Positions 1 through 64,000 of a DNA stretch of 64,000 nt are shown here, piece by piece (the stretch's first letter is position 1; each line of letters starts with the position of its first letter). A program made the position numbers and the translations under genes. The stretch comes from an uncultured Bacilli bacterium. Lineage in GTDB: Bacteria > Bacillota_I > Bacilli_A > RFN20 > CAG-826. The stretch is from the NCBI GenBank assembly GCA_905236715.1, contig CAJOMQ010000005.1:1-64000 (forward strand), read 5' to 3'. The notes beneath the pieces are model-generated. The model saw only the letters and a list, made by a program, of their open reading frames with translations, was not told where the DNA came from and made no database searches.

Positions 1-2
1 AT

Positions 3-83
3 GTTCAGAAAGGAACTTTCATAGATTCCATTTATACAAGAGGATTGCCATATAAAAAACTGAATAAAAAGAAAAAGCGCTAA
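3..83 (+). CDS. C-terminal tail of a gene entering from the left edge (...VQKGTFIDSIYTRGLPYKKLNKKKKR*)
   Basis: Open frame from position 3 to a TAA at 81-83 with a Lys/Arg-rich C-terminus; upstream part not in window. Confidence 0.35.
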   Translation, partial: VQKGTFIDSIYTRGLPYKKLNKKKKR

Positions 84-202
84 TGCGCTCTTAGCTGATC
101 GCAGAGCAATGCTCATAACTCAACGCTTTCGCGGAATCTAGCCTCAGCATCAATATTAAAACAAATTATTAAATATATATCAAGAAAAATCGGAGGTAAG
201 TA

Positions 203-307
203 ATGAAAACAAAACACAAAACTAAAAGCAAAAAAGTAAGTAAAAGCTTCTCTGGAGAAACTACTTTAAAGCAACTTCCAGATAATACTTACTTTGTTCA
301 AAGGTAA
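203..307 (+). CDS. Small basic protein (MKTKHKTKSKKVSKSFSGETTLKQLPDNTYFVQR)
   Basis: ATG with good SD (GGAGG) in a leader resembling that of the 1277 ORF. Confidence 0.4.
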   Translation: MKTKHKTKSKKVSKSFSGETTLKQLPDNTYFVQR

Positions 308-437
308 TTTGTTCTGCTACATCGAAGTTCAAATAGAAGTCTACGTGATTTTCATAGTGTTCCTCAAGCACTTTAGTGCGTTGATAGGAATTATAAGGGG
401 AAACCCTTCCTCTTATACTAAGATTTTTAATTACTGG

Positions 438-821
438 AGGATGTCAATATTGGATGTATCTGTGTTCATTACGCAAAAGATTATATTAGCTTATTCCAGA
501 AGAATCGATAGATCACGTTTTGAAGTTGGAAAGATAGCTAGAGAACCTATTCCAAGAAAGTTAAAAAATTCTGATCGCGGCGCTGGATTAAAAACTGTAA
601 CTGTTCATACATCATTGACCGCAAGCGAAAATCAAGCTTTAGAAGATGTTATTAAATATCATAACTTCATCGATAAATATGGGAGGCCAGAATACTCGCA
701 ATTTTTAGCATGCGTGATTATCAAAATGTGGGGAGATCGCGATGAAGCGGAAGAAGTTCCTGTGAATTCAACCCCTAGAAAGACTACCGGTTTGGATGCT
801 TTAAATCCAAATAATTTCTGA
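438..821 (+). CDS. Hypothetical, possibly ribbon-helix-helix / mobilisation accessory protein
   Basis: C-terminal half '...KTVTVHTSLTASENQALEDVIKYHNFIDKYGRPEYSQFLACVIIKMWG' resembles a beta strand plus two helices; start chosen at MSILDV as the upstream extension looks non-coding. Confidence 0.4.
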   Translation, partial: RMSILDVSVFITQKIILAYSRRIDRSRFEVGKIAREPIPRKLKNSDRGAGLKTVTVHTSLTASENQALEDVIKYHNFIDKYGRPEYSQFLACVIIKMWGDRDEAEEVPVNSTPRKTTGLDALNPNNF

Positions 822-828
822 GATTGAT

Positions 829-1191
829 ATGGCAAAGAAAAAAACAAAATTAGAAATTGGCAAATTTTATTACATTTTTGGCGGAAAACCGCATCCAGCT
901 CAAATTTATGAAATTGATAAAAAATACAAAACATACAAATCAATTAAAACTGGAACAACAAAAAGGTCAGACATGACTCCTATTAAGCCGATTCAGAATG
1001 GATATGAAAAGAGTTTTGTTCATAAAAGACCTGTTGAGGGAGTTAGAAGCGACTATGGAGATAGAGAACTAGTCGGATTAGCGTTTGATCCTTCCGATGA
1101 ATCAACAATAAACACAATCAAGCAGCGAAAACCCAAACGAACTAAAAAAGCTAAATTACGTTACAAAGAAAAAATGCCACCAAGCGACTAA
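829..1191 (+). CDS. Hypothetical protein of the type found with mobilisable/plasmid genes
   Basis: Intact 120-aa ORF directly after the previous gene; basic C-terminus; conserved-looking core GKFYYIFGGKPHPAQIYEIDKKYKTY...SFVHKRPVEGVRSDYGDREL. Confidence 0.5.
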   Translation: MAKKKTKLEIGKFYYIFGGKPHPAQIYEIDKKYKTYKSIKTGTTKRSDMTPIKPIQNGYEKSFVHKRPVEGVRSDYGDRELVGLAFDPSDESTINTIKQRKPKRTKKAKLRYKEKMPPSD

Positions 1192-1276
1192 GGCCAAAAG
1201 GGTGGCGACCTGCATAAGCAAGTATAAATATTAAAACGAATCATGATTTAAAAGTCAAGATAAATTGGAGGCAAAA

Positions 1277-1462
1277 ATGAAAGAACAGGTAAAAAGGAGC
1301 AATAAAGCTCACATGCGTTTAAGAAACAATGCAAAGACAGCACAAGAAGCAAGATATCACTTAGCTTGTGTTATGTCTCAGACAAATATGGATAAGTTGT
1401 TAACAAAGCAAATAAATTATAATGACAAAGGCCAGAGCCTTAATCCTTTAATTATGTTTTAA
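1277..1462 (+). CDS. Small basic hypothetical protein
   Basis: ATG with SD GGAGG; duplicated leader. Confidence 0.4.
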   Translation: MKEQVKRSNKAHMRLRNNAKTAQEARYHLACVMSQTNMDKLLTKQINYNDKGQSLNPLIMF

Positions 1463-1513
1463 TTGTATATTTTTCTTTATAAAATAAAGAAAAAAATTAC
1501 TAAAAAGAAATAC

Positions 1514-1543
1514 AATCGGCGGTTTTTCGCGCTGATTTTGTTT
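1514..1543 (+). terminator. Probable intrinsic terminator of the small operon
   Basis: AATCGGCG...CGCTGATT 8-bp stem (one G-T pair) followed by TTGTTT. Confidence 0.5.
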
Positions 1544-1605
1544 CATGCTTTCAGGCCAGATTTGTGTCAAATCAAGGAGAAGAAAAAGGAAAAAGGAAAT
1601 GTATT

Positions 1606-1634
1606 TTGGTGTTGTTGTTAAGTGTTTATTTAAT
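1606..1634 (+). promoter_or_regulatory. Candidate promoter TTGGTG-17-TTTAAT
   Basis: -35-like 1606-1611, -10-like 1629-1634. Confidence 0.35.
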
Positions 1635-1640
1635 AGGCAT

Positions 1641-1797
1641 ATCTCCTCCTCCAGCTAGAAATAATTTCAATTTTTACTTGCAAGACATTTCTTAAGAAAT
1701 GTATATCAATTAATTTCAAGTCTGAACTATCCCGGACCGCCAAAAGATAACTGAAACGAGCGTTCTCCAACCCGAGGACGTCGTTTTTGTTTTGTTG
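1641..1797 (+). ncRNA. Candidate small RNA with anti-SD 5' end
   Basis: Promoter-like element just upstream, no ORF, 5' end AUCUCCUCCUCC, internal perfect 18-bp palindrome, strong terminator. Confidence 0.4.
1754..1797 (+). terminator. Intrinsic terminator
   Basis: AAACGAGCGTTCTC-CAACCC-GAGGACGTCGTTT: about 13 bp stem with one bulge, then TTTTTGTTTT. Confidence 0.65.
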
Positions 1798-1880
1798 CAT
1801 TGACGATACAAAGATTTAGAAAATGCTTTATTAGATAATAAAGATAATGATAAATTAAAAGAAGTTGAGTATTATTGTAA

Positions 1881-4522
<2,642 letters not shown>

Positions 4523-4684
4523 ATATTAGGAAATATTATTCGGTATGTCCTTTTCCTACGCGGTTAAACTAAACTGTCGCCACTTTTATTAGAAGCTTTT
4601 TAAGCAATTATGACCTTCGTACCTATACAAATTTCCTTCCTATCACCTGTAGGTGGAAATATATGTTTTTACAATTGTCATTGG

Positions 4685-4693
4685 TGATATAAT
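4685..4693 (+). promoter_or_regulatory. Extended -10 promoter (TGATATAAT) ahead of the repeats
   Basis: TGnTATAAT at 4685-4693, two bases before the first repeat. Confidence 0.5.
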
Positions 4694-4695
4694 TT

Positions 4696-4815
4696 GGCGC
4701 AATTGTGAAAAATTAGTTGAAAAAAGTTGGCGCAATTGTGAAAATTTAATTGAAAAAAGCCGGCGCAATTGTGAAAATTTAATTGAAAAAAGCCGGCGCA
4801 ATTGTGAAAGGAGCC
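4696..4815 (+). repeat. Four 33-bp tandem repeats (core GGCGCAATTGTGAAAA), the last fused to the ATPase gene SD
   Basis: GGCGCAATTGTGAAA at 4696, 4729, 4762 and 4795, exact 33-bp period. Confidence 0.95.
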
Positions 4816-4821
4816 TATCTT

Positions 4822-6155
4822 ATGGAAATGCCTGAAATTGAATTTAAGAGAAAAATATATGACAAAATGATTGAATGGAAAGAAAAAAGAGCACCCAATT
4901 ACGCTTTATTTTTAAGAGGCCCAAGGCGTGTTGGCAAATCTACGCTTGCAAATAGATTAGGACTAGATAAATACAAATCATATATAGAAATTAGATTTGA
5001 TAGAGCTCCAGAAGAAATTAAAAACCTTTTCGTTAATTCTTTATTTGTTTGAAAAACTCCAAGTTCACTACAAAACAAAACTTTATAAAAGAGAATCGCT
5101 TATTATCTTAGATGAAATCCAATTATTTCCAGAAGCTCGTCAAGCGCTTAAAACATTATTAGAAGATAAAAGATACGATTATATTGAAACTGGTTCTTTA
5201 GCATCTATTAAGAAAAAATCAAAAAAAATATTAATTCCATCTGAAGAATATCCGCTTGATGTTTATCCTTTGGATTTTGAAGAATTTCTTTGGGCAATAG
5301 ATGATGATTTCACTTTTGACATCATTAGAAAACATTATGGATCATTAAAGCCACTTGCGTCATCCCATAGCGCAATAAAGAAATTATTCAGAACATACAT
5401 GTTAGTTGGCGGTATGCCACAAGCTGTTTTGGCTTATGTTAAGACAAAAGATTTTGGAGAAGTAGACTTTGCTAAACAACAAATATTAACACTATATGAA
5501 TGTGATATGGATGAGCAAGAGGAAGAAAACCCTGAAACATTAAAGAATATTTTTTGGCATATCCCTTCCGAATTATCTAAGCATGATAAGAAATTTGTTT
5601 TATCTCATATCGACCCTAACGCAAGAATAAGAGATTATAAAGGCCCTTTGGGTTGGCTTAATGACGCCATGATAATTAATATGTCAGAAAACGTCAGTGA
5701 GATTTCAACGGCCTTTAATCTTTCGACAATCGATCCTTATTTTAAATGTTATTTGATGGACACAGGGTTGTTGGTGTCATTAGCTTTTAAAAATAAAGAC
5801 TATCTAGAAAACGAACTATATAAGGCCATTTTATTTGATAAACTCCACATCAATGAAGGGATGCTAATTGAAAATGTTGTTGCTCAGGAGCAGTGGAGAA
5901 AAGGTTTTCTATTATAAAAAAGTGAACAAAGAAACCAAAAAAGCAGAAGCAGAGATTGACTTCCTTATAAGAAGAAACAATAAAGTTAATCTTGTTGAAG
6001 CAAAATCAAGTGATTCAAACAATATCGAGTCTTTAAAAAAAGTAAAGGAAATGTTTTCGGATAGAATCGGAAAACAAATTGTTCTTCATGAAGGCGACAT
6101 CAAGGTTGAGAACAATATTGTATATCTCCCGTATTATTTTGCTTTCGTTATCTAG
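4822..6155 (+). pseudogene. AAA ATPase with DUF4143-type C-terminus, interrupted by two frameshifts
   Basis: Walker A LRGPRRVGKST, Walker B SLIILDEIQLFPEARQ, IETGSLASI, C-term AEIDFLI...VEAKSS spread over three frames; breaks near 5035-5060 and 5885-5900. Confidence 0.85.
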
Positions 6156-6578
6156 AGTTTTGAAATACAGCCACTTTCTCATTTTTTGGTCGAATTTCAT
6201 AATTTAAATATCTTTTTTAATACCGTTGTCTTCGGACATATATTTTATAACCTTTGTAGATGGGCAGATATTCATCGCTTTAATCAAATAAATATTGTTC
6301 TCGTCTAAAAGTACATTGTCTTGTTGAAATAGGCGAGACTTTCCTGTTTTCTAAGCAACCATTCTGGTCACAGTCTTTAAAAGGTGACCAATCCATATAT
6401 ATGTGAAATATTATCCTAGTAGAAATAATGTGTCTAAATTTGCATCTTATGGCGACGAGGAGTGATATTTTTTCTGATATTAAAAAGCCCCATATTATTG
6501 ATAACATAGAGCATTTTATTGTGTAATATCGTTAAATGAGACTTTTGTTTTTCACTAAAAAAAAGATAAATAATGGTA

Positions 6579-6608
6579 TTGAGAATAAAATGACCCTTAT
6601 TATATAAT
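6579..6608 (+). promoter_or_regulatory. Promoter TTGAGA-18-TATAAT
   Basis: -35 6579-6584, -10 6603-6608. Confidence 0.65.
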
Positions 6609-6618
6609 AATTATGTCT

Positions 6619-6634
6619 ACTAAAACGTTTTAGT
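6619..6634 (+). promoter_or_regulatory. LacI-family operator ACTAAAACGTTTTAGT
   Basis: Perfect 16-bp palindrome with central CG, at the predicted TSS; near-identical to 19951-19968. Confidence 0.75.
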
Positions 6635-6645
6635 GAGGTGCTCAT

Positions 6646-8655
6646 ATGGCCAAATTATCTTTAAAACATCTTTATAAAATTTATGATAACGGCACTAAGG
6701 CTGTTGATGATTTTAATTTAGAAATTGGCGATGATGAGTTTGTTGTTTTCGTTGGTCCTTCTGGATGTGGCAAATCTACGACTTTACGTATGATTGCGGG
6801 TTTAGAAGATATAACAGCCGGTGATTTTTTAATTGATGGCATTTTAGCTAATAACCTCGAGCCAAAAGATAGAGATATGGCTATGGTTTTCCAAAACTAT
6901 GCTCTTTATCCTCATATGACTGTTTATGACAATATGTCATTTGGTCTAAGAATTAATAAAACTTTGTTACCAGCATATGACAAAGAAGGCAAAGAAATTC
7001 TTAACGAGGATGGAACACCAAAATTAACCATAAGACACTATACAAAAAAAGAAATTGATGCTCGTGTTCAAGAAGCGGCAAGAATGCTTGATATTGCAGA
7101 CCAATTAACCAAGAAGCCAAAAGAAATGAGCGGTGGTCAGCGTCAGCGTGTCGCTTTAGGTAGAGCCATTGTTAGAAAACCCAAAGTATTTTTATTGGAT
7201 GAACCATTATCTAATTTAGATGCAAAATTGCGTAGCTCAATGCGTAGCGAAATTATCAATCTGCACAATAGACTTGGAACTACCTTTATTTACGTGACAC
7301 ACGATCAGATTGAAGCCATGACAATGGGAACGAGAATTGTTGTTATGAAAAAAGGCGTTATTCAACAAGTTGATACACCAATGAATTTATATGATTATCC
7401 AGAAAATTTGTTTGTAGCAAGCTTTATTGGCACTCCACAAATGAATTTTTTGGAAGCAAATATTTTCTTTAAAGATAATTCCTACGTTTTAGATTTTGGT
7501 GATTTTTCCATTGAATCAGACATGGCATTATTTAGAAAACTTGATTTAGCTAATGTTTTACAAAAAACAAAAGTAAAAGTCGGAATACGTCCTGAACATA
7601 TTCTTTTAGCTGATGAAGGTGAAAAAAATAGTTTTAAAGCCACAATCAGTATTATTGAATCTTTGGGAAACGAAGCTAATTTTCTCTTAAAAACGATGAA
7701 TGGTGAGCATTCATTTACTGCCAGATTGTTAAGAAATGACGCATTAAAGGTTGGAGATACTATTTGTGTTAAATTCGATTTAGAAAAAATACATTTATTT
7801 GATATTGATAGTGAAAATACTCTCTTGCCTCGTGTCCCCACTAATTCGGTGATTAAAGCGGAATATTTGAATGGCTTTTTCAAGATTTTTAATAAGAAAA
7901 TTCCTATTTTGGAAAGATATAAAGCAGAAATCATTAATGGAACATATTATTTGCACATTCCTAATTCATCATATTTAGAAGGGAAAGATTATTCTTTGCC
8001 GATGATAAATAAAGAATGTATCAATAAGAAATGGCTTATTACTATGAAAAGTGATGGGGGATATCTCAATTATTATTCGGAAAAATATATTGACAGTGAT
8101 ATCGCCGATTTTTCCTTGGATTGGTCTAAAATTTCTGTTTACGATGAAAAATACCAATGTGTGATTCCCGCAATGATTGAAGAAAATATTATTGATGGCA
8201 CACTGGTACCGGTTAAGAAACCTATGACTTTGCTAAATGGAACATTGTACGATCAAGAAGAAGCGGAAGAAAAAATAAATAATTCTTCGACAAAAATAAA
8301 ATCTAAAATCAAAAATATGAAGGTGTTTGACTATGAAATATTTGGCCAAACTTACACTCCTAACGATAAATCGATCATTAAAATATATTCTCTTTTAGGT
8401 AAAAAGTTTGCTTTACACAACATTAAATTTACTATTCCTTGTGAATCATTTAGTTTTGCTAGTGAAGGTATTGAAGGCATTATTAAGGATATATATGAAT
8501 ATAGTCACAGCAAATTTTATCGTATTGAAATAGGCGATAAAGAAATCGTTGTAAAATCTAATGAAAGCCATGATGTAGGTGAAACAGTACTTATCAATTT
8601 CGATATAAATAGTATCGGTGTTTTTGATGTTAATTTTGGAGTGAAATTAATCTAA
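6646..8655 (+). CDS. Carbohydrate ABC transporter ATPase (MsmX/UgpC type) with long C-terminal extension
   Basis: GPSGCGKST, MSGGQRQRVALGRAI, LLDEPLSNLDAK; TOBE-like region, then about 270 extra aa. Confidence 0.92.
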   Translation: MAKLSLKHLYKIYDNGTKAVDDFNLEIGDDEFVVFVGPSGCGKSTTLRMIAGLEDITAGDFLIDGILANNLEPKDRDMAMVFQNYALYPHMTVYDNMSFGLRINKTLLPAYDKEGKEILNEDGTPKLTIRHYTKKEIDARVQEAARMLDIADQLTKKPKEMSGGQRQRVALGRAIVRKPKVFLLDEPLSNLDAKLRSSMRSEIINLHNRLGTTFIYVTHDQIEAMTMGTRIVVMKKGVIQQVDTPMNLYDYPENLFVASFIGTPQMNFLEANIFFKDNSYVLDFGDFSIESDMALFRKLDLANVLQKTKVKVGIRPEHILLADEGEKNSFKATISIIESLGNEANFLLKTMNGEHSFTARLLRNDALKVGDTICVKFDLEKIHLFDIDSENTLLPRVPTNSVIKAEYLNGFFKIFNKKIPILERYKAEIINGTYYLHIPNSSYLEGKDYSLPMINKECINKKWLITMKSDGGYLNYYSEKYIDSDIADFSLDWSKISVYDEKYQCVIPAMIEENIIDGTLVPVKKPMTLLNGTLYDQEEAEEKINNSSTKIKSKIKNMKVFDYEIFGQTYTPNDKSIIKIYSLLGKKFALHNIKFTIPCESFSFASEGIEGIIKDIYEYSHSKFYRIEIGDKEIVVKSNESHDVGETVLINFDINSIGVFDVNFGVKLI

Positions 8656-8656
8656 T

Positions 8657-9652
8657 ATGAGCAATATTACAATTAAAGATGTCGCTAAAAAAGCTAACGT
8701 TTCTATTTCGACGGTTTCTTTAGTGTTGAATGGAAAAGCGGAAAATATTCCTGATGTTACGATAGAAAAAGTCAAAGATGCTTGTCGCACATTAAATTAT
8801 AAAAGAAATATGAATGCTTCATCTTTAAAAAGCAAAGTTAGTAAATTAGCCGGTTTAATTGTGCCTGATTTAGAAAACTCGTACTATTCTCGTGTTGCTA
8901 GTTGTATATCCACAATTCTCTATGAGCGCGGTTATAGTTTGGTAATTTCCAGCTGCGATAATAATTTTGAAAAAGAGGTCGACTATATTAACCAAATGGC
9001 CGCGAGACAGGTTGATGCTTTGTTTCTCTTTCCTTCAGCAATTGGCTTATCCGACAAGAACAAACCATTATTGAAGAAAACACTCGATGATTGTGGTTTA
9101 AAAATAATTATTCTTGATAGACAAACTTTCTTAAATTCATATATTGAAGTGGTGAATGATGACTTCTATGGTGCGACTTTGGCTTGTCAATTTTTGGTTA
9201 ATAAAGGCTTTAAGCGAATTGCTTGTATCACTGGGCCAAAAAATGTTTCATCTAGTGATGATCGTTTAGCGGGATATCTTGAGGTTGTCAAACAAAATGG
9301 TATTTTTGACGAAAGCCTTATCTATGTTGGCGATTATCATTCTGAATTAGCGAGAATACAAGCTAGATTAATTCTTCAAAGAAATGATGTTGATGCCATT
9401 TTCGCCTTTAATGATTTATCCGCTTATGCCGTTTATGAAGTGGCTGGAGAACTAAATAAAAAAGTAGGAGAAGATATTTTTGTTGTGGGTTATGACAACA
9501 ACCCATTCTCAGCCTTAATTACTCCTAAATTAACTTCTGTCGGACAAAATATTAATGAAATGTGTCAAATTGCGGTTGATAGAATGTTTGACAAAAGAAA
9601 TGTCATTGAAACTATAAAAGTGCGTCCAACTTTGGTGGAGAGAGATGAATAA
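8657..9652 (+). CDS. LacI-family transcriptional regulator
   Basis: N-term TIKDVAKKANVSISTVSLVLNGK HTH and periplasmic-binding-like core. Confidence 0.95.
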   Translation: MSNITIKDVAKKANVSISTVSLVLNGKAENIPDVTIEKVKDACRTLNYKRNMNASSLKSKVSKLAGLIVPDLENSYYSRVASCISTILYERGYSLVISSCDNNFEKEVDYINQMAARQVDALFLFPSAIGLSDKNKPLLKKTLDDCGLKIIILDRQTFLNSYIEVVNDDFYGATLACQFLVNKGFKRIACITGPKNVSSSDDRLAGYLEVVKQNGIFDESLIYVGDYHSELARIQARLILQRNDVDAIFAFNDLSAYAVYEVAGELNKKVGEDIFVVGYDNNPFSALITPKLTSVGQNINEMCQIAVDRMFDKRNVIETIKVRPTLVERDE

Positions 9653-10628
9653 GAATATGAGAATGTTTCACAAGAAAACCCCATATGAATTGACTCTAGA
9701 TAGCATTTCTCCTTTAGCTACTAAGCACAAAAAGAAAAAACTTACTAGAAGTAGCATGCAATTAGCAATCATGGTTTTTTTTATCTTCATCTTTGCTTAT
9801 TTGCCTATGTTTGGCTTAATTTTGGCATTTAAAAAAGGAGATGGCTACCTCAACATAATGGATGCTATCTTTAATTCTCCTTGGGCAGGATTTGATAACT
9901 TTAAACATTTTTTTGAGGACCCTGATTTTGCTAATGTCATGCTCAATACATTAGGCCTTAATTCATTACAACTTTTAATTAATTTCCCAGCGCCTATTAT
10001 CTTTGCCATATTATTGAGCGAACTGCCATGGAAAAAAATAAGAAAAACGATGCAAACCATCACCTATTTCCCTTATTTCTTATCTTGGATTACATATGGC
10101 GGAATTATTCTTACTTTAATTAATAGTGACGGCATTGTTAATACAATTTTATTGAAAACAGGCATTGTCAACACTCCTGTCGAATTCGGCGAAGCGAAAT
10201 GGTTTTGGCCTTTAATTATCATTACATCCTTATTAAAAGGTTTAGGCTGGGGATCAATTATTTATGTGGCGGCAATTGCTGGTATTGACCCGCAATTATA
10301 TGAAGCGGCTAACATGGATGGTGCTAATAGGTTTCATAAAATCTTCCACATTACTATCCCCTGTATTGCTCCAACTATTGTTTTGTTCTTTATATTGTCA
10401 GTCAGCGGAATCTTAAATAATGGTTTTGACCATATATGGACATTCCAGACGCAAATTAATTTATCTAGAAGTGAAGTACTTGATACTTTTATTTATAAAT
10501 ATGGCGCCGTTGAACAAATGTATTCTTACACAACTGCAGTTGGCTTTTTCAAATCGGTTGTTGCGATTGTACTTTTAGGTGTTGGCAATTTTGTGGCCAA
10601 GAAAACCACTGGAAGTGGGGTAATCTAA
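9645..10628 (+). CDS. ABC sugar permease (LplB-type)
   Basis: TM protein with EAA-loop YEAANMDGANRFHKIFHITIPCIAP. Confidence 0.92.
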   Translation: MNKNMRMFHKKTPYELTLDSISPLATKHKKKKLTRSSMQLAIMVFFIFIFAYLPMFGLILAFKKGDGYLNIMDAIFNSPWAGFDNFKHFFEDPDFANVMLNTLGLNSLQLLINFPAPIIFAILLSELPWKKIRKTMQTITYFPYFLSWITYGGIILTLINSDGIVNTILLKTGIVNTPVEFGEAKWFWPLIIITSLLKGLGWGSIIYVAAIAGIDPQLYEAANMDGANRFHKIFHITIPCIAPTIVLFFILSVSGILNNGFDHIWTFQTQINLSRSEVLDTFIYKYGAVEQMYSYTTAVGFFKSVVAIVLLGVGNFVAKKTTGSGVI

Positions 10629-10629
10629 T

Positions 10630-11553
10630 ATGGTAGTAAAAAAATCATATAAGAAAAACCGCCTAATGGTTGGAACAACAGGTAAAAAGCATCGCAAAGG
10701 TGTGTTTGACTACGTAAATTTAGTCTTTATGATTATTTTTGCTTTATTAAGTGTCTATCCACTTATTTATGTTTTGGCGGGTTCATTTAATCAGGGTTCT
10801 GATTATATTGCTGGAGGAATATATCTATTTCCACGCGTATTTTCTCTTGAAAATTATCGTGTTGTTCTTGCCGACGTAAGACTTTGGAAGAGCTATGGAA
10901 TAACTATTGCAAGAACCATTTTAGGAACTATTTCTGGTGTCTTATTTACCGCTATCGTGGCCTTTGCAATGTCGAGAAAAAATCTCATGGGCAAAAGTCA
11001 TATCTATCGTTTCTTCGTTTTCACAATGTTTTTTGGAGGCGGATTAATTCCTTATTTCTGGGTAATCAATCTTCTGGGGCTATTCGATACTTTCTGGGTT
11101 TATATAATTCCAGCTTTATTTTCTGTTTACAACATGTTGGTATTTGTTAATTTCTTTAAGACTATTCCTGAAGAAATCCATGAATCCGCCGTTATGGATG
11201 GGGCTAGCGAATTTAAAATTTTCTTCAGAATTATACTGCCGTTAAGTGGACCAGTTATTTCTACAATTGCTTTGTGGATTGCTGTAGGGCATTGGAATTC
11301 CTTCTTTGATACGATGATTTATACATCTAACAACAATTTATGGACTCTTCAGTACTACTTAATGAAGGTCATTAATGAATCATCTATGCCGGCAGCAGGC
11401 ATTGCTTTACCGCAAGAATTATTGGATAAGATTGCCCCAGAGACTGTTTCTCTTGCCGCTATCATTGTTTCAGTCATTCCTATTTTTGCTTTATATCCAC
11501 TTATTTTAAAAACACTAACCAAAGGTGTTGTTATAGGCAGTTTAAAAGGGTAA
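10630..11553 (+). CDS. ABC sugar permease (YtcP/LplC-type)
   Basis: EAA-loop HESAVMDGASEFKIFFRIILPLSGP. Confidence 0.92.
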   Translation: MVVKKSYKKNRLMVGTTGKKHRKGVFDYVNLVFMIIFALLSVYPLIYVLAGSFNQGSDYIAGGIYLFPRVFSLENYRVVLADVRLWKSYGITIARTILGTISGVLFTAIVAFAMSRKNLMGKSHIYRFFVFTMFFGGGLIPYFWVINLLGLFDTFWVYIIPALFSVYNMLVFVNFFKTIPEEIHESAVMDGASEFKIFFRIILPLSGPVISTIALWIAVGHWNSFFDTMIYTSNNNLWTLQYYLMKVINESSMPAAGIALPQELLDKIAPETVSLAAIIVSVIPIFALYPLILKTLTKGVVIGSLKG

Positions 11554-11567
11554 TTAGGAGGTTGTTT

Positions 11568-13304
11568 ATGAGCAAAAAATCAATTATTGTTTCCTTAATT
11601 TTATCAGGCATTGTTTGTACTACATCTGGTTGCTTTCGTAGCACAGGACCCACGAAAGAAATTAAATATCCAGACTATCCATTGACTCCAGACGATAAAG
11701 ATTCTTGGGAATATTTCAAAGATGAAAACGGAAATGTTGAGTCCTGGGATATTGAATGGTATGTCAATGATTCGACTTTCGCGTGGAACTCATATGGCAG
11801 TGACAGAGTCAGCCAAATTATCAAACAAAAAACCGGTGTTAATATCAAATTTACAGTTCCAGTAACTGATGATGGACAAAAATTATCTACCTTAATTTCC
11901 GGAAATAAACTTCCTGATTTAATTTCTGTGCAATGTTGGTATAACCAATGCCATCAATTGGCGGATCAAGGTTATTTGTATCCATTAGATGGTTTGATTG
12001 AAAGATGGGCCCCCTCCTTCAAAAACAGAGAACAGGAAGATATTTGGAAATATTTTTCCGAATCTGATGGAAATACATATGGGATTCCCAATTTTGCCTA
12101 TTCCACTCAATATGTTAATGATTCCGATAAAATGGAACCAAACGGTGGCTTATTAGTCCGCAAAGATTGGTATTTAGAAGCGGCTGCTGCCGGATATGAT
12201 ATGACTACTCCGACATCATTCATTGCGGGGTGCAAATATATTTCAAGTCAGCATTCAGATATTATTCCATTACAATTATCTTCTTTCACTTCCGAAGGTA
12301 ATACCTCTATAAACTGGCTATCTCAATATTTTTGTTCCGCTTTTGAAGATAGCAAAGGCAATTACCAAGATACCCGTTTGACGGATAGATATAAAGAAAT
12401 GCTGGAATTTCTCAACACTTGTGTGAAAGAAGATATTGTTAAAACCGCAAATTTCTCCGATAAAGCCGAACAAATTAGAACCAAAATTTCTCGTGGGAAA
12501 GTATTTGTTAGTGCAGTCACACCACAAGATTTTCAAACCGCTTTCCTCAAATGCTATACAGATGGTGTGGAATATATACCACTTGTTTTAAAGAACAAAG
12601 ATGGCCAGGCACCCATTTTGCAAGATATTTCCGGCAATGGTTATTTATTAACAATGGTGTCGAAAAATTGTAAAAGACCCGATAAAGTTATCAAATTATT
12701 GGATTTCTTATATAGTGAAGAGGGACAAAGATTAGTGGCTTTTGGTATCGAGGGAGAATCTTATAATTGGAATGATACCCATGATGCCATTGTCTGGACT
12801 GATCGTTATGTTGCTGGCATCAATGGTGATTTAGAGGCACAAGCATGGATTAATGAACTTGGCTTATATCAAATGACTCTCCTAATGAATCTTGCTTACA
12901 TTAACAAAGTTAAACCGCTTAATGGTAGAAGAGCAAGCGATATCTATATCGATAATTTGAAAAGACCAATGATTCCTTATGCGTATAATTTCAAGCCCAC
13001 CTTTTTAAAACATGATACGACGAAAGAAAATTATTTTGATATTGCCACAAAATATGACAAAACCAAGACCAAATGGGCGGAATTCATTGTCCAAATTCTC
13101 AGAGGAAGCAACTGGAAAAACGAATACGATAGTGCAATAAAATACCTCAATAGAATTGGCTTAGAAGAAGTCAACGCCTTCTATTCTGAGTCCTACAAAG
13201 AAACAAAAGAATTATTAGGTATTGAATGGGGTTATCCATCTAATAGACCAGACTATACGGAGCCAGTAACTGGTCCTAATGGTGATCCTAGTTACTATAG
13301 ATAG
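11568..13304 (+). CDS. Extracellular solute-binding lipoprotein (LplA-like)
   Basis: Lipobox TSGC, SBP-like sequence, adjacent to permeases; ATG with SD AGGAGG. Confidence 0.88.
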   Translation: MSKKSIIVSLILSGIVCTTSGCFRSTGPTKEIKYPDYPLTPDDKDSWEYFKDENGNVESWDIEWYVNDSTFAWNSYGSDRVSQIIKQKTGVNIKFTVPVTDDGQKLSTLISGNKLPDLISVQCWYNQCHQLADQGYLYPLDGLIERWAPSFKNREQEDIWKYFSESDGNTYGIPNFAYSTQYVNDSDKMEPNGGLLVRKDWYLEAAAAGYDMTTPTSFIAGCKYISSQHSDIIPLQLSSFTSEGNTSINWLSQYFCSAFEDSKGNYQDTRLTDRYKEMLEFLNTCVKEDIVKTANFSDKAEQIRTKISRGKVFVSAVTPQDFQTAFLKCYTDGVEYIPLVLKNKDGQAPILQDISGNGYLLTMVSKNCKRPDKVIKLLDFLYSEEGQRLVAFGIEGESYNWNDTHDAIVWTDRYVAGINGDLEAQAWINELGLYQMTLLMNLAYINKVKPLNGRRASDIYIDNLKRPMIPYAYNFKPTFLKHDTTKENYFDIATKYDKTKTKWAEFIVQILRGSNWKNEYDSAIKYLNRIGLEEVNAFYSESYKETKELLGIEWGYPSNRPDYTEPVTGPNGDPSYYR

Positions 13305-13316
13305 AGAGGTACAATT

Positions 13317-14723
13317 ATGCTTAATATATTAAAAATTCTAGGCCTTATCACTTTATCAGCATCCTCTATTGTTTGCTCAAGTATAGGGAAAAACCAAATA
13401 CAAAACATTACTCCCGGCAACGATTATCTAAATGTTGATTTCAATGATGATATTAAGGGTGGAGTGAAAATTACCTGTTCGCGAGATACCGAAAATAACG
13501 ACTTTTCGGAAATGACGATGACTTTTCCTAATGCGTTAGATTTTTCCACTCAACATGCTTTTACTATGAAAATGAAATCAATCTCCACTGGTTTTCCATT
13601 CTTTTTCAATGTTTTTGATGAAAATGATAATTCTATCCAATTACCAGCAAATAACGACTCCACAAAACGCATTTATCATGTTGATAGTAGCGGAGTGGTT
13701 TACAAATGTTTAAGAGGTGGCAATCCCAACACCATTAAATATGAATCAAATACGAGTGGCACTCTTGTTTTCCCTCTTGATAGCATGATTCCGCTAAGTG
13801 GGACAATCGATTATACAAAAATCAAAAAAATTAAAATTTCGATTGCCGTTTTTTATGATTATGATTTTGCTTGCTGCTTTGGCGACATAGGTGTTATCGA
13901 TGATGATGGAAAATGGTCAATGAAATTTGATTGCTCAGAATATAAATTTAATGAAATTTACGCAATCACTGCATTTCCAGAATACATGAATATTTCCGAA
14001 GTAAAAAATTCTGGCAAAGCCACTTGGATGGGCGATGCTAAAATAATTAATGAATTAAACTATGCATCCACTGAAGAATTACAACATGCCGTAACGTGGA
14101 ATAGCGGAGATAATGTTTGCTCATATTGGCAAGAGGATGATGCCATGCGTGTCCACATTGGCCCCTACGAAATTGGCCATACCTATGGCAGCTATATGTG
14201 TTTGAAAATTAGCAATAGTGATGCATTAGATGATTATGATTTCACTCGTGATGTGGATGGGGAAACTTCATATGCCAAAGGCTTGACAATGTTTGTGAAG
14301 AATTGCTCGAGAAAAGAAATAGGCATTAATTTACAATTTGACGAATTGACACAAGCTAACACATACGAAAGATGGATTATGAAAGGCTATCCCGCCATGT
14401 ATTACGCCTGGGACGTCATCAAAAATGAAGAATATGTTTTTTATTCTAAAAGTGACCAATTCCAAATTCCCGTTGGCTTTGAAGGCTATGTGAGAATTCC
14501 TTTTGATCAATTGCAAGTTCCCGATTGGAATATTGGCACCGATGGTGTAGACCAAGAATTAGATTTAAGCCGATTCAATAAAGAATTTTATTTAACTAGT
14601 GATAATACACGTTACGAAGATTTGGAATTCCTTATTAAAAATATAGGTGTGTACTTCAATGACACTTATAAAGCCAATCTTTTTGATAACAGCCACGGCA
14701 TTAAATCCAATATGGGTTTATAG
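13317..14723 (+). CDS. Predicted lipoprotein with jelly-roll/CBM-like domains
   Basis: Signal peptide ending SIVC; beta-rich; segments resemble those in the 20003 and 21170 proteins. Confidence 0.6.
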   Translation: MLNILKILGLITLSASSIVCSSIGKNQIQNITPGNDYLNVDFNDDIKGGVKITCSRDTENNDFSEMTMTFPNALDFSTQHAFTMKMKSISTGFPFFFNVFDENDNSIQLPANNDSTKRIYHVDSSGVVYKCLRGGNPNTIKYESNTSGTLVFPLDSMIPLSGTIDYTKIKKIKISIAVFYDYDFACCFGDIGVIDDDGKWSMKFDCSEYKFNEIYAITAFPEYMNISEVKNSGKATWMGDAKIINELNYASTEELQHAVTWNSGDNVCSYWQEDDAMRVHIGPYEIGHTYGSYMCLKISNSDALDDYDFTRDVDGETSYAKGLTMFVKNCSRKEIGINLQFDELTQANTYERWIMKGYPAMYYAWDVIKNEEYVFYSKSDQFQIPVGFEGYVRIPFDQLQVPDWNIGTDGVDQELDLSRFNKEFYLTSDNTRYEDLEFLIKNIGVYFNDTYKANLFDNSHGIKSNMGL

Positions 14724-14732
14724 GAGGATCTT

Positions 14733-15872
14733 ATGAAAAAAATTGTTTCATTATTTTTTGTCTTAGCATCGATATCTTTGATGTCTTGCAGTCATGAGAA
14801 TGATAATTCCAATAGCGGTAGTAATAATATTGATCCGTCAATTATTCCAGAGCCAACTTCGGGTGAATCTAAAAACAAAAAAGGCATTGGAACCATTTTT
14901 GATGAATATTTAGGTTATAACACTAAAGACGCAACAGTTTTTGAAGAAGAAGATGCGCGTTACGTTATTTATGATGGGCAAAAAGAAAAAGAGGGTAAGC
15001 AAATTTTTGTATCAAGAAAAGCCGTTAAAGAGGGCAACCAATGGGTTTATGGTGAAAAACATTTGGTTTTGGAAGGTAGCGAAAATGGATGGGATATAAA
15101 TATTTCTAATCCATCCGTTGTTAAAGGCAGTTTTGCATATCAGGGTAATGATTACTCCTATTTACTTGCGTATAATGGGAACAATACAAGTGACAATACG
15201 AATAACCATATAGGTTTTGCTGTGAGCAATGATGTTTTAGGCACTTGGATTAAAGTGGGTAATCAACCATTGTTGAAAAATCCAGAAAACCAGGAAGCGG
15301 CTTATGGATATGGTTCCCCTTGTTTGTTATCATATGATAATTTAGGCAAAGGCTATATATTTTATGCTGTTGGTGAAATCAATGTCTCTTTTGGGGCTGT
15401 AAAAACTTATGATTTTTCCAATTTAGATGCCCCAGTCATCGAAGGAGGATATTCTTCTTTGCCCGTTACCGGTTTAAATGATAATCAAGATTTAAATGTC
15501 ATATTAAATGCTGGTTTTGCTTTTAATGCGGACAAAAGCAAAGTTTACATGGTCAAAGACCGTCTTCCTGTCAGTAATAATGTTCCTAATCAAAGTAGTG
15601 CGATAGAAGTAGCCAAAGCCAATGCCGAAATCATTGCCAATCACGATGAAAGCTGGTCTTCTTTAAAAATAATTAATTCATTCGATACAATGGATGAAGA
15701 AGATGAGGAATCATTAGGATGGGATGAAATTTATTCCGGTGATTTTGTTACTGACCCCTATGGCAAAATTATTTCTGAAACCAAATTAGAGATAATATAC
15801 AGTACTTTTGATGAAGAGGGTTCTTTACCTAAATTTTCTTCAACACTAGCCAGTTATGAGGTGAATTTGTAA
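14733..15872 (+). CDS. GH43-like beta-propeller lipoprotein, divergent paralogue 1
   Basis: Lipobox LMSC; WDINISNPSVVKGSFAY...YSYLLAY aligned to paralogues. Confidence 0.65.
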   Translation: MKKIVSLFFVLASISLMSCSHENDNSNSGSNNIDPSIIPEPTSGESKNKKGIGTIFDEYLGYNTKDATVFEEEDARYVIYDGQKEKEGKQIFVSRKAVKEGNQWVYGEKHLVLEGSENGWDINISNPSVVKGSFAYQGNDYSYLLAYNGNNTSDNTNNHIGFAVSNDVLGTWIKVGNQPLLKNPENQEAAYGYGSPCLLSYDNLGKGYIFYAVGEINVSFGAVKTYDFSNLDAPVIEGGYSSLPVTGLNDNQDLNVILNAGFAFNADKSKVYMVKDRLPVSNNVPNQSSAIEVAKANAEIIANHDESWSSLKIINSFDTMDEEDEESLGWDEIYSGDFVTDPYGKIISETKLEIIYSTFDEEGSLPKFSSTLASYEVNL

Positions 15873-15874
15873 TT

Positions 15875-17077
15875 ATGAAATATAGACATCTATTTGTTTT
15901 GCCTTTATTGACATTGCTGCTTGGTTGTTCAAACACCAATTCCTCTTCTGTGGAGCCCCAAAAAACAAGAAGCTTTTTACCAGAAGTCGGAGAGGTGCGT
16001 ATGCTATTTGATCACGGGACGATGGGGGAAAGCAATTTTTATAATTATTGCCCATCTATCTTTGTCGAAGATAACAAAGAGCATGTCTATTATTGCACAA
16101 ATAAAGATGAAGGAAATGTGACCGATTATGTCGGCTATCGCGTTGGTACATTATCGGATAATGAAATTAAATTTTCTGACACTGATTTTGCTTTAGAACA
16201 TGGTGAATTGGGCTCTTGGGATTCCCGCCACGTTTGCGACCCTAGCGTTGTGAAAGGAAAATTTAAATTTCACAATGAAACATACTCTTATCTAATGGCG
16301 TTTTTAGGGTGCGTTCCTAGCGATTGCACTTTAAATGAAACAGGAATAGCTGTGGCTAAAAGCCCGGAAGGTCCTTGGATTAAATGCGATTATAGTAGTG
16401 ATAATACAAAAATTAATCCAATTGTTCCTTATAGCGATTTCTCTTGTGACACTAATAGTTGGGGAACCGGCCAGCCGTCTGTTGTTTCTGTGGATAAAGA
16501 AGGAAAGGTTTTAATTTTTACAACAATTGGAGCCACTAATGGTACTTTTACCAATATCCGCTTATATGATTTTTCCGATATCGACCATTATCAAAAATTA
16601 CAAGAAAAAAACAAATTTACTTGTGATGGCATTCGACAAAATTACAGCGGCGACTCCTTTATTAACAACGCCGATTTTGCCTATGATTTAAAAAATCGAA
16701 GAGTGATTATGGCCAAGCCACGTCAATATTACGGTAAGGATGGATTAAATCCAAATTTTGTGGCGGACACAATTGATTTATATTACATCGATGATACTGA
16801 ATTTGACGATATTGGTGTTGGGGATGTTTTATTTGCCGGAAATAACACTGCTAAATCATGGAAATTAATTGGTTCAATTAATCAAGAATTAACTGGATTT
16901 TTAAGAAACCATAATACTGGATTAATTACTGACCCTTATGGTCATTTGTTTGATCACACTAAAATTGGGGTTGCTTTTACACGAAGTGATGAGGGCTTAG
17001 GTAATAACTGGAGTTATTTAAATACCTACCGCATTTATGCGACTAGTTTTGCTATTCCAGAAAGCTATTTCAATTAA
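15875..17077 (+). CDS. GH43-like beta-propeller lipoprotein, paralogue 2
   Basis: Lipobox LLGC; YNYCPSI...YYCTN...WDSRHVCDPSVVKG...GTGQPSVVS...RNHNTGLI. Confidence 0.75.
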   Translation: MKYRHLFVLPLLTLLLGCSNTNSSSVEPQKTRSFLPEVGEVRMLFDHGTMGESNFYNYCPSIFVEDNKEHVYYCTNKDEGNVTDYVGYRVGTLSDNEIKFSDTDFALEHGELGSWDSRHVCDPSVVKGKFKFHNETYSYLMAFLGCVPSDCTLNETGIAVAKSPEGPWIKCDYSSDNTKINPIVPYSDFSCDTNSWGTGQPSVVSVDKEGKVLIFTTIGATNGTFTNIRLYDFSDIDHYQKLQEKNKFTCDGIRQNYSGDSFINNADFAYDLKNRRVIMAKPRQYYGKDGLNPNFVADTIDLYYIDDTEFDDIGVGDVLFAGNNTAKSWKLIGSINQELTGFLRNHNTGLITDPYGHLFDHTKIGVAFTRSDEGLGNNWSYLNTYRIYATSFAIPESYFN

Positions 17078-17084
17078 AAATCGT

Positions 17085-17780
17085 ATGGCGATGAATTTTT
17101 ATAAAACATTATCAAATCCATTCTTCCGTTTTTGCCGGAGATTTTTCATTTTGCTATGTTTAAATTTCATCTTTGTTTTTATGAGTATCACATCATTATT
17201 TGTTCTCTTTGCCCCCGGTCTTATTTCATTGCACATTGTTTGTTGTCAAATAGTCCATGATGAGGATGATAATCCCTTTAAGACTTTTTTTGTAGAAATT
17301 GTCAAGCAATGGTCTTTTGGGTGGCGTTTTGAATTGTTGATTATGAGTGTTTTGTTAATTTCTGGCGCTCTTTATTTTGGCGATTATATTTATGCAACTT
17401 ATATTTCTTATGATTTATTTGTGTGGTTTTCATTAATATTTGTTTCGGTCATTTTATTGGTTCTTATAACCATTTATTTCAATTTTATTTCCTATAACAA
17501 TTACATTAACGACGACACTTTTTTTATGATGCTAAGAAAAAGCGCTTTAATTACCAAAAAGCATGTATGGCATTCTTTGCTGATGGTTTTGTTTTTCTTA
17601 GCGATTGCAGTTGTTTGTTTTCTTGTCCCTTTTATTATTCCTTTTGTCCCTTTTAGCGCTAGCGCTATTATATGCGAAGCATTTAATAGAAAAATGTTTA
17701 CCAATATTGCTATAGAGGAACAGGAAAGAATGCTAAAAGAAGAAAATTTATTTCTACCATCTACAGAATTGAAGGATTGA
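17085..17780 (+). CDS. YesL-like (DUF624) membrane protein
   Basis: Multi-TM protein, N-term NPFFRFCRRFFILLCLNFIFV; sits with an LplABC-type importer. Confidence 0.7.
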   Translation: MAMNFYKTLSNPFFRFCRRFFILLCLNFIFVFMSITSLFVLFAPGLISLHIVCCQIVHDEDDNPFKTFFVEIVKQWSFGWRFELLIMSVLLISGALYFGDYIYATYISYDLFVWFSLIFVSVILLVLITIYFNFISYNNYINDDTFFMMLRKSALITKKHVWHSLLMVLFFLAIAVVCFLVPFIIPFVPFSASAIICEAFNRKMFTNIAIEEQERMLKEENLFLPSTELKD

Positions 17781-17784
17781 TTTT

Positions 17785-18663
17785 ATGAAAAAGAACATTT
17801 TAGTTATTGGCTCATTAAATATGGATTACACCATATATTGCGATAAATTTCCCAAAGATGGCGAAACCATTTTTGGTATTTCTCGATTTATTCAACCAGG
17901 CGGTAAGGGCGCTAATCAAGCCGCTGCCGTAGGCAAAAGTGGATTAACTAATTGTTATTTCTTGGCTTGTCGTGGCATCGATAATGATGGTGAGCAAATT
18001 GAAAAGACCCTCACTGATATTGGGGTGCACTGTTTAATGAAAAAAGTTCCTGTAGAAACAGGTAACGCGACTATATTTGTCAATCGCGAATCAGAAAACC
18101 AAATTGTGGTCGTCTCTGGCGCGAATAACGAATTGATACCCGATGATTTAAAAGATGTTGAATTCAAAGATTATTCATGCATTGTTTTACAAAATGAAAT
18201 ACCAGAAAAAACCAATGAATATATCATCAAAAAAGCACATTCATTAAATATACCTATTATTTATAATCCCGCTCCATATAGACCAATGAGTGAAGAACTT
18301 TATGAAAAGATCAATTATTTCATCGTCAACGAGGTTGAATTGCAATCTTATGCAAAAGAACCAAATATTGATAAAGGAATAAATATCTTATTAAGCAAAG
18401 GAATTCAAAATTTAATAGTGACATTAGGCTCTAAAGGTTCTCTATTTGCTTCCTTAGACCAGACAATTTCGGTTCCATGCTATAAGAGTAAAGTAGTGGA
18501 TACGGTTGGCGCTGGTGATACATATGTTGGCTATTTTGCTAGCGGTTTATGCAGTGGGTTAGACGTCGCCTCGGCGATGGATTTAGCCTCTCGCGCTAGC
18601 TCCATAACTGTTTCTAGAAAAGGCAGCATTATTTCTATTCCAAAAGGTGAAGAAATTAAATGA
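17785..18663 (+). CDS. rbsK: Ribokinase (PfkB family)
   Basis: GSLNMDYTIYCDKFPKDGET, PGGKGANQAAAVGKSG, DTVGAGDTYVGYFASGL. Confidence 0.9.
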   Translation: MKKNILVIGSLNMDYTIYCDKFPKDGETIFGISRFIQPGGKGANQAAAVGKSGLTNCYFLACRGIDNDGEQIEKTLTDIGVHCLMKKVPVETGNATIFVNRESENQIVVVSGANNELIPDDLKDVEFKDYSCIVLQNEIPEKTNEYIIKKAHSLNIPIIYNPAPYRPMSEELYEKINYFIVNEVELQSYAKEPNIDKGINILLSKGIQNLIVTLGSKGSLFASLDQTISVPCYKSKVVDTVGAGDTYVGYFASGLCSGLDVASAMDLASRASSITVSRKGSIISIPKGEEIK

Positions 18664-19874
18664 AAAAGATTATATTTGCCCTTATATGGACATTTTGTTT
18701 GATGGGCTGTAGTGCAGCCAAACCAATTAGCCCATCAACATCATCTGAAGAAGATAATGGAGACGCAATGAAAGATTTTTTACCAGAAGTAGGAGAAGTA
18801 AAATTACTTTTCAAACATAGTGATACAGAAACCGTTGGTGATGATGGAGAAGATTATTTTTATAATTATTGCCCATCTATAAAAATAGAGAATGACATTG
18901 AGCATGTTTATTATTGCACCAATCAAATTTGGGGAAATGTAACCGATTTTGTCGGATATCGCCAAGGCAAAATTGTTAATGGAAAATTGCAATTTTCTGA
19001 TGAGAATATAGTAATATCTCCCACAAAGGATACATGGGATGAAAGACATACTTGTGACCCTAGTGTTATTAAAGGAGAATTTATCTATAACGACGAGACA
19101 TATTCGTACTTAATGGCGTTTTTGGGGTGCGTTCCTAGCGATTGCACTTTAAACGAAACAGGAATAGCTGTGGCCAAAAGTCCTGAAGGTCCTTGGATTA
19201 AGTGCAATGGAAATCGCACCGATAATAAGCCAATCAACCCCATTGTTCCTTATGTTGATTTTGGTTGCCAAACAAGCAATTGGGGAACTGGTCAACCATC
19301 TCTTTTGTCTATTGATAAAAAGGGAAGAGTGCTATTTTTTACTACAGTTGGTTGTCCAACTGGTTCTTTTACCGATGTGAGAGAATATGATTTTTCCAAC
19401 ATTAATGAATATAAATTAATAAGAGAAGCGAAAGTATTTATCGGTGGAATCCAAGGAAGCAACAAAAGAGTAAATAATGCGGATTTTTGTTATGATTCTA
19501 CACATAAAAAGTTTTTAATGGCAAAAGGTAGATCACCATTTGGTGGTGATGGATTAACCCCCAATTTTATTGCGGACCAAGTCGATTTATATTACGTTGA
19601 TGCGAGTCAATACGAAAATCCATTTGATGTATTTTTTGATGAAGAAGGGAGTGAGAGCTGGATATTTGTTGACACAATTGGCAAAAATTTATCCAATTAT
19701 CCAAGGAATCACAATACTGGTTTAGTGACCAACGAATATGGATGGATGTTTAAAAATGATCGCATCGGTGTTGCATTCACTTCTTCTCAATATGGAAGCG
19801 CAAGCGCTATGTCTTATTTAAAGACATATCGTATTTTTGTTACGACCTTTATGCTTCCGTATTTGAATGATTAA
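18660..19874 (+). CDS. GH43-like beta-propeller lipoprotein, paralogue 3
   Basis: Lipobox LMGC; strong protein similarity to paralogue 2. Confidence 0.75.
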   Translation: MKKIIFALIWTFCLMGCSAAKPISPSTSSEEDNGDAMKDFLPEVGEVKLLFKHSDTETVGDDGEDYFYNYCPSIKIENDIEHVYYCTNQIWGNVTDFVGYRQGKIVNGKLQFSDENIVISPTKDTWDERHTCDPSVIKGEFIYNDETYSYLMAFLGCVPSDCTLNETGIAVAKSPEGPWIKCNGNRTDNKPINPIVPYVDFGCQTSNWGTGQPSLLSIDKKGRVLFFTTVGCPTGSFTDVREYDFSNINEYKLIREAKVFIGGIQGSNKRVNNADFCYDSTHKKFLMAKGRSPFGGDGLTPNFIADQVDLYYVDASQYENPFDVFFDEEGSESWIFVDTIGKNLSNYPRNHNTGLVTNEYGWMFKNDRIGVAFTSSQYGSASAMSYLKTYRIFVTTFMLPYLND

Positions 19875-19916
19875 CATTCTTCTTTAAAAAAACTTTGTAA
19901 AAAACCAACTAATAAA

Positions 19917-19945
19917 TTGCTTTAGCAAAAATATATGTGTATAAT
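19917..19945 (+). promoter_or_regulatory. Promoter TTGCTT-17-TATAAT
   Basis: -35 19917-19922, -10 19940-19945. Confidence 0.65.
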
Positions 19946-19950
19946 AAAGT

Positions 19951-19968
19951 TAGTAAAACGTTTTAGTA
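19951..19968 (+). promoter_or_regulatory. Second LacI-family operator TAGTAAAACGTTTTAGTA
   Basis: Near-palindrome (one mismatched pair), shares 15 of 16 bases with 6619-6634. Confidence 0.75.
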
Positions 19969-20002
19969 AATGTTAAATACAGCAAAGTGAGGTACTTTAC
20001 TT

Positions 20003-21130
20003 ATGAAAAAGAATTATCTTCTTCCAACATTATTAACCGCCGTTTCTTTGATGCTTGGTGGTTTAACTTTTGCAGGCCAAAAAGGCATACAAAAAGTAGA
20101 AGCAGTTGGAACTTATGTTTCTGAAGTTTGCGTTGACCCCGATATTGATGTTGGAATAAATGTCAAGGCTAGCAGCGAAGCCAGAAGCGATTGGACTATT
20201 GCCCAATTTTATGTTGGCGGTAGCGCCATTGTTGGTAATATGTCAGCTGGTGATTATGTGGCTCTACGAGTTCATGCTCCTACTAGCGCTGGCTCATATT
20301 TTGATATGATTCCTAATTTTGCTGGTAATCCATATCGCATTTCTCTTAATGTTGCTGAAGCAGGTGCGCGTTTTGTCCCAGTTAATTCGACAGCCTTAAG
20401 CAACACGCTAACAAGAGATTTTGATTTACCAACAAATATTTGGGGTGGAATGGATGGTTGGATTTGTTTTCCTAAAACAGGATTTACACGTAATTATTGG
20501 AATACTGGTAATGCTTTAAACTGGAACGCCGATATTTGGGCTGTTTATTTCATGTTCTATGGAACAACAATTGACACCATTAATTTTGATATTGGCGATT
20601 TATGGACCGCAAATATCGATAGTGATGGTTATTTGCATAAAGTAAATCACGTTATTGATTGGACTAAAGCCAATGGAACAAATAACATTAATGATACTGG
20701 AGATGGTAGCACAGATTTGTTATCTATTACCCGCAATAATGAAAACTTAGTTTCTGGTGCCACATTAGCAAGAGCGGTGGCTGACGTTGATGTTTGCAAT
20801 ACCGCTGCATGTTCTACTTTTTATAACAATAATCATGAAGCTATTGATGGCTTAGATAGCGATAATAGAGCCTATTTTGATAATGTCCTAGTCTACGACT
20901 ATGAAAGTGGAGATACCGGGCACACTGGTGGCAAATCGACAGAATATGTTGTTGCCGACAAATGGAATGCTATTATGAATGCTGCTGGTGTAAGTGGTTT
21001 TGCAAGTGCTAGGTTAGTGGTTTTTGATAAAAATAATACTATTTCCATTATTATTCTTAGCGCTGGATTTGCTTTTATCGGCAGTTTAATTGTTTTCCTC
21101 TTTATTAGAAGAAAAAGAAAACATCAATAA
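20003..21130 (+). CDS. Secreted surface protein with C-terminal TM anchor
   Basis: N-term signal peptide, C-term ISIIILSAGFAFIGSLIVFLFIRRKRKHQ. Confidence 0.7.
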   Translation: MKKNYLLPTLLTAVSLMLGGLTFAGQKGIQKVEAVGTYVSEVCVDPDIDVGINVKASSEARSDWTIAQFYVGGSAIVGNMSAGDYVALRVHAPTSAGSYFDMIPNFAGNPYRISLNVAEAGARFVPVNSTALSNTLTRDFDLPTNIWGGMDGWICFPKTGFTRNYWNTGNALNWNADIWAVYFMFYGTTIDTINFDIGDLWTANIDSDGYLHKVNHVIDWTKANGTNNINDTGDGSTDLLSITRNNENLVSGATLARAVADVDVCNTAACSTFYNNNHEAIDGLDSDNRAYFDNVLVYDYESGDTGHTGGKSTEYVVADKWNAIMNAAGVSGFASARLVVFDKNNTISIIILSAGFAFIGSLIVFLFIRRKRKHQ

Positions 21131-21142
21131 TGCTTAAAAATG

Positions 21143-21169
21143 GGCGATTTAAAATCGCCTTTTGTTTTT
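21143..21169 (+). terminator. Intrinsic terminator/attenuator GGCGATTTAAAATCGCC-TTTTGTTTTT
   Basis: Hairpin plus T tract immediately before the 21170 ATG. Confidence 0.75.
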
Positions 21170-23317
21170 ATGAAAATAAATAAAACCCCAATTCTTTTGA
21201 TATCAATGTTATCTCTCTTCATGGTTCCTTCTTCTTTGGATGGAGATTTTAAAATTGCTGAAGCAGGAACAGCATCGGCCGATATACTTTTTTCTCACGG
21301 CACGATTGGAGTGGATAAATATTACAATTATTGTCCATCTATTATGCAAGAAGAAGATGGAACAAGACATATTTATTATTGCACCAATAAAGTGGCGGGC
21401 AATGTTACGGATTACATTGGATATCGAAAAGGTGTTTTACAAAACGGTTCTTATACATGGAGCGAAGAAACAATCGTATTATCACCATCATCTAGTGGTT
21501 GGGATTCACGACATAATTGCGATCCGAGTGTTATTAAAGGAGTTTTTAATTACAACAACCATGAATATCATTATTTAATGGCTTATTTAGGGTGTTTAAC
21601 AAGCGATTCAAGCCACAATGAAGTGGGAATTGCGGTTAGTGATTACCCACAATCAGGTTGGACTAAAGTTGAATCCATCAATCCCATTTGTCATTTTGTC
21701 GGAACTACTGGATATAGCGGCTGGGAATGGGGATATGGACAACCAAGTATCATCTCTGTTGATAAATTAGGCCAAATTTTATTGACTTATACCACGGGTG
21801 AAAGAGATGGAACTTATGTTCGTGTGGAAAAATGGGATTTTTCTAATTTAAATGCACCGATCAAATTAGCGGAAAATGCACATCTGTTTGTTAATGGATT
21901 AACTGATATTAATAAATCCGCCGATTACGTTTTAAACAATGTGGATTTTGCCTATGATGAAGCAAGTGGAAGAATTTATGGAATTCGTGATAGTCACCCC
22001 AATTCCTCTAATAATCCAGAAGTAGCTACTGAAATACAATTAATTTCTTTAAGCAAGAATTTATCCGATTCTTCTGTTGGCGGAAATTTGTTATCAAGTT
22101 CTGGTAGTTGGGTCGTAGTGGATAATATTGGCGTTTCTAAAACGGGTCTAGAAAGAAATCATAATGCTGGCTTAATTAGAGATGAATACGGGCATTTAAA
22201 TAATCCGTTATCACTTGAAATTATATTGACTGGTGCTTCCGAGTCATCCACAACTTGGGGTGCTTTATCCACCTATCGCTTATATTCATATCAAGTAGGG
22301 ATATTCAATAGTGAAAACGACCATTATATTGATGTGTCTGCAAATATCACCTATAACTTTACTAATCCAGATCAATTATCAACTTTTAGAATTATGCCTG
22401 ATAAGGGAGATTTTTCTTCCGGGAATGCCGTTGCTATAAGAATAAGAAACAACACTGGAGTCGATACTCCAATATGGATGGCTTTTAATTCCACGAGTGA
22501 TTATCGGTATCGAGTTATAAATAATACTGATTCAAGTAAGCAATATTACTTATTTTCCAAAAATGGTGAAGTGAATGCTTATGCCTATCGAACATGGGAT
22601 GGTGATGTCTGGCTTAAACCATATTTTGATGGCTGGCTAGTTATGAATAAAGATGACCAAATAACTGATCCTTCATATGCTAATCAGGGAACATTTTCTT
22701 GGAGTTCTATTTACGCCATATATTTTGGTATACAAACTTATTATGACAGCTACGCCAATTATGATGTTGGCGATATTTATATGGTTAACAATTTTGGCAC
22801 CAGTTTTGTTTTTATTGACCCCGTTTTGCAAGTTGGTTTAACAACAAATGAAAGAACAACACAAAGATTTATTTTAGATTATATGGGGAGTGGAGCCATC
22901 AATATAACTAGAAATAATATTTCTTATATTCCAGTCGTGGGATTAATTGACAAAATTGAATATGCAGATTCTTGTAGTGCGTCCTACGCCGATGGATATC
23001 ATAGTTATTCTAAAATCTTGCCATATTATAACGCAGTGAAAGATGACGCTGTCTTTATGAATTATTTCAACACATCATACATTTATGATTATTCACCGAT
23101 TGATACCACTCATTCGCAAGGCAAAAATACACTATATTTAGCTTCTTACAAATGGAATCTAATAATTGAAAGACATACAAATAAAACATATGGGAGTAAT
23201 CACTTGTTACCAATCAGCGAAAATTCCTTTGTTACAGGTTTAATTATTTTGAATATATCATTTGGTTTGTTTGCGTTTTTGATAATAATAAAAACAAGGA
23301 AGAAAAAACATGGCTAA
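21170..23317 (+). CDS. Surface-anchored GH43-like beta-propeller (paralogue 4) with accessory C-terminal domains
   Basis: YNYCPSI...YYCTN...GNVTDYIGYR...WDSRHNCDPSVIKG, then a region like the 20003 protein, C-term TM and KTRKKKHG; start moved to MKINKTP. Confidence 0.75.
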   Translation: MKINKTPILLISMLSLFMVPSSLDGDFKIAEAGTASADILFSHGTIGVDKYYNYCPSIMQEEDGTRHIYYCTNKVAGNVTDYIGYRKGVLQNGSYTWSEETIVLSPSSSGWDSRHNCDPSVIKGVFNYNNHEYHYLMAYLGCLTSDSSHNEVGIAVSDYPQSGWTKVESINPICHFVGTTGYSGWEWGYGQPSIISVDKLGQILLTYTTGERDGTYVRVEKWDFSNLNAPIKLAENAHLFVNGLTDINKSADYVLNNVDFAYDEASGRIYGIRDSHPNSSNNPEVATEIQLISLSKNLSDSSVGGNLLSSSGSWVVVDNIGVSKTGLERNHNAGLIRDEYGHLNNPLSLEIILTGASESSTTWGALSTYRLYSYQVGIFNSENDHYIDVSANITYNFTNPDQLSTFRIMPDKGDFSSGNAVAIRIRNNTGVDTPIWMAFNSTSDYRYRVINNTDSSKQYYLFSKNGEVNAYAYRTWDGDVWLKPYFDGWLVMNKDDQITDPSYANQGTFSWSSIYAIYFGIQTYYDSYANYDVGDIYMVNNFGTSFVFIDPVLQVGLTTNERTTQRFILDYMGSGAINITRNNISYIPVVGLIDKIEYADSCSASYADGYHSYSKILPYYNAVKDDAVFMNYFNTSYIYDYSPIDTTHSQGKNTLYLASYKWNLIIERHTNKTYGSNHLLPISENSFVTGLIILNISFGLFAFLIIIKTRKKKHG

Positions 23318-24236
23318 AGATAAAATGAAAGTAATATTGGATACAGATATTGGTGATGATATCGATGATGCATTTGCTTTGGCATATTTATTAAGCTCAC
23401 CAGAAATAGAATTATTGGGTGTTACCACGGTCTTTCGTAACAGCGCTCAAAGAGCGAGAATGGCAAAATATTTGATAAAAACTTTTGATAAAGATATTCC
23501 TGTTCACGCTGGCATTGATAATCCCATTAAACAAAATCCTGAAGATTTATTATCAATGGAAGTTAAATCCAAAATTAAATATGACAAAAACGGAAAATAC
23601 TGCATTCCTCAATATGAAGAAATTTATGACAAGGAAGAATATGAAGGCGATGATGCGGTAGATTTCATTATTTCAGAAATTGAAAAATACCCTAATCAAG
23701 TTATTTTATGTGTCATTGGGCCAGAGACCAATATAGCTGCTGTCATCAATAAAAGGCCAGATTTAATTCCTTTAATCAAGGAAATTAGAATCATGGGTGG
23801 CGCAATTGGTGACACTATTAATTATCCAGAATGGAATATTGTCTGTGATCCGGAAAGCGCAAAAATTGTTTATAAAAGTGGTGTAAAAATATACGCCACT
23901 GGTTGTAACGTTACTTTACAGTGCCCACTTTCTGATGAGAACATCGCCTTATTAAAGTCAATTGAGTCAAATAAATTATCGGTGTTAGTAAATATGATGA
24001 ATAAATGGCTAGAACATTATTCTTTTACTAGGCCCGTTCTTCATGATCCATTAGCAGTTTCTACTTTAATTGAAGATTTTGTTGTTTTTAAAAAGAAAAA
24101 AATGAAAGTTATTATCGATGGCGAAAAACGCGGTTGGACTATTCCTAGCGAAGATGGAAAAGAATGCTTTGTCGGTGTTTCGCTTAATCATAACTTAGAT
24201 TTCATTTCCCATATCAAAGAGCGAATTTTTAAATAA
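23310..24236 (+). CDS. Inosine/uridine-preferring nucleoside hydrolase family
   Basis: DTDIGDDIDDAFALAYLL, IRIMGGAI, RPVLHDPLAV motifs; no signal peptide. Confidence 0.9.
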   Translation: MAKDKMKVILDTDIGDDIDDAFALAYLLSSPEIELLGVTTVFRNSAQRARMAKYLIKTFDKDIPVHAGIDNPIKQNPEDLLSMEVKSKIKYDKNGKYCIPQYEEIYDKEEYEGDDAVDFIISEIEKYPNQVILCVIGPETNIAAVINKRPDLIPLIKEIRIMGGAIGDTINYPEWNIVCDPESAKIVYKSGVKIYATGCNVTLQCPLSDENIALLKSIESNKLSVLVNMMNKWLEHYSFTRPVLHDPLAVSTLIEDFVVFKKKKMKVIIDGEKRGWTIPSEDGKECFVGVSLNHNLDFISHIKERIFK

Positions 24237-24332
24237 ATATTTTTCATAAAATCAATTCCTATTTCATGATTAGATTTACCTAATTTTCATTTATAATGAA
24301 AATGGAATTGTATTAAAAATGTAATTTTAAAC

Positions 24333-24360
24333 TTGATTAAGTAACCAAATTGGTTATAAT
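24333..24360 (+). promoter_or_regulatory. Promoter TTGATT-16-TATAAT with embedded operator
   Basis: Perfect inverted repeat TAACCAA-A-TTGGTTA (24342-24356) overlaps the -10; imperfect copy TAACCAATCTGGATA at 24371-24385. Confidence 0.6.
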
Positions 24361-24388
24361 ATAAAAAAGGTAACCAATCTGGATATAT

Positions 24389-24769
24389 ATGAAAAATATT
24401 CGCGAATTAAGAAAAAGCACACAGTTGACACAAAACATTCCTCTATCAACCTTAAGAAAGTGGGAACAAGGAGAAACTTGTCCGTCTTATTATTTGGTGA
24501 AACTTATTGAGCAATCTCTCCCAGTCTCCAATAATGAATTAAAAAAGATCGTCAGTCGAAGCAATAAAATATTTTATATCGATGTTACTCATAAACGAGT
24601 GAGTGATTCCCTTGGTAATTGGATTTCTTTTAATGAAGATTATGAGGATATTATTGAATCTAATGCCGGAATCTATTTAGAAAAACTTTTTAATGGATTT
24701 TATGAATTGGTACATGATTTTGATAAAGATTTATATTTTGATAAAAAAGAAAAAGTCATTTGGGGATGA
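24389..24769 (+). CDS. XRE-like HTH protein, possibly internally shortened
   Basis: IRELRKSTQLTQ...IPLSTLRKWEQGETCPSYYLVKLIEQSL. Confidence 0.6.
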   Translation: MKNIRELRKSTQLTQNIPLSTLRKWEQGETCPSYYLVKLIEQSLPVSNNELKKIVSRSNKIFYIDVTHKRVSDSLGNWISFNEDYEDIIESNAGIYLEKLFNGFYELVHDFDKDLYFDKKEKVIWG

Positions 24770-24852
24770 TTTTAAGTATCTCTGACAAAGAGAATCATTA
24801 TTAATGCATAAAAATAAAATAGTGTGTCTTACACATTCCCCCAAATGGAGAC

Positions 24853-25068
24853 ATGCCTTTAGAAGAAAAAACGCTTAACCATGTGAATGATCCTCTGATT
24901 ATTGATTTAGATCATATCCACCCAGATTTTTCTATTTACCGCAAAGATATTGATGAAGAGCAGAAGCGATATGACATTATCGAGCGGTTATTTTATAAAA
25001 AATTTGAAGCACTGAAGAAATTTCAAAAAAAACGAAGAACTTTCAATAATAAAACCCCTTTGCTTTAA
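24853..25068 (+). CDS. Small hypothetical protein
   Basis: 71-aa ORF, SD GGAG, followed by a terminator. Confidence 0.45.
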   Translation: MPLEEKTLNHVNDPLIIDLDHIHPDFSIYRKDIDEEQKRYDIIERLFYKKFEALKKFQKKRRTFNNKTPLL

Positions 25069-25082
25069 TAGCAGAAGGGGTT
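25053..25082. terminator. Bidirectional terminator AACCCCTTTGCT/AGCAGAAGGGGTT
   Basis: Long GC stem with one bulge between convergent genes. Confidence 0.75.
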
Positions 25083-25106
25083 CTGTTTTATTTAATGGTA
25101 TTTTTA

Positions 25107-25868
25107 TTATTTATTTCCCACTAAAGAGTAAGCATCTTCATCGACATAAATTGTGCAATCAGGATGCTTTTGCAATATGGAACAAGGCATTGATTCAGTG
25201 ATTGGTCCTTTAATCAAACCATAAACCGCTTGTGCTTTATTTTTGCCTGTCGCAATTAAAACAATCTTTTTGGCATTCATGATGGATTTTAAACCCATAG
25301 TGACCGCGCGTGTTGGCACTTCACTGATGTCATTAAATAAACGTGAATTATCTTTAATTGTTTGCGCAGTTAATTCCGTTTCATGAGTTAAAGAATCAAA
25401 CGGAGTATTGGGTTCATTAAACGCAATATGACCATCGCTACCGATACCGAGTATTTGAATATCAATACCACCGGCTTTAGCAATCATATCATCATATTCA
25501 TGCATAAATTTTTGATAATCACCCACACCTAATAAGACATTGGTGTTAGCTTTATCAATATCGATATGATTGAATAAATTTTCATTCATGAAATAGCGGT
25601 ATGATTGGTTATGAGTACCATCTAAACCGACATATTCATCAAGATTAAAAGTGGTGACATTTTTAAATGACACTCTTCCTTCTTTATTAGCTTTAATTAA
25701 ATCAGCGTAAACCTGTAGTGGTGATGTACCTGTGGCTAAGCCAATAACCGGTTTTTCTTTTTCGTTAATCACTTTAATAAAATCTTCAGCGATTAAGGCT
25801 GATATTTCTTTTTCGTTTCCAACGACAATTTTCATAATCTTTGTCTCCTGTTTATTTTCTTTCCACAA
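25107..25868 (-). CDS. nagB: Glucosamine-6-phosphate deaminase
   Basis: GLATGTSPLQVYADLI, NLDEYVGLDGTHNQSYRYFM, GIGSDGHIAFNEP. Confidence 0.95.
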   Translation of the reverse strand: MWKENKQETKIMKIVVGNEKEISALIAEDFIKVINEKEKPVIGLATGTSPLQVYADLIKANKEGRVSFKNVTTFNLDEYVGLDGTHNQSYRYFMNENLFNHIDIDKANTNVLLGVGDYQKFMHEYDDMIAKAGGIDIQILGIGSDGHIAFNEPNTPFDSLTHETELTAQTIKDNSRLFNDISEVPTRAVTMGLKSIMNAKKIVLIATGKNKAQAVYGLIKGPITESMPCSILQKHPDCTIYVDEDAYSLVGNK

Positions 25869-26505
25869 ATTCTTTGGTGGCTTTGATAATGACGTTTTCT
25901 GGATAAACCCCTCGTCCCATCGTTAACGGGTACATTTGACTATTTTTACCCACGATAGTGCCGGGATTTAAAACAGAACCACATCCTATATCAGCGTGAT
26001 CTCCTAATATCGCTCCGATTTTTCTTATTCCGGTAGCAATATCTGTTTCTCCATGGATGACAACGGGTTGACCATCACTTTTTAAATTAGAACAGATGGA
26101 ACCCGCACCCATATGGGCATAGTTGCCTAGTACGCTGTCACCTACATAATTATAATGCGGAACTTGTACATGTTTTAATAATAATGCATTTTTTAATTCA
26201 GATGAATTACCAATAACGCATTCATCACCAATAAGGACAGAACCACGAATATAGGCTCCTGGTCTAATTTCTACCTTATGACCAATAATCGTTGGACCAA
26301 CAATAGTGGCGGTTTCAGCAATTTTTACGTCCTCTCCCACTAAGACATCATCTTTGATTTTGTGATAGCCAGGAAGACCTTCTTTAATAATTTTTTGGAT
26401 ATATTCTTTTAAAAGAGGTAATAATTCCCAAGGATATTCTTTGTCAAACAAGAAATCATCAATATGTGAAATTTCACTAGGAGAAAATAAATCTTTTGTT
26501 TTCAT
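25852..26505 (-). CDS. Left-handed beta-helix (hexapeptide) sugar-nucleotide acyltransferase-like protein
   Basis: Hexapeptide repeats from VGEDVKIAETATIVGPTIIGHKVEIRPGAYIRG onward; start at MKTKDLF. Confidence 0.8.
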   Translation of the reverse strand: MKTKDLFSPSEISHIDDFLFDKEYPWELLPLLKEYIQKIIKEGLPGYHKIKDDVLVGEDVKIAETATIVGPTIIGHKVEIRPGAYIRGSVLIGDECVIGNSSELKNALLLKHVQVPHYNYVGDSVLGNYAHMGAGSICSNLKSDGQPVVIHGETDIATGIRKIGAILGDHADIGCGSVLNPGTIVGKNSQMYPLTMGRGVYPENVIIKATKEFVERK

Positions 26506-26506
26506 C

Positions 26507-28135
26507 TTATTCACCGAGATATCCTCCTTTTTTGATGAGATTAAAAATATCATCGATATAATTGAGACATAGTTGTTCATCATCCGCTTCAACCATAATA
26601 CGGATAACTGGTTCGGTGCCTGATTCACGTAATAAAATTCTTCCTTTGTTGGTCAATTCTTCATTAATCTTGGCTACTTTTTGTTGAATTAATGGATTAT
26701 TAGCCACCATCTTCTTATCAATAACACGGACGTTTTTTAAATATTGTGGATATAATTTGACTGGTTCCGCTAATTTGGAAAGTGATGATTTTTTATCAAT
26801 CATTTCTTCGGTAATTTTAATCGCGGTCAAAATGCCGTCACCTGTTGTGGCGTATTTACGAATGATGATATGACCAGATTGTTCTCCACCTAGCCAATAA
26901 TTATTTTTCATCATTTCTTCGTAGACAAAGCGGTCACCAACTTTTGTTTGTACATTATTAATACCAGCTTCTTTTAGCGCTTTGGTTAAACCGGAATTAG
27001 ACATAATAGTGGAAACGACAGTGTTATTATGTAAATAACCATTTCTCTTACTTCTCTGCGCTAAAATATACATGATTTTATCGCCATCGACAATTTCACC
27101 GTTTTCATCAACCGCTAAACATCTATCGCAATCACCATCAAAAGCAAAACCCACATCAAGGTGATTTTCTTTCACTAATTGCTGCAATTTTTCGATATGG
27201 GTGGATCCGATTCCTTTATTAACATTCAAGCCATTGGGTTCATCACCAATAACCATTAAATTAGCCCCTAATGCTGAAAAGACATTGCGGGCAATCATCC
27301 ATGCCGCTCCATTAGCACAATCAAGGCCGATTCTTAAATCTCTAAAGGAAGTCGCGGAAGTGGAAATAAGATAACCTGTATAACGATTTCTTCCTCCTAC
27401 ATGGTCAACCACATAGCCGATGTTTTCTCTTGTGGCATAAGGAAGGTCGCCTTCTAGACCTAATTCTTCCATTTTTCCATCGATATAAAATTCAATGAGA
27501 TGTGTAACATCATCATCAAGTTTTTCGCCACGTTCGTTTAAAATTTTAATCCCGTTATCATAAAAGACATTATGACTTGCGGTAATCATCACACCACAAT
27601 CAAAACCTTCGGTTCTGGTGACATAAGAGACACTAGGAGTGGTGGTAACATGCAAAATATAAGCATCCGCACCAGAAGCGGTGATGCCAGCGCATAAAGC
27701 GTATTCATACATATAAGAACTGCGTCTAGTATCTTTACCAATAACAATACGCGCATGTTCGCCCTTTTTGTGTTTACCGATAAATGGAACTTGTGAATAA
27801 TACCAGCCCAAAAATCTTCCCACTTGATAAGCGTGATAAGCGGTGAGGTTTTTATTTGATTCACCACGGAAACCATCAGTGCCAAAATATTTATTTTTCA
27901 TAGGCGCTTTTATCTCACTTTTACGTACATTTAATTGACAATTATCATCTAATAGTTGATCTACAGATACATGAAATAATTGACTTAATTCAACAAGTTT
28001 ATCCACTTTGGGATTAGCTTCGCCTTTTTCCCATTTTGAGACCGATTGACGGGAAACTGAAATGTGACTGGCTAATTGTTCTTGTGACATATTGGCCGTC
28101 ACTCGTAAATGTGTAATTTTTTCTGCTAATGTCAT
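26507..28135 (-). CDS. glmM: Phosphoglucosamine mutase with N-terminal XRE HTH domain
   Basis: N-term MTLAEKITHLRVTANMSQEQLASHISVSRQSVSKWEKGE, then KYFGTDGFRG...ITASHN...FDGDCDRC...RESGTEPVIRIM; SD GGAGG 6 nt before ATG. Confidence 0.93.
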   Translation of the reverse strand: MTLAEKITHLRVTANMSQEQLASHISVSRQSVSKWEKGEANPKVDKLVELSQLFHVSVDQLLDDNCQLNVRKSEIKAPMKNKYFGTDGFRGESNKNLTAYHAYQVGRFLGWYYSQVPFIGKHKKGEHARIVIGKDTRRSSYMYEYALCAGITASGADAYILHVTTTPSVSYVTRTEGFDCGVMITASHNVFYDNGIKILNERGEKLDDDVTHLIEFYIDGKMEELGLEGDLPYATRENIGYVVDHVGGRNRYTGYLISTSATSFRDLRIGLDCANGAAWMIARNVFSALGANLMVIGDEPNGLNVNKGIGSTHIEKLQQLVKENHLDVGFAFDGDCDRCLAVDENGEIVDGDKIMYILAQRSKRNGYLHNNTVVSTIMSNSGLTKALKEAGINNVQTKVGDRFVYEEMMKNNYWLGGEQSGHIIIRKYATTGDGILTAIKITEEMIDKKSSLSKLAEPVKLYPQYLKNVRVIDKKMVANNPLIQQKVAKINEELTNKGRILLRESGTEPVIRIMVEADDEQLCLNYIDDIFNLIKKGGYLGE

Positions 28136-28179
28136 ATGAAACCTCCGCAACTGCTGGGTGCTTTATATATCTGAAATCT

Positions 28180-28208
28180 ATTATATGGAGGTAAAATAGA
28201 CCATACAA
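28180..28208 (-). promoter_or_regulatory. Promoter TTGTAT-17-TATAAT for the glmM cluster
   Basis: Read on minus strand, upstream of 28135. Confidence 0.5.
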
Positions 28209-28360
28209 CGCAATTTTAGTGAATCTATCAATGTTAAAATTAGTTGCGAAAACATGTAATTAGAATTAAATTTTCGTGGAATCACCATATTATTTGGCTA
28301 CGCTATGTTGCTTTTTCTCTTTTTCTTTTGTGCGTAGGGTGGTAAATTTATATCGTTGCT

Positions 28361-29236
28361 ATGCGAACAAATATTTATTTTGATCCAAAGAGTAAAAAAT
28401 TTCCTTATCCGGAAATTACTGATAAACATTATTTGATTGTTAAAAAAGATAATGGGATGGTTTTTGATGAAAATTATCCCTATATTGATAGGTCAAAGAA
28501 GATGCTCGGAAAACAAAAACGCTTGCGTTTTCTTTTAAAAGCTTTAGTTTTCCCAATGACCTATGTCCGTTTGCATTTAAAAATCAAAGGAAAAGAGAAC
28601 CTGAAAAAATATAAAGATGTTTTAAAAGATGGGGCCATTACCATTTCTAATCATGTCAATATGTGGGACTTTTTAGCGGTTACTGCCGCCTTAAAACGGC
28701 AAATGCATGTCCTTGTTTGGGATAAGAATGTCAAAGGCGAAAATGGCAAATTAGTCCGTCTTATCGGTGGTATTCCCATTCCTAATGATAATTTCAAAGC
28801 GATGATTGCGTTTCAAAATGAAATTGAAAATTTTTTAATGGATGATCATGGTTGGTTACATATTTATCCAGAAGGTAGCATGTGGGAATATTACGCACCT
28901 ATCCGCCCCTTTAAATTAGGCGCGGCTTATTTTGCGGTGAAAACTAATAAACCCATTCTTCCTCTCGCTTTTTCATATCGTAAGCCGAATAAATTTAGAG
29001 AAATGATTGGTCAACCAGGTTTTTATACCTTAACCATTGGTGAACCTATTTTCCCCAATCAAGAATTAGCAGCGAAAGATGCGGAAATAGATTTAACTAT
29101 TCGTATGCATGATGCGATTTGTCGATTAGCCAATATTGATCCAGAAGAAAATATTTATCAACCTGTTTTTGATAACGATCAACGTGTTGACTATTACACA
29201 AATTCATACGGAAAAAAACATAAGAATTCCTTCTAA
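28361..29236 (+). CDS. 1-acyl-sn-glycerol-3-phosphate acyltransferase (PlsC family)
   Basis: ISNHVNMWDFLAV (HX4D-like) and YPEGSMWEYYAPIRPFKLGAAYFA. Confidence 0.88.
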   Translation: MRTNIYFDPKSKKFPYPEITDKHYLIVKKDNGMVFDENYPYIDRSKKMLGKQKRLRFLLKALVFPMTYVRLHLKIKGKENLKKYKDVLKDGAITISNHVNMWDFLAVTAALKRQMHVLVWDKNVKGENGKLVRLIGGIPIPNDNFKAMIAFQNEIENFLMDDHGWLHIYPEGSMWEYYAPIRPFKLGAAYFAVKTNKPILPLAFSYRKPNKFREMIGQPGFYTLTIGEPIFPNQELAAKDAEIDLTIRMHDAICRLANIDPEENIYQPVFDNDQRVDYYTNSYGKKHKNSF

Positions 29237-29267
29237 TATTTTGTTTAATATGGTTATTAATCCGCAC

Positions 29268-29663
29268 TTACTGTGCGCTTTTATTTTCTAATCCAAGATA
29301 ATGAATGATGGCGCCGGTTGCAGATAACAATAATGAGAGATGTAACGCCATCGACATATAGCCTAATAAGCCATCTTCAAAAGAAGTAGTGCGCAAGATA
29401 ATGTGTAAGGTAGTGAGCGCTACTAAACCGATTGATAAAATCCAATAATAAATTTGGATATTTTCTTTCTTTTTAATAAAGAAATAAATAATAGAAATAA
29501 TCGCCGTAGCAATGATAAATAAATACATGATAATAGTGAAGAAAATATGAACAAAATTCCCCTTATCAATGGTAAAAATAAACCACACTGAAACACCTGT
29601 GGCTACAGTTAATCCCACTAAAGACATAATTTCACCAATGAGTCTAGCTGTTTTCTTATTCAT
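29268..29663 (-). CDS. Hypothetical four-TM membrane protein
   Basis: Hydrophobic ORF, MNKKTARLIGEIMSL. Confidence 0.6.
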   Translation of the reverse strand: MNKKTARLIGEIMSLVGLTVATGVSVWFIFTIDKGNFVHIFFTIIMYLFIIATAIISIIYFFIKKKENIQIYYWILSIGLVALTTLHIILRTTSFEDGLLGYMSMALHLSLLLSATGAIIHYLGLENKSAQ

Positions 29664-29811
29664 AGTGGGCTAGTTCCTCAAGAGATTGTTCTTCATCATT
29701 AATTTGTGTTTCTTCTTTTTTTAAACTAGTAAAAGATATGACTGTCGCGGTAATCGCAAATAGAGAAATCAAAGAAGCAATAATAATGCGAATAATTGTC
29801 TTTTTCTGCAT
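29656..29811 (-). CDS. Small single-pass membrane protein (51 aa; MQKKTIIRIIIASLISLFAITATVISFTSLKK...)
   Basis: Not in ORF track; stop overlaps the next ATG (ATGAATAA); TACTAT box 9 nt upstream. Confidence 0.5.
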   Translation of the reverse strand: MQKKTIIRIIIASLISLFAITATVISFTSLKKEETQINDEEQSLEELAHYE

Positions 29812-29904
29812 ATAACGAATATAGTATAGCAAAAAATAACTTACTCATTAAGTAAATGAAAATGTGTTATCATATTAAAGGTTAATCTTTAAGGATGGAT
29901 TATT

Positions 29905-30852
29905 ATGAAAAAAAGATGGATATTTATTCCCTTAGCTGGCCTTTTTATTCTCGGCCTCTTATTGGGTAGTTTCTTTGATTTACAAATTAACACTGCCTTA
30001 TATGACCGCACTAATGGCTTTGGCTTATTTATGGCGGCATTTGGGGAAACACCAGTCTACGCTTTTATGAGCACCATTGGCTTTGGTTTTGTCTTTTTAT
30101 GCAAAGATTATAAGAAGTGGTGGCAAAGACTAATTCTCATCGTCTTAGGTATTGCAGCATTAGGAATTACCACTTATTTCCAAGGTAAACATATCTTTAA
30201 CATCAATGCTTATTACACTGAAAAAAATTCCATTCAATTACTCGGATATGCTATTGGTTTATTAATTGGTTTATTGGGTGCCGGTGCGGGATATTTCTTA
30301 TTTAAATACGCCACAGTGAATACTAAACAATTACTCTATATTCTTGTTTTCTTAACTGTAGTTATTGGTGTTTCTATCGGCATTAATCAATTGGCTAAAA
30401 CGTTTATGTCACGTCCTCGTTATCGCTTTATTGCTAATAATGATCTTATCGCTAGTGGTTTTAAAAACTGGTGGGATATGTCCGGAAAAGCCATCAAAGA
30501 AGCGTGGGTTGACAAAGGAACTGATGCTGTGACTGGCTTAACCGTCACCAAAGAAGAATTCAAATCTTTCCCTTCTGGTCATATGTCTAATACGATGTCT
30601 TTGGTGGCCATTATGGCGATGTTACCAGTCATCAATGATAGAATTAAAGTCAGACAAGAAATCATGCTTTGCATCGGATTAGCGTGGAATTTAGTTCTCG
30701 CTTTCTCTCGTATGCTCGTTGGTGCGCATTATTTAAGCGATGTCTCTATGGGTGCGTTATTAACCGTTGTGGTTTTCTATGTCATTAATGAAATATTCTT
30801 ACATGTATATGGGAAAATAAGCCTTTCAGAGCCACCTCTAGAAGAACAATAA
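29905..30852 (+). CDS. PAP2-family phosphatase
   Basis: KTFMSRPRYR, FPSGHMSNTMSL, SRMLVGAHYLSDVSMGAL. Confidence 0.9.
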   Translation: MKKRWIFIPLAGLFILGLLLGSFFDLQINTALYDRTNGFGLFMAAFGETPVYAFMSTIGFGFVFLCKDYKKWWQRLILIVLGIAALGITTYFQGKHIFNINAYYTEKNSIQLLGYAIGLLIGLLGAGAGYFLFKYATVNTKQLLYILVFLTVVIGVSIGINQLAKTFMSRPRYRFIANNDLIASGFKNWWDMSGKAIKEAWVDKGTDAVTGLTVTKEEFKSFPSGHMSNTMSLVAIMAMLPVINDRIKVRQEIMLCIGLAWNLVLAFSRMLVGAHYLSDVSMGALLTVVVFYVINEIFLHVYGKISLSEPPLEEQ

Positions 30853-30861
30853 GCATAAAAT

Positions 30862-30884
30862 AAGGGAGTATCAACTCCCTTTTA
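30862..30884. terminator. Bidirectional terminator AAGGGAGT-ATCA-ACTCCCTT
   Basis: Hairpin between convergent genes. Confidence 0.7.
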
Positions 30885-32099
30885 CTTTAAGATTGCTCTA
30901 TGGAAAACTTTCTTTCCTTTTTTGATTTTGATACCTTCTTTTAATTGAGATGAAGATATCACCATATTGGGATCGTCAACCTTTTCCCCGTTGATGGATA
31001 AGCCACCCTGTTCAATTAATCTTCTTCCTTCTCCGCGCGAAGTAGTGAGCCCACATTTAACTAAGATGTTCAATAATTGGTCACCTTCTTGAGGGAAATC
31101 AGTAAATTCGGTCGTGGGCATATTATCATCGTCGCCTTCTCCGGAAAATAAAGCTTTCGCCGCTTTTTGGGCTTTATCCGCTTCTTCTTGTCCATGGACT
31201 GATTTAGTCAATTCATAGGCCAAGATTTCTTTCTTTTCATTGATACGGCTATCATCCCATTTTTCCATTTGACGGATTTCTTCCATCGGGATAAAGGTCA
31301 ATAATTTAATGCATTTCATGACATCAGCGTCATCGACATTGCGCCAATATTGATAGAAATCAAATGGCGAAGTTTTATTGGGGTCTAGCCAGACCGCGCC
31401 ACCAACGGTTTTACCCATCTTTTGGCCTTCGGAATTAGTTAATAATGTGATGGTTAAAGCGTAAGCATCTTTACCCGCTTTTTTACGAATTAATTCGGTA
31501 CCCGCGAGCATATTGCTCCATTGGTCATCGCCCCCAAATTGCATATTGCAGCCATATTTTTCATGTAATACATAAAAATCATAAGCTTGCATAATCATGT
31601 AATTGAATTCAAGGAATGATAATCCTCTTTCCATTCTCTGCTCATAACATTTAGCGGCGAGCATTTTATTAACGGAGAAATGAGGACCTAATTCTCTTAA
31701 GACATCCATATATTTGAGATCTCTAATCCAATCAGCGTTATTGATGATGAGAGCTTTATCGGGACCAAATTCGATAAATCTTTCCATTTGTTTTTTAAAA
31801 CAAGCACAGTTGTGGTCAATATCTTCCACGGTCAACATTTTGCGCATATCGCTTTTTCCGGAGGGATCACCAATCATGCCGGTGCCTCCACCTAATAAAG
31901 CAATGGGCTTATTTCCCGCTTCTTGGAGCCTTTTCATGAGCACAAGTGTCATAAAGTGTCCAACGTGTAAAGAATCCGCTGTGGGGTCAAAACCGATATA
32001 AAAAGTGGCTTTTCCATTATTGACCAAGTCGCGAACCTCTTTTTCATCAGTCACTTGGGCGATTAAGCCTCTTTCTTGTAGTTCTTCATAAATACCCAT
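30882..32099 (-). CDS. tyrS: Tyrosyl-tRNA synthetase
   Basis: FYIGFDPTADSLHVGHF, GDDQWSNMLAG, KMGKTVGGAVWLD; C-terminal S4-like domain. Confidence 0.97.
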   Translation of the reverse strand: MGIYEELQERGLIAQVTDEKEVRDLVNNGKATFYIGFDPTADSLHVGHFMTLVLMKRLQEAGNKPIALLGGGTGMIGDPSGKSDMRKMLTVEDIDHNCACFKKQMERFIEFGPDKALIINNADWIRDLKYMDVLRELGPHFSVNKMLAAKCYEQRMERGLSFLEFNYMIMQAYDFYVLHEKYGCNMQFGGDDQWSNMLAGTELIRKKAGKDAYALTITLLTNSEGQKMGKTVGGAVWLDPNKTSPFDFYQYWRNVDDADVMKCIKLLTFIPMEEIRQMEKWDDSRINEKKEILAYELTKSVHGQEEADKAQKAAKALFSGEGDDDNMPTTEFTDFPQEGDQLLNILVKCGLTTSRGEGRRLIEQGGLSINGEKVDDPNMVISSSQLKEGIKIKKGKKVFHRAILK

Positions 32100-32112
32100 G
32101 TTTTTGCCTCCT

Positions 32113-32375
32113 AAAATAAAATCCTCTACTCAAAAACGGAGCAGAGGACGATATAATCGTGGTACCACCTCTATTTGGATAATCTTCGCAAATTATCCCT
32201 TTGTGTGTGCTTGACACTTCTCTATGACGGGAGAACCCGACTTACCTTACTATGATTTCAGGCAGCAGCTCAGGAATGTATTCGCCTTTATTGAGTTTCA
32301 GTTCTTTCACCAACCGAACCTGTCTCTATAAACCGCTTAAAGGTTACTTGTTTCCGTCTTCGCTTTGGTTATAGA
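32113..32375 (-). promoter_or_regulatory. T-box leader of tyrS
   Basis: Minus strand AGAGGTGGTACCACG T-box sequence, then CCTCTGCTCCGTTTTTGAGTAGAGG terminator; candidate TAC specifier in GCGAATACATTCC. Confidence 0.88.
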
Positions 32376-32384
32376 TTAATCAAA

Positions 32385-34006
32385 TTAATCCGCAATTTCA
32401 ATAGAGAGATAACCTTCACTAGTTAAATTTTCTCCATTGGCTTTTAAGCTTACCTTGGTTTCATCGATGCTATCATCGAATTCTTTAATTTTGTCGGTTA
32501 CTGGCTCTAAATCAAAATAGAAATAAGTCTTATCTTCAATTTTGGTAAATCCAACCACATCATCACTTTCGACGTTGCTATTTAAAATATCAAATAATTC
32601 CTCTACTAAAGCGTCGGTTTCCACTTCCCCAAATTGTGCGGATTCAACACAAAAATAGGTTTTTTGTGAACTAGCTTCCATTTCCGCGGCTTTTAAAGTT
32701 AAGACAAGATTAGTTTCAAATCCGTTCACATTTAAGCCAATCACAAAAACGAGTGAATCATCTAAGATATTGCAATAGAAATTATCAATGAGGAAGTAAG
32801 CATAATCTAATTGACCATTCTGATCTTCGTGATATACCACATCGCTATAACCGATGATGCCGCGGCTACGGAGATATTTATTAATGTCTTTTTCATTTAA
32901 TTTGCAGACTTTTTTACTGCCAATCGCGGCATAGCTAACTTGTGCTTTCGCGTTACCTAAAATCGTGCCAGCGTCTTCATTTAATTCATCCATATATGAT
33001 GTATACAAAGTGACATCAGGAATACCAATCTCTTCTAATAGAGCTTGATGATTCATGGAAAAATTATGTATGTAGGATTTCGTTTGTTCATCACAATATT
33101 CATAACCATTAAAGAGATATTGGAAAACAGTGTTAAGTTTATCTTCTGGTAAATATGGAACTAATTTATCTAATTTACCACCGATTTCCGCTTTGATTTC
33201 ATCAACCCCTAATTGTATGGTGAAGATGGTTTATTAATAAATAAGTGATCATCATCGTTAGTTAATTTGTCGTTATTTTGCAATTTTTTCAAATCAACTT
33301 TCATGTCGATTAAATTATTCGTGGAGGTATCAAAGGTAATGAGATTTTCATTTTCCAAAATGGTGAAAACGTCTTTGACAAATTCATTTTGGTCACTGCC
33401 TTTTTTCAAAGAATCAAACATTACTTCTTTGGATAATCTAATTTGCCAATTTTTCAAATCGAGAACAAAGAGGTCAAAATCTTTTTCATCGTTTAATTTC
33501 ACACCAAACCAACCCAAAACTTTGACCGCGGTTTCTCTATTTAAAGAGAGGTTACCAAGTTTAAATTTATTAATGCCCATGACGAAATCATCATCTGTGG
33601 TTTCAATCGTGGATTCCACACTTAGTCTAGTTTTAAATTTCCAAGCACTTATTTCAATATAGGCCGTGACTTTATTACCTTTGGTTAAAATATAAATATT
33701 TTCTACTGGTCCATCGATATTAGTAAATTCTTTGGTCACAGTAGCAATCACTCCGTTAGCGTCTTTCTTAGTGATAGCGACATCTAAGACGCCATCATCA
33801 TCGATATTATTAAGGCCACGTAAGAAGGCTTTACTACCAACTTCTTGGGCAGTGGTTTCTCCATAATCAGTGACGTTTCTTCTCCCATCATAAGCGAGAG
33901 CCACTAAAACAACAGGTGTCCCCACAATGACAACGAGCAAACCTAAAATAATCCACAAGGGAAGTAATTTACGGCCAATGCTTTTCTTTTTCTTTTCTTC
34001 TGCCAT
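32385..34006 (-). pseudogene. Single membrane-anchored gene split by a frameshift near 33205-33225
   Basis: 33057-33208 is open in the downstream frame (GVDEIKAEIGGKLDKLVPYLPEDKLNTVFQYLFNGYEYCDEQTKSYIHNFSMNHQ...), continuing the 34006 ORF; SD-less Met at 33056 is internal. Confidence 0.75.
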
Positions 34007-34119
34007 ACACACTTATTTTACAAAAAATGTTATGTAAATACCAATATTTATTGGTGATGAAAAAGTCGTGGAAAGCATTTTTTCTTGTCTAATCTCGTTT
34101 ACATAGTAAAATTAAAGCC

Positions 34120-35406
34120 ATGAAAACATTATTAAAAAACGCTCGTATCTTGACGATGGAAAATGAAAACCTTATCCAAGGTCATATAGTTGTTGAAAAT
34201 AATAAAATTATCTATATCGGTTCTGAAGAAAATAAATACGCTCCCTATGATATCGTTAGAGATGTCAAAGGCAATCTTTTGATGCCGGGCTTTAAAAACG
34301 CCCACGCTCATAGCGCCATGACTTTCTTACGTAGCAAGACCGATAATTTCAACTTGCAAGATTGGCTTTTTAAAGTGGTCATTCCTCGTGAACAATTATT
34401 GACCGAAGACTATGTTTGCGCTTTAGCAAAAGTAGCGTTTTTAGAATATCTCACCAGTGGCATCACCGCTTGCTTTGATCAATATTATTTCCCATTAGGC
34501 ACCGGTAGAGCCGCGGAAGAAATTGGTATGCGTACCGTTTTATTAGGTACATATAACACTCTTTACGGGAAAGAAGATTTACGAAAACTTTATCATCGAT
34601 TCAATGATAAGGAAGATAGCATAGTCACTTATTGTTTTGGTATTCACGCTGAATATACTTGTTCTCCGGAAGAATTACAAACAATGTATGAACTTGTCAA
34701 AGAAGAAAATGCTCGCTTTTTCACCCATATTTGTGAAACCAAAAAAGAAGTCGACGAATGTTATGATCGTCATCAAAAATCCCCCGTGCAATTCTTTATT
34801 GATAAAGGCATTTATGATTTTGGTGGTGGTGGTTATCACTGTGTCTATTTTTCTCAAGAAGACGCTGCTTTATGGAAAAAATATAATCTCAGTGTAGTGA
34901 CTTGTCCTGGGAGCAACACCAAATTAGCGAGTGGTATCGCCCCTGTTTATGATTATTGGAAACAAGGCATTAATGTTGCTATCGGCACCGATGGTCCGGC
35001 TAGCAACAATTCTTTAGACATGTTTAAAGAAATGACATTAGTTTATGCTTCTAATAAAATTCAACAAAAAGATCCCACTGTTTTAGATGCTTTTTCCATC
35101 TTAAAAATGGCCACTGTTAATGGTGCTATTGCTATGAATTTAAAAGATTGTGATGTCTTAGCCGTCAACAAGAAAGCGGATATTATTGAAATTGATTTAT
35201 CAAGACCAAATATGCAACCAATTAACAATATTATTAATAATATTGTCTTTTCTGGTAGCAAAGATAATATTGCCATGACCATGATCAATGGCAAAATATT
35301 ATATGCTGACCGCCAATTTTATGTTGGTGAAGACGTGAATGAAATCTATCAAAAGTGTCAACAAGTGACCGACCGCATTGAAAGAGAATTTCAAGAAAAG
35401 AGATAA
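34120..35406 (+). CDS. Amidohydrolase (TRZ/ATZ, SAH/MTA deaminase-like)
   Basis: LLMPGFKNAHAHSAM, HICETKKEVDEC, IGTDGPASNNSLDMF. Confidence 0.88.
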   Translation: MKTLLKNARILTMENENLIQGHIVVENNKIIYIGSEENKYAPYDIVRDVKGNLLMPGFKNAHAHSAMTFLRSKTDNFNLQDWLFKVVIPREQLLTEDYVCALAKVAFLEYLTSGITACFDQYYFPLGTGRAAEEIGMRTVLLGTYNTLYGKEDLRKLYHRFNDKEDSIVTYCFGIHAEYTCSPEELQTMYELVKEENARFFTHICETKKEVDECYDRHQKSPVQFFIDKGIYDFGGGGYHCVYFSQEDAALWKKYNLSVVTCPGSNTKLASGIAPVYDYWKQGINVAIGTDGPASNNSLDMFKEMTLVYASNKIQQKDPTVLDAFSILKMATVNGAIAMNLKDCDVLAVNKKADIIEIDLSRPNMQPINNIINNIVFSGSKDNIAMTMINGKILYADRQFYVGEDVNEIYQKCQQVTDRIEREFQEKR

Positions 35407-35413
35407 CTGAAAT

Positions 35414-36442
35414 ATGAGCATGAAGAAAGGATATTGTATTAAATGTCGCAGCACTAATCCTAAGCGTCATATTTTCAATGTCAACTCTGATGCGGTCAAA
35501 TGCTATTGTCCCCGCTGTATGGCGGAATATAAACCAAAAGTCGCTATCAATAACTTCAACCGCTTTATTGAAAACATGCAAGTCAGCGCGGATATTTCTT
35601 TTAAAATTGCTCGTTTACCAGATATTTCTTATCAAAAATACGCTGATGTGTTGGAATATGAGTCTGATTATGTTCCCGCATTATTAGGCCGTATCTCTTC
35701 TTTAATTCTGGTTTCTACCTTACGTCATAGTCGCTTTTACGATGCAATGCAATTAATTACATTAGATAGTAATAAATTCCACGCTAATGGTTGCCATGAA
35801 CAATATGTGCACTTCTTGAAAAGCGCTAATCAAATGGCCAATGATTATAAAGACAGAATGTTTAAATCTTTGACATTCCGTTCTTATTTTTATGATGTTG
35901 ATTGCATTCGTTTATATGTATTAAGAATGGATGAAATCCATAAATTTAAAAAATTCCTCGCCGAAGAATTAGCAGAAATTGAAGAGGCCGAATCTTTTGA
36001 TTTGGTGAATAAAGAAGCGGAAGAAATCGATGATATGGTTCACCATGAATTCGTGACCGCTGACGGGCATAAACATAGTTTCATTACTTTTGAAATTGAT
36101 AATTACCCCCTTATTTCTACTTCGGATGAAATGGTCAAAACAGGTGTGGAAAAATATCGTCCTTCAACTTTAGACGAAAATGATCGTAAATTGCGGTATA
36201 TCAAGGATCAAATCTTCCGTAGTAATAAAGCCTTATCACGTATAGTTAATTTTGGTTTAGTGTTTGGCGTCGGCTTAGGTACCATAGGTACCATCCTCAT
36301 TATCATTGGTTTATTTTTCACTAATAATAAATTAGTGTTTTGGCCATTATTTATCACCGGTGCCGTTTTAATTTTTGTTTCTGTTATTTCCGTTATAGTA
36401 CAAGCTATATTAAGAGTAAAATTAAAGAAAAGCCGTTATTAA
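35414..36442 (+). CDS. Hypothetical zinc-ribbon protein with two C-terminal TM helices
   Basis: CIKCRSTNPKRH...CYCPRC and hydrophobic C-term. Confidence 0.65.
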   Translation: MSMKKGYCIKCRSTNPKRHIFNVNSDAVKCYCPRCMAEYKPKVAINNFNRFIENMQVSADISFKIARLPDISYQKYADVLEYESDYVPALLGRISSLILVSTLRHSRFYDAMQLITLDSNKFHANGCHEQYVHFLKSANQMANDYKDRMFKSLTFRSYFYDVDCIRLYVLRMDEIHKFKKFLAEELAEIEEAESFDLVNKEAEEIDDMVHHEFVTADGHKHSFITFEIDNYPLISTSDEMVKTGVEKYRPSTLDENDRKLRYIKDQIFRSNKALSRIVNFGLVFGVGLGTIGTILIIIGLFFTNNKLVFWPLFITGAVLIFVSVISVIVQAILRVKLKKSRY

Positions 36443-36456
36443 CGGCTTATTTTTTT
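36430..36456. terminator. Bidirectional terminator AAGCCGTT...AACGGCTT
   Basis: Hairpin plus T tract overlapping both gene ends. Confidence 0.75.
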
Positions 36457-37038
36457 CTTCTCATAGAGATAATCAATTAATTTTTTTAATGCGGTTCCGC
36501 GATGTGAATATTGATTTTTTTCTTCTTCGCTCATCGTCGCATAGGTCTTACCAGTGGCTTGACATATAAATATCGGATCATAACCAAACCCACCTTCTCC
36601 AAATGGAGATTCCGCTATTTGGCCATCAACAATACTTTCAAATAAGATTGGCTCTTTTTCTTCATTTAATAAGACAATATCGCAGACAAAACGCGCACTT
36701 TTTTCTTCTTTAGTGGCAGCAAGAATCTTTTGCATCGCATTAGCATGTCCACCGCATTGCTCGGCAAACCTTGCGGAATGTAAACCAGGTAGATTATTCA
36801 TCGCTTTTACTTCTAATCCAGAATCATCAGCGATGACTGGCATATTGGTTAATTTAGCCACCGCTTGCGCCTTGATGAGAGCGTTACCATAATATGTATC
36901 CGCGTTTTCTTCCACATCTTCTGGTTTTAAATTTAAATCAGATAAAGAAAAAACAGTAATTCCATGGGGATTTAATATCTCTTTTACCTCATGTAATTTA
37001 TGTTGATTATTCGTAGCTAAAACTAATTTGTATCCCAT
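36439..37038 (-). CDS. rdgB: XTP/dITP pyrophosphatase (RdgB/HAM1)
   Basis: LVLATNNQHKLHEVKEIL, DDSGLEVKAMNNLPGLHSARFA, FGYDPIF; start at MGYKL. Confidence 0.93.
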   Translation of the reverse strand: MGYKLVLATNNQHKLHEVKEILNPHGITVFSLSDLNLKPEDVEENADTYYGNALIKAQAVAKLTNMPVIADDSGLEVKAMNNLPGLHSARFAEQCGGHANAMQKILAATKEEKSARFVCDIVLLNEEKEPILFESIVDGQIAESPFGEGGFGYDPIFICQATGKTYATMSEEEKNQYSHRGTALKKLIDYLYEKKKISR

Positions 37039-37104
37039 ATTCTTTTTAAGAATAGCACAAAAATATTTATAGATGTGATGATTTTCATTAAGCGTAAAAA
37101 GAAA

Positions 37105-37120
37105 ACAGGCAAGCCTGTTG
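37105..37120 (-). terminator. Hairpin AACAGGCTTGCCTGTT with T-rich tail after the tRNA
   Basis: Perfect inverted repeat followed on the minus strand by TTCTTTTT. Confidence 0.5.
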
Positions 37121-37131
37121 TTTTCGGTTGT

Positions 37132-37205
37132 TGGAGCAGGTGACGGGAATCGGACCCGCATAACTAGCTTGGAAGGCTAGTGTTCTACCACTGAACTACA
37201 CCTGC
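37132..37205 (-). tRNA. tRNA-Gly (anticodon TCC), CCA encoded
   Basis: GCAGGTG acceptor, CTAGC-CTTCCAA-GCTAG anticodon arm, GGGTCCGATTCCC T-arm, CACCTGC-T-CCA. Confidence 0.95.
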
Positions 37206-37251
37206 GTCAGCGGTAGTTATTATATAACGTTGCTGAAGAAATAATCAATTT

Positions 37252-37563
37252 TTATTTTCCGAGGAATTTGACTAGCATTGGCTTAGGCATAAATCCCAAG
37301 CGGGAATCGATAAGCTTTCCATCTTCAAATAGTAATAAAGTAGGAATAGATTGCACATTAAATTTCGCGGCAATTTCCGGAGCTTCATCGACATCCACTT
37401 TAATGACTTTGATATCACCAAATTCCCCATTTCTATCCATTTCTTCTAAAACAGGGGCTAACATTTGGCAAGGGCCACACCATTCGGCAAAAAAATCCAC
37501 AAAGACACGACCTTGTTTCAAGGCTTCGTCAAATTCTAATTCATCATTAATATGTAAGATCAT
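37252..37563 (-). CDS. trxA: Thioredoxin
   Basis: VDFFAEWCGPCQMLAPVLEE. Confidence 0.95.
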   Translation of the reverse strand: MILHINDELEFDEALKQGRVFVDFFAEWCGPCQMLAPVLEEMDRNGEFGDIKVIKVDVDEAPEIAAKFNVQSIPTLLLFEDGKLIDSRLGFMPKPMLVKFLGK

Positions 37564-37575
37564 GTTTTCTCCCTC

Positions 37576-38457
37576 CTAAGCGCACAAGAATGCAATCGCG
37601 ACAATAATTATAAGGTGAAGCGGGTAATAGAGATAACTACCATATTCAAACCACTTGGCATTATAACCGCGTTTGCCGTTATAAAGCAAAATAAATGCTC
37701 CCGAAAACATCGCCATATTTTGCACACCGACATCCCAAAATAGATAATCATAATCGATGAGCATGCCACACAAATATAAACCAGTAGTGACCACGATTAA
37801 GGCACCAATAGCAAAAACATTGGTGAGATTTCGATCGAGGAAACTACCTTCTAAATATTCTTTTTTCATCCCCGTTTTATTTTCGTGATAATCTAAGGCC
37901 CATTCCTTTAGAATGTAGGCAAAATAAAATCCGACAATTAATAAGAATGAATACCAACCATATTGTGTTCTTAAAAAGAAGGGGAACCAATAGACAATCG
38001 CTCCGCTTGCTTCATACGCCGTGACACAAAAACTTGTGACGGAAATAGCAAAAGGAATAATGGCTAAAGCTTTCAGATAATTTTCTTTTCTTTTCAATAA
38101 AAAGACCGCAGTAGCCCCTAATAACAAATCAAGAAAAATATTCCCTTCCGCCCATAACGAATATCCTTCAAATATAGGTAGATATTCCACTAAAACCATA
38201 GCGCCAGAAATAATCGTAGCCATAATGCCTAATCGTAAAGCGTATTTAGCAAAACTTTTGGTGTGCATGACACCTTCCACAATCATGAAGCAAAATAATG
38301 GAAGGGCTAATCGGCCAATATAACGGCAAGGTATGACAGCCCAAAAATTACTACCGATAAATTCTTGTAAGGCCCAACCAATATGGTCAATAGTCATTGT
38401 CACTAAGGCAATGATCTTTAACCAAAAGCTCGAAAGAATCGTAAATTTTTTATCCAT
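37576..38457 (-). CDS. TraX-family membrane protein
   Basis: LKIIALVTMTIDHIGWAL, RLALPLFCFMIVEG, C-term YYPLHLIIIVAIAF. Confidence 0.85.
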   Translation of the reverse strand: MDKKFTILSSFWLKIIALVTMTIDHIGWALQEFIGSNFWAVIPCRYIGRLALPLFCFMIVEGVMHTKSFAKYALRLGIMATIISGAMVLVEYLPIFEGYSLWAEGNIFLDLLLGATAVFLLKRKENYLKALAIIPFAISVTSFCVTAYEASGAIVYWFPFFLRTQYGWYSFLLIVGFYFAYILKEWALDYHENKTGMKKEYLEGSFLDRNLTNVFAIGALIVVTTGLYLCGMLIDYDYLFWDVGVQNMAMFSGAFILLYNGKRGYNAKWFEYGSYLYYPLHLIIIVAIAFLCA

Positions 38458-39304
38458 TTATCACTCCCGCAAGAAAGACCAACATGAAGGATAATAAATT
38501 ATTTGTCATATGAGCGGTTAAACTCGATGCTAAACCAAATTTATGATATAAGAAATTAAAGACAACACCGGCGGCAATATATAGAGGAATATTTAACAAT
38601 TCATTAATCAAAACCTCATTAAATACGGCAGCTTCGATATCTCCAGCTAGATAACTGATAATACAGCTCCAATCAAAATGAATAAACGCAAATGTTAATG
38701 CTGTTAATATATAACCGAGTACGATATGCACCCTTGATAATAAGGAAAATAAACCAACACGATAGGTTAATTCTTCCACAACTGGTCCAAAGATAACAAT
38801 GACAAAAAAGGCCATCACTGGTGAACTCAAAATATAGGAATTTACCGCTGTTTCATTGGCGTTGTCGGTGATGGGATGAACCGCCTGAATAAAAGCGTTA
38901 TACCCCATGTTAAAAACTAGCAAGGCACCTAATCCTGCTAAACCAAACACATATGGTTTCCATCTTTTGAAGGATTTGAATAGTCCCTTATAATGCATCC
39001 ACACTAAAGCGGCCAAAGAACAAAAAATGACCAAATATGACAAGAAATTAATAGTTAATGCAGCGTTATCAATGTCGCCATTTGCCGCCATAAAAATGAC
39101 GGAGAATACAGTTGCGGCGATATTTAATCCAAGGAGACCGACAATAAAAATAATTAATTGCTTAACCCAAGGAATCCAGGTCATCTGATTAGAGAAAGTT
39201 TTTGGTCCCTCTTTGCGTAAGTCGCTCCCACATACGGGACAAGTGGCTTCCGCTACGTCAATTTCACTGTCACAATGTGCACAAGTTTTTTTACCGAATA
39301 ACAT
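38450..39304 (-). CDS. CPBP-family intramembrane protease with N-terminal zinc ribbon
   Basis: CAHCDSEIDVAEATCPVCGSDL; EELTYRVGLFS; FAFIHFDW. Confidence 0.85.
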   Translation of the reverse strand: MLFGKKTCAHCDSEIDVAEATCPVCGSDLRKEGPKTFSNQMTWIPWVKQLIIFIVGLLGLNIAATVFSVIFMAANGDIDNAALTINFLSYLVIFCSLAALVWMHYKGLFKSFKRWKPYVFGLAGLGALLVFNMGYNAFIQAVHPITDNANETAVNSYILSSPVMAFFVIVIFGPVVEELTYRVGLFSLLSRVHIVLGYILTALTFAFIHFDWSCIISYLAGDIEAAVFNEVLINELLNIPLYIAAGVVFNFLYHKFGLASSLTAHMTNNLLSFMLVFLAGVING

Positions 39305-39388
39305 TTTTGTTTCAATCCTTTAATGAACAATATACACTAATTATGAAATGAAATATAGCATTTACTATGTGAATGCTCATCGTGATTT

Positions 39389-39766
39389 ATGAAAACAGTT
39401 ACGCAAATTTATCAAAGTAATATGGAAGTCATGAAATCCAAATTCATTTCTTTCTTAATACCTCTTTCCCAGCCCGATGATTTCAAATTAGTTTTGAAAA
39501 ATCTCCAAAAAGAGCATTCAAAAGCCAAACATATTGTCTACGCTTATAAAGTAGGTAACAAAAGCAAATCTTGTGATGATCAAGAACCGAAAGGCACCGC
39601 TGGTCGGCCCTTAATGGAATTATTGCTCAAAAAAGAACTAGATAATGTGGCTCTTGTGGTTGTGCGCTATTTTGGCGGCACCAAATTAGGAGCGGGAAGA
39701 TTATTGAGAACTTATGTACAAGCTGGTGTTGATGTTATCAATGCCGCTGAGATAGTAGAAAGGTGA
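39389..39766 (+). CDS. YigZ/IMPACT N-terminal domain protein
   Basis: KSKFISFLIPL...KHIVYAYKVG...EPKGTAGRPLMELL...VVVRYFGGTKLGAGRLLRTY. Confidence 0.9.
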   Translation: MKTVTQIYQSNMEVMKSKFISFLIPLSQPDDFKLVLKNLQKEHSKAKHIVYAYKVGNKSKSCDDQEPKGTAGRPLMELLLKKELDNVALVVVRYFGGTKLGAGRLLRTYVQAGVDVINAAEIVER

Positions 39767-39773
39767 AATATTT

Positions 39774-40604
39774 ATGCCTGATTGTAATGGACAATGCAGT
39801 GGCTGTGCTTCTGCGGATTCTTGTGAAAGTAAAAAAATACAAAAAGCCCAATTAAATGATAAAAGCCATATCAAACGTATCGTCGCGGTTTTATCGGGAA
39901 AAGGCGGAGTTGGTAAATCTTTTGTTACCTCTATGCTTGCCGTTTCTTTAAATCGCCAAGGTTTTAAAGTCGGTATCCTCGATGCTGATATTACCGGTCC
40001 GAGTATCCCAAAAGCCTTTGGCATCCATGATAAAGCCTATGGCGAAGATGATTTAATTTATCCCCTTATTTCTCGTGGTGGGATTAAAATCATGTCCGCT
40101 AATTGTCTACTAGAAGATGAAAGTGATCCCATTGTCTGGCGTGGTGTTTTGTTAGGCAATCTCATCAAACAATTCTATGAAGACGTCCTATGGGAAGATT
40201 TAGATTATCTATTAATCGATATGCCACCAGGAACGGGCGATGTGGCTCTCAGTGTCTTCCAATTATTGCCTGTAGATGATTTAGTGATTGTTTCTTCGCC
40301 ACAAGATTTAGTGAAACTCATTGTGACCAAAGCCATTAAAATGGCTAACATGATGAGCATCAATGTCTTAGGTGTTATTGAAAATATGTCTTATCTATCT
40401 TGTCCAGATTGCGGCAAGAAAATTGAAGTTTTTGGCCCTTCTAAAGTGGAAGAATTCGCTGACGAATTACATTTCCAAGTCTTGGCCAAATTGCCTTTAA
40501 ATCCCAAAAATACCGCTTTAATGGATAAAGGAGAAATCGAAAAAGTTTCTCTACCAGAAATTAATAATGCTGTCGAAGCCATTTTAAAAAGGAGTGATGA
40601 TTAA
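39774..40604 (+). CDS. Mrp/NBP35-family Fe-S carrier ATPase
   Basis: VLSGKGGVGKSFVTSML, LIDMPPGTGD, Cys-rich N-term. Confidence 0.93.
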   Translation: MPDCNGQCSGCASADSCESKKIQKAQLNDKSHIKRIVAVLSGKGGVGKSFVTSMLAVSLNRQGFKVGILDADITGPSIPKAFGIHDKAYGEDDLIYPLISRGGIKIMSANCLLEDESDPIVWRGVLLGNLIKQFYEDVLWEDLDYLLIDMPPGTGDVALSVFQLLPVDDLVIVSSPQDLVKLIVTKAIKMANMMSINVLGVIENMSYLSCPDCGKKIEVFGPSKVEEFADELHFQVLAKLPLNPKNTALMDKGEIEKVSLPEINNAVEAILKRSDD

Positions 40605-41863
40605 TGAATGAATTAGAACAAAGAAGAGAAAAACTCTTCGCCATGATGAAAGAAAATAGCATGGCAATTATTTTTGCGGGAACCAGCAAAATTGCTAGTG
40701 AAGATGAAGCCTATCCTTTTGTGGTTAACAATTCTTTCTTTTATCTCGCCGAAATTAAACAAGAAAATAGTGTCCTTTTATTAATAAAAGGAATCGGAGA
40801 AAGAAAAACATATCTCTTTGTTGATGAATATAATGAATTGAAAGAGAAATGGACTGGAAAAAGACTGACCTATCAACAAGCCAGTGATATTTCTCATTTA
40901 GAAAATGTTTATTCCACTAATAATTTTGACAATATGTTGAATTTAGTGATGGCTAATAACGGCAATCAATATGGACGTATTGAATCTGTTTACATTGACT
41001 TAACACCAGAAGTCAAAATCGGTGAAACCAAAAGCACGCAGACATTTGCGGAAGAATTAACATCACGTTATGCCGATATCATCGTTTTAGATGTCAAACC
41101 ACTGGTTACCGCTTTAAGAATGGTGAAAAGCGATTATGAAATTGGCAAATTACGTTCCGCTATTGCGGCCACACACAATGGTATTAATAAATTAATCGTT
41201 TCCTTAAAACCCGGTATGTTTGAATACGAATTAGCGGATATATTTGAATTTTATGGTCGTGAACATGGCCGTCACTCTTTAGCGTTTTCAACTATTATCG
41301 CTAACGCTAAAAACGCCACATGTTTACATTACCCAACCCAAGAAAGTGTCATTCAACCAGATACTTTAATCTTGTTTGATTTAGGCTATAAACACGATGG
41401 TTATTGTGCTGATATTTCTCGTACTTTCCCTGTATCTGGTAAATTTGAAGGTATGCAAAAAGATGTTTACGCTGCCGTTTTAAAAACCAATAAAGCCATC
41501 ATTGAATATGCTCGTGCTGGTTTGACCATTATGGATTTACAAAATCGTGCTCGTGAAATATTGAAAGATGAATTAGTGACTTTGCATTTATTAAAACCCG
41601 AAGAAGATGTGACCAAATATTATTTCCATAATGTTTCCCATCACCTCGGTCTTGATACCCACGATGCTTCTAATCGTGAAAAACCATTAGAAGAAGGTAA
41701 TGTTATCACTGTTGAACCTGGTTTATATATTCCCGAACTAGGTATCGGTGTGCGTATTGAAGATGATGTTCTCATCCACAATGACCACGCTGAATGTTTA
41801 TCAATTGAAATTCCCAAAGAAATCGCGGATATTGAAAAATTATTCCGTAGCAAGAGGAACTAA
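40604..41863 (+). CDS. Xaa-Pro aminopeptidase (M24B)
   Basis: LFDLGYKHDGYCADISRTFP, HNVSHHLGLDTHDA, VITVEPGLYIPELGIGVRIEDDVL. Confidence 0.92.
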   Translation: MNELEQRREKLFAMMKENSMAIIFAGTSKIASEDEAYPFVVNNSFFYLAEIKQENSVLLLIKGIGERKTYLFVDEYNELKEKWTGKRLTYQQASDISHLENVYSTNNFDNMLNLVMANNGNQYGRIESVYIDLTPEVKIGETKSTQTFAEELTSRYADIIVLDVKPLVTALRMVKSDYEIGKLRSAIAATHNGINKLIVSLKPGMFEYELADIFEFYGREHGRHSLAFSTIIANAKNATCLHYPTQESVIQPDTLILFDLGYKHDGYCADISRTFPVSGKFEGMQKDVYAAVLKTNKAIIEYARAGLTIMDLQNRAREILKDELVTLHLLKPEEDVTKYYFHNVSHHLGLDTHDASNREKPLEEGNVITVEPGLYIPELGIGVRIEDDVLIHNDHAECLSIEIPKEIADIEKLFRSKRN

Positions 41864-41865
41864 TC

Positions 41866-43341
41866 ATGAAAAAATACATCCTAGCTATTGATCAAGGCAC
41901 GACTTCTTCTCGCGCAATTTTGTTTGACCATACTGGTAAAGCCTGTTTTATGGCGCAAAGAGAAGTCACTTGTATCTTCCCCCATTCTGGTTGGGTAGAA
42001 GCTGATGCCTTAGCCATTTGGGTCAGCGTCATTGATGTTACTAATGAAGTTTTAGTGAAGGCCAATATTAAATGGAACGCTATTGATTCTATCGGTGTCA
42101 CCAATCAAAGAGAAACCACGGTTATTTGGGATAAGAAAACAGGCATGCCAGTTTATAACGCGATTGTTTGGCAATCACGTCAATCTGCGGACATCTGTGA
42201 TAAATTTGAAGAACAAAAAGAATTTATCCACGAAAAGACTGGCTTATTAATCAACCCCTATTTCTCCGCTAGTAAGATAAGATTCATTCTTGACCATATT
42301 CCCAATGGACAAAAACGTGCGGAAAAAGGTGAATTAATGTTTGGCACCATCGATTCTTGGCTCATCTATAAGATGACTAACCATCAAGTGCACGCCACTG
42401 ATGTCTCTAATGCTTCCAGAACTTTGTTATTTAATATCCATACCTTAGATTGGGATGAAGAACTTTTAAAATTATTTAACATTCCGAAGAATATGCTACC
42501 TATGGTGAGACCTTCTTCATATAACTATGGTCCCGCTTCTTTCTTTAATAAAACCGTCAATATTTGTGGTGTCGCGGGAGATCAACAAGCTGCTTTATTT
42601 GGCCAAACTTGTTTTGAAAAAGGTGAAAGTAAAAATACCTATGGTACCGGTTGCTTTATGCTATTAAATACAGGAGATACACCAGTATTATCTAAGAAAG
42701 GTTTATTAACCACAGTTGCTTGGCAAATTGGTGACAAAGTCACCTATGCTTTAGAAGGTTCTGTATTTATTGGCGGGGCGATTGTGCAATGGCTTAGAGA
42801 TGAGATGCAGATGATTCGCACTTCGCGCGAGAGCGAGACGGAGGCGCTCGCATGTACATACACACATGGCGTATATGTGGTGCCTGCATTCGTGGGCCTA
42901 GGCACGCCATATTGGGATGATGACGCCCGCGGGGCTGTATTTGGATTGACTAGAGGCACTAACAAACATCATTTCATCCGTGCTTGTTTAGATGGCGTGG
43001 CTTATCAATGTAAAGATGTTTTTAAAGTGATGGAAGAAGAAATGGGTAATCGCTTAGTCTGCTTAAAAGTTGACGGTGGGGCCACCGAAAATAAATACCT
43101 CATGCAATTCCAAAGTGATTTATTGAGGTGTGAAATTAAATTGCCTGTTTGTTTACAGACTACCGCATTAGGGGCTGCTTATTTAGCGGGCCTCAATAGT
43201 GGATATTTCTCTTCTATGGATGAGATTAAATCCATTCACGCTTATCAAGCGATATATAATCCAAAGATGCCTTATGATGAGGCAAAAAAGAATTACGAAG
43301 GCTGGCTAAAAGCCGTCGCGGCGACAAGAGTGTTTAAATAA
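41866..43341 (+). CDS. glpK: Glycerol kinase
   Basis: AIDQGTTSSRAILFDHTG, GVTNQRETTVIWDKKTG, KNTYGTGCFML, TALGAAYLAGLNSGYF. Confidence 0.95.
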   Translation: MKKYILAIDQGTTSSRAILFDHTGKACFMAQREVTCIFPHSGWVEADALAIWVSVIDVTNEVLVKANIKWNAIDSIGVTNQRETTVIWDKKTGMPVYNAIVWQSRQSADICDKFEEQKEFIHEKTGLLINPYFSASKIRFILDHIPNGQKRAEKGELMFGTIDSWLIYKMTNHQVHATDVSNASRTLLFNIHTLDWDEELLKLFNIPKNMLPMVRPSSYNYGPASFFNKTVNICGVAGDQQAALFGQTCFEKGESKNTYGTGCFMLLNTGDTPVLSKKGLLTTVAWQIGDKVTYALEGSVFIGGAIVQWLRDEMQMIRTSRESETEALACTYTHGVYVVPAFVGLGTPYWDDDARGAVFGLTRGTNKHHFIRACLDGVAYQCKDVFKVMEEEMGNRLVCLKVDGGATENKYLMQFQSDLLRCEIKLPVCLQTTALGAAYLAGLNSGYFSSMDEIKSIHAYQAIYNPKMPYDEAKKNYEGWLKAVAATRVFK

Positions 43342-43360
43342 GATTAAATCGAATTATAAA

Positions 43361-43395
43361 CAAATAGGGGGTAGTACCCCCTATTTGCTTTTTTA
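43361..43395 (+). terminator. Terminator CAAATAGGGGG-TAGTA-CCCCCTATTTG-CTTTTTT
   Basis: Perfect 11-bp stem plus T tract. Confidence 0.9.
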
Positions 43396-43419
43396 TATGA
43401 AAAATCTTAAAATATTGAT

Positions 43420-45699
43420 ATGCGAAAAATCATTATTGCTCCTTCAAGCATGCACCAAGATTTGATTAATCAATATCGTCAAGATAATGCTTTTTTTGAT
43501 GTTTCTTTAATCAGCAAAGAAGAATTATTGGAACAATGGAAGGGATATTATGATAATTCCGCGATTATCACTCTAATGAAAGAGGGAATGACTTATCAAT
43601 TAGCCAAGGAAATTTTATCTTATTTACCTTATGTTAATCATGGTGATACTGAACATTTAAGATACCTTGAATTATTAAAAGATAAATTAACCTCAAAACG
43701 TAATTATCATTTGAATCAATTTTTCGATAAAAATGAGGTGGAAATTTATGGTTATAGTGACGATGATAATTCGTTAAATTCACTGATAAAATATTTTCAT
43801 ATTCACCCCATATATCATCTAAATAGAAATATTTCTTCAATGGATGTTTTTCAATATGATTCCATGGAAGATGAATGTTATGGTGTTTTAAATAATATTG
43901 CTTCTTTAATTGCCCAAGGAATCGATATTAATGACATCTATATTTATTGTCAAAATGAAGAATATTTATATTATTTAAATAGATTATCAAAAGGCTTTCA
44001 TTTCACTGTCGATTTATCAGAAAAAAGATCTTATTTACAAACGGAACTAGCCAAAGAATTTATATCTTTATTTAAACAAGAAAAAAATCTGCAAAATACG
44101 ATTAAATTATTTAAAAATAGCCATCAAAACGATGATATTTCCATTTTAGAAAATTTATTAAATGATGATTTATTATCTCTTGATTTTCCATATCAGCTAG
44201 ATTTTATTACCAATGAATTAAAGCATTATATTTTAGAACAAAATCATTATAAAAACGCCGTGAAGGTAATTAGTGCTCCAAGAGCGTTTTCTAGTAAATA
44301 TGTTTTTGTCATTGGCTTTGTTCAGGGAGTCTATCCTAAATCTTTCAAAGACAGCAAATATTTAAACGATGAAGAGCTAGAAAAAATTGGCTTAAATACT
44401 TCATTTGTTAATACCAAAATTAGTGAAGATACACAGTTATCATTTTTAGCTTCTGATAATCATTTCAAGATTTCTTATCCTTTAAAAAGTTTATCCGCAA
44501 TATTTTATCCTTCATCTTTTGTTTATAAACATAATTTTTCAATTGTTAAAGCGAACTTTCCTGAAGTTATTTATTCGGAGGAAATGGCCAAATTTTACCT
44601 TGGCGTCATGACTGATAAATATGTCTTTTTTAAAGAAGCATCCGAAGATTTTTTGGCGTTAAAATCACTTATTGAAATTCCTTATCAGACTTATGATAAT
44701 TCTTTTTCTGGTGTTCATGTTTATGACAATGATACGGATTTAAAATTGTCTTATTCTGCGATGAAGACATATCATGGCTGCCCATTTGCTTATTATTCAT
44801 CTACGATTTTAGGACTTGATACTTTTGATGAGAATATTCATACAAAAATAGGTACTGTGGCACACGCTATTTTATCGTGTCAATATAACGATGATTTTGA
44901 TTTTGATACTATTTGGGACGAACAAATCAAACTAAAGGAATGGTCTTGTTCAGAAATGGTTTTACTTGACGCCTTAAAAGAAAAAATCCGTTGTGCCTCG
45001 AATGTTTGCTTGTCCCATCATGCACATGTGAAGGATCCTAAATATCGTTTAGAAGAAACTTTATACACTGATATAGATAAACATACTTTATTAAAGGGAA
45101 CTATTGATAAGACAATTATTATAAATGGTGAATATTTAGTTCTTGTTGACTATAAAACTAATAGTGAATCTTTCGATATGAAAGAGCTCGAATATGGTTA
45201 TTCAATGCAATTACCAACCTATGCTTATTTAGCATTGTCACAAAAGAAGTATGTAGGTTATAAAATTATTGGATTATTTATTAACAATATTTTAGATAAA
45301 TCACTCAAAACAGCCGCTAGTGATAATAGTGTTCCTTCTTATTTAAAATTAAAAGGCTGTGTGATTGATGATATGTCTTTAATTACCTTATTAGATTCCA
45401 CTTTCGAACATGGAGAATCTGAATATATCAATGGTGTGAAAGTCAAAAAAGATGGAGGCCTTTATTCATCTAATGCCATTGTTAATGAAAACGAGATGAA
45501 TTCTTTTGTTGATGTAGCCAAAAAATATTATGTTGATTGCGCCGAAGAATTAAGAGCGAATAATTTTGCGATTGCCCCTAAATATTTAGATGACAAAAAT
45601 TTCGCCTGTACATATTGTCCTTTCCGCGATTTATGTTTCCGCAAAAATAATCAAATTGTTTTTCTTAAAGAAGCAATAGAGGAGGAAGAAAACCAATGA
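43420..45699 (+). CDS. addB: AddB/RexB-like nuclease-helicase subunit
   Basis: C-term PD-(D/E)XK region LVLVDYKTN...SMQLPTYAYLAL and CTYCPFRDLCF; directly upstream of addA. Confidence 0.75.
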   Translation: MRKIIIAPSSMHQDLINQYRQDNAFFDVSLISKEELLEQWKGYYDNSAIITLMKEGMTYQLAKEILSYLPYVNHGDTEHLRYLELLKDKLTSKRNYHLNQFFDKNEVEIYGYSDDDNSLNSLIKYFHIHPIYHLNRNISSMDVFQYDSMEDECYGVLNNIASLIAQGIDINDIYIYCQNEEYLYYLNRLSKGFHFTVDLSEKRSYLQTELAKEFISLFKQEKNLQNTIKLFKNSHQNDDISILENLLNDDLLSLDFPYQLDFITNELKHYILEQNHYKNAVKVISAPRAFSSKYVFVIGFVQGVYPKSFKDSKYLNDEELEKIGLNTSFVNTKISEDTQLSFLASDNHFKISYPLKSLSAIFYPSSFVYKHNFSIVKANFPEVIYSEEMAKFYLGVMTDKYVFFKEASEDFLALKSLIEIPYQTYDNSFSGVHVYDNDTDLKLSYSAMKTYHGCPFAYYSSTILGLDTFDENIHTKIGTVAHAILSCQYNDDFDFDTIWDEQIKLKEWSCSEMVLLDALKEKIRCASNVCLSHHAHVKDPKYRLEETLYTDIDKHTLLKGTIDKTIIINGEYLVLVDYKTNSESFDMKELEYGYSMQLPTYAYLALSQKKYVGYKIIGLFINNILDKSLKTAASDNSVPSYLKLKGCVIDDMSLITLLDSTFEHGESEYINGVKVKKDGGLYSSNAIVNENEMNSFVDVAKKYYVDCAEELRANNFAIAPKYLDDKNFACTYCPFRDLCFRKNNQIVFLKEAIEEEENQ

Positions 45700-48600
45700 A
45701 ATGGTCAGATCAACAACTCAAAGCCATTAACGAAATTGGCTCTAACATTCTTGTCTCCGCTGGTGCCGGTAGTGGAAAGACCGCGGTTTTAACCGAAAGA
45801 ATTCATCATCTTGTGGCCCAGGGCACAGATTTAAATAAATTCTTGGTTTTGACTTTTACTAATGCCGCTTCTTTAGAAATGAAAAGCCGTATTCGTCAAA
45901 AGCTTATGGAAGATCCTAAATGTGTGAAATATGCTGATCAAATCGATAGTGCACATATTGAAACATTTGATGCTTTCTCCTTATTCTTAGTGAAAAAATA
46001 TGCCTACTATTTTGGTATTTCTAATGATGTCAGCATTTGTGATGGTGGGGTCCTTGCCATTAAGCGCAAGAAGATTTGCGATGAAGTATTTGATGAATAT
46101 TACGCCAAAGGTGATCCCAATTTTATCCAATTAATTCAAACTTTTTCCGTTAAAAGTGATAAGGAAATCAAGGAATTTGTTTTACGCATTGGTGATTTTG
46201 CTAATCTCAAAATTGATAAATACGATTTCTTAAAATCTCTTGCTACTGATTTTGGTAATCCCGAACAAGTCGAAGAGATGATTAAAGAAAAATATGATTT
46301 AATGCAAAATAAATTATCGGAATTAGAAACACTAACGGAAGAATTTATCAATGTTGAAGAAGGCGATAATATTGCTAATTTTTTGCATTCTTTTAAACAA
46401 TTTAAAGATTATGATTCTCTTTATCTTGCTCTCAATGAAATTAGTTTTGTTAGCAAGCTAAAAAAAGGTAAAAGTGATGATGATGATTTACGAGGTTACA
46501 TTAAAGATTCTTATGATAGTCTTAAACCCAAAAAGAATGATTTTGGATTAAGCGCAGATATATTAATTTTCTTCACAAAATATAAGGTTTTTGCTGATGT
46601 TTTATCTACTTTATCAATTGAAGTAGAAAGACGTTTCGATGAATTTAAAAAAGAACACAATGCCTATGATTTTTCTGATATCGCTCGTATGGCGGTGACT
46701 TTATTAAGAGATCCACAAATTAAAGAAGAAATGAAAAATTATTTCACCTATATCATGGTGGATGAATATCAAGACACTAGTGATATCCAAGAAGAAGTAG
46801 TTAACGCACTAGGCGACAATAATATTTATATGGTTGGAGATGTTAAACAATCGATTTATCGTTTCCGTAATGCCAACTGTCTTATTTTCCTTAATAAATA
46901 TTTAAAATATGGCAAAAACGATGGCGGTATGAAAATAGATTTAAATACTTCTTATCGTTCTCGTGAAGAAGTGGTAAATGCAATTAATGGCATTTTCTCT
47001 CAATTAATGGTGCCAGAATTAAATCTTATTGATTATAAAGATGGCCATGAATTCTTATATGGCAGAAAAGAATATTCCCAAATTGTGGATAAATCTCATG
47101 ATTATCAAATGGAATCAATTTCATATTCTTATAAAAAAGCCACCGAAGCTTGCCAAGCAGAAGCTGATCTCATCGCGAGAGATATAATTGACAAAATCAA
47201 CAATCATTACCAAGTCTATGATGATAAAGTTCCTAGTAAATTAAGAGATGCGAAATTTTCTGATTTTTGTGTCATCATTTCGAAAAGCAATAATTTTGAA
47301 ACCATTAAAAATACTTTAACGGGATATGGTATTGTATCGGAAATTTGTAAAGAAGAATCTATCAGTAATAGTGAATTGGTTTTAACGGTCAAAAACCTTG
47401 TAAAACTACTCTATTTTATTAGTATTGGCGATATGCAAAGTGCGGATTTTAGACATTCATATGTCAGTGTTCACCGTAGCTTCTTAAACAAACAATCAGA
47501 CCAGGAAATTTATAACGCTTTAAAGAAAGAAAGATATCAATATTCTCCTGTCATTCAAAAAATATTACCCATCAGTGAAGATTTATCTCATCACTCCTTA
47601 TATTCGATGCTTTCACATTTATTTGAAACATTTGATATTTATGACAAAATCATCACCTTAGGTAATGTTTCATCAAATAATAAAAAATTAGAAGTGATGT
47701 TGAATTTAGCTAAAACGATGGATTCGTTAGGATATAATTTATCGGATTTTGTCCAATATTTTGACGATGTTTCTAATTATGATTTATCAATTGATTTAGC
47801 TAATAACGATTCTGGTGAAAATGCGGTGAAGATTATGACTATTCACCATTCTAAAGGATTAGAATTCCCAATATGCTATTTCCCACAATTATTTACTAGT
47901 TTTGATAAATCTAATACGCAAACATCATTTATCGTTGATGATAGATATGGGATTTTAATGCCGCCATTTGGTGATTATCCTTATTCCAATTTAGGTATTT
48001 CCTTGCACAAAATGCATGCAAAACAAGAAGATTTTTACGAAAGAATTCGTGTTTTATATGTCGCTTTAACTAGAGCGAAAGAAAGAATAATTCTCATTCG
48101 TGGATTTAAAGGTGAACCAAAATATATTTATACACCTGATCAAATTAAATCTTTTAATGATTTGATTACGTATTCTTCTTATCCAATGAAAGATGTCGTT
48201 TTTGGTGAAGAAACACCAAAATTAAATCTTGTTGATGTAGATAAGAAAGAAAAGAAAATCACTCTCGAACATATTGAAGTTGAGCCACTTCTCATTGAAC
48301 ATAAAAAAGCCAGTAAAGAGAAAGGTGAAGGGGTTGACCAATCATTATTAGATTTTGGTAATGAAATCCATTATTTATTAGAAATTACTAATTTTGAAAC
48401 TAAAGATACATCCTTTATCAAATCGGAAAAATTACAAAAATATGTCCATAATATTATTGATAATCCATTATTCGCGAATATCAAAAATGAACAGGTGAGA
48501 CATGAGTTCCCATTCTATGATGAAAATAATAATGTGAACGGTATTATCGACTGCCTATTGTTAAAAGATGATCACATTGATATTATTGATTTCAAATTAA

Positions 48601-48731
48601 AAAATATCGATGATGAAAATTATGTTAAACAATTACATACATATCGAGATTACATCGCTAAAATATCTGATAAACCAATTGATTTATATTTAATAAGCGC
48701 TATAACGGGGGAGGTAAAGAAAATTGAATAA
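45696..48731 (+). CDS. addA: AddA ATP-dependent helicase/nuclease
   Basis: ILVSAGAGSGKTAVLTERI, VDEYQDTSDIQ, MTIHHSKGLEFPI, VLYVALTRAKERI, IIDFKLKN. Confidence 0.95.
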   Translation: MKWSDQQLKAINEIGSNILVSAGAGSGKTAVLTERIHHLVAQGTDLNKFLVLTFTNAASLEMKSRIRQKLMEDPKCVKYADQIDSAHIETFDAFSLFLVKKYAYYFGISNDVSICDGGVLAIKRKKICDEVFDEYYAKGDPNFIQLIQTFSVKSDKEIKEFVLRIGDFANLKIDKYDFLKSLATDFGNPEQVEEMIKEKYDLMQNKLSELETLTEEFINVEEGDNIANFLHSFKQFKDYDSLYLALNEISFVSKLKKGKSDDDDLRGYIKDSYDSLKPKKNDFGLSADILIFFTKYKVFADVLSTLSIEVERRFDEFKKEHNAYDFSDIARMAVTLLRDPQIKEEMKNYFTYIMVDEYQDTSDIQEEVVNALGDNNIYMVGDVKQSIYRFRNANCLIFLNKYLKYGKNDGGMKIDLNTSYRSREEVVNAINGIFSQLMVPELNLIDYKDGHEFLYGRKEYSQIVDKSHDYQMESISYSYKKATEACQAEADLIARDIIDKINNHYQVYDDKVPSKLRDAKFSDFCVIISKSNNFETIKNTLTGYGIVSEICKEESISNSELVLTVKNLVKLLYFISIGDMQSADFRHSYVSVHRSFLNKQSDQEIYNALKKERYQYSPVIQKILPISEDLSHHSLYSMLSHLFETFDIYDKIITLGNVSSNNKKLEVMLNLAKTMDSLGYNLSDFVQYFDDVSNYDLSIDLANNDSGENAVKIMTIHHSKGLEFPICYFPQLFTSFDKSNTQTSFIVDDRYGILMPPFGDYPYSNLGISLHKMHAKQEDFYERIRVLYVALTRAKERIILIRGFKGEPKYIYTPDQIKSFNDLITYSSYPMKDVVFGEETPKLNLVDVDKKEKKITLEHIEVEPLLIEHKKASKEKGEGVDQSLLDFGNEIHYLLEITNFETKDTSFIKSEKLQKYVHNIIDNPLFANIKNEQVRHEFPFYDENNNVNGIIDCLLLKDDHIDIIDFKLKNIDDENYVKQLHTYRDYIAKISDKPIDLYLISAITGEVKKIE

Positions 48732-49857
48732 TACTATTAATCGTTTTTCACGAGAAGATTTTGATAAAGTCATCAATCATTTAAATAATTCCACGAAATT
48801 AAATCGCGATTTTATTTATGATGCTTATGTCTTAACTAGCGACGCTATTCAACAAATTTCTGATAGCAATATGCTTAATGGCACCCCCATTGTTAACCCT
48901 TTAGAAGTTATCTATTATTGTGTAGGCGAATATATCTATTCAGTAGGTTATAAATCAAGTGAAGAAATTGAAAGTTTAAGAAGCAATGAACAGTTCATGG
49001 CTTCAATGGCCGGAGTCATCGCTGATAAATATCTTTCTTTATCAATGTTTAACCACACGGAAAGAAAAATCGCTAACCGCTATTTGCCGCCAACTTCTTC
49101 CTTAAACATCTATCTCAATTTCATTCTGAACATCTTACAAAATTATCGTAAGAACGATCCAATGTCCTCCTTATTAGCGGATATGCTTATGAAATCAGTG
49201 AGTATCGCCCGTTCAATCTTGACCCTACTTGTGTCTGGTTATGAAACCGAAGCCTTTTCAGTATGGAGAACTTTACATGAATGTGAATGCGCATTGGTTG
49301 TTTTAGAAAAATATGGCACAACCGTGATGAACCGTTATTTGATTCATATGCAATACGGAATTGTTTTTAAAAACAATAATCAAGAAGATGAAAGAGGAAA
49401 TAAAATCTTCGCTGATATGAAAAAAGAGATGCAAGAACTCGGTTTAAAGAGCAAAGATATTAAAAAATATATCGAATACGGCTGGCTATATGAAATACCG
49501 GGTGTCAAAGAAGACCCGAATTTCAAACTCAATTTCCGTGATGGATTAGAAAAAATCGCTGGTTTATCGATGTATGGTGACCGCTACGAATTATCTAGTG
49601 AAACCGTACATGTGACCCCAATGCTCATTTATAGTAATAAAGAATATTTCTATTTCATTACTTTGCTCAGTTTATATGAATCATTTTTCCGTTTAGAAAA
49701 AGTATTTGTTTCTTTATTTGCCCCACGTGTTTCTCCCGAACAAATGGAGCAATATAAACAATTACGAAACGTTTATTATTCACAACTTGTTAATATTCAT
49801 AAACGTGAAGCAAACAATTTCAAAAATTGGCAAGCACGTAACAAAAAAGAGAACTAA
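48724..49857 (+). CDS. DUF5677-like protein
   Basis: SVSIARSILTLLVSGYETEAFSVWRTLHECECAL; TTG start overlapping addA, SD GGGGGAGG. Confidence 0.65.
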   Translation: MNNTINRFSREDFDKVINHLNNSTKLNRDFIYDAYVLTSDAIQQISDSNMLNGTPIVNPLEVIYYCVGEYIYSVGYKSSEEIESLRSNEQFMASMAGVIADKYLSLSMFNHTERKIANRYLPPTSSLNIYLNFILNILQNYRKNDPMSSLLADMLMKSVSIARSILTLLVSGYETEAFSVWRTLHECECALVVLEKYGTTVMNRYLIHMQYGIVFKNNNQEDERGNKIFADMKKEMQELGLKSKDIKKYIEYGWLYEIPGVKEDPNFKLNFRDGLEKIAGLSMYGDRYELSSETVHVTPMLIYSNKEYFYFITLLSLYESFFRLEKVFVSLFAPRVSPEQMEQYKQLRNVYYSQLVNIHKREANNFKNWQARNKKEN

Positions 49858-49876
49858 CTGTTCTCTTTCTTTTTTA
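49848..49876 (+). terminator. Terminator AGAGAAC-TAACT-GTTCTCT plus T tract
   Basis: Hairpin between convergent genes. Confidence 0.75.
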
Positions 49877-51514
49877 TGCGTCTTCGTAACAACTGCCACC
49901 GATAAATTCACGAATAATGGAATTGCATGGTACCCATTTATCGGGCATATCATCGAAGAATTTTAACATACGAATTAATCTTTCCGCGACTGGGAAGAAT
50001 TCATTTTCCGGATCAATTTCTTCTAATAATGGCATCGCATATTTTTTCATCACACTTAATTCAATCGCGGAGAATGAATTAAAGACGAAATTGGCCCCTT
50101 CTTGGGTTCCATAAATCCAGGTGAATTCACCTTTTCTGACACTGGACCACATGCTGATAGTGTCTAAAGCACTAGAACCACGGAATTGATAATCACGCAC
50201 AATTCTTCTTAATAAACGTAAATCAGTGAGTGATAGTGGATTATGGTCATCGATGTTGACTTGTGCTTGTGGGGCAATAAAGATTTTGAATTTTTGATGG
50301 TTGGGAATCGAAGCCGTCATCTTTTCATTTAAAGCGTGAATACCTTCGATAATGATTGGCTGATCAGTGGGTACTTGTAATTTACGACCCGGCACTCTCT
50401 TTCCTAATTTGAAATCAAATTTCGGAAGTTGTACTTCTAATCCCGCGATTAAATCCGCCATATTGTCATTAAACAATTGAATATCTAAAGCATCCACGGA
50501 TTCTAAATCTGGTTTTCCAAATTCATCAAGTGGGACTTTATCTTTAGATAAATAATAATCATCCATCGAAATACGGATGGGTTCGATGCCTCTGGCCAAT
50601 AATTCAATTCTCAATCTATTTGCGAAGGTTGTTTTACCAGAAGAAGAAGGTCCAGCGATACAAATTAAACGAATATCCTCGCGACCATCTTCAATCATTT
50701 GGCCTAATTCGCATAATTGACGGTTGTGATTTTGTTCACACAAGGTAATAAAATCGATATCACCATCTTTTTCAATACGTTTATTAATACCGACAATCGT
50801 GTCACATCCGGTGGCTTTGGCCCATTGATGCGCTCTCTTGAGGGTTTTGCCGAAAGTGGGGGCGTCTTCAAAGGGAGGAATTTCGCCATTAGTTTCCGTA
50901 CGTGGATATTGAATGATGATGCCGGGGTGATAATATCTCACTCGCCATTTTTTGATATAACCAGTGCTCGGCACCATACGGTTATACATATAATTGCGGT
51001 AACCATTACATTCATAAATATGCGCGGTTTTTTCGGGACGATAGGCTAAAATAGCTTTCTTATCATCATAGCCATCTTTATCAAAGATGCGTGCCGCTTC
51101 TTCTTTAGAGACAATTTTTCTCACAAGTGGTAAATCTAATTCCACTAAACGATTCATTTCTTCTTGTAAATCTCTAACCATCATACCATTTGAACAGACA
51201 TGGGGATTTAAGATTTGCATGAAGATAGAACGGGAAACGTTATAAGAGAAACGAATGTTGATATCGGGATAAATATTGTGCATGGCCATCGCCACTAAAA
51301 AACGTAAACTCGCTTCATAGAGAGGTTTGGCATCTCTATCTTTCGTGGTTAAAGGAATTATTTCGGCGTCTTTATCGACGATATATGTTAATTCTCTCAC
51401 ACGTCTATTGACGTAGGCACAGACAATATCTTTATCTTTACCGACAATATCTAATACAGAAACGGGATTCTCATAGGTTTTTGTTTCGTTGTTAAAAGTA
51501 ATTTGAAATGACAT
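49874..51514 (-). CDS. Uridine kinase-like protein with N-terminal TGS/ThrRS-like region
   Basis: IAGPSSSGKTTFANRLRIEL, RISMDDYYLSKD, IIEGIHALNE. Confidence 0.88.
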   Translation of the reverse strand: MSFQITFNNETKTYENPVSVLDIVGKDKDIVCAYVNRRVRELTYIVDKDAEIIPLTTKDRDAKPLYEASLRFLVAMAMHNIYPDINIRFSYNVSRSIFMQILNPHVCSNGMMVRDLQEEMNRLVELDLPLVRKIVSKEEAARIFDKDGYDDKKAILAYRPEKTAHIYECNGYRNYMYNRMVPSTGYIKKWRVRYYHPGIIIQYPRTETNGEIPPFEDAPTFGKTLKRAHQWAKATGCDTIVGINKRIEKDGDIDFITLCEQNHNRQLCELGQMIEDGREDIRLICIAGPSSSGKTTFANRLRIELLARGIEPIRISMDDYYLSKDKVPLDEFGKPDLESVDALDIQLFNDNMADLIAGLEVQLPKFDFKLGKRVPGRKLQVPTDQPIIIEGIHALNEKMTASIPNHQKFKIFIAPQAQVNIDDHNPLSLTDLRLLRRIVRDYQFRGSSALDTISMWSSVRKGEFTWIYGTQEGANFVFNSFSAIELSVMKKYAMPLLEEIDPENEFFPVAERLIRMLKFFDDMPDKWVPCNSIIREFIGGSCYEDA

Positions 51515-51710
51515 TATGTGTCCTCCTAACTATGTAAACTCGCAATAATGATTTTACTCAAAGGTGTCTCTCAAAGCAATAACATTTGTGGGCTAATCCA
51601 TAACAAATTAAGAAGAAAATGTATCTTTTTTACTCGCACAAGCACGCTTGCGTGTTGAAAAATTTTTTAATTATTATAATAATATAAAAGGCCGAAGGAG
51701 ATTTATTACG

Positions 51711-52916
51711 ATGAAAAACATGGTGTATATTCAATCAGGTGGACCGACATCAGTCATTAATACATCCCTATATGGGGCTATTAAGGAAGCCCAAAAACAC
51801 AAAGACCAAATTGACCACATTTATGGCAGTCAACATGGTATTGAAGGTTTGATTGATGATGATTTAATCGATTTAGGTTTAGAGGACCCTGAACAAATTG
51901 AATTATTATTACAAACCCCCGGAAGTATCTTAGGAACCACAAGAAGAAAACTTCCCAAAGATATTCACGATCCTGTTTATAACAAGATTATTGAAAACAT
52001 TCAAAAACACGAAATCAAATACGTCTTTATCAATGGTGGTAACGACTCCATGGATACCTGCTATAAAATTTCTCAATTAGTCGCGGAAAAAGGCCTTGAT
52101 GATATCGTGGTTATTGGTGTACCAAAAACCATCGATAACGATTTAGCTTGTACTGACCATAGTTTAGGTTTTGCGAGCGCTGCTAAATTTGTCATTAATG
52201 CGATTGATGCGATGGCCAAAGACGCCCAATGCTTCAAAGTGGGAAAAATCCACGTCTTTGAAATTATGGGAAGAAATGCTGGTTGGCTCACTGCCGCACC
52301 TGACATCTTGCCAGAAGACACAAGACCTGATTTATTCTATATTCCCGAAAATAAATTTGATGTTGAGCAATTCTTACGTGATGTGAAAGAAGTCTATGAT
52401 CGAAAAGGCTATGCCTTAGTGGCCATCTCGGAAGGATTAGATATTCCCCGTGATATGTCTAATGTCCGTGTTGATGGCTTTGGCCATGCCCAACTTGGTG
52501 GCGCCGCGACGACCTTATGTGGCATTATCGAATCTCGTTTAGATTTACCCACGAGAGCAGTGGAATTCTCACTCGTTCAAAGAGCTTTCCCCGCCTATAT
52601 TTCCCAAGTTGATAGAGAGGAAGCCCTGCAAACTGGCACGTTAGCGGTGCAATCCGCTTTAAAAGGTGTGACTGGCAAAATGATTATTTTCAAACGCATT
52701 AGCCAAAACCCCTACAAAATCGAATATCAATTAGCCGACTTATCATTAGTGGCGAATGCGGAAAGTGTCATTCCTTCTTCCATGATGCATGATGTTCATC
52801 GCATGGATGAGAGCTTCCGTGATTATATCCGTCCTCTTTTACAAGGCGAAGTATCTTTAAAATATGAAGATGGTATCGCCAAAATGGCGGTCTTTAAGAG
52901 AATTCGTGTCAAATAA
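51711..52916 (+). CDS. 6-phosphofructokinase, PPi-type
   Basis: IQSGGPTSVINTSLYGA, FINGGNDSMDTCYKIS, GVPKTIDNDLACTDHS, FEIMGRNAGWL; GGND rather than GGDGS-type supports PPi dependence. Confidence 0.88.
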   Translation: MKNMVYIQSGGPTSVINTSLYGAIKEAQKHKDQIDHIYGSQHGIEGLIDDDLIDLGLEDPEQIELLLQTPGSILGTTRRKLPKDIHDPVYNKIIENIQKHEIKYVFINGGNDSMDTCYKISQLVAEKGLDDIVVIGVPKTIDNDLACTDHSLGFASAAKFVINAIDAMAKDAQCFKVGKIHVFEIMGRNAGWLTAAPDILPEDTRPDLFYIPENKFDVEQFLRDVKEVYDRKGYALVAISEGLDIPRDMSNVRVDGFGHAQLGGAATTLCGIIESRLDLPTRAVEFSLVQRAFPAYISQVDREEALQTGTLAVQSALKGVTGKMIIFKRISQNPYKIEYQLADLSLVANAESVIPSSMMHDVHRMDESFRDYIRPLLQGEVSLKYEDGIAKMAVFKRIRVK

Positions 52917-52918
52917 AA

Positions 52919-53314
52919 ATGAAAAAATTCTACCGTCAATTAAATGCCTATTTTAAAACGGTATGTTGGACTATCCTCATTACCCTCGCTTTATTTATCT
53001 GCCTCATTCCCCTTTTCTTCTTTAATTTAATGGAATTACCATTAGGGTTGGCATTAGGGGGAATATTTGGTGGGATATATTATCTCATCGCGGGGTTTAA
53101 TCAAAAAGAAGATTACACCAAAAAAAGTCTTATTATTGATGTCATCTTATTAATTACCCGCTTCCTATTATTCGCGGGCGCTGTGATTGGGTTAGCGTTT
53201 CTGTATTACAAAGGCGAAATTCATCTCTTTAATGTTTATGCCTTTGCGGGAGCCTATCTCATCAGTTTATTAACATTTATTCTTATCAGCGGAAAGGAGA
53301 AAAAAATTCAGTGA
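52919..53314 (+). CDS. Small membrane protein at head of ATPase operon (AtpI-position)
   Basis: Four hydrophobic segments; abuts atpB. Confidence 0.55.
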   Translation: MKKFYRQLNAYFKTVCWTILITLALFICLIPLFFFNLMELPLGLALGGIFGGIYYLIAGFNQKEDYTKKSLIIDVILLITRFLLFAGAVIGLAFLYYKGEIHLFNVYAFAGAYLISLLTFILISGKEKKIQ

Positions 53315-54087
53315 ATTACATTTCTTTACCTGAAATGGGCGAAAAATTCTTAAGCACCGAAATTGCCGGTGAAGTTTTTTCTTCGCTCATCGTCATGGGT
53401 ATTGAAGTGATTCTTTTCGCGATTATTGGTATCATGGCTCATTTCCATGATCCCTTAAAGAAGCCCAAAGGTTTATTAGCCATCGGGGAAATACTTGTGG
53501 AATTTTTTGACCGCCTAGTCTCTGATTTAATGGGGCCACGATTTAAAGGATTCGGTGGGTTTGTGATGGCCATCGCTGTTTATTTATTCCTAGCGTTTAT
53601 CTTTGGCCTAACTGGTTTACCAAGTCCTGTGACTTATATCGCTATTCCGTTATCGTTAGGTTTAACGACATTTGTGCTCATTCACGCGACTAGTGTTCGC
53701 TTTACCAAATTCCGTTATTTCAAAAGATATGTGGAACCAATTCCTTTATTCTTACCGATTAATTTAATCAGTATGTGGGCCCCTTTATTATCTTTATCTC
53801 TCCGTTTATTTGGTAACGCGATTGCCGGATGGACCATCATGACTATGCTTTATTACGCTTTAGAAAATTTATCCGCAAAAATCTTCGCTTTTATCCCCAG
53901 CACTGGTGCGGTTAGTTGGGGTTCGGTTATTTTACCCGCGATTCCGGCGGGTGTTTTGCACCTTTATTTTGATTTATTCTCCGGGTTCATTCAAACGACC
54001 GTCTTTATCTTCTTAACGATGTTATTTATCGGTCAAGAAGCCCCCGAAGATGAAGAATATGAATTACAGACGAAAGGAGGTCATTAA
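53311..54087 (+). CDS. atpB: F0 subunit a
   Basis: LSLSLRLFGNAIAGWTIM, C-term FSGFIQTTVFIFLTMLFI. Confidence 0.95.
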   Translation: MNYISLPEMGEKFLSTEIAGEVFSSLIVMGIEVILFAIIGIMAHFHDPLKKPKGLLAIGEILVEFFDRLVSDLMGPRFKGFGGFVMAIAVYLFLAFIFGLTGLPSPVTYIAIPLSLGLTTFVLIHATSVRFTKFRYFKRYVEPIPLFLPINLISMWAPLLSLSLRLFGNAIAGWTIMTMLYYALENLSAKIFAFIPSTGAVSWGSVILPAIPAGVLHLYFDLFSGFIQTTVFIFLTMLFIGQEAPEDEEYELQTKGGH

Positions 54088-54088
54088 T

Positions 54089-54304
54089 ATGTCTAATGCA
54101 CTCGCTGCTGCAATTGCTATTTTGGCGGTTATGCCTTCCGCATTAGGTGAAGCTCTTGTGTGCTGTCACGCTCTTGATGGAATTTCTCGTAATCCCGAGA
54201 ATTATAGCAAAATTCGTACCACAATGATCTTAGCGTGTTCCTTAGTTGAAACAACCGCTATTTATGCATTGTTAGTGGCTATTTTATGTATTTTTGTCGC
54301 TTAG
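54089..54304 (+). CDS. atpE: F0 subunit c
   Basis: Two TM helices, SRNPENYSKIRTTMILACSLVETTAIY; SD AAAGGAGG. Confidence 0.95.
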   Translation: MSNALAAAIAILAVMPSALGEALVCCHALDGISRNPENYSKIRTTMILACSLVETTAIYALLVAILCIFVA

Positions 54305-54320
54305 TAAGGAGGTTATATTG

Positions 54321-54878
54321 ATGATTCAACTAAGTAAATGGCTAGTTGTCTTCGCGCAAGCGGAATCAGAAACGCCCATTTCGGAAGATAGTTTTATAAA
54401 TAAACTCATCCCCAATTGGACTTCTTTTGTTGCGCAACTTGGTGCTTTAATCGTTGTCCTCATCCTCGTGATACTCATCGGTTATAAGCCCTTAAAGAAA
54501 ATGCTCAAGAAAAGACAAGATTATGTGGAAAATTCCATCCGTGATGCGGAAGTCGCCAAATTACAAGCCGAACAAGATCGTGAACAAGCTCATGAAGCGG
54601 TTTTAGCCAGTCAAAATGAAGCTGTGCAAATCCTCGCTAATGCGAAAAATACCGCGGATTTAAAAGCGCAACAAATGTTAGAACAAACCAATATGCAAAT
54701 TGCCAAAATGAAACAAGATGCCGAAGAAGATATTGCGCGTTCCAAACAAGAAGCACTCGATGAAATTCACGATGAAATGGTCTCGGTGGCCTTATCGGCA
54801 ACTAGCGAAATTCTCAAACGGGAAATTAACGAGAAGGACAATGCCCGTATTGTCGAAGACTTTATAAAGGAAATGTAA
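54321..54878 (+). CDS. atpF: F0 subunit b
   Basis: N-term TM then charged helix KKRQDYVENSIRDAEVAKLQAEQDREQA. Confidence 0.93.
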   Translation: MIQLSKWLVVFAQAESETPISEDSFINKLIPNWTSFVAQLGALIVVLILVILIGYKPLKKMLKKRQDYVENSIRDAEVAKLQAEQDREQAHEAVLASQNEAVQILANAKNTADLKAQQMLEQTNMQIAKMKQDAEEDIARSKQEALDEIHDEMVSVALSATSEILKREINEKDNARIVEDFIKEM

Positions 54879-54881
54879 AAC

Positions 54882-55421
54882 ATGAATGAAGTCGCGTCTC
54901 GTTATGGTTTAGCTTTATATTCTCTTGCTTTGGAAAAAGATAAGGTTTTACTTTGGCAAGAAGAAGTAAAAGAAATAATGCGTGCTTTTAAAGAGAACGC
55001 GGATTTTATCATGGTTTTAGGCAGTGATTTCTTATCGATGGAAGAAAGAAAACTAATGCTTCGTACCACTTTAAAAGGAGTGGACAACGAGATTGTTTCT
55101 TTATTAGAAATCGCCATTAATAATCACCGCACAAATGAAATTAATAATATCCTTTTAGCTTTTAATTCTTTGTGTAACGAATATCAAGGAATTGAAGAAG
55201 GATACCTTTATAGTAGTGTTCCATTAGATGAATCTACGATTGATCAAATAAGTGAAAAAATATCTAGTATTGAGCATCATAAAATCGCTCTTATCAATCA
55301 TATTGATCCCAACCTTATTGGTGGTGTCAAAGTGGTGGTACATGACCGTATTTATGATGGTTCAATCAAACATCATCTCGAACAGATGAAAAAAGACCTT
55401 TTAACAAAGGAGGGCAAATAA
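54882..55421 (+). CDS. atpH: F1 subunit delta
   Basis: ASRYGLALYSLALEKDK, DPNLIGGVKVVVHDRIYDGSIKHHLEQM. Confidence 0.93.
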   Translation: MNEVASRYGLALYSLALEKDKVLLWQEEVKEIMRAFKENADFIMVLGSDFLSMEERKLMLRTTLKGVDNEIVSLLEIAINNHRTNEINNILLAFNSLCNEYQGIEEGYLYSSVPLDESTIDQISEKISSIEHHKIALINHIDPNLIGGVKVVVHDRIYDGSIKHHLEQMKKDLLTKEGK

Positions 55422-56927
55422 ATGAAAATCAATGCCAATGAAATAAGTGCCTTAATCAAAGAACAAATTAAAAATTATCATGCCAAAGTCGACGCTAATG
55501 ATGTCGGAACTGTGGTCACCGTCGGTGATGGAATTGCCATTATCTATGGTCTAGATAAAGCGATGCTAGGAGAATTATTAATTTTCCCACACGATGTTTA
55601 TGGCATGGTGATGAATTTAGAAACCGATTCTGTCGGAGCGGTTTTAATGGGTGATGATTCTTTGATTAAAGAAGGGGATGTTGTGAAAAGAACTGGTGAA
55701 GTTATGGAAGTCCCTGTTGGGGAAGCGATGCTTGGCCGTGTTGTTAATGCCTTAGGTCAACCAATTGATGGCTTAGGAGAAATTAAGACCACCAGTCGTC
55801 GCCCCATTGAAGTTATTGCCCCCGGTGTTATTAAAAGAAAGTCAGTGGATACTCCTTTAGAAACTGGTTTAACCGCGATTGATGCGATGACCCCGATTGG
55901 TCGTGGTCAACGTGAATTAATTATCGGTGATCGTCAAACCGGTAAAACCGCAATCGCTATTGATGCTATCATCAATCAAAAAGATAAAGATGTCATTTGT
56001 ATTTATGTCGCTATCGGGCAAAAGAATTCCACGGTCGCACAAATCGTGGAGAAATTACGTAATCACCACGCTCTTAGTTACACAATGGTGGTAGCCGCTA
56101 CCGCTAGTGAACCCGCTCCATTACTTTATATTGCACCATATGCTGGATGTGCCATGGCGGAAGAATTCATGAGCCAAGGTAAAGATGTTTTAATTGTCTA
56201 TGATGATTTAAGCAAACACGCTGTCGCTTATCGTACTTTATCTTTGTTATTAAAACGTTCGCCTGGTCGTGAAGCTTATCCTGGTGATGTCTTCTATTTA
56301 CATTCTCGTTTACTAGAAAGAGCGTGCAAATTAGCCCCCGAATATGGTGGAGGTAGTATTACTGCTTTACCGATTGTGGAAACTCAATCTGGTGATATTT
56401 CCGCTTATATTCCCACCAATGTCATCTCCATTACCGATGGACAAATATTCTTAAATACCGATTTATTTAATGCTGGTCAAAGACCCGCGATTGATAGTGG
56501 ACTTTCCGTTTCTCGTGTTGGTGGCGCCGCGCAATTTAAAGCCACCAAGCAAGTCGCTAAATCTTTAAAAATTGATTTAGCCAATTTCACGGAAATGAAA
56601 TCATTCTCCCAATTTGGTAGTGATTTAGATAAATCCACTTTAGCGGTATTAAAACACGGTGAAACCTTATTAGCGATGCTCCGTCAAGAGCAATACAAAC
56701 CCCGTCAATTAGATCAACAAGTCTTTGAATTATATCTATCAAATACCCGTTATTTAGATAATGTTGAACCCAATAAAGTCAGAGAAACAATTGATAGTTG
56801 TTATGATTTTATCGCCGCGAATAACAAAGAAATATTCCCATCAATCAATAAAAATAAACAAATCTTACCCGAAATCGAAGCGGCTTTAAAACAAGCTGTG
56901 GAAACCTATTTTAACGGACAAAAATAA
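55422..56927 (+). CDS. atpA: F1 subunit alpha
   Basis: [29 protein letters not shown]. Confidence 0.98.
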
Positions 56928-56930
56928 TCT

Positions 56931-59579
<2,649 letters not shown>

Positions 59580-59596
<17 letters not shown>

Positions 59597-60413
59597 TCAA
59601 AAATGATTGGAAATTAGAACCGCTATTAATTGTATAATCAGCGGTTTTATTTTCTTCGCCATTTTCATATATGCAGGCGAATTTATCAGTGTAATCAAAA
59701 CCAAAATAAGAAGCGATTTCTAAATAATTATCTTCACTTAAATCGTTTTTATTAATAATGAGGATGTTTTTATCACATTTTTTGGTGAAAGCTTTATAAA
59801 TTGTTTTATATAAATCAATAGAAATAAGAGAAGCATCATCATAAGAATAAATGAGACAATTTTTATTGTCGTTTATAAAAGTTTTTACGGTATTTAAATT
59901 ATTGGCGCAATATAAATTGGTGGAATAAAAATGTTTATTGATGATCGTGGCGAACGCATTATAAGAACCAAATTTTGAATTACTAACTTGATAGGTTAAT
60001 TCTCCATCTTTGATTAATAGCATCGCGGGGGTGCCTTCATAGCCCGAGAAAACTTCGGGATAATCATTTTTCACAAATAAATAATCTTCTTCGCTTTCAA
60101 AGGTAATCTTATAAAATTGACGCCCAGTGTTACGGATATATTTTCCTAGGATAGGTTTGAAATTTATGCAGTGAGAACAATATTCACCATAAATATAAAG
60201 AGGAAAACTCTCTTTGTTATCCAATAATTCATGTAATCTTAACGGAGTCAGTGAATAAATTGTGTCATAATAATCTTCATCTTTGGCTAAATTGTTATAA
60301 GTGTTTGCATAATTAGTCAAAGAGACCAAACTATGTTGGCTATCAATTTGATTACAACTCACTAGTGAAGTGACAATTAATAAGGGAAAGACGAGATATT
60401 TTCTTTTACGCAT
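59580..60413 (-). CDS. Lipoprotein with thioredoxin-like fold (CSHC)
   Basis: Lipobox LVSC; LYIYGEYCSHCINFKPIL...EGTPAMLLIKDGELTYQV. Confidence 0.65.
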
Positions 60414-60490
60414 AGAGGTACTATACCATATTTTATGACATAATTTTATTTAATTATGCTAAAGTAATATTGAATTTTGGAGGATTTTGT

Positions 60491-61054
60491 ATGCATTGTT
60501 GGCATGATGTACAACCAAATCGCATTACCGCGGATGAATTTGTGGCCCTGATTGAAATTTCTAAAGGTAGCAAAAATAAATATGAATTAGATAAAGAAAC
60601 TGGTCATTTAATTCTTGACCGTGTCTTATTTACGTCGACTATTTATCCACAAAATTATGGTTTCATCCCCCGTACTTATGCCCAAGATTACGATCCTCTT
60701 GATGTTTTAGTTTTATGTTCGGAATCCATTTTGCCCATGTCTTTTGTTAGATGCACCCCAATCGGTGTGATGATTATGAAAGACAATGGCTTACCAGATG
60801 AAAAAATCATCGCGGTTTGTCAGGATGATGCTTTTTATAAAGACTTCAAAGATATCCAAGATATCCCTCCTCACATCATGGATGAAATTAAACATTTCTT
60901 CGCGGTCTATAAATCCTTAGAAGGAAAAGATACGGAAATTGGTGATATTCTCGGTGCTAAAGAGGCCAAAGAAATCATTAATAAATCTCTTTCTTCTTAT
61001 AAACGCGATATTGAACCCAAAATTAAAGCGGAAAGAAATGCCCGCGGATATTAA
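60491..61054 (+). CDS. ppa: Inorganic pyrophosphatase
   Basis: IEISKGSKNKYELDKETGHLILDRVLFTSTIYPQNYGFIP, DYDPLDVLVL. Confidence 0.96.
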   Translation: MHCWHDVQPNRITADEFVALIEISKGSKNKYELDKETGHLILDRVLFTSTIYPQNYGFIPRTYAQDYDPLDVLVLCSESILPMSFVRCTPIGVMIMKDNGLPDEKIIAVCQDDAFYKDFKDIQDIPPHIMDEIKHFFAVYKSLEGKDTEIGDILGAKEAKEIINKSLSSYKRDIEPKIKAERNARGY

Positions 61055-61057
61055 ATT

Positions 61058-61582
61058 ATGATCAATGTCGTTTTATATCGACCAGAAAAACCCCAAAATA
61101 CCGGAAATATCATGCGTACTTGTGTAGCTATCCACGCGACTTTACACATTATCGGCCCCCTTTCTTTTTCCATTGATTCGAAAGATTTAAAACGTGTCGG
61201 TATGGATTATATCGATGATTTGAAGATGATTTATTATCCAACTTACGAAGATTTTGCTAAAAAATATCATGAACAAGAAATCTTTTATGTGACCCGCTAC
61301 GCGAATAAGGTCTATAGTGGTTTTTCTTTTGCGGATTCAAGTAAAGATATATTTGTGATGTTTGGCAGAGAATCCACTGGTATTCCACACGATATTTTAA
61401 GAGAGCATCCCGACCATTTATTAAGAATTCCGATGGTGCCCGAAGCGCGTAGCTTAAATCTTTCCAATTGTGTGGCGATAATTGTTTATGAAATATTAAG
61501 ACAACAACAATTTCCTAATCTCGCCACTAGTGAAGCCATTAAAGGCGAAGATTTCTTAATTAAGGAGAAACAAAAGCAATGA
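61058..61582 (+). CDS. trmL: tRNA (cytidine(34)-2'-O)-methyltransferase
   Basis: LYRPEKPQNTGNIMRTC, MFGRESTGIP, RIPMVPEARSLNLSNCVAIIVYE. Confidence 0.93.
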   Translation: MINVVLYRPEKPQNTGNIMRTCVAIHATLHIIGPLSFSIDSKDLKRVGMDYIDDLKMIYYPTYEDFAKKYHEQEIFYVTRYANKVYSGFSFADSSKDIFVMFGRESTGIPHDILREHPDHLLRIPMVPEARSLNLSNCVAIIVYEILRQQQFPNLATSEAIKGEDFLIKEKQKQ

Positions 61583-62055
61583 AAAAAATATCACCCATTT
61601 TGCTTTGTTTACCATTTCTTGTTGGTTGTAAAACCTCCTATAATTTTCATCCCTATGAAGGTGAAAAAATCGTTTTAGATTATTGTGAAGATGGCGATTT
61701 AATTCAAGTGGATGCTGATCAATTATATGAAGATGTCATCACCAATCATAAATCGACCATTTATTTATTTGGCTTATCATCTTGTTCTGCGTGCAATAAC
61801 GTGAAAAATAATTTAAAAACTTATGCAACCGGTTATCACTGCAATTTATATTGGATAGAAATGCGCGATGTTTTACAAAATAGCGAAAGTATCGATAAAG
61901 TAAAAAAAGCCACTGTGGGCTATTATGAATGGGGCGAAAATGATGCTTATCCAGAAGTCTATTTCTTCTTAAAAGGAGATGTGGCTTTCCGTTGTGGAGA
62001 AACGGATGTAACGACTTTCATTTCTAATTATGTGGAAGTAGATTCTAACCATTAA
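61579..62055 (+). CDS. Small lipoprotein with thioredoxin-like CxxC (CSAC)
   Basis: Lipobox LVGC; STIYLFGLSSCSACNNVKNNL. Confidence 0.6.
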   Translation: MKKISPILLCLPFLVGCKTSYNFHPYEGEKIVLDYCEDGDLIQVDADQLYEDVITNHKSTIYLFGLSSCSACNNVKNNLKTYATGYHCNLYWIEMRDVLQNSESIDKVKKATVGYYEWGENDAYPEVYFFLKGDVAFRCGETDVTTFISNYVEVDSNH

Positions 62056-63412
62056 TTAATAATTTCTTTGTGGATTCACGAATATTTTTAATCACAATAC
62101 TTTGATAGGAAGTTAATAAGGCTTGCCCTAAGAAACTTCCTTTTTTGATATTTTTGATTTGTGTATATTGGACTTCCCCGTCTTCTTGCCCACTCATTAA
62201 TAAAGCCACTTCCGCGGCGGTCAAAATCATTTCATTATTTGGATGATCATTTTCTAAAATGACATGACTACCATGACTATCTTTGATATGGAAGAAGTAG
62301 TGGGTTTTCTTAGCTTTTTTAAAAGTCAATTCGTCATTTTGTTTGGCGTTTTTACCATAATATATTTTGTTATTTTCAATATTGATAACCCCAAAGGTAG
62401 ATACCGGCATCTTCTTAGCAGTGGGGCGATATTTTTTCGGGAATAATTCCTGATAAACCTGGGCTAAATCTTCATCTTTAAGATAAGGGATTTGCTTTAA
62501 AATCATCTGCAAATTAGCGATTTCTTCTTCCGTCTTTTTGATTTCTAATTGATCCATTTCGATAGTTCTTTTCGCTTTTTTATATTTTTTAAAATATTTT
62601 TCCGCATTATTACCTAACGAAAGAGAATAATCATAATCAAGATGATTTTCTTCAACATATTTTTTTAATTCTTCGGGCTCTTGAGAGAACGCTAAAAGGG
62701 TGGTACCAACTTCTTGATAAGACAAATCTTCATGAGCTTGGTTAATCGCTTTATCTAAAATTCCTAATTTATTGTTCAATGATTTAATTCTGGTTTTGAT
62801 ATGTGTGATGAGAGATTTATATTTTTCTAAATTTCTCTCTTGTTTACTTTTTAAAAAATATTCTTCGGCTTCTTTGGCTAATTCTTCTAAATCGATGTTT
62901 TCTTCGGTACTAGATTTTTTATTTTCTAAAAATTGATATTTCATTCCTCTAATTAAAGGACGAGAATTTTCTAATCCAGCGTAATGAGAGGCAAAAATTA
63001 CTAAGCCATCTTGTAAAATAATGAGGTTTTGTCGATGCGGAATTAATTCGAGAATTAAAGTTCTATTTCTTTTCTCGTATAAATCATCTAATTTACTATA
63101 TTCAATGGCTAAAATACGGTCATTATTAATCGTATGTATTTCTTGAATACATCCATCCTTGACCATCTTTCTTAATGTGTCATTTAATGCACCCACGATT
63201 GTGCCGGTGGCCACAATATCATTCACTAACGAAACAAAAGGTGATTGATGATTTAAAGAAACGAATAATTTTCCTTTCCGGTACATGGAAAAAGTAAAAA
63301 GAAAATCATGCGAATTAATCATCGTAATATTAGAAATATGATTGAAACGTAATTTTTCGTTTAAATCATTCGCAATCGTTTTTAAGTTACCGGAAGTAAT
63401 TTTACATTTCAT
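62045..63412 (-). CDS. rqcH: RqcH / NFACT-family protein
   Basis: N-term NFACT-N-like, coiled coil, C-term FHIKDSHGSHVILEND. Confidence 0.9.
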   Translation of the reverse strand: MKCKITSGNLKTIANDLNEKLRFNHISNITMINSHDFLFTFSMYRKGKLFVSLNHQSPFVSLVNDIVATGTIVGALNDTLRKMVKDGCIQEIHTINNDRILAIEYSKLDDLYEKRNRTLILELIPHRQNLIILQDGLVIFASHYAGLENSRPLIRGMKYQFLENKKSSTEENIDLEELAKEAEEYFLKSKQERNLEKYKSLITHIKTRIKSLNNKLGILDKAINQAHEDLSYQEVGTTLLAFSQEPEELKKYVEENHLDYDYSLSLGNNAEKYFKKYKKAKRTIEMDQLEIKKTEEEIANLQMILKQIPYLKDEDLAQVYQELFPKKYRPTAKKMPVSTFGVINIENNKIYYGKNAKQNDELTFKKAKKTHYFFHIKDSHGSHVILENDHPNNEMILTAAEVALLMSGQEDGEVQYTQIKNIKKGSFLGQALLTSYQSIVIKNIRESTKKLLING

Positions 63413-63504
63413 ATTTAAAATTCTAACATCTTGTCAAAACATCGCAATAAAAGACATTTTCTAAGCAAAAATATTTATGTATTTTTCATATTTGATTTTT
63501 TTCT

Positions 63505-63533
63505 TTGCAGTTAGGGCTGCATTTATTTATAAT
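63505..63533 (+). promoter_or_regulatory. gmk promoter TTGCAG-17-TATAAT
   Basis: -35 63505-63510, -10 63528-63533, 8 nt from ATG. Confidence 0.65.
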
Positions 63534-63541
63534 GCAAGCAA

Positions 63542-64000
63542 ATGAAAAAAGGATTACTCGTCATCTTAAGTGGACCTTCTGGTGTTGGTAAAGGCACCGT
63601 CAGAAACCAAATTATGAAAGCGGGTCGCGTGGACCTCGTTTATTCTATTTCGATGACCACGAGAGAAATTCGCGAAAAAGAAACCAATGGTGTGGAATAT
63701 TATTTTGTCACCCCCGAAGAATTCCAAAGAAATATCGATAATGATAATTTCCTCGAATGGGCGGATTTTGTCGGTCACCGTTATGGCACCCCCAAAGATA
63801 AAGTGGAAGAATTACGTAATCAGGGCAAAAATGTCCTATTAGAAATTGAAATCAACGGCGCCAATCAAGTATTTAGCAAAGTCAATGATGACCGCGTGAT
63901 CTCTTTCTTCTTGATGCCACCGAACTTTAAAGCCTTAGAAGATCGCATTAGAAAAAGAAAAAGTGAGAGTGAAGAAGTAATTCAAGCCCGCTTAGAAAAA
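63542..64000 (+). CDS. gmk: Guanylate kinase (truncated by window end)
   Basis: MKKGLLVILSGPSGVGKGTVRNQ, ISMTTREIREKETNGVEYYF. Confidence 0.95.
   Translation, partial: MKKGLLVILSGPSGVGKGTVRNQIMKAGRVDLVYSISMTTREIREKETNGVEYYFVTPEEFQRNIDNDNFLEWADFVGHRYGTPKDKVEELRNQGKNVLLEIEINGANQVFSKVNDDRVISFFLMPPNFKALEDRIRKRKSESEEVIQARLEK

Follow-up and report, generated by a model that had tools for sequence, protein, structure and literature searches.

A patchily distributed LacI-type locus of uncultured Bacilli with a plausible role in ribose foraging

Nucleoside hydrolases normally cut N-ribosidic bonds, and LplBC-type importers normally carry oligosaccharides. The rus locus is a Bacteroides PUL with the ribose transporter RusT and reportedly includes ribokinases and a nucleoside hydrolase as well. 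As described in PMC12596196, B. thetaiotaomicron uses its rus system to scavenge ribose (Glowacki et al. 2020). GH117 enzymes use Asp97 (ZgAhgA) or Asp90 (PpGH117) as general base and an unusual His as general acid (PMC11574756). Our literature search for the gene set reported here returned nothing specific, and the literature searched describes nothing equivalent to the Bacteroides rus system in Gram-positive bacteria.

We analysed a window of 64,000 nucleotides (GCA_905236715.1, contig CAJOMQ010000005.1, positions 1-64,000, forward strand) from an uncultured Bacilli bacterium of CAG-826, a probably gut-dwelling species with a small genome (1.29 Mb). Window positions 6619-24236 hold 14 genes, all on one strand and nearly without gaps, which we consider reasonably likely to form a LacI-controlled ribose-foraging locus. 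Every gene named in the original prediction was recovered in place from the list of open reading frames and the family scans:

6579..6608, + strand: promoter-like TTGAGA-18-TATAAT, 11/12 consensus bases (a consensus match only), directly upstream of O1
6619..6634, no strand assigned: predicted operator O1, ACTAAAACGTTTTAGT, a perfect 16-bp LacI-type palindrome
6646..8655, + strand: ABC importer ATPase, MalK/MsmX type (ABC_tran, 3.7e-31; OB_MalK; TOBE_2)
8657..9652, + strand: LacI-family regulator (LacI HTH, 4.1e-14; Peripla_BP_3, 7.1e-26)
9645..10628, + strand: LplB-type permease (BPD_transp_1; orthologues in the loci 48-80% identical)
10630..11553, + strand: LplC-type permease (BPD_transp_1; orthologues in the loci 48-82% identical)
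11562..13304, + strand: large solute-binding lipoprotein, SBP (SBP_bac_8, 4.3e-10)
13317..14723, + strand: beta-rich lipoprotein, labelled "CBM-like" (conserved in the loci; orthologues usually ~840 aa)
14733..15872, + strand: PropA, surface lipoprotein propeller without the conserved pocket set (GH43, 1.3e-06, 28.5 bits)
15875..17077, + strand: PropB, surface lipoprotein propeller with a C/H/C/D/H set (AlphaFold2 model, Foldseek)
17091..17780, + strand: YesL/MusI-like membrane protein (MusI_fam, 1.4e-08, 34.9 bits against a cut-off of 160)
17785..18663, + strand: RbsK, ribokinase (TIGR02152, 1.6e-77; ribose-site residues kept)
18660..19874, + strand: PropC, surface lipoprotein propeller, PropB paralogue (53-54%)
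19952..19967, no strand assigned: predicted operator O2, AGTAAAACGTTTTAGT, one mismatch to O1
20003..21130, + strand: secreted beta-rich protein with a C-terminal membrane anchor (signal peptide, hydrophobic helix and RRKRK)
21140..23317, + strand: PropD, 725 aa, propeller plus beta-rich domain plus C-terminal membrane anchor
23310..24236, + strand: cytosolic nucleoside hydrolase-fold enzyme (IU_nuc_hydro, PF01156, 2.5e-55, 188.7 bits against 34.2)

Pfam-type scans back the identities of the ATPase, LacI, permeases, SBP, kinase and hydrolase. Lipobox signals of the SBP, the "CBM-like" protein, PropA, PropB and PropC, as well as the C-terminal hydrophobic helices of the anchored protein and PropD, were read from the sequence. 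A foreign origin by base composition was rejected, as the locus (32-37% G+C) resembles its surroundings. Upstream of it lie purA and purB (adenylosuccinate synthetase and lyase, window 1908-4522; purB assigned from sequence) and an AAA_14/DUF4143 ATPase frame with a TTG start and a possibly truncated N-terminus (window 4997-5917). A functional link based on the purA-purB adjacency was rejected because adjacency to related loci is not conserved.

To assess how the locus might be controlled, we compared its predicted operators within and across genomes. The start at 6619 given in the original prediction is exactly the first base of the O1 palindrome, which sits ten bases past the promoter-like TTGAGA-18-TATAAT, and O2 stands in front of the genes for the anchored protein, PropD and the hydrolase. 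In the sequence, a TATAAT box directly precedes O2; no forward promoter was scored there. Scanning of the 1.29-Mb genome showed that O1 and O2 are its only sites at up to two mismatches, and at three mismatches to the 20-mer four strand-matches (two sites, each counted on both strands) were observed versus 0.03 expected from dinucleotide-shuffled windows. Related operators with 2-4 mismatches to the 20-mer were found to precede the ATPase gene of five further genomes (G040, G495, G533, G517 and G531), each with a LacI gene in its locus, and none were found in the LacI-less loci of G023, G045 and G378. By this sequence comparison the operators are a phylogenetic footprint, and we infer that LacI binds at the predicted sites. 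A self-contained LacI regulon, as originally proposed, is thus supported by a regulator within the locus and conserved palindromic operators at promoter-like sites. The description "one LacI gene" holds for the locus, whereas the genome encodes four LacI proteins over the cut-off.

The importer ATPase extends ~280 residues past its TOBE domain, and its orthologues are likewise long (622-679 aa); an ATPase of 848 aa stands in a different locus (L035, L046). The nearest solved relatives of the SBP are 5xs8/5gub and AlgQ2, which presumably bind uronate-type oligosaccharides and not ribosides, and by analogy these ligands would count against a ribose reading. For the "CBM-like" lipoprotein we found no Pfam or PDB match and for its long orthologue no significant PDB match, and its AlphaFold2 model was unusable (pLDDT 52.6), so that no family match supports the label. 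The YesL/DUF624 gene is present and similar to MusI_fam, but its score lies under the family cut-off. Its open frame starts at 17037, overlapping the end of PropB, which makes the ATG at 17091 the likelier start. The anchored protein resembles the end of PropD and had no family match.

We then examined the four propellers, for which the original prediction had assumed GH43-like enzymes. None reached the GH43 (PF04616) cut-off of 32.2 bits (PropA 28.5, PropC 16.3), and PropB and PropD had no Pfam match at all. The PropB model was good (pLDDT 86.7, pTM 0.87), with a strand order fitting a five-bladed propeller. Its best Foldseek matches were GH117 and GH43 structures at TM-scores of about 0.3-0.65 and 10-16% identity, and a profile search ranked GH117 first (E 6e-07). 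In the profile alignment, the general-base Asp of GH117 falls on Cys59 of PropB. Among 41 propellers in our residue table (29 PropB-type and 12 PropA-type), this position is Cys in 24 and Ala in 5 of the PropB type, leaving Asp in none of the 29, and at position 200, where blade III begins, 26 have Gln and 3 have Met. With the blade register assigned by strand order in the PropB model, the blade I and blade III positions of the GH43 Asp/Asp/Glu triad (blades I, III and IV) read C/A and Q/M in all 29 PropB-type proteins. The fold predicted by the original note thus stands, while ordinary GH43-like pentofuranosidases are not borne out, given the sub-cut-off scores and the absence of catalytic acids at two positions.

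What is conserved instead is a different polar set. PropB, PropC and PropD share a Cys-His-Cys-Asp-His set that the 12 PropA-type propellers lack: Cys74, Cys121 and Asp122 are invariant in 29/29 PropB-type proteins, and His119 and His346, candidates for the place of the GH117 general acid His302 (with Asp320), are kept in 28/29 and lost together in G033. Cys74 and Cys121 may form a disulfide pair. Since Cys59 and Cys146 are lost independently of each other, they are probably not such a pair. As judged from these alignments, the conserved pocket argues for a function of the PropB type, catalytic or binding, and PropA looks non-catalytic. Because a GH43/GH117 fold is combined with Cys or Ala at the general base and Gln or Met at the second catalytic position, the propellers apparently represent an undescribed group, whose members would be either binding proteins or furanosidases that use a new chemistry. 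A bolder proposal, to which we give little credence, is that PropB, PropC and PropD are a new family of GH43/GH117-fold furanosidases which cut ribofuranosyl bonds of a glycan through Cys74/His119/Cys121/Asp122/His346 chemistry or metal binding, in which case the locus hydrolase would be an intracellular O-ribofuranosidase.

RbsK is alignable with E. coli ribokinase and has TIGR02152 as its best library match, scoring 260.8 bits and thus under the equivalog cut-off of 299.65. N14, D16, N46, E143 and D255 (E. coli numbering), the established ribose-binding and catalytic residues, are kept in every RbsK copy covering them. The hydrolase aligns with solved nucleoside hydrolases, and its D11, D13, D19, D20, T140, E174, N176, H245 and D246 are invariant in 9/9 orthologues; on this alignment its catalytic and Ca/ribose-binding residues are intact. 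In a phylogenetic tree, eight locus hydrolases form one supported group (95/92), and the locus hydrolases together with those of G019, G033, Izimaplasma and a few others split at 100/98 from another cluster, which contains the other nucleoside hydrolase of the genome. Nucleoside hydrolases outside the housekeeping cluster in G326, G344 and G358 stand in contexts unlike the locus, which gave no hint of a substrate. Because the RbsK and hydrolase residues are kept and RpiB and transketolase are encoded elsewhere in the genome, ribose is the likely product of the locus chemistry, in agreement with the end product first suggested.

To investigate how widely these genes travel together, genomes were searched with the propellers only and the neighbours were read afterwards. 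Among 281 genomes of the order, belonging to 56 genera, the propeller locus turned up in 13 (10 genera) and in none of five congeners, and is therefore a patchy accessory locus. The cluster is conserved in a dozen other uncultured species, and a cassette of importer, SBP, nucleoside hydrolase, "CBM-like" protein, propellers, YesL and ribokinase was recovered in about ten independent loci. Its usual order is ATPase, LacI, LplB, LplC, SBP, nucleoside hydrolase, CBM-like, PropA, PropB, YesL, RbsK and PropC, from which the window departs, its hydrolase having shifted to the far end of the locus. The hydrolase and RbsK occur together in the window, G517, G531, G533, G495, G040, G019, G254 and the near-copies G023/G045/G378, which were counted once; likewise, L007, L008 and L010 match the contigs of G517, G531 and G513 in length, represent the same contigs and were single-counted, and the upstream part of L009 lies beyond the stretch followed. 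The same genes are spread over two contigs in G513, and a Candidatus Izimaplasma MAG carries SBP-hydrolase-CBM (L138) and PropA-Prop-Prop (L011). A distant locus from an Oscillospiraceae MAG (L012), included among the independent loci, combines LacI, LplBC, SBP, RbsK and a propeller with a distant relative of the hydrolase. G033 has the importer, the hydrolase and one propeller, with no RbsK nearby. The original prediction had called for a conserved neighbourhood of propeller, RbsK, nucleoside hydrolase and LplABC and had named homologous loci lacking RbsK and the hydrolase as contrary evidence. A conserved neighbourhood of propeller, RbsK, nucleoside hydrolase and LplBC was indeed recovered, and because both enzymes are conserved, the survey did not refute the prediction on this point.

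Several of these loci show peculiarities of their own. In G495, and in this MAG only, YesL and RbsK form a single in-frame open frame of 529 aa (L127:16152-17741), in which the genes for the membrane helper and the kinase may have fused. The hydrolase gene of G254 is split in two frames (L048:5807-6701), as a pseudogene or by assembly error. L012 encodes a 790-aa protein between SBP and hydrolase (L012:5649-8021) with no Pfam or PDB match. The loci of G023, G045 and G378 (L032-L035, L045-L046) are near-identical, share upstream flanks across two assigned genera and carry no LacI, reflecting either recent transfer or shared MAG contigs.

Together, these observations suggest the following ribose-foraging route. 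Outside the cell, the surface propellers and beta-rich proteins would bind a ribofuranosyl-containing glycoconjugate or nucleoside-bearing polymer, which PropB-type propellers might perhaps also cleave. Going by their families, the SBP and the LplBC-type importer with its own ATPase, aided by YesL, would import a small ribofuranoside. The cytosolic nucleoside hydrolase-fold enzyme, with its conserved residues, would then split the ribofuranosyl bond and free ribose, and in the strongest step, which likewise has residue evidence, RbsK would produce ribose-5-phosphate usable by RpiB and transketolase. LacI would repress both promoters via the operators described above until a substrate-derived inducer appears. 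The chief difficulty lies in the pairing of an oligosaccharide-type importer with an enzyme family whose normal targets are N-ribosides, which makes the imported molecule ambiguous: either it is a saccharide that contains a nucleoside, or O-ribosides are what the hydrolase cuts. G033 without a nearby RbsK and the propellers without catalytic acids at two positions also count against ribose foraging.

Some of the same evidence would fit nucleoside salvage, in which the importer takes up free nucleosides from gut nucleic acids, the hydrolase splits them and the propellers only concentrate material. A hydrolase with a full catalytic set accompanied by a ribokinase, a PropA without pocket residues and a PropB type without the GH43/GH117 acids at two positions would all suit this scheme, which we nevertheless regard as unlikely. 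purA-purB, although just upstream here, do not adjoin the related loci, the locus is without a nuclease or phosphatase, and the several propellers of each locus, whose polar pocket is conserved, exceed what salvage needs. Moreover, the SBP is AlgQ2/5xs8-like, and known nucleoside ABC importers use, to our knowledge, another SBP family.

That RbsK and the hydrolase have drifted to another pentofuranose, such as arabinofuranose or apiose, strikes us as quite improbable: many of the GH43/GH62 fold relatives found by Foldseek are arabinofuranosidases and RbsK stays under its equivalog cut-off, but every tested ribose-contact residue of ribokinase is kept, the ribose/Ca-binding columns of the hydrolase are invariant, and we recognised nothing else from a pentose pathway among the genes of the window locus. 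We find it hardly credible that the propellers belong to GH43 or GH117 and attack a known substrate, for example arabinan or agar, by the mechanism usual for these families. The shared fold and weak similarity to both families are outweighed by the 29/29 PropB-type proteins with Cys or Ala for the general-base Asp and Gln or Met at the blade III Asp position and by the low TM-scores and identities of even the best Foldseek matches, and none of the locus genes was recognised as belonging to an arabinose or anhydrogalactose pathway.

Ribose foraging thus remains our preferred reading. Ribose-containing polymers are a little-studied gut nutrient, and if the reading is true, the locus supplies genes, an operator and candidate enzymes for their use in mostly uncultured bacteria. 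Its propellers offer a testable case of a glycosidase fold that lacks the usual catalytic acids while another polar set is conserved across bacterial families.

The locus was also compared with known systems. GH117, represented by the 3,6-anhydro-alpha-L-galactosidases ZgAhgA and PpGH117 and their relatives Zg3597/Zg3615, is the best profile and Foldseek match and shares the five-bladed propeller, whereas PropB has Cys59 at the general-base Asp, Gln at the blade III Asp position and 11-16% identity, and no agar pathway was recognised here. GH43/GH62 furanosidases share the fold and a weak PF04616 match, but the propellers are under the Pfam cut-off and non-acidic at two catalytic-acid positions. 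The hydrolase has the fold and the DxD...DD, E/N and HD motifs of IunH/Rih nucleoside hydrolases and differs in that two residues are inserted in its DxD...DD loop and its lineage is distinct from that of the other copy in the genome. LplABC/YesLOPQ-type glycan ABC loci of Bacillota likewise have LplBC permeases, a large SBP and YesL; here, in contrast, the importer has its own long-extension ATPase and is coupled to a hydrolase and RbsK, not to classical glycoside hydrolases. With its LacI-controlled ABC importer and lipoprotein propellers in a small-genome Bacilli, and no Bacteroides PUL outer-membrane transport genes, the locus is built from other parts than rus and is therefore not a member of it. 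Compared by role, rus (BT2803-2809) is nonetheless the nearest functional parallel, in that it serves the kind of dedicated, transcriptionally controlled scavenging of ribose as a carbon source that is predicted here.
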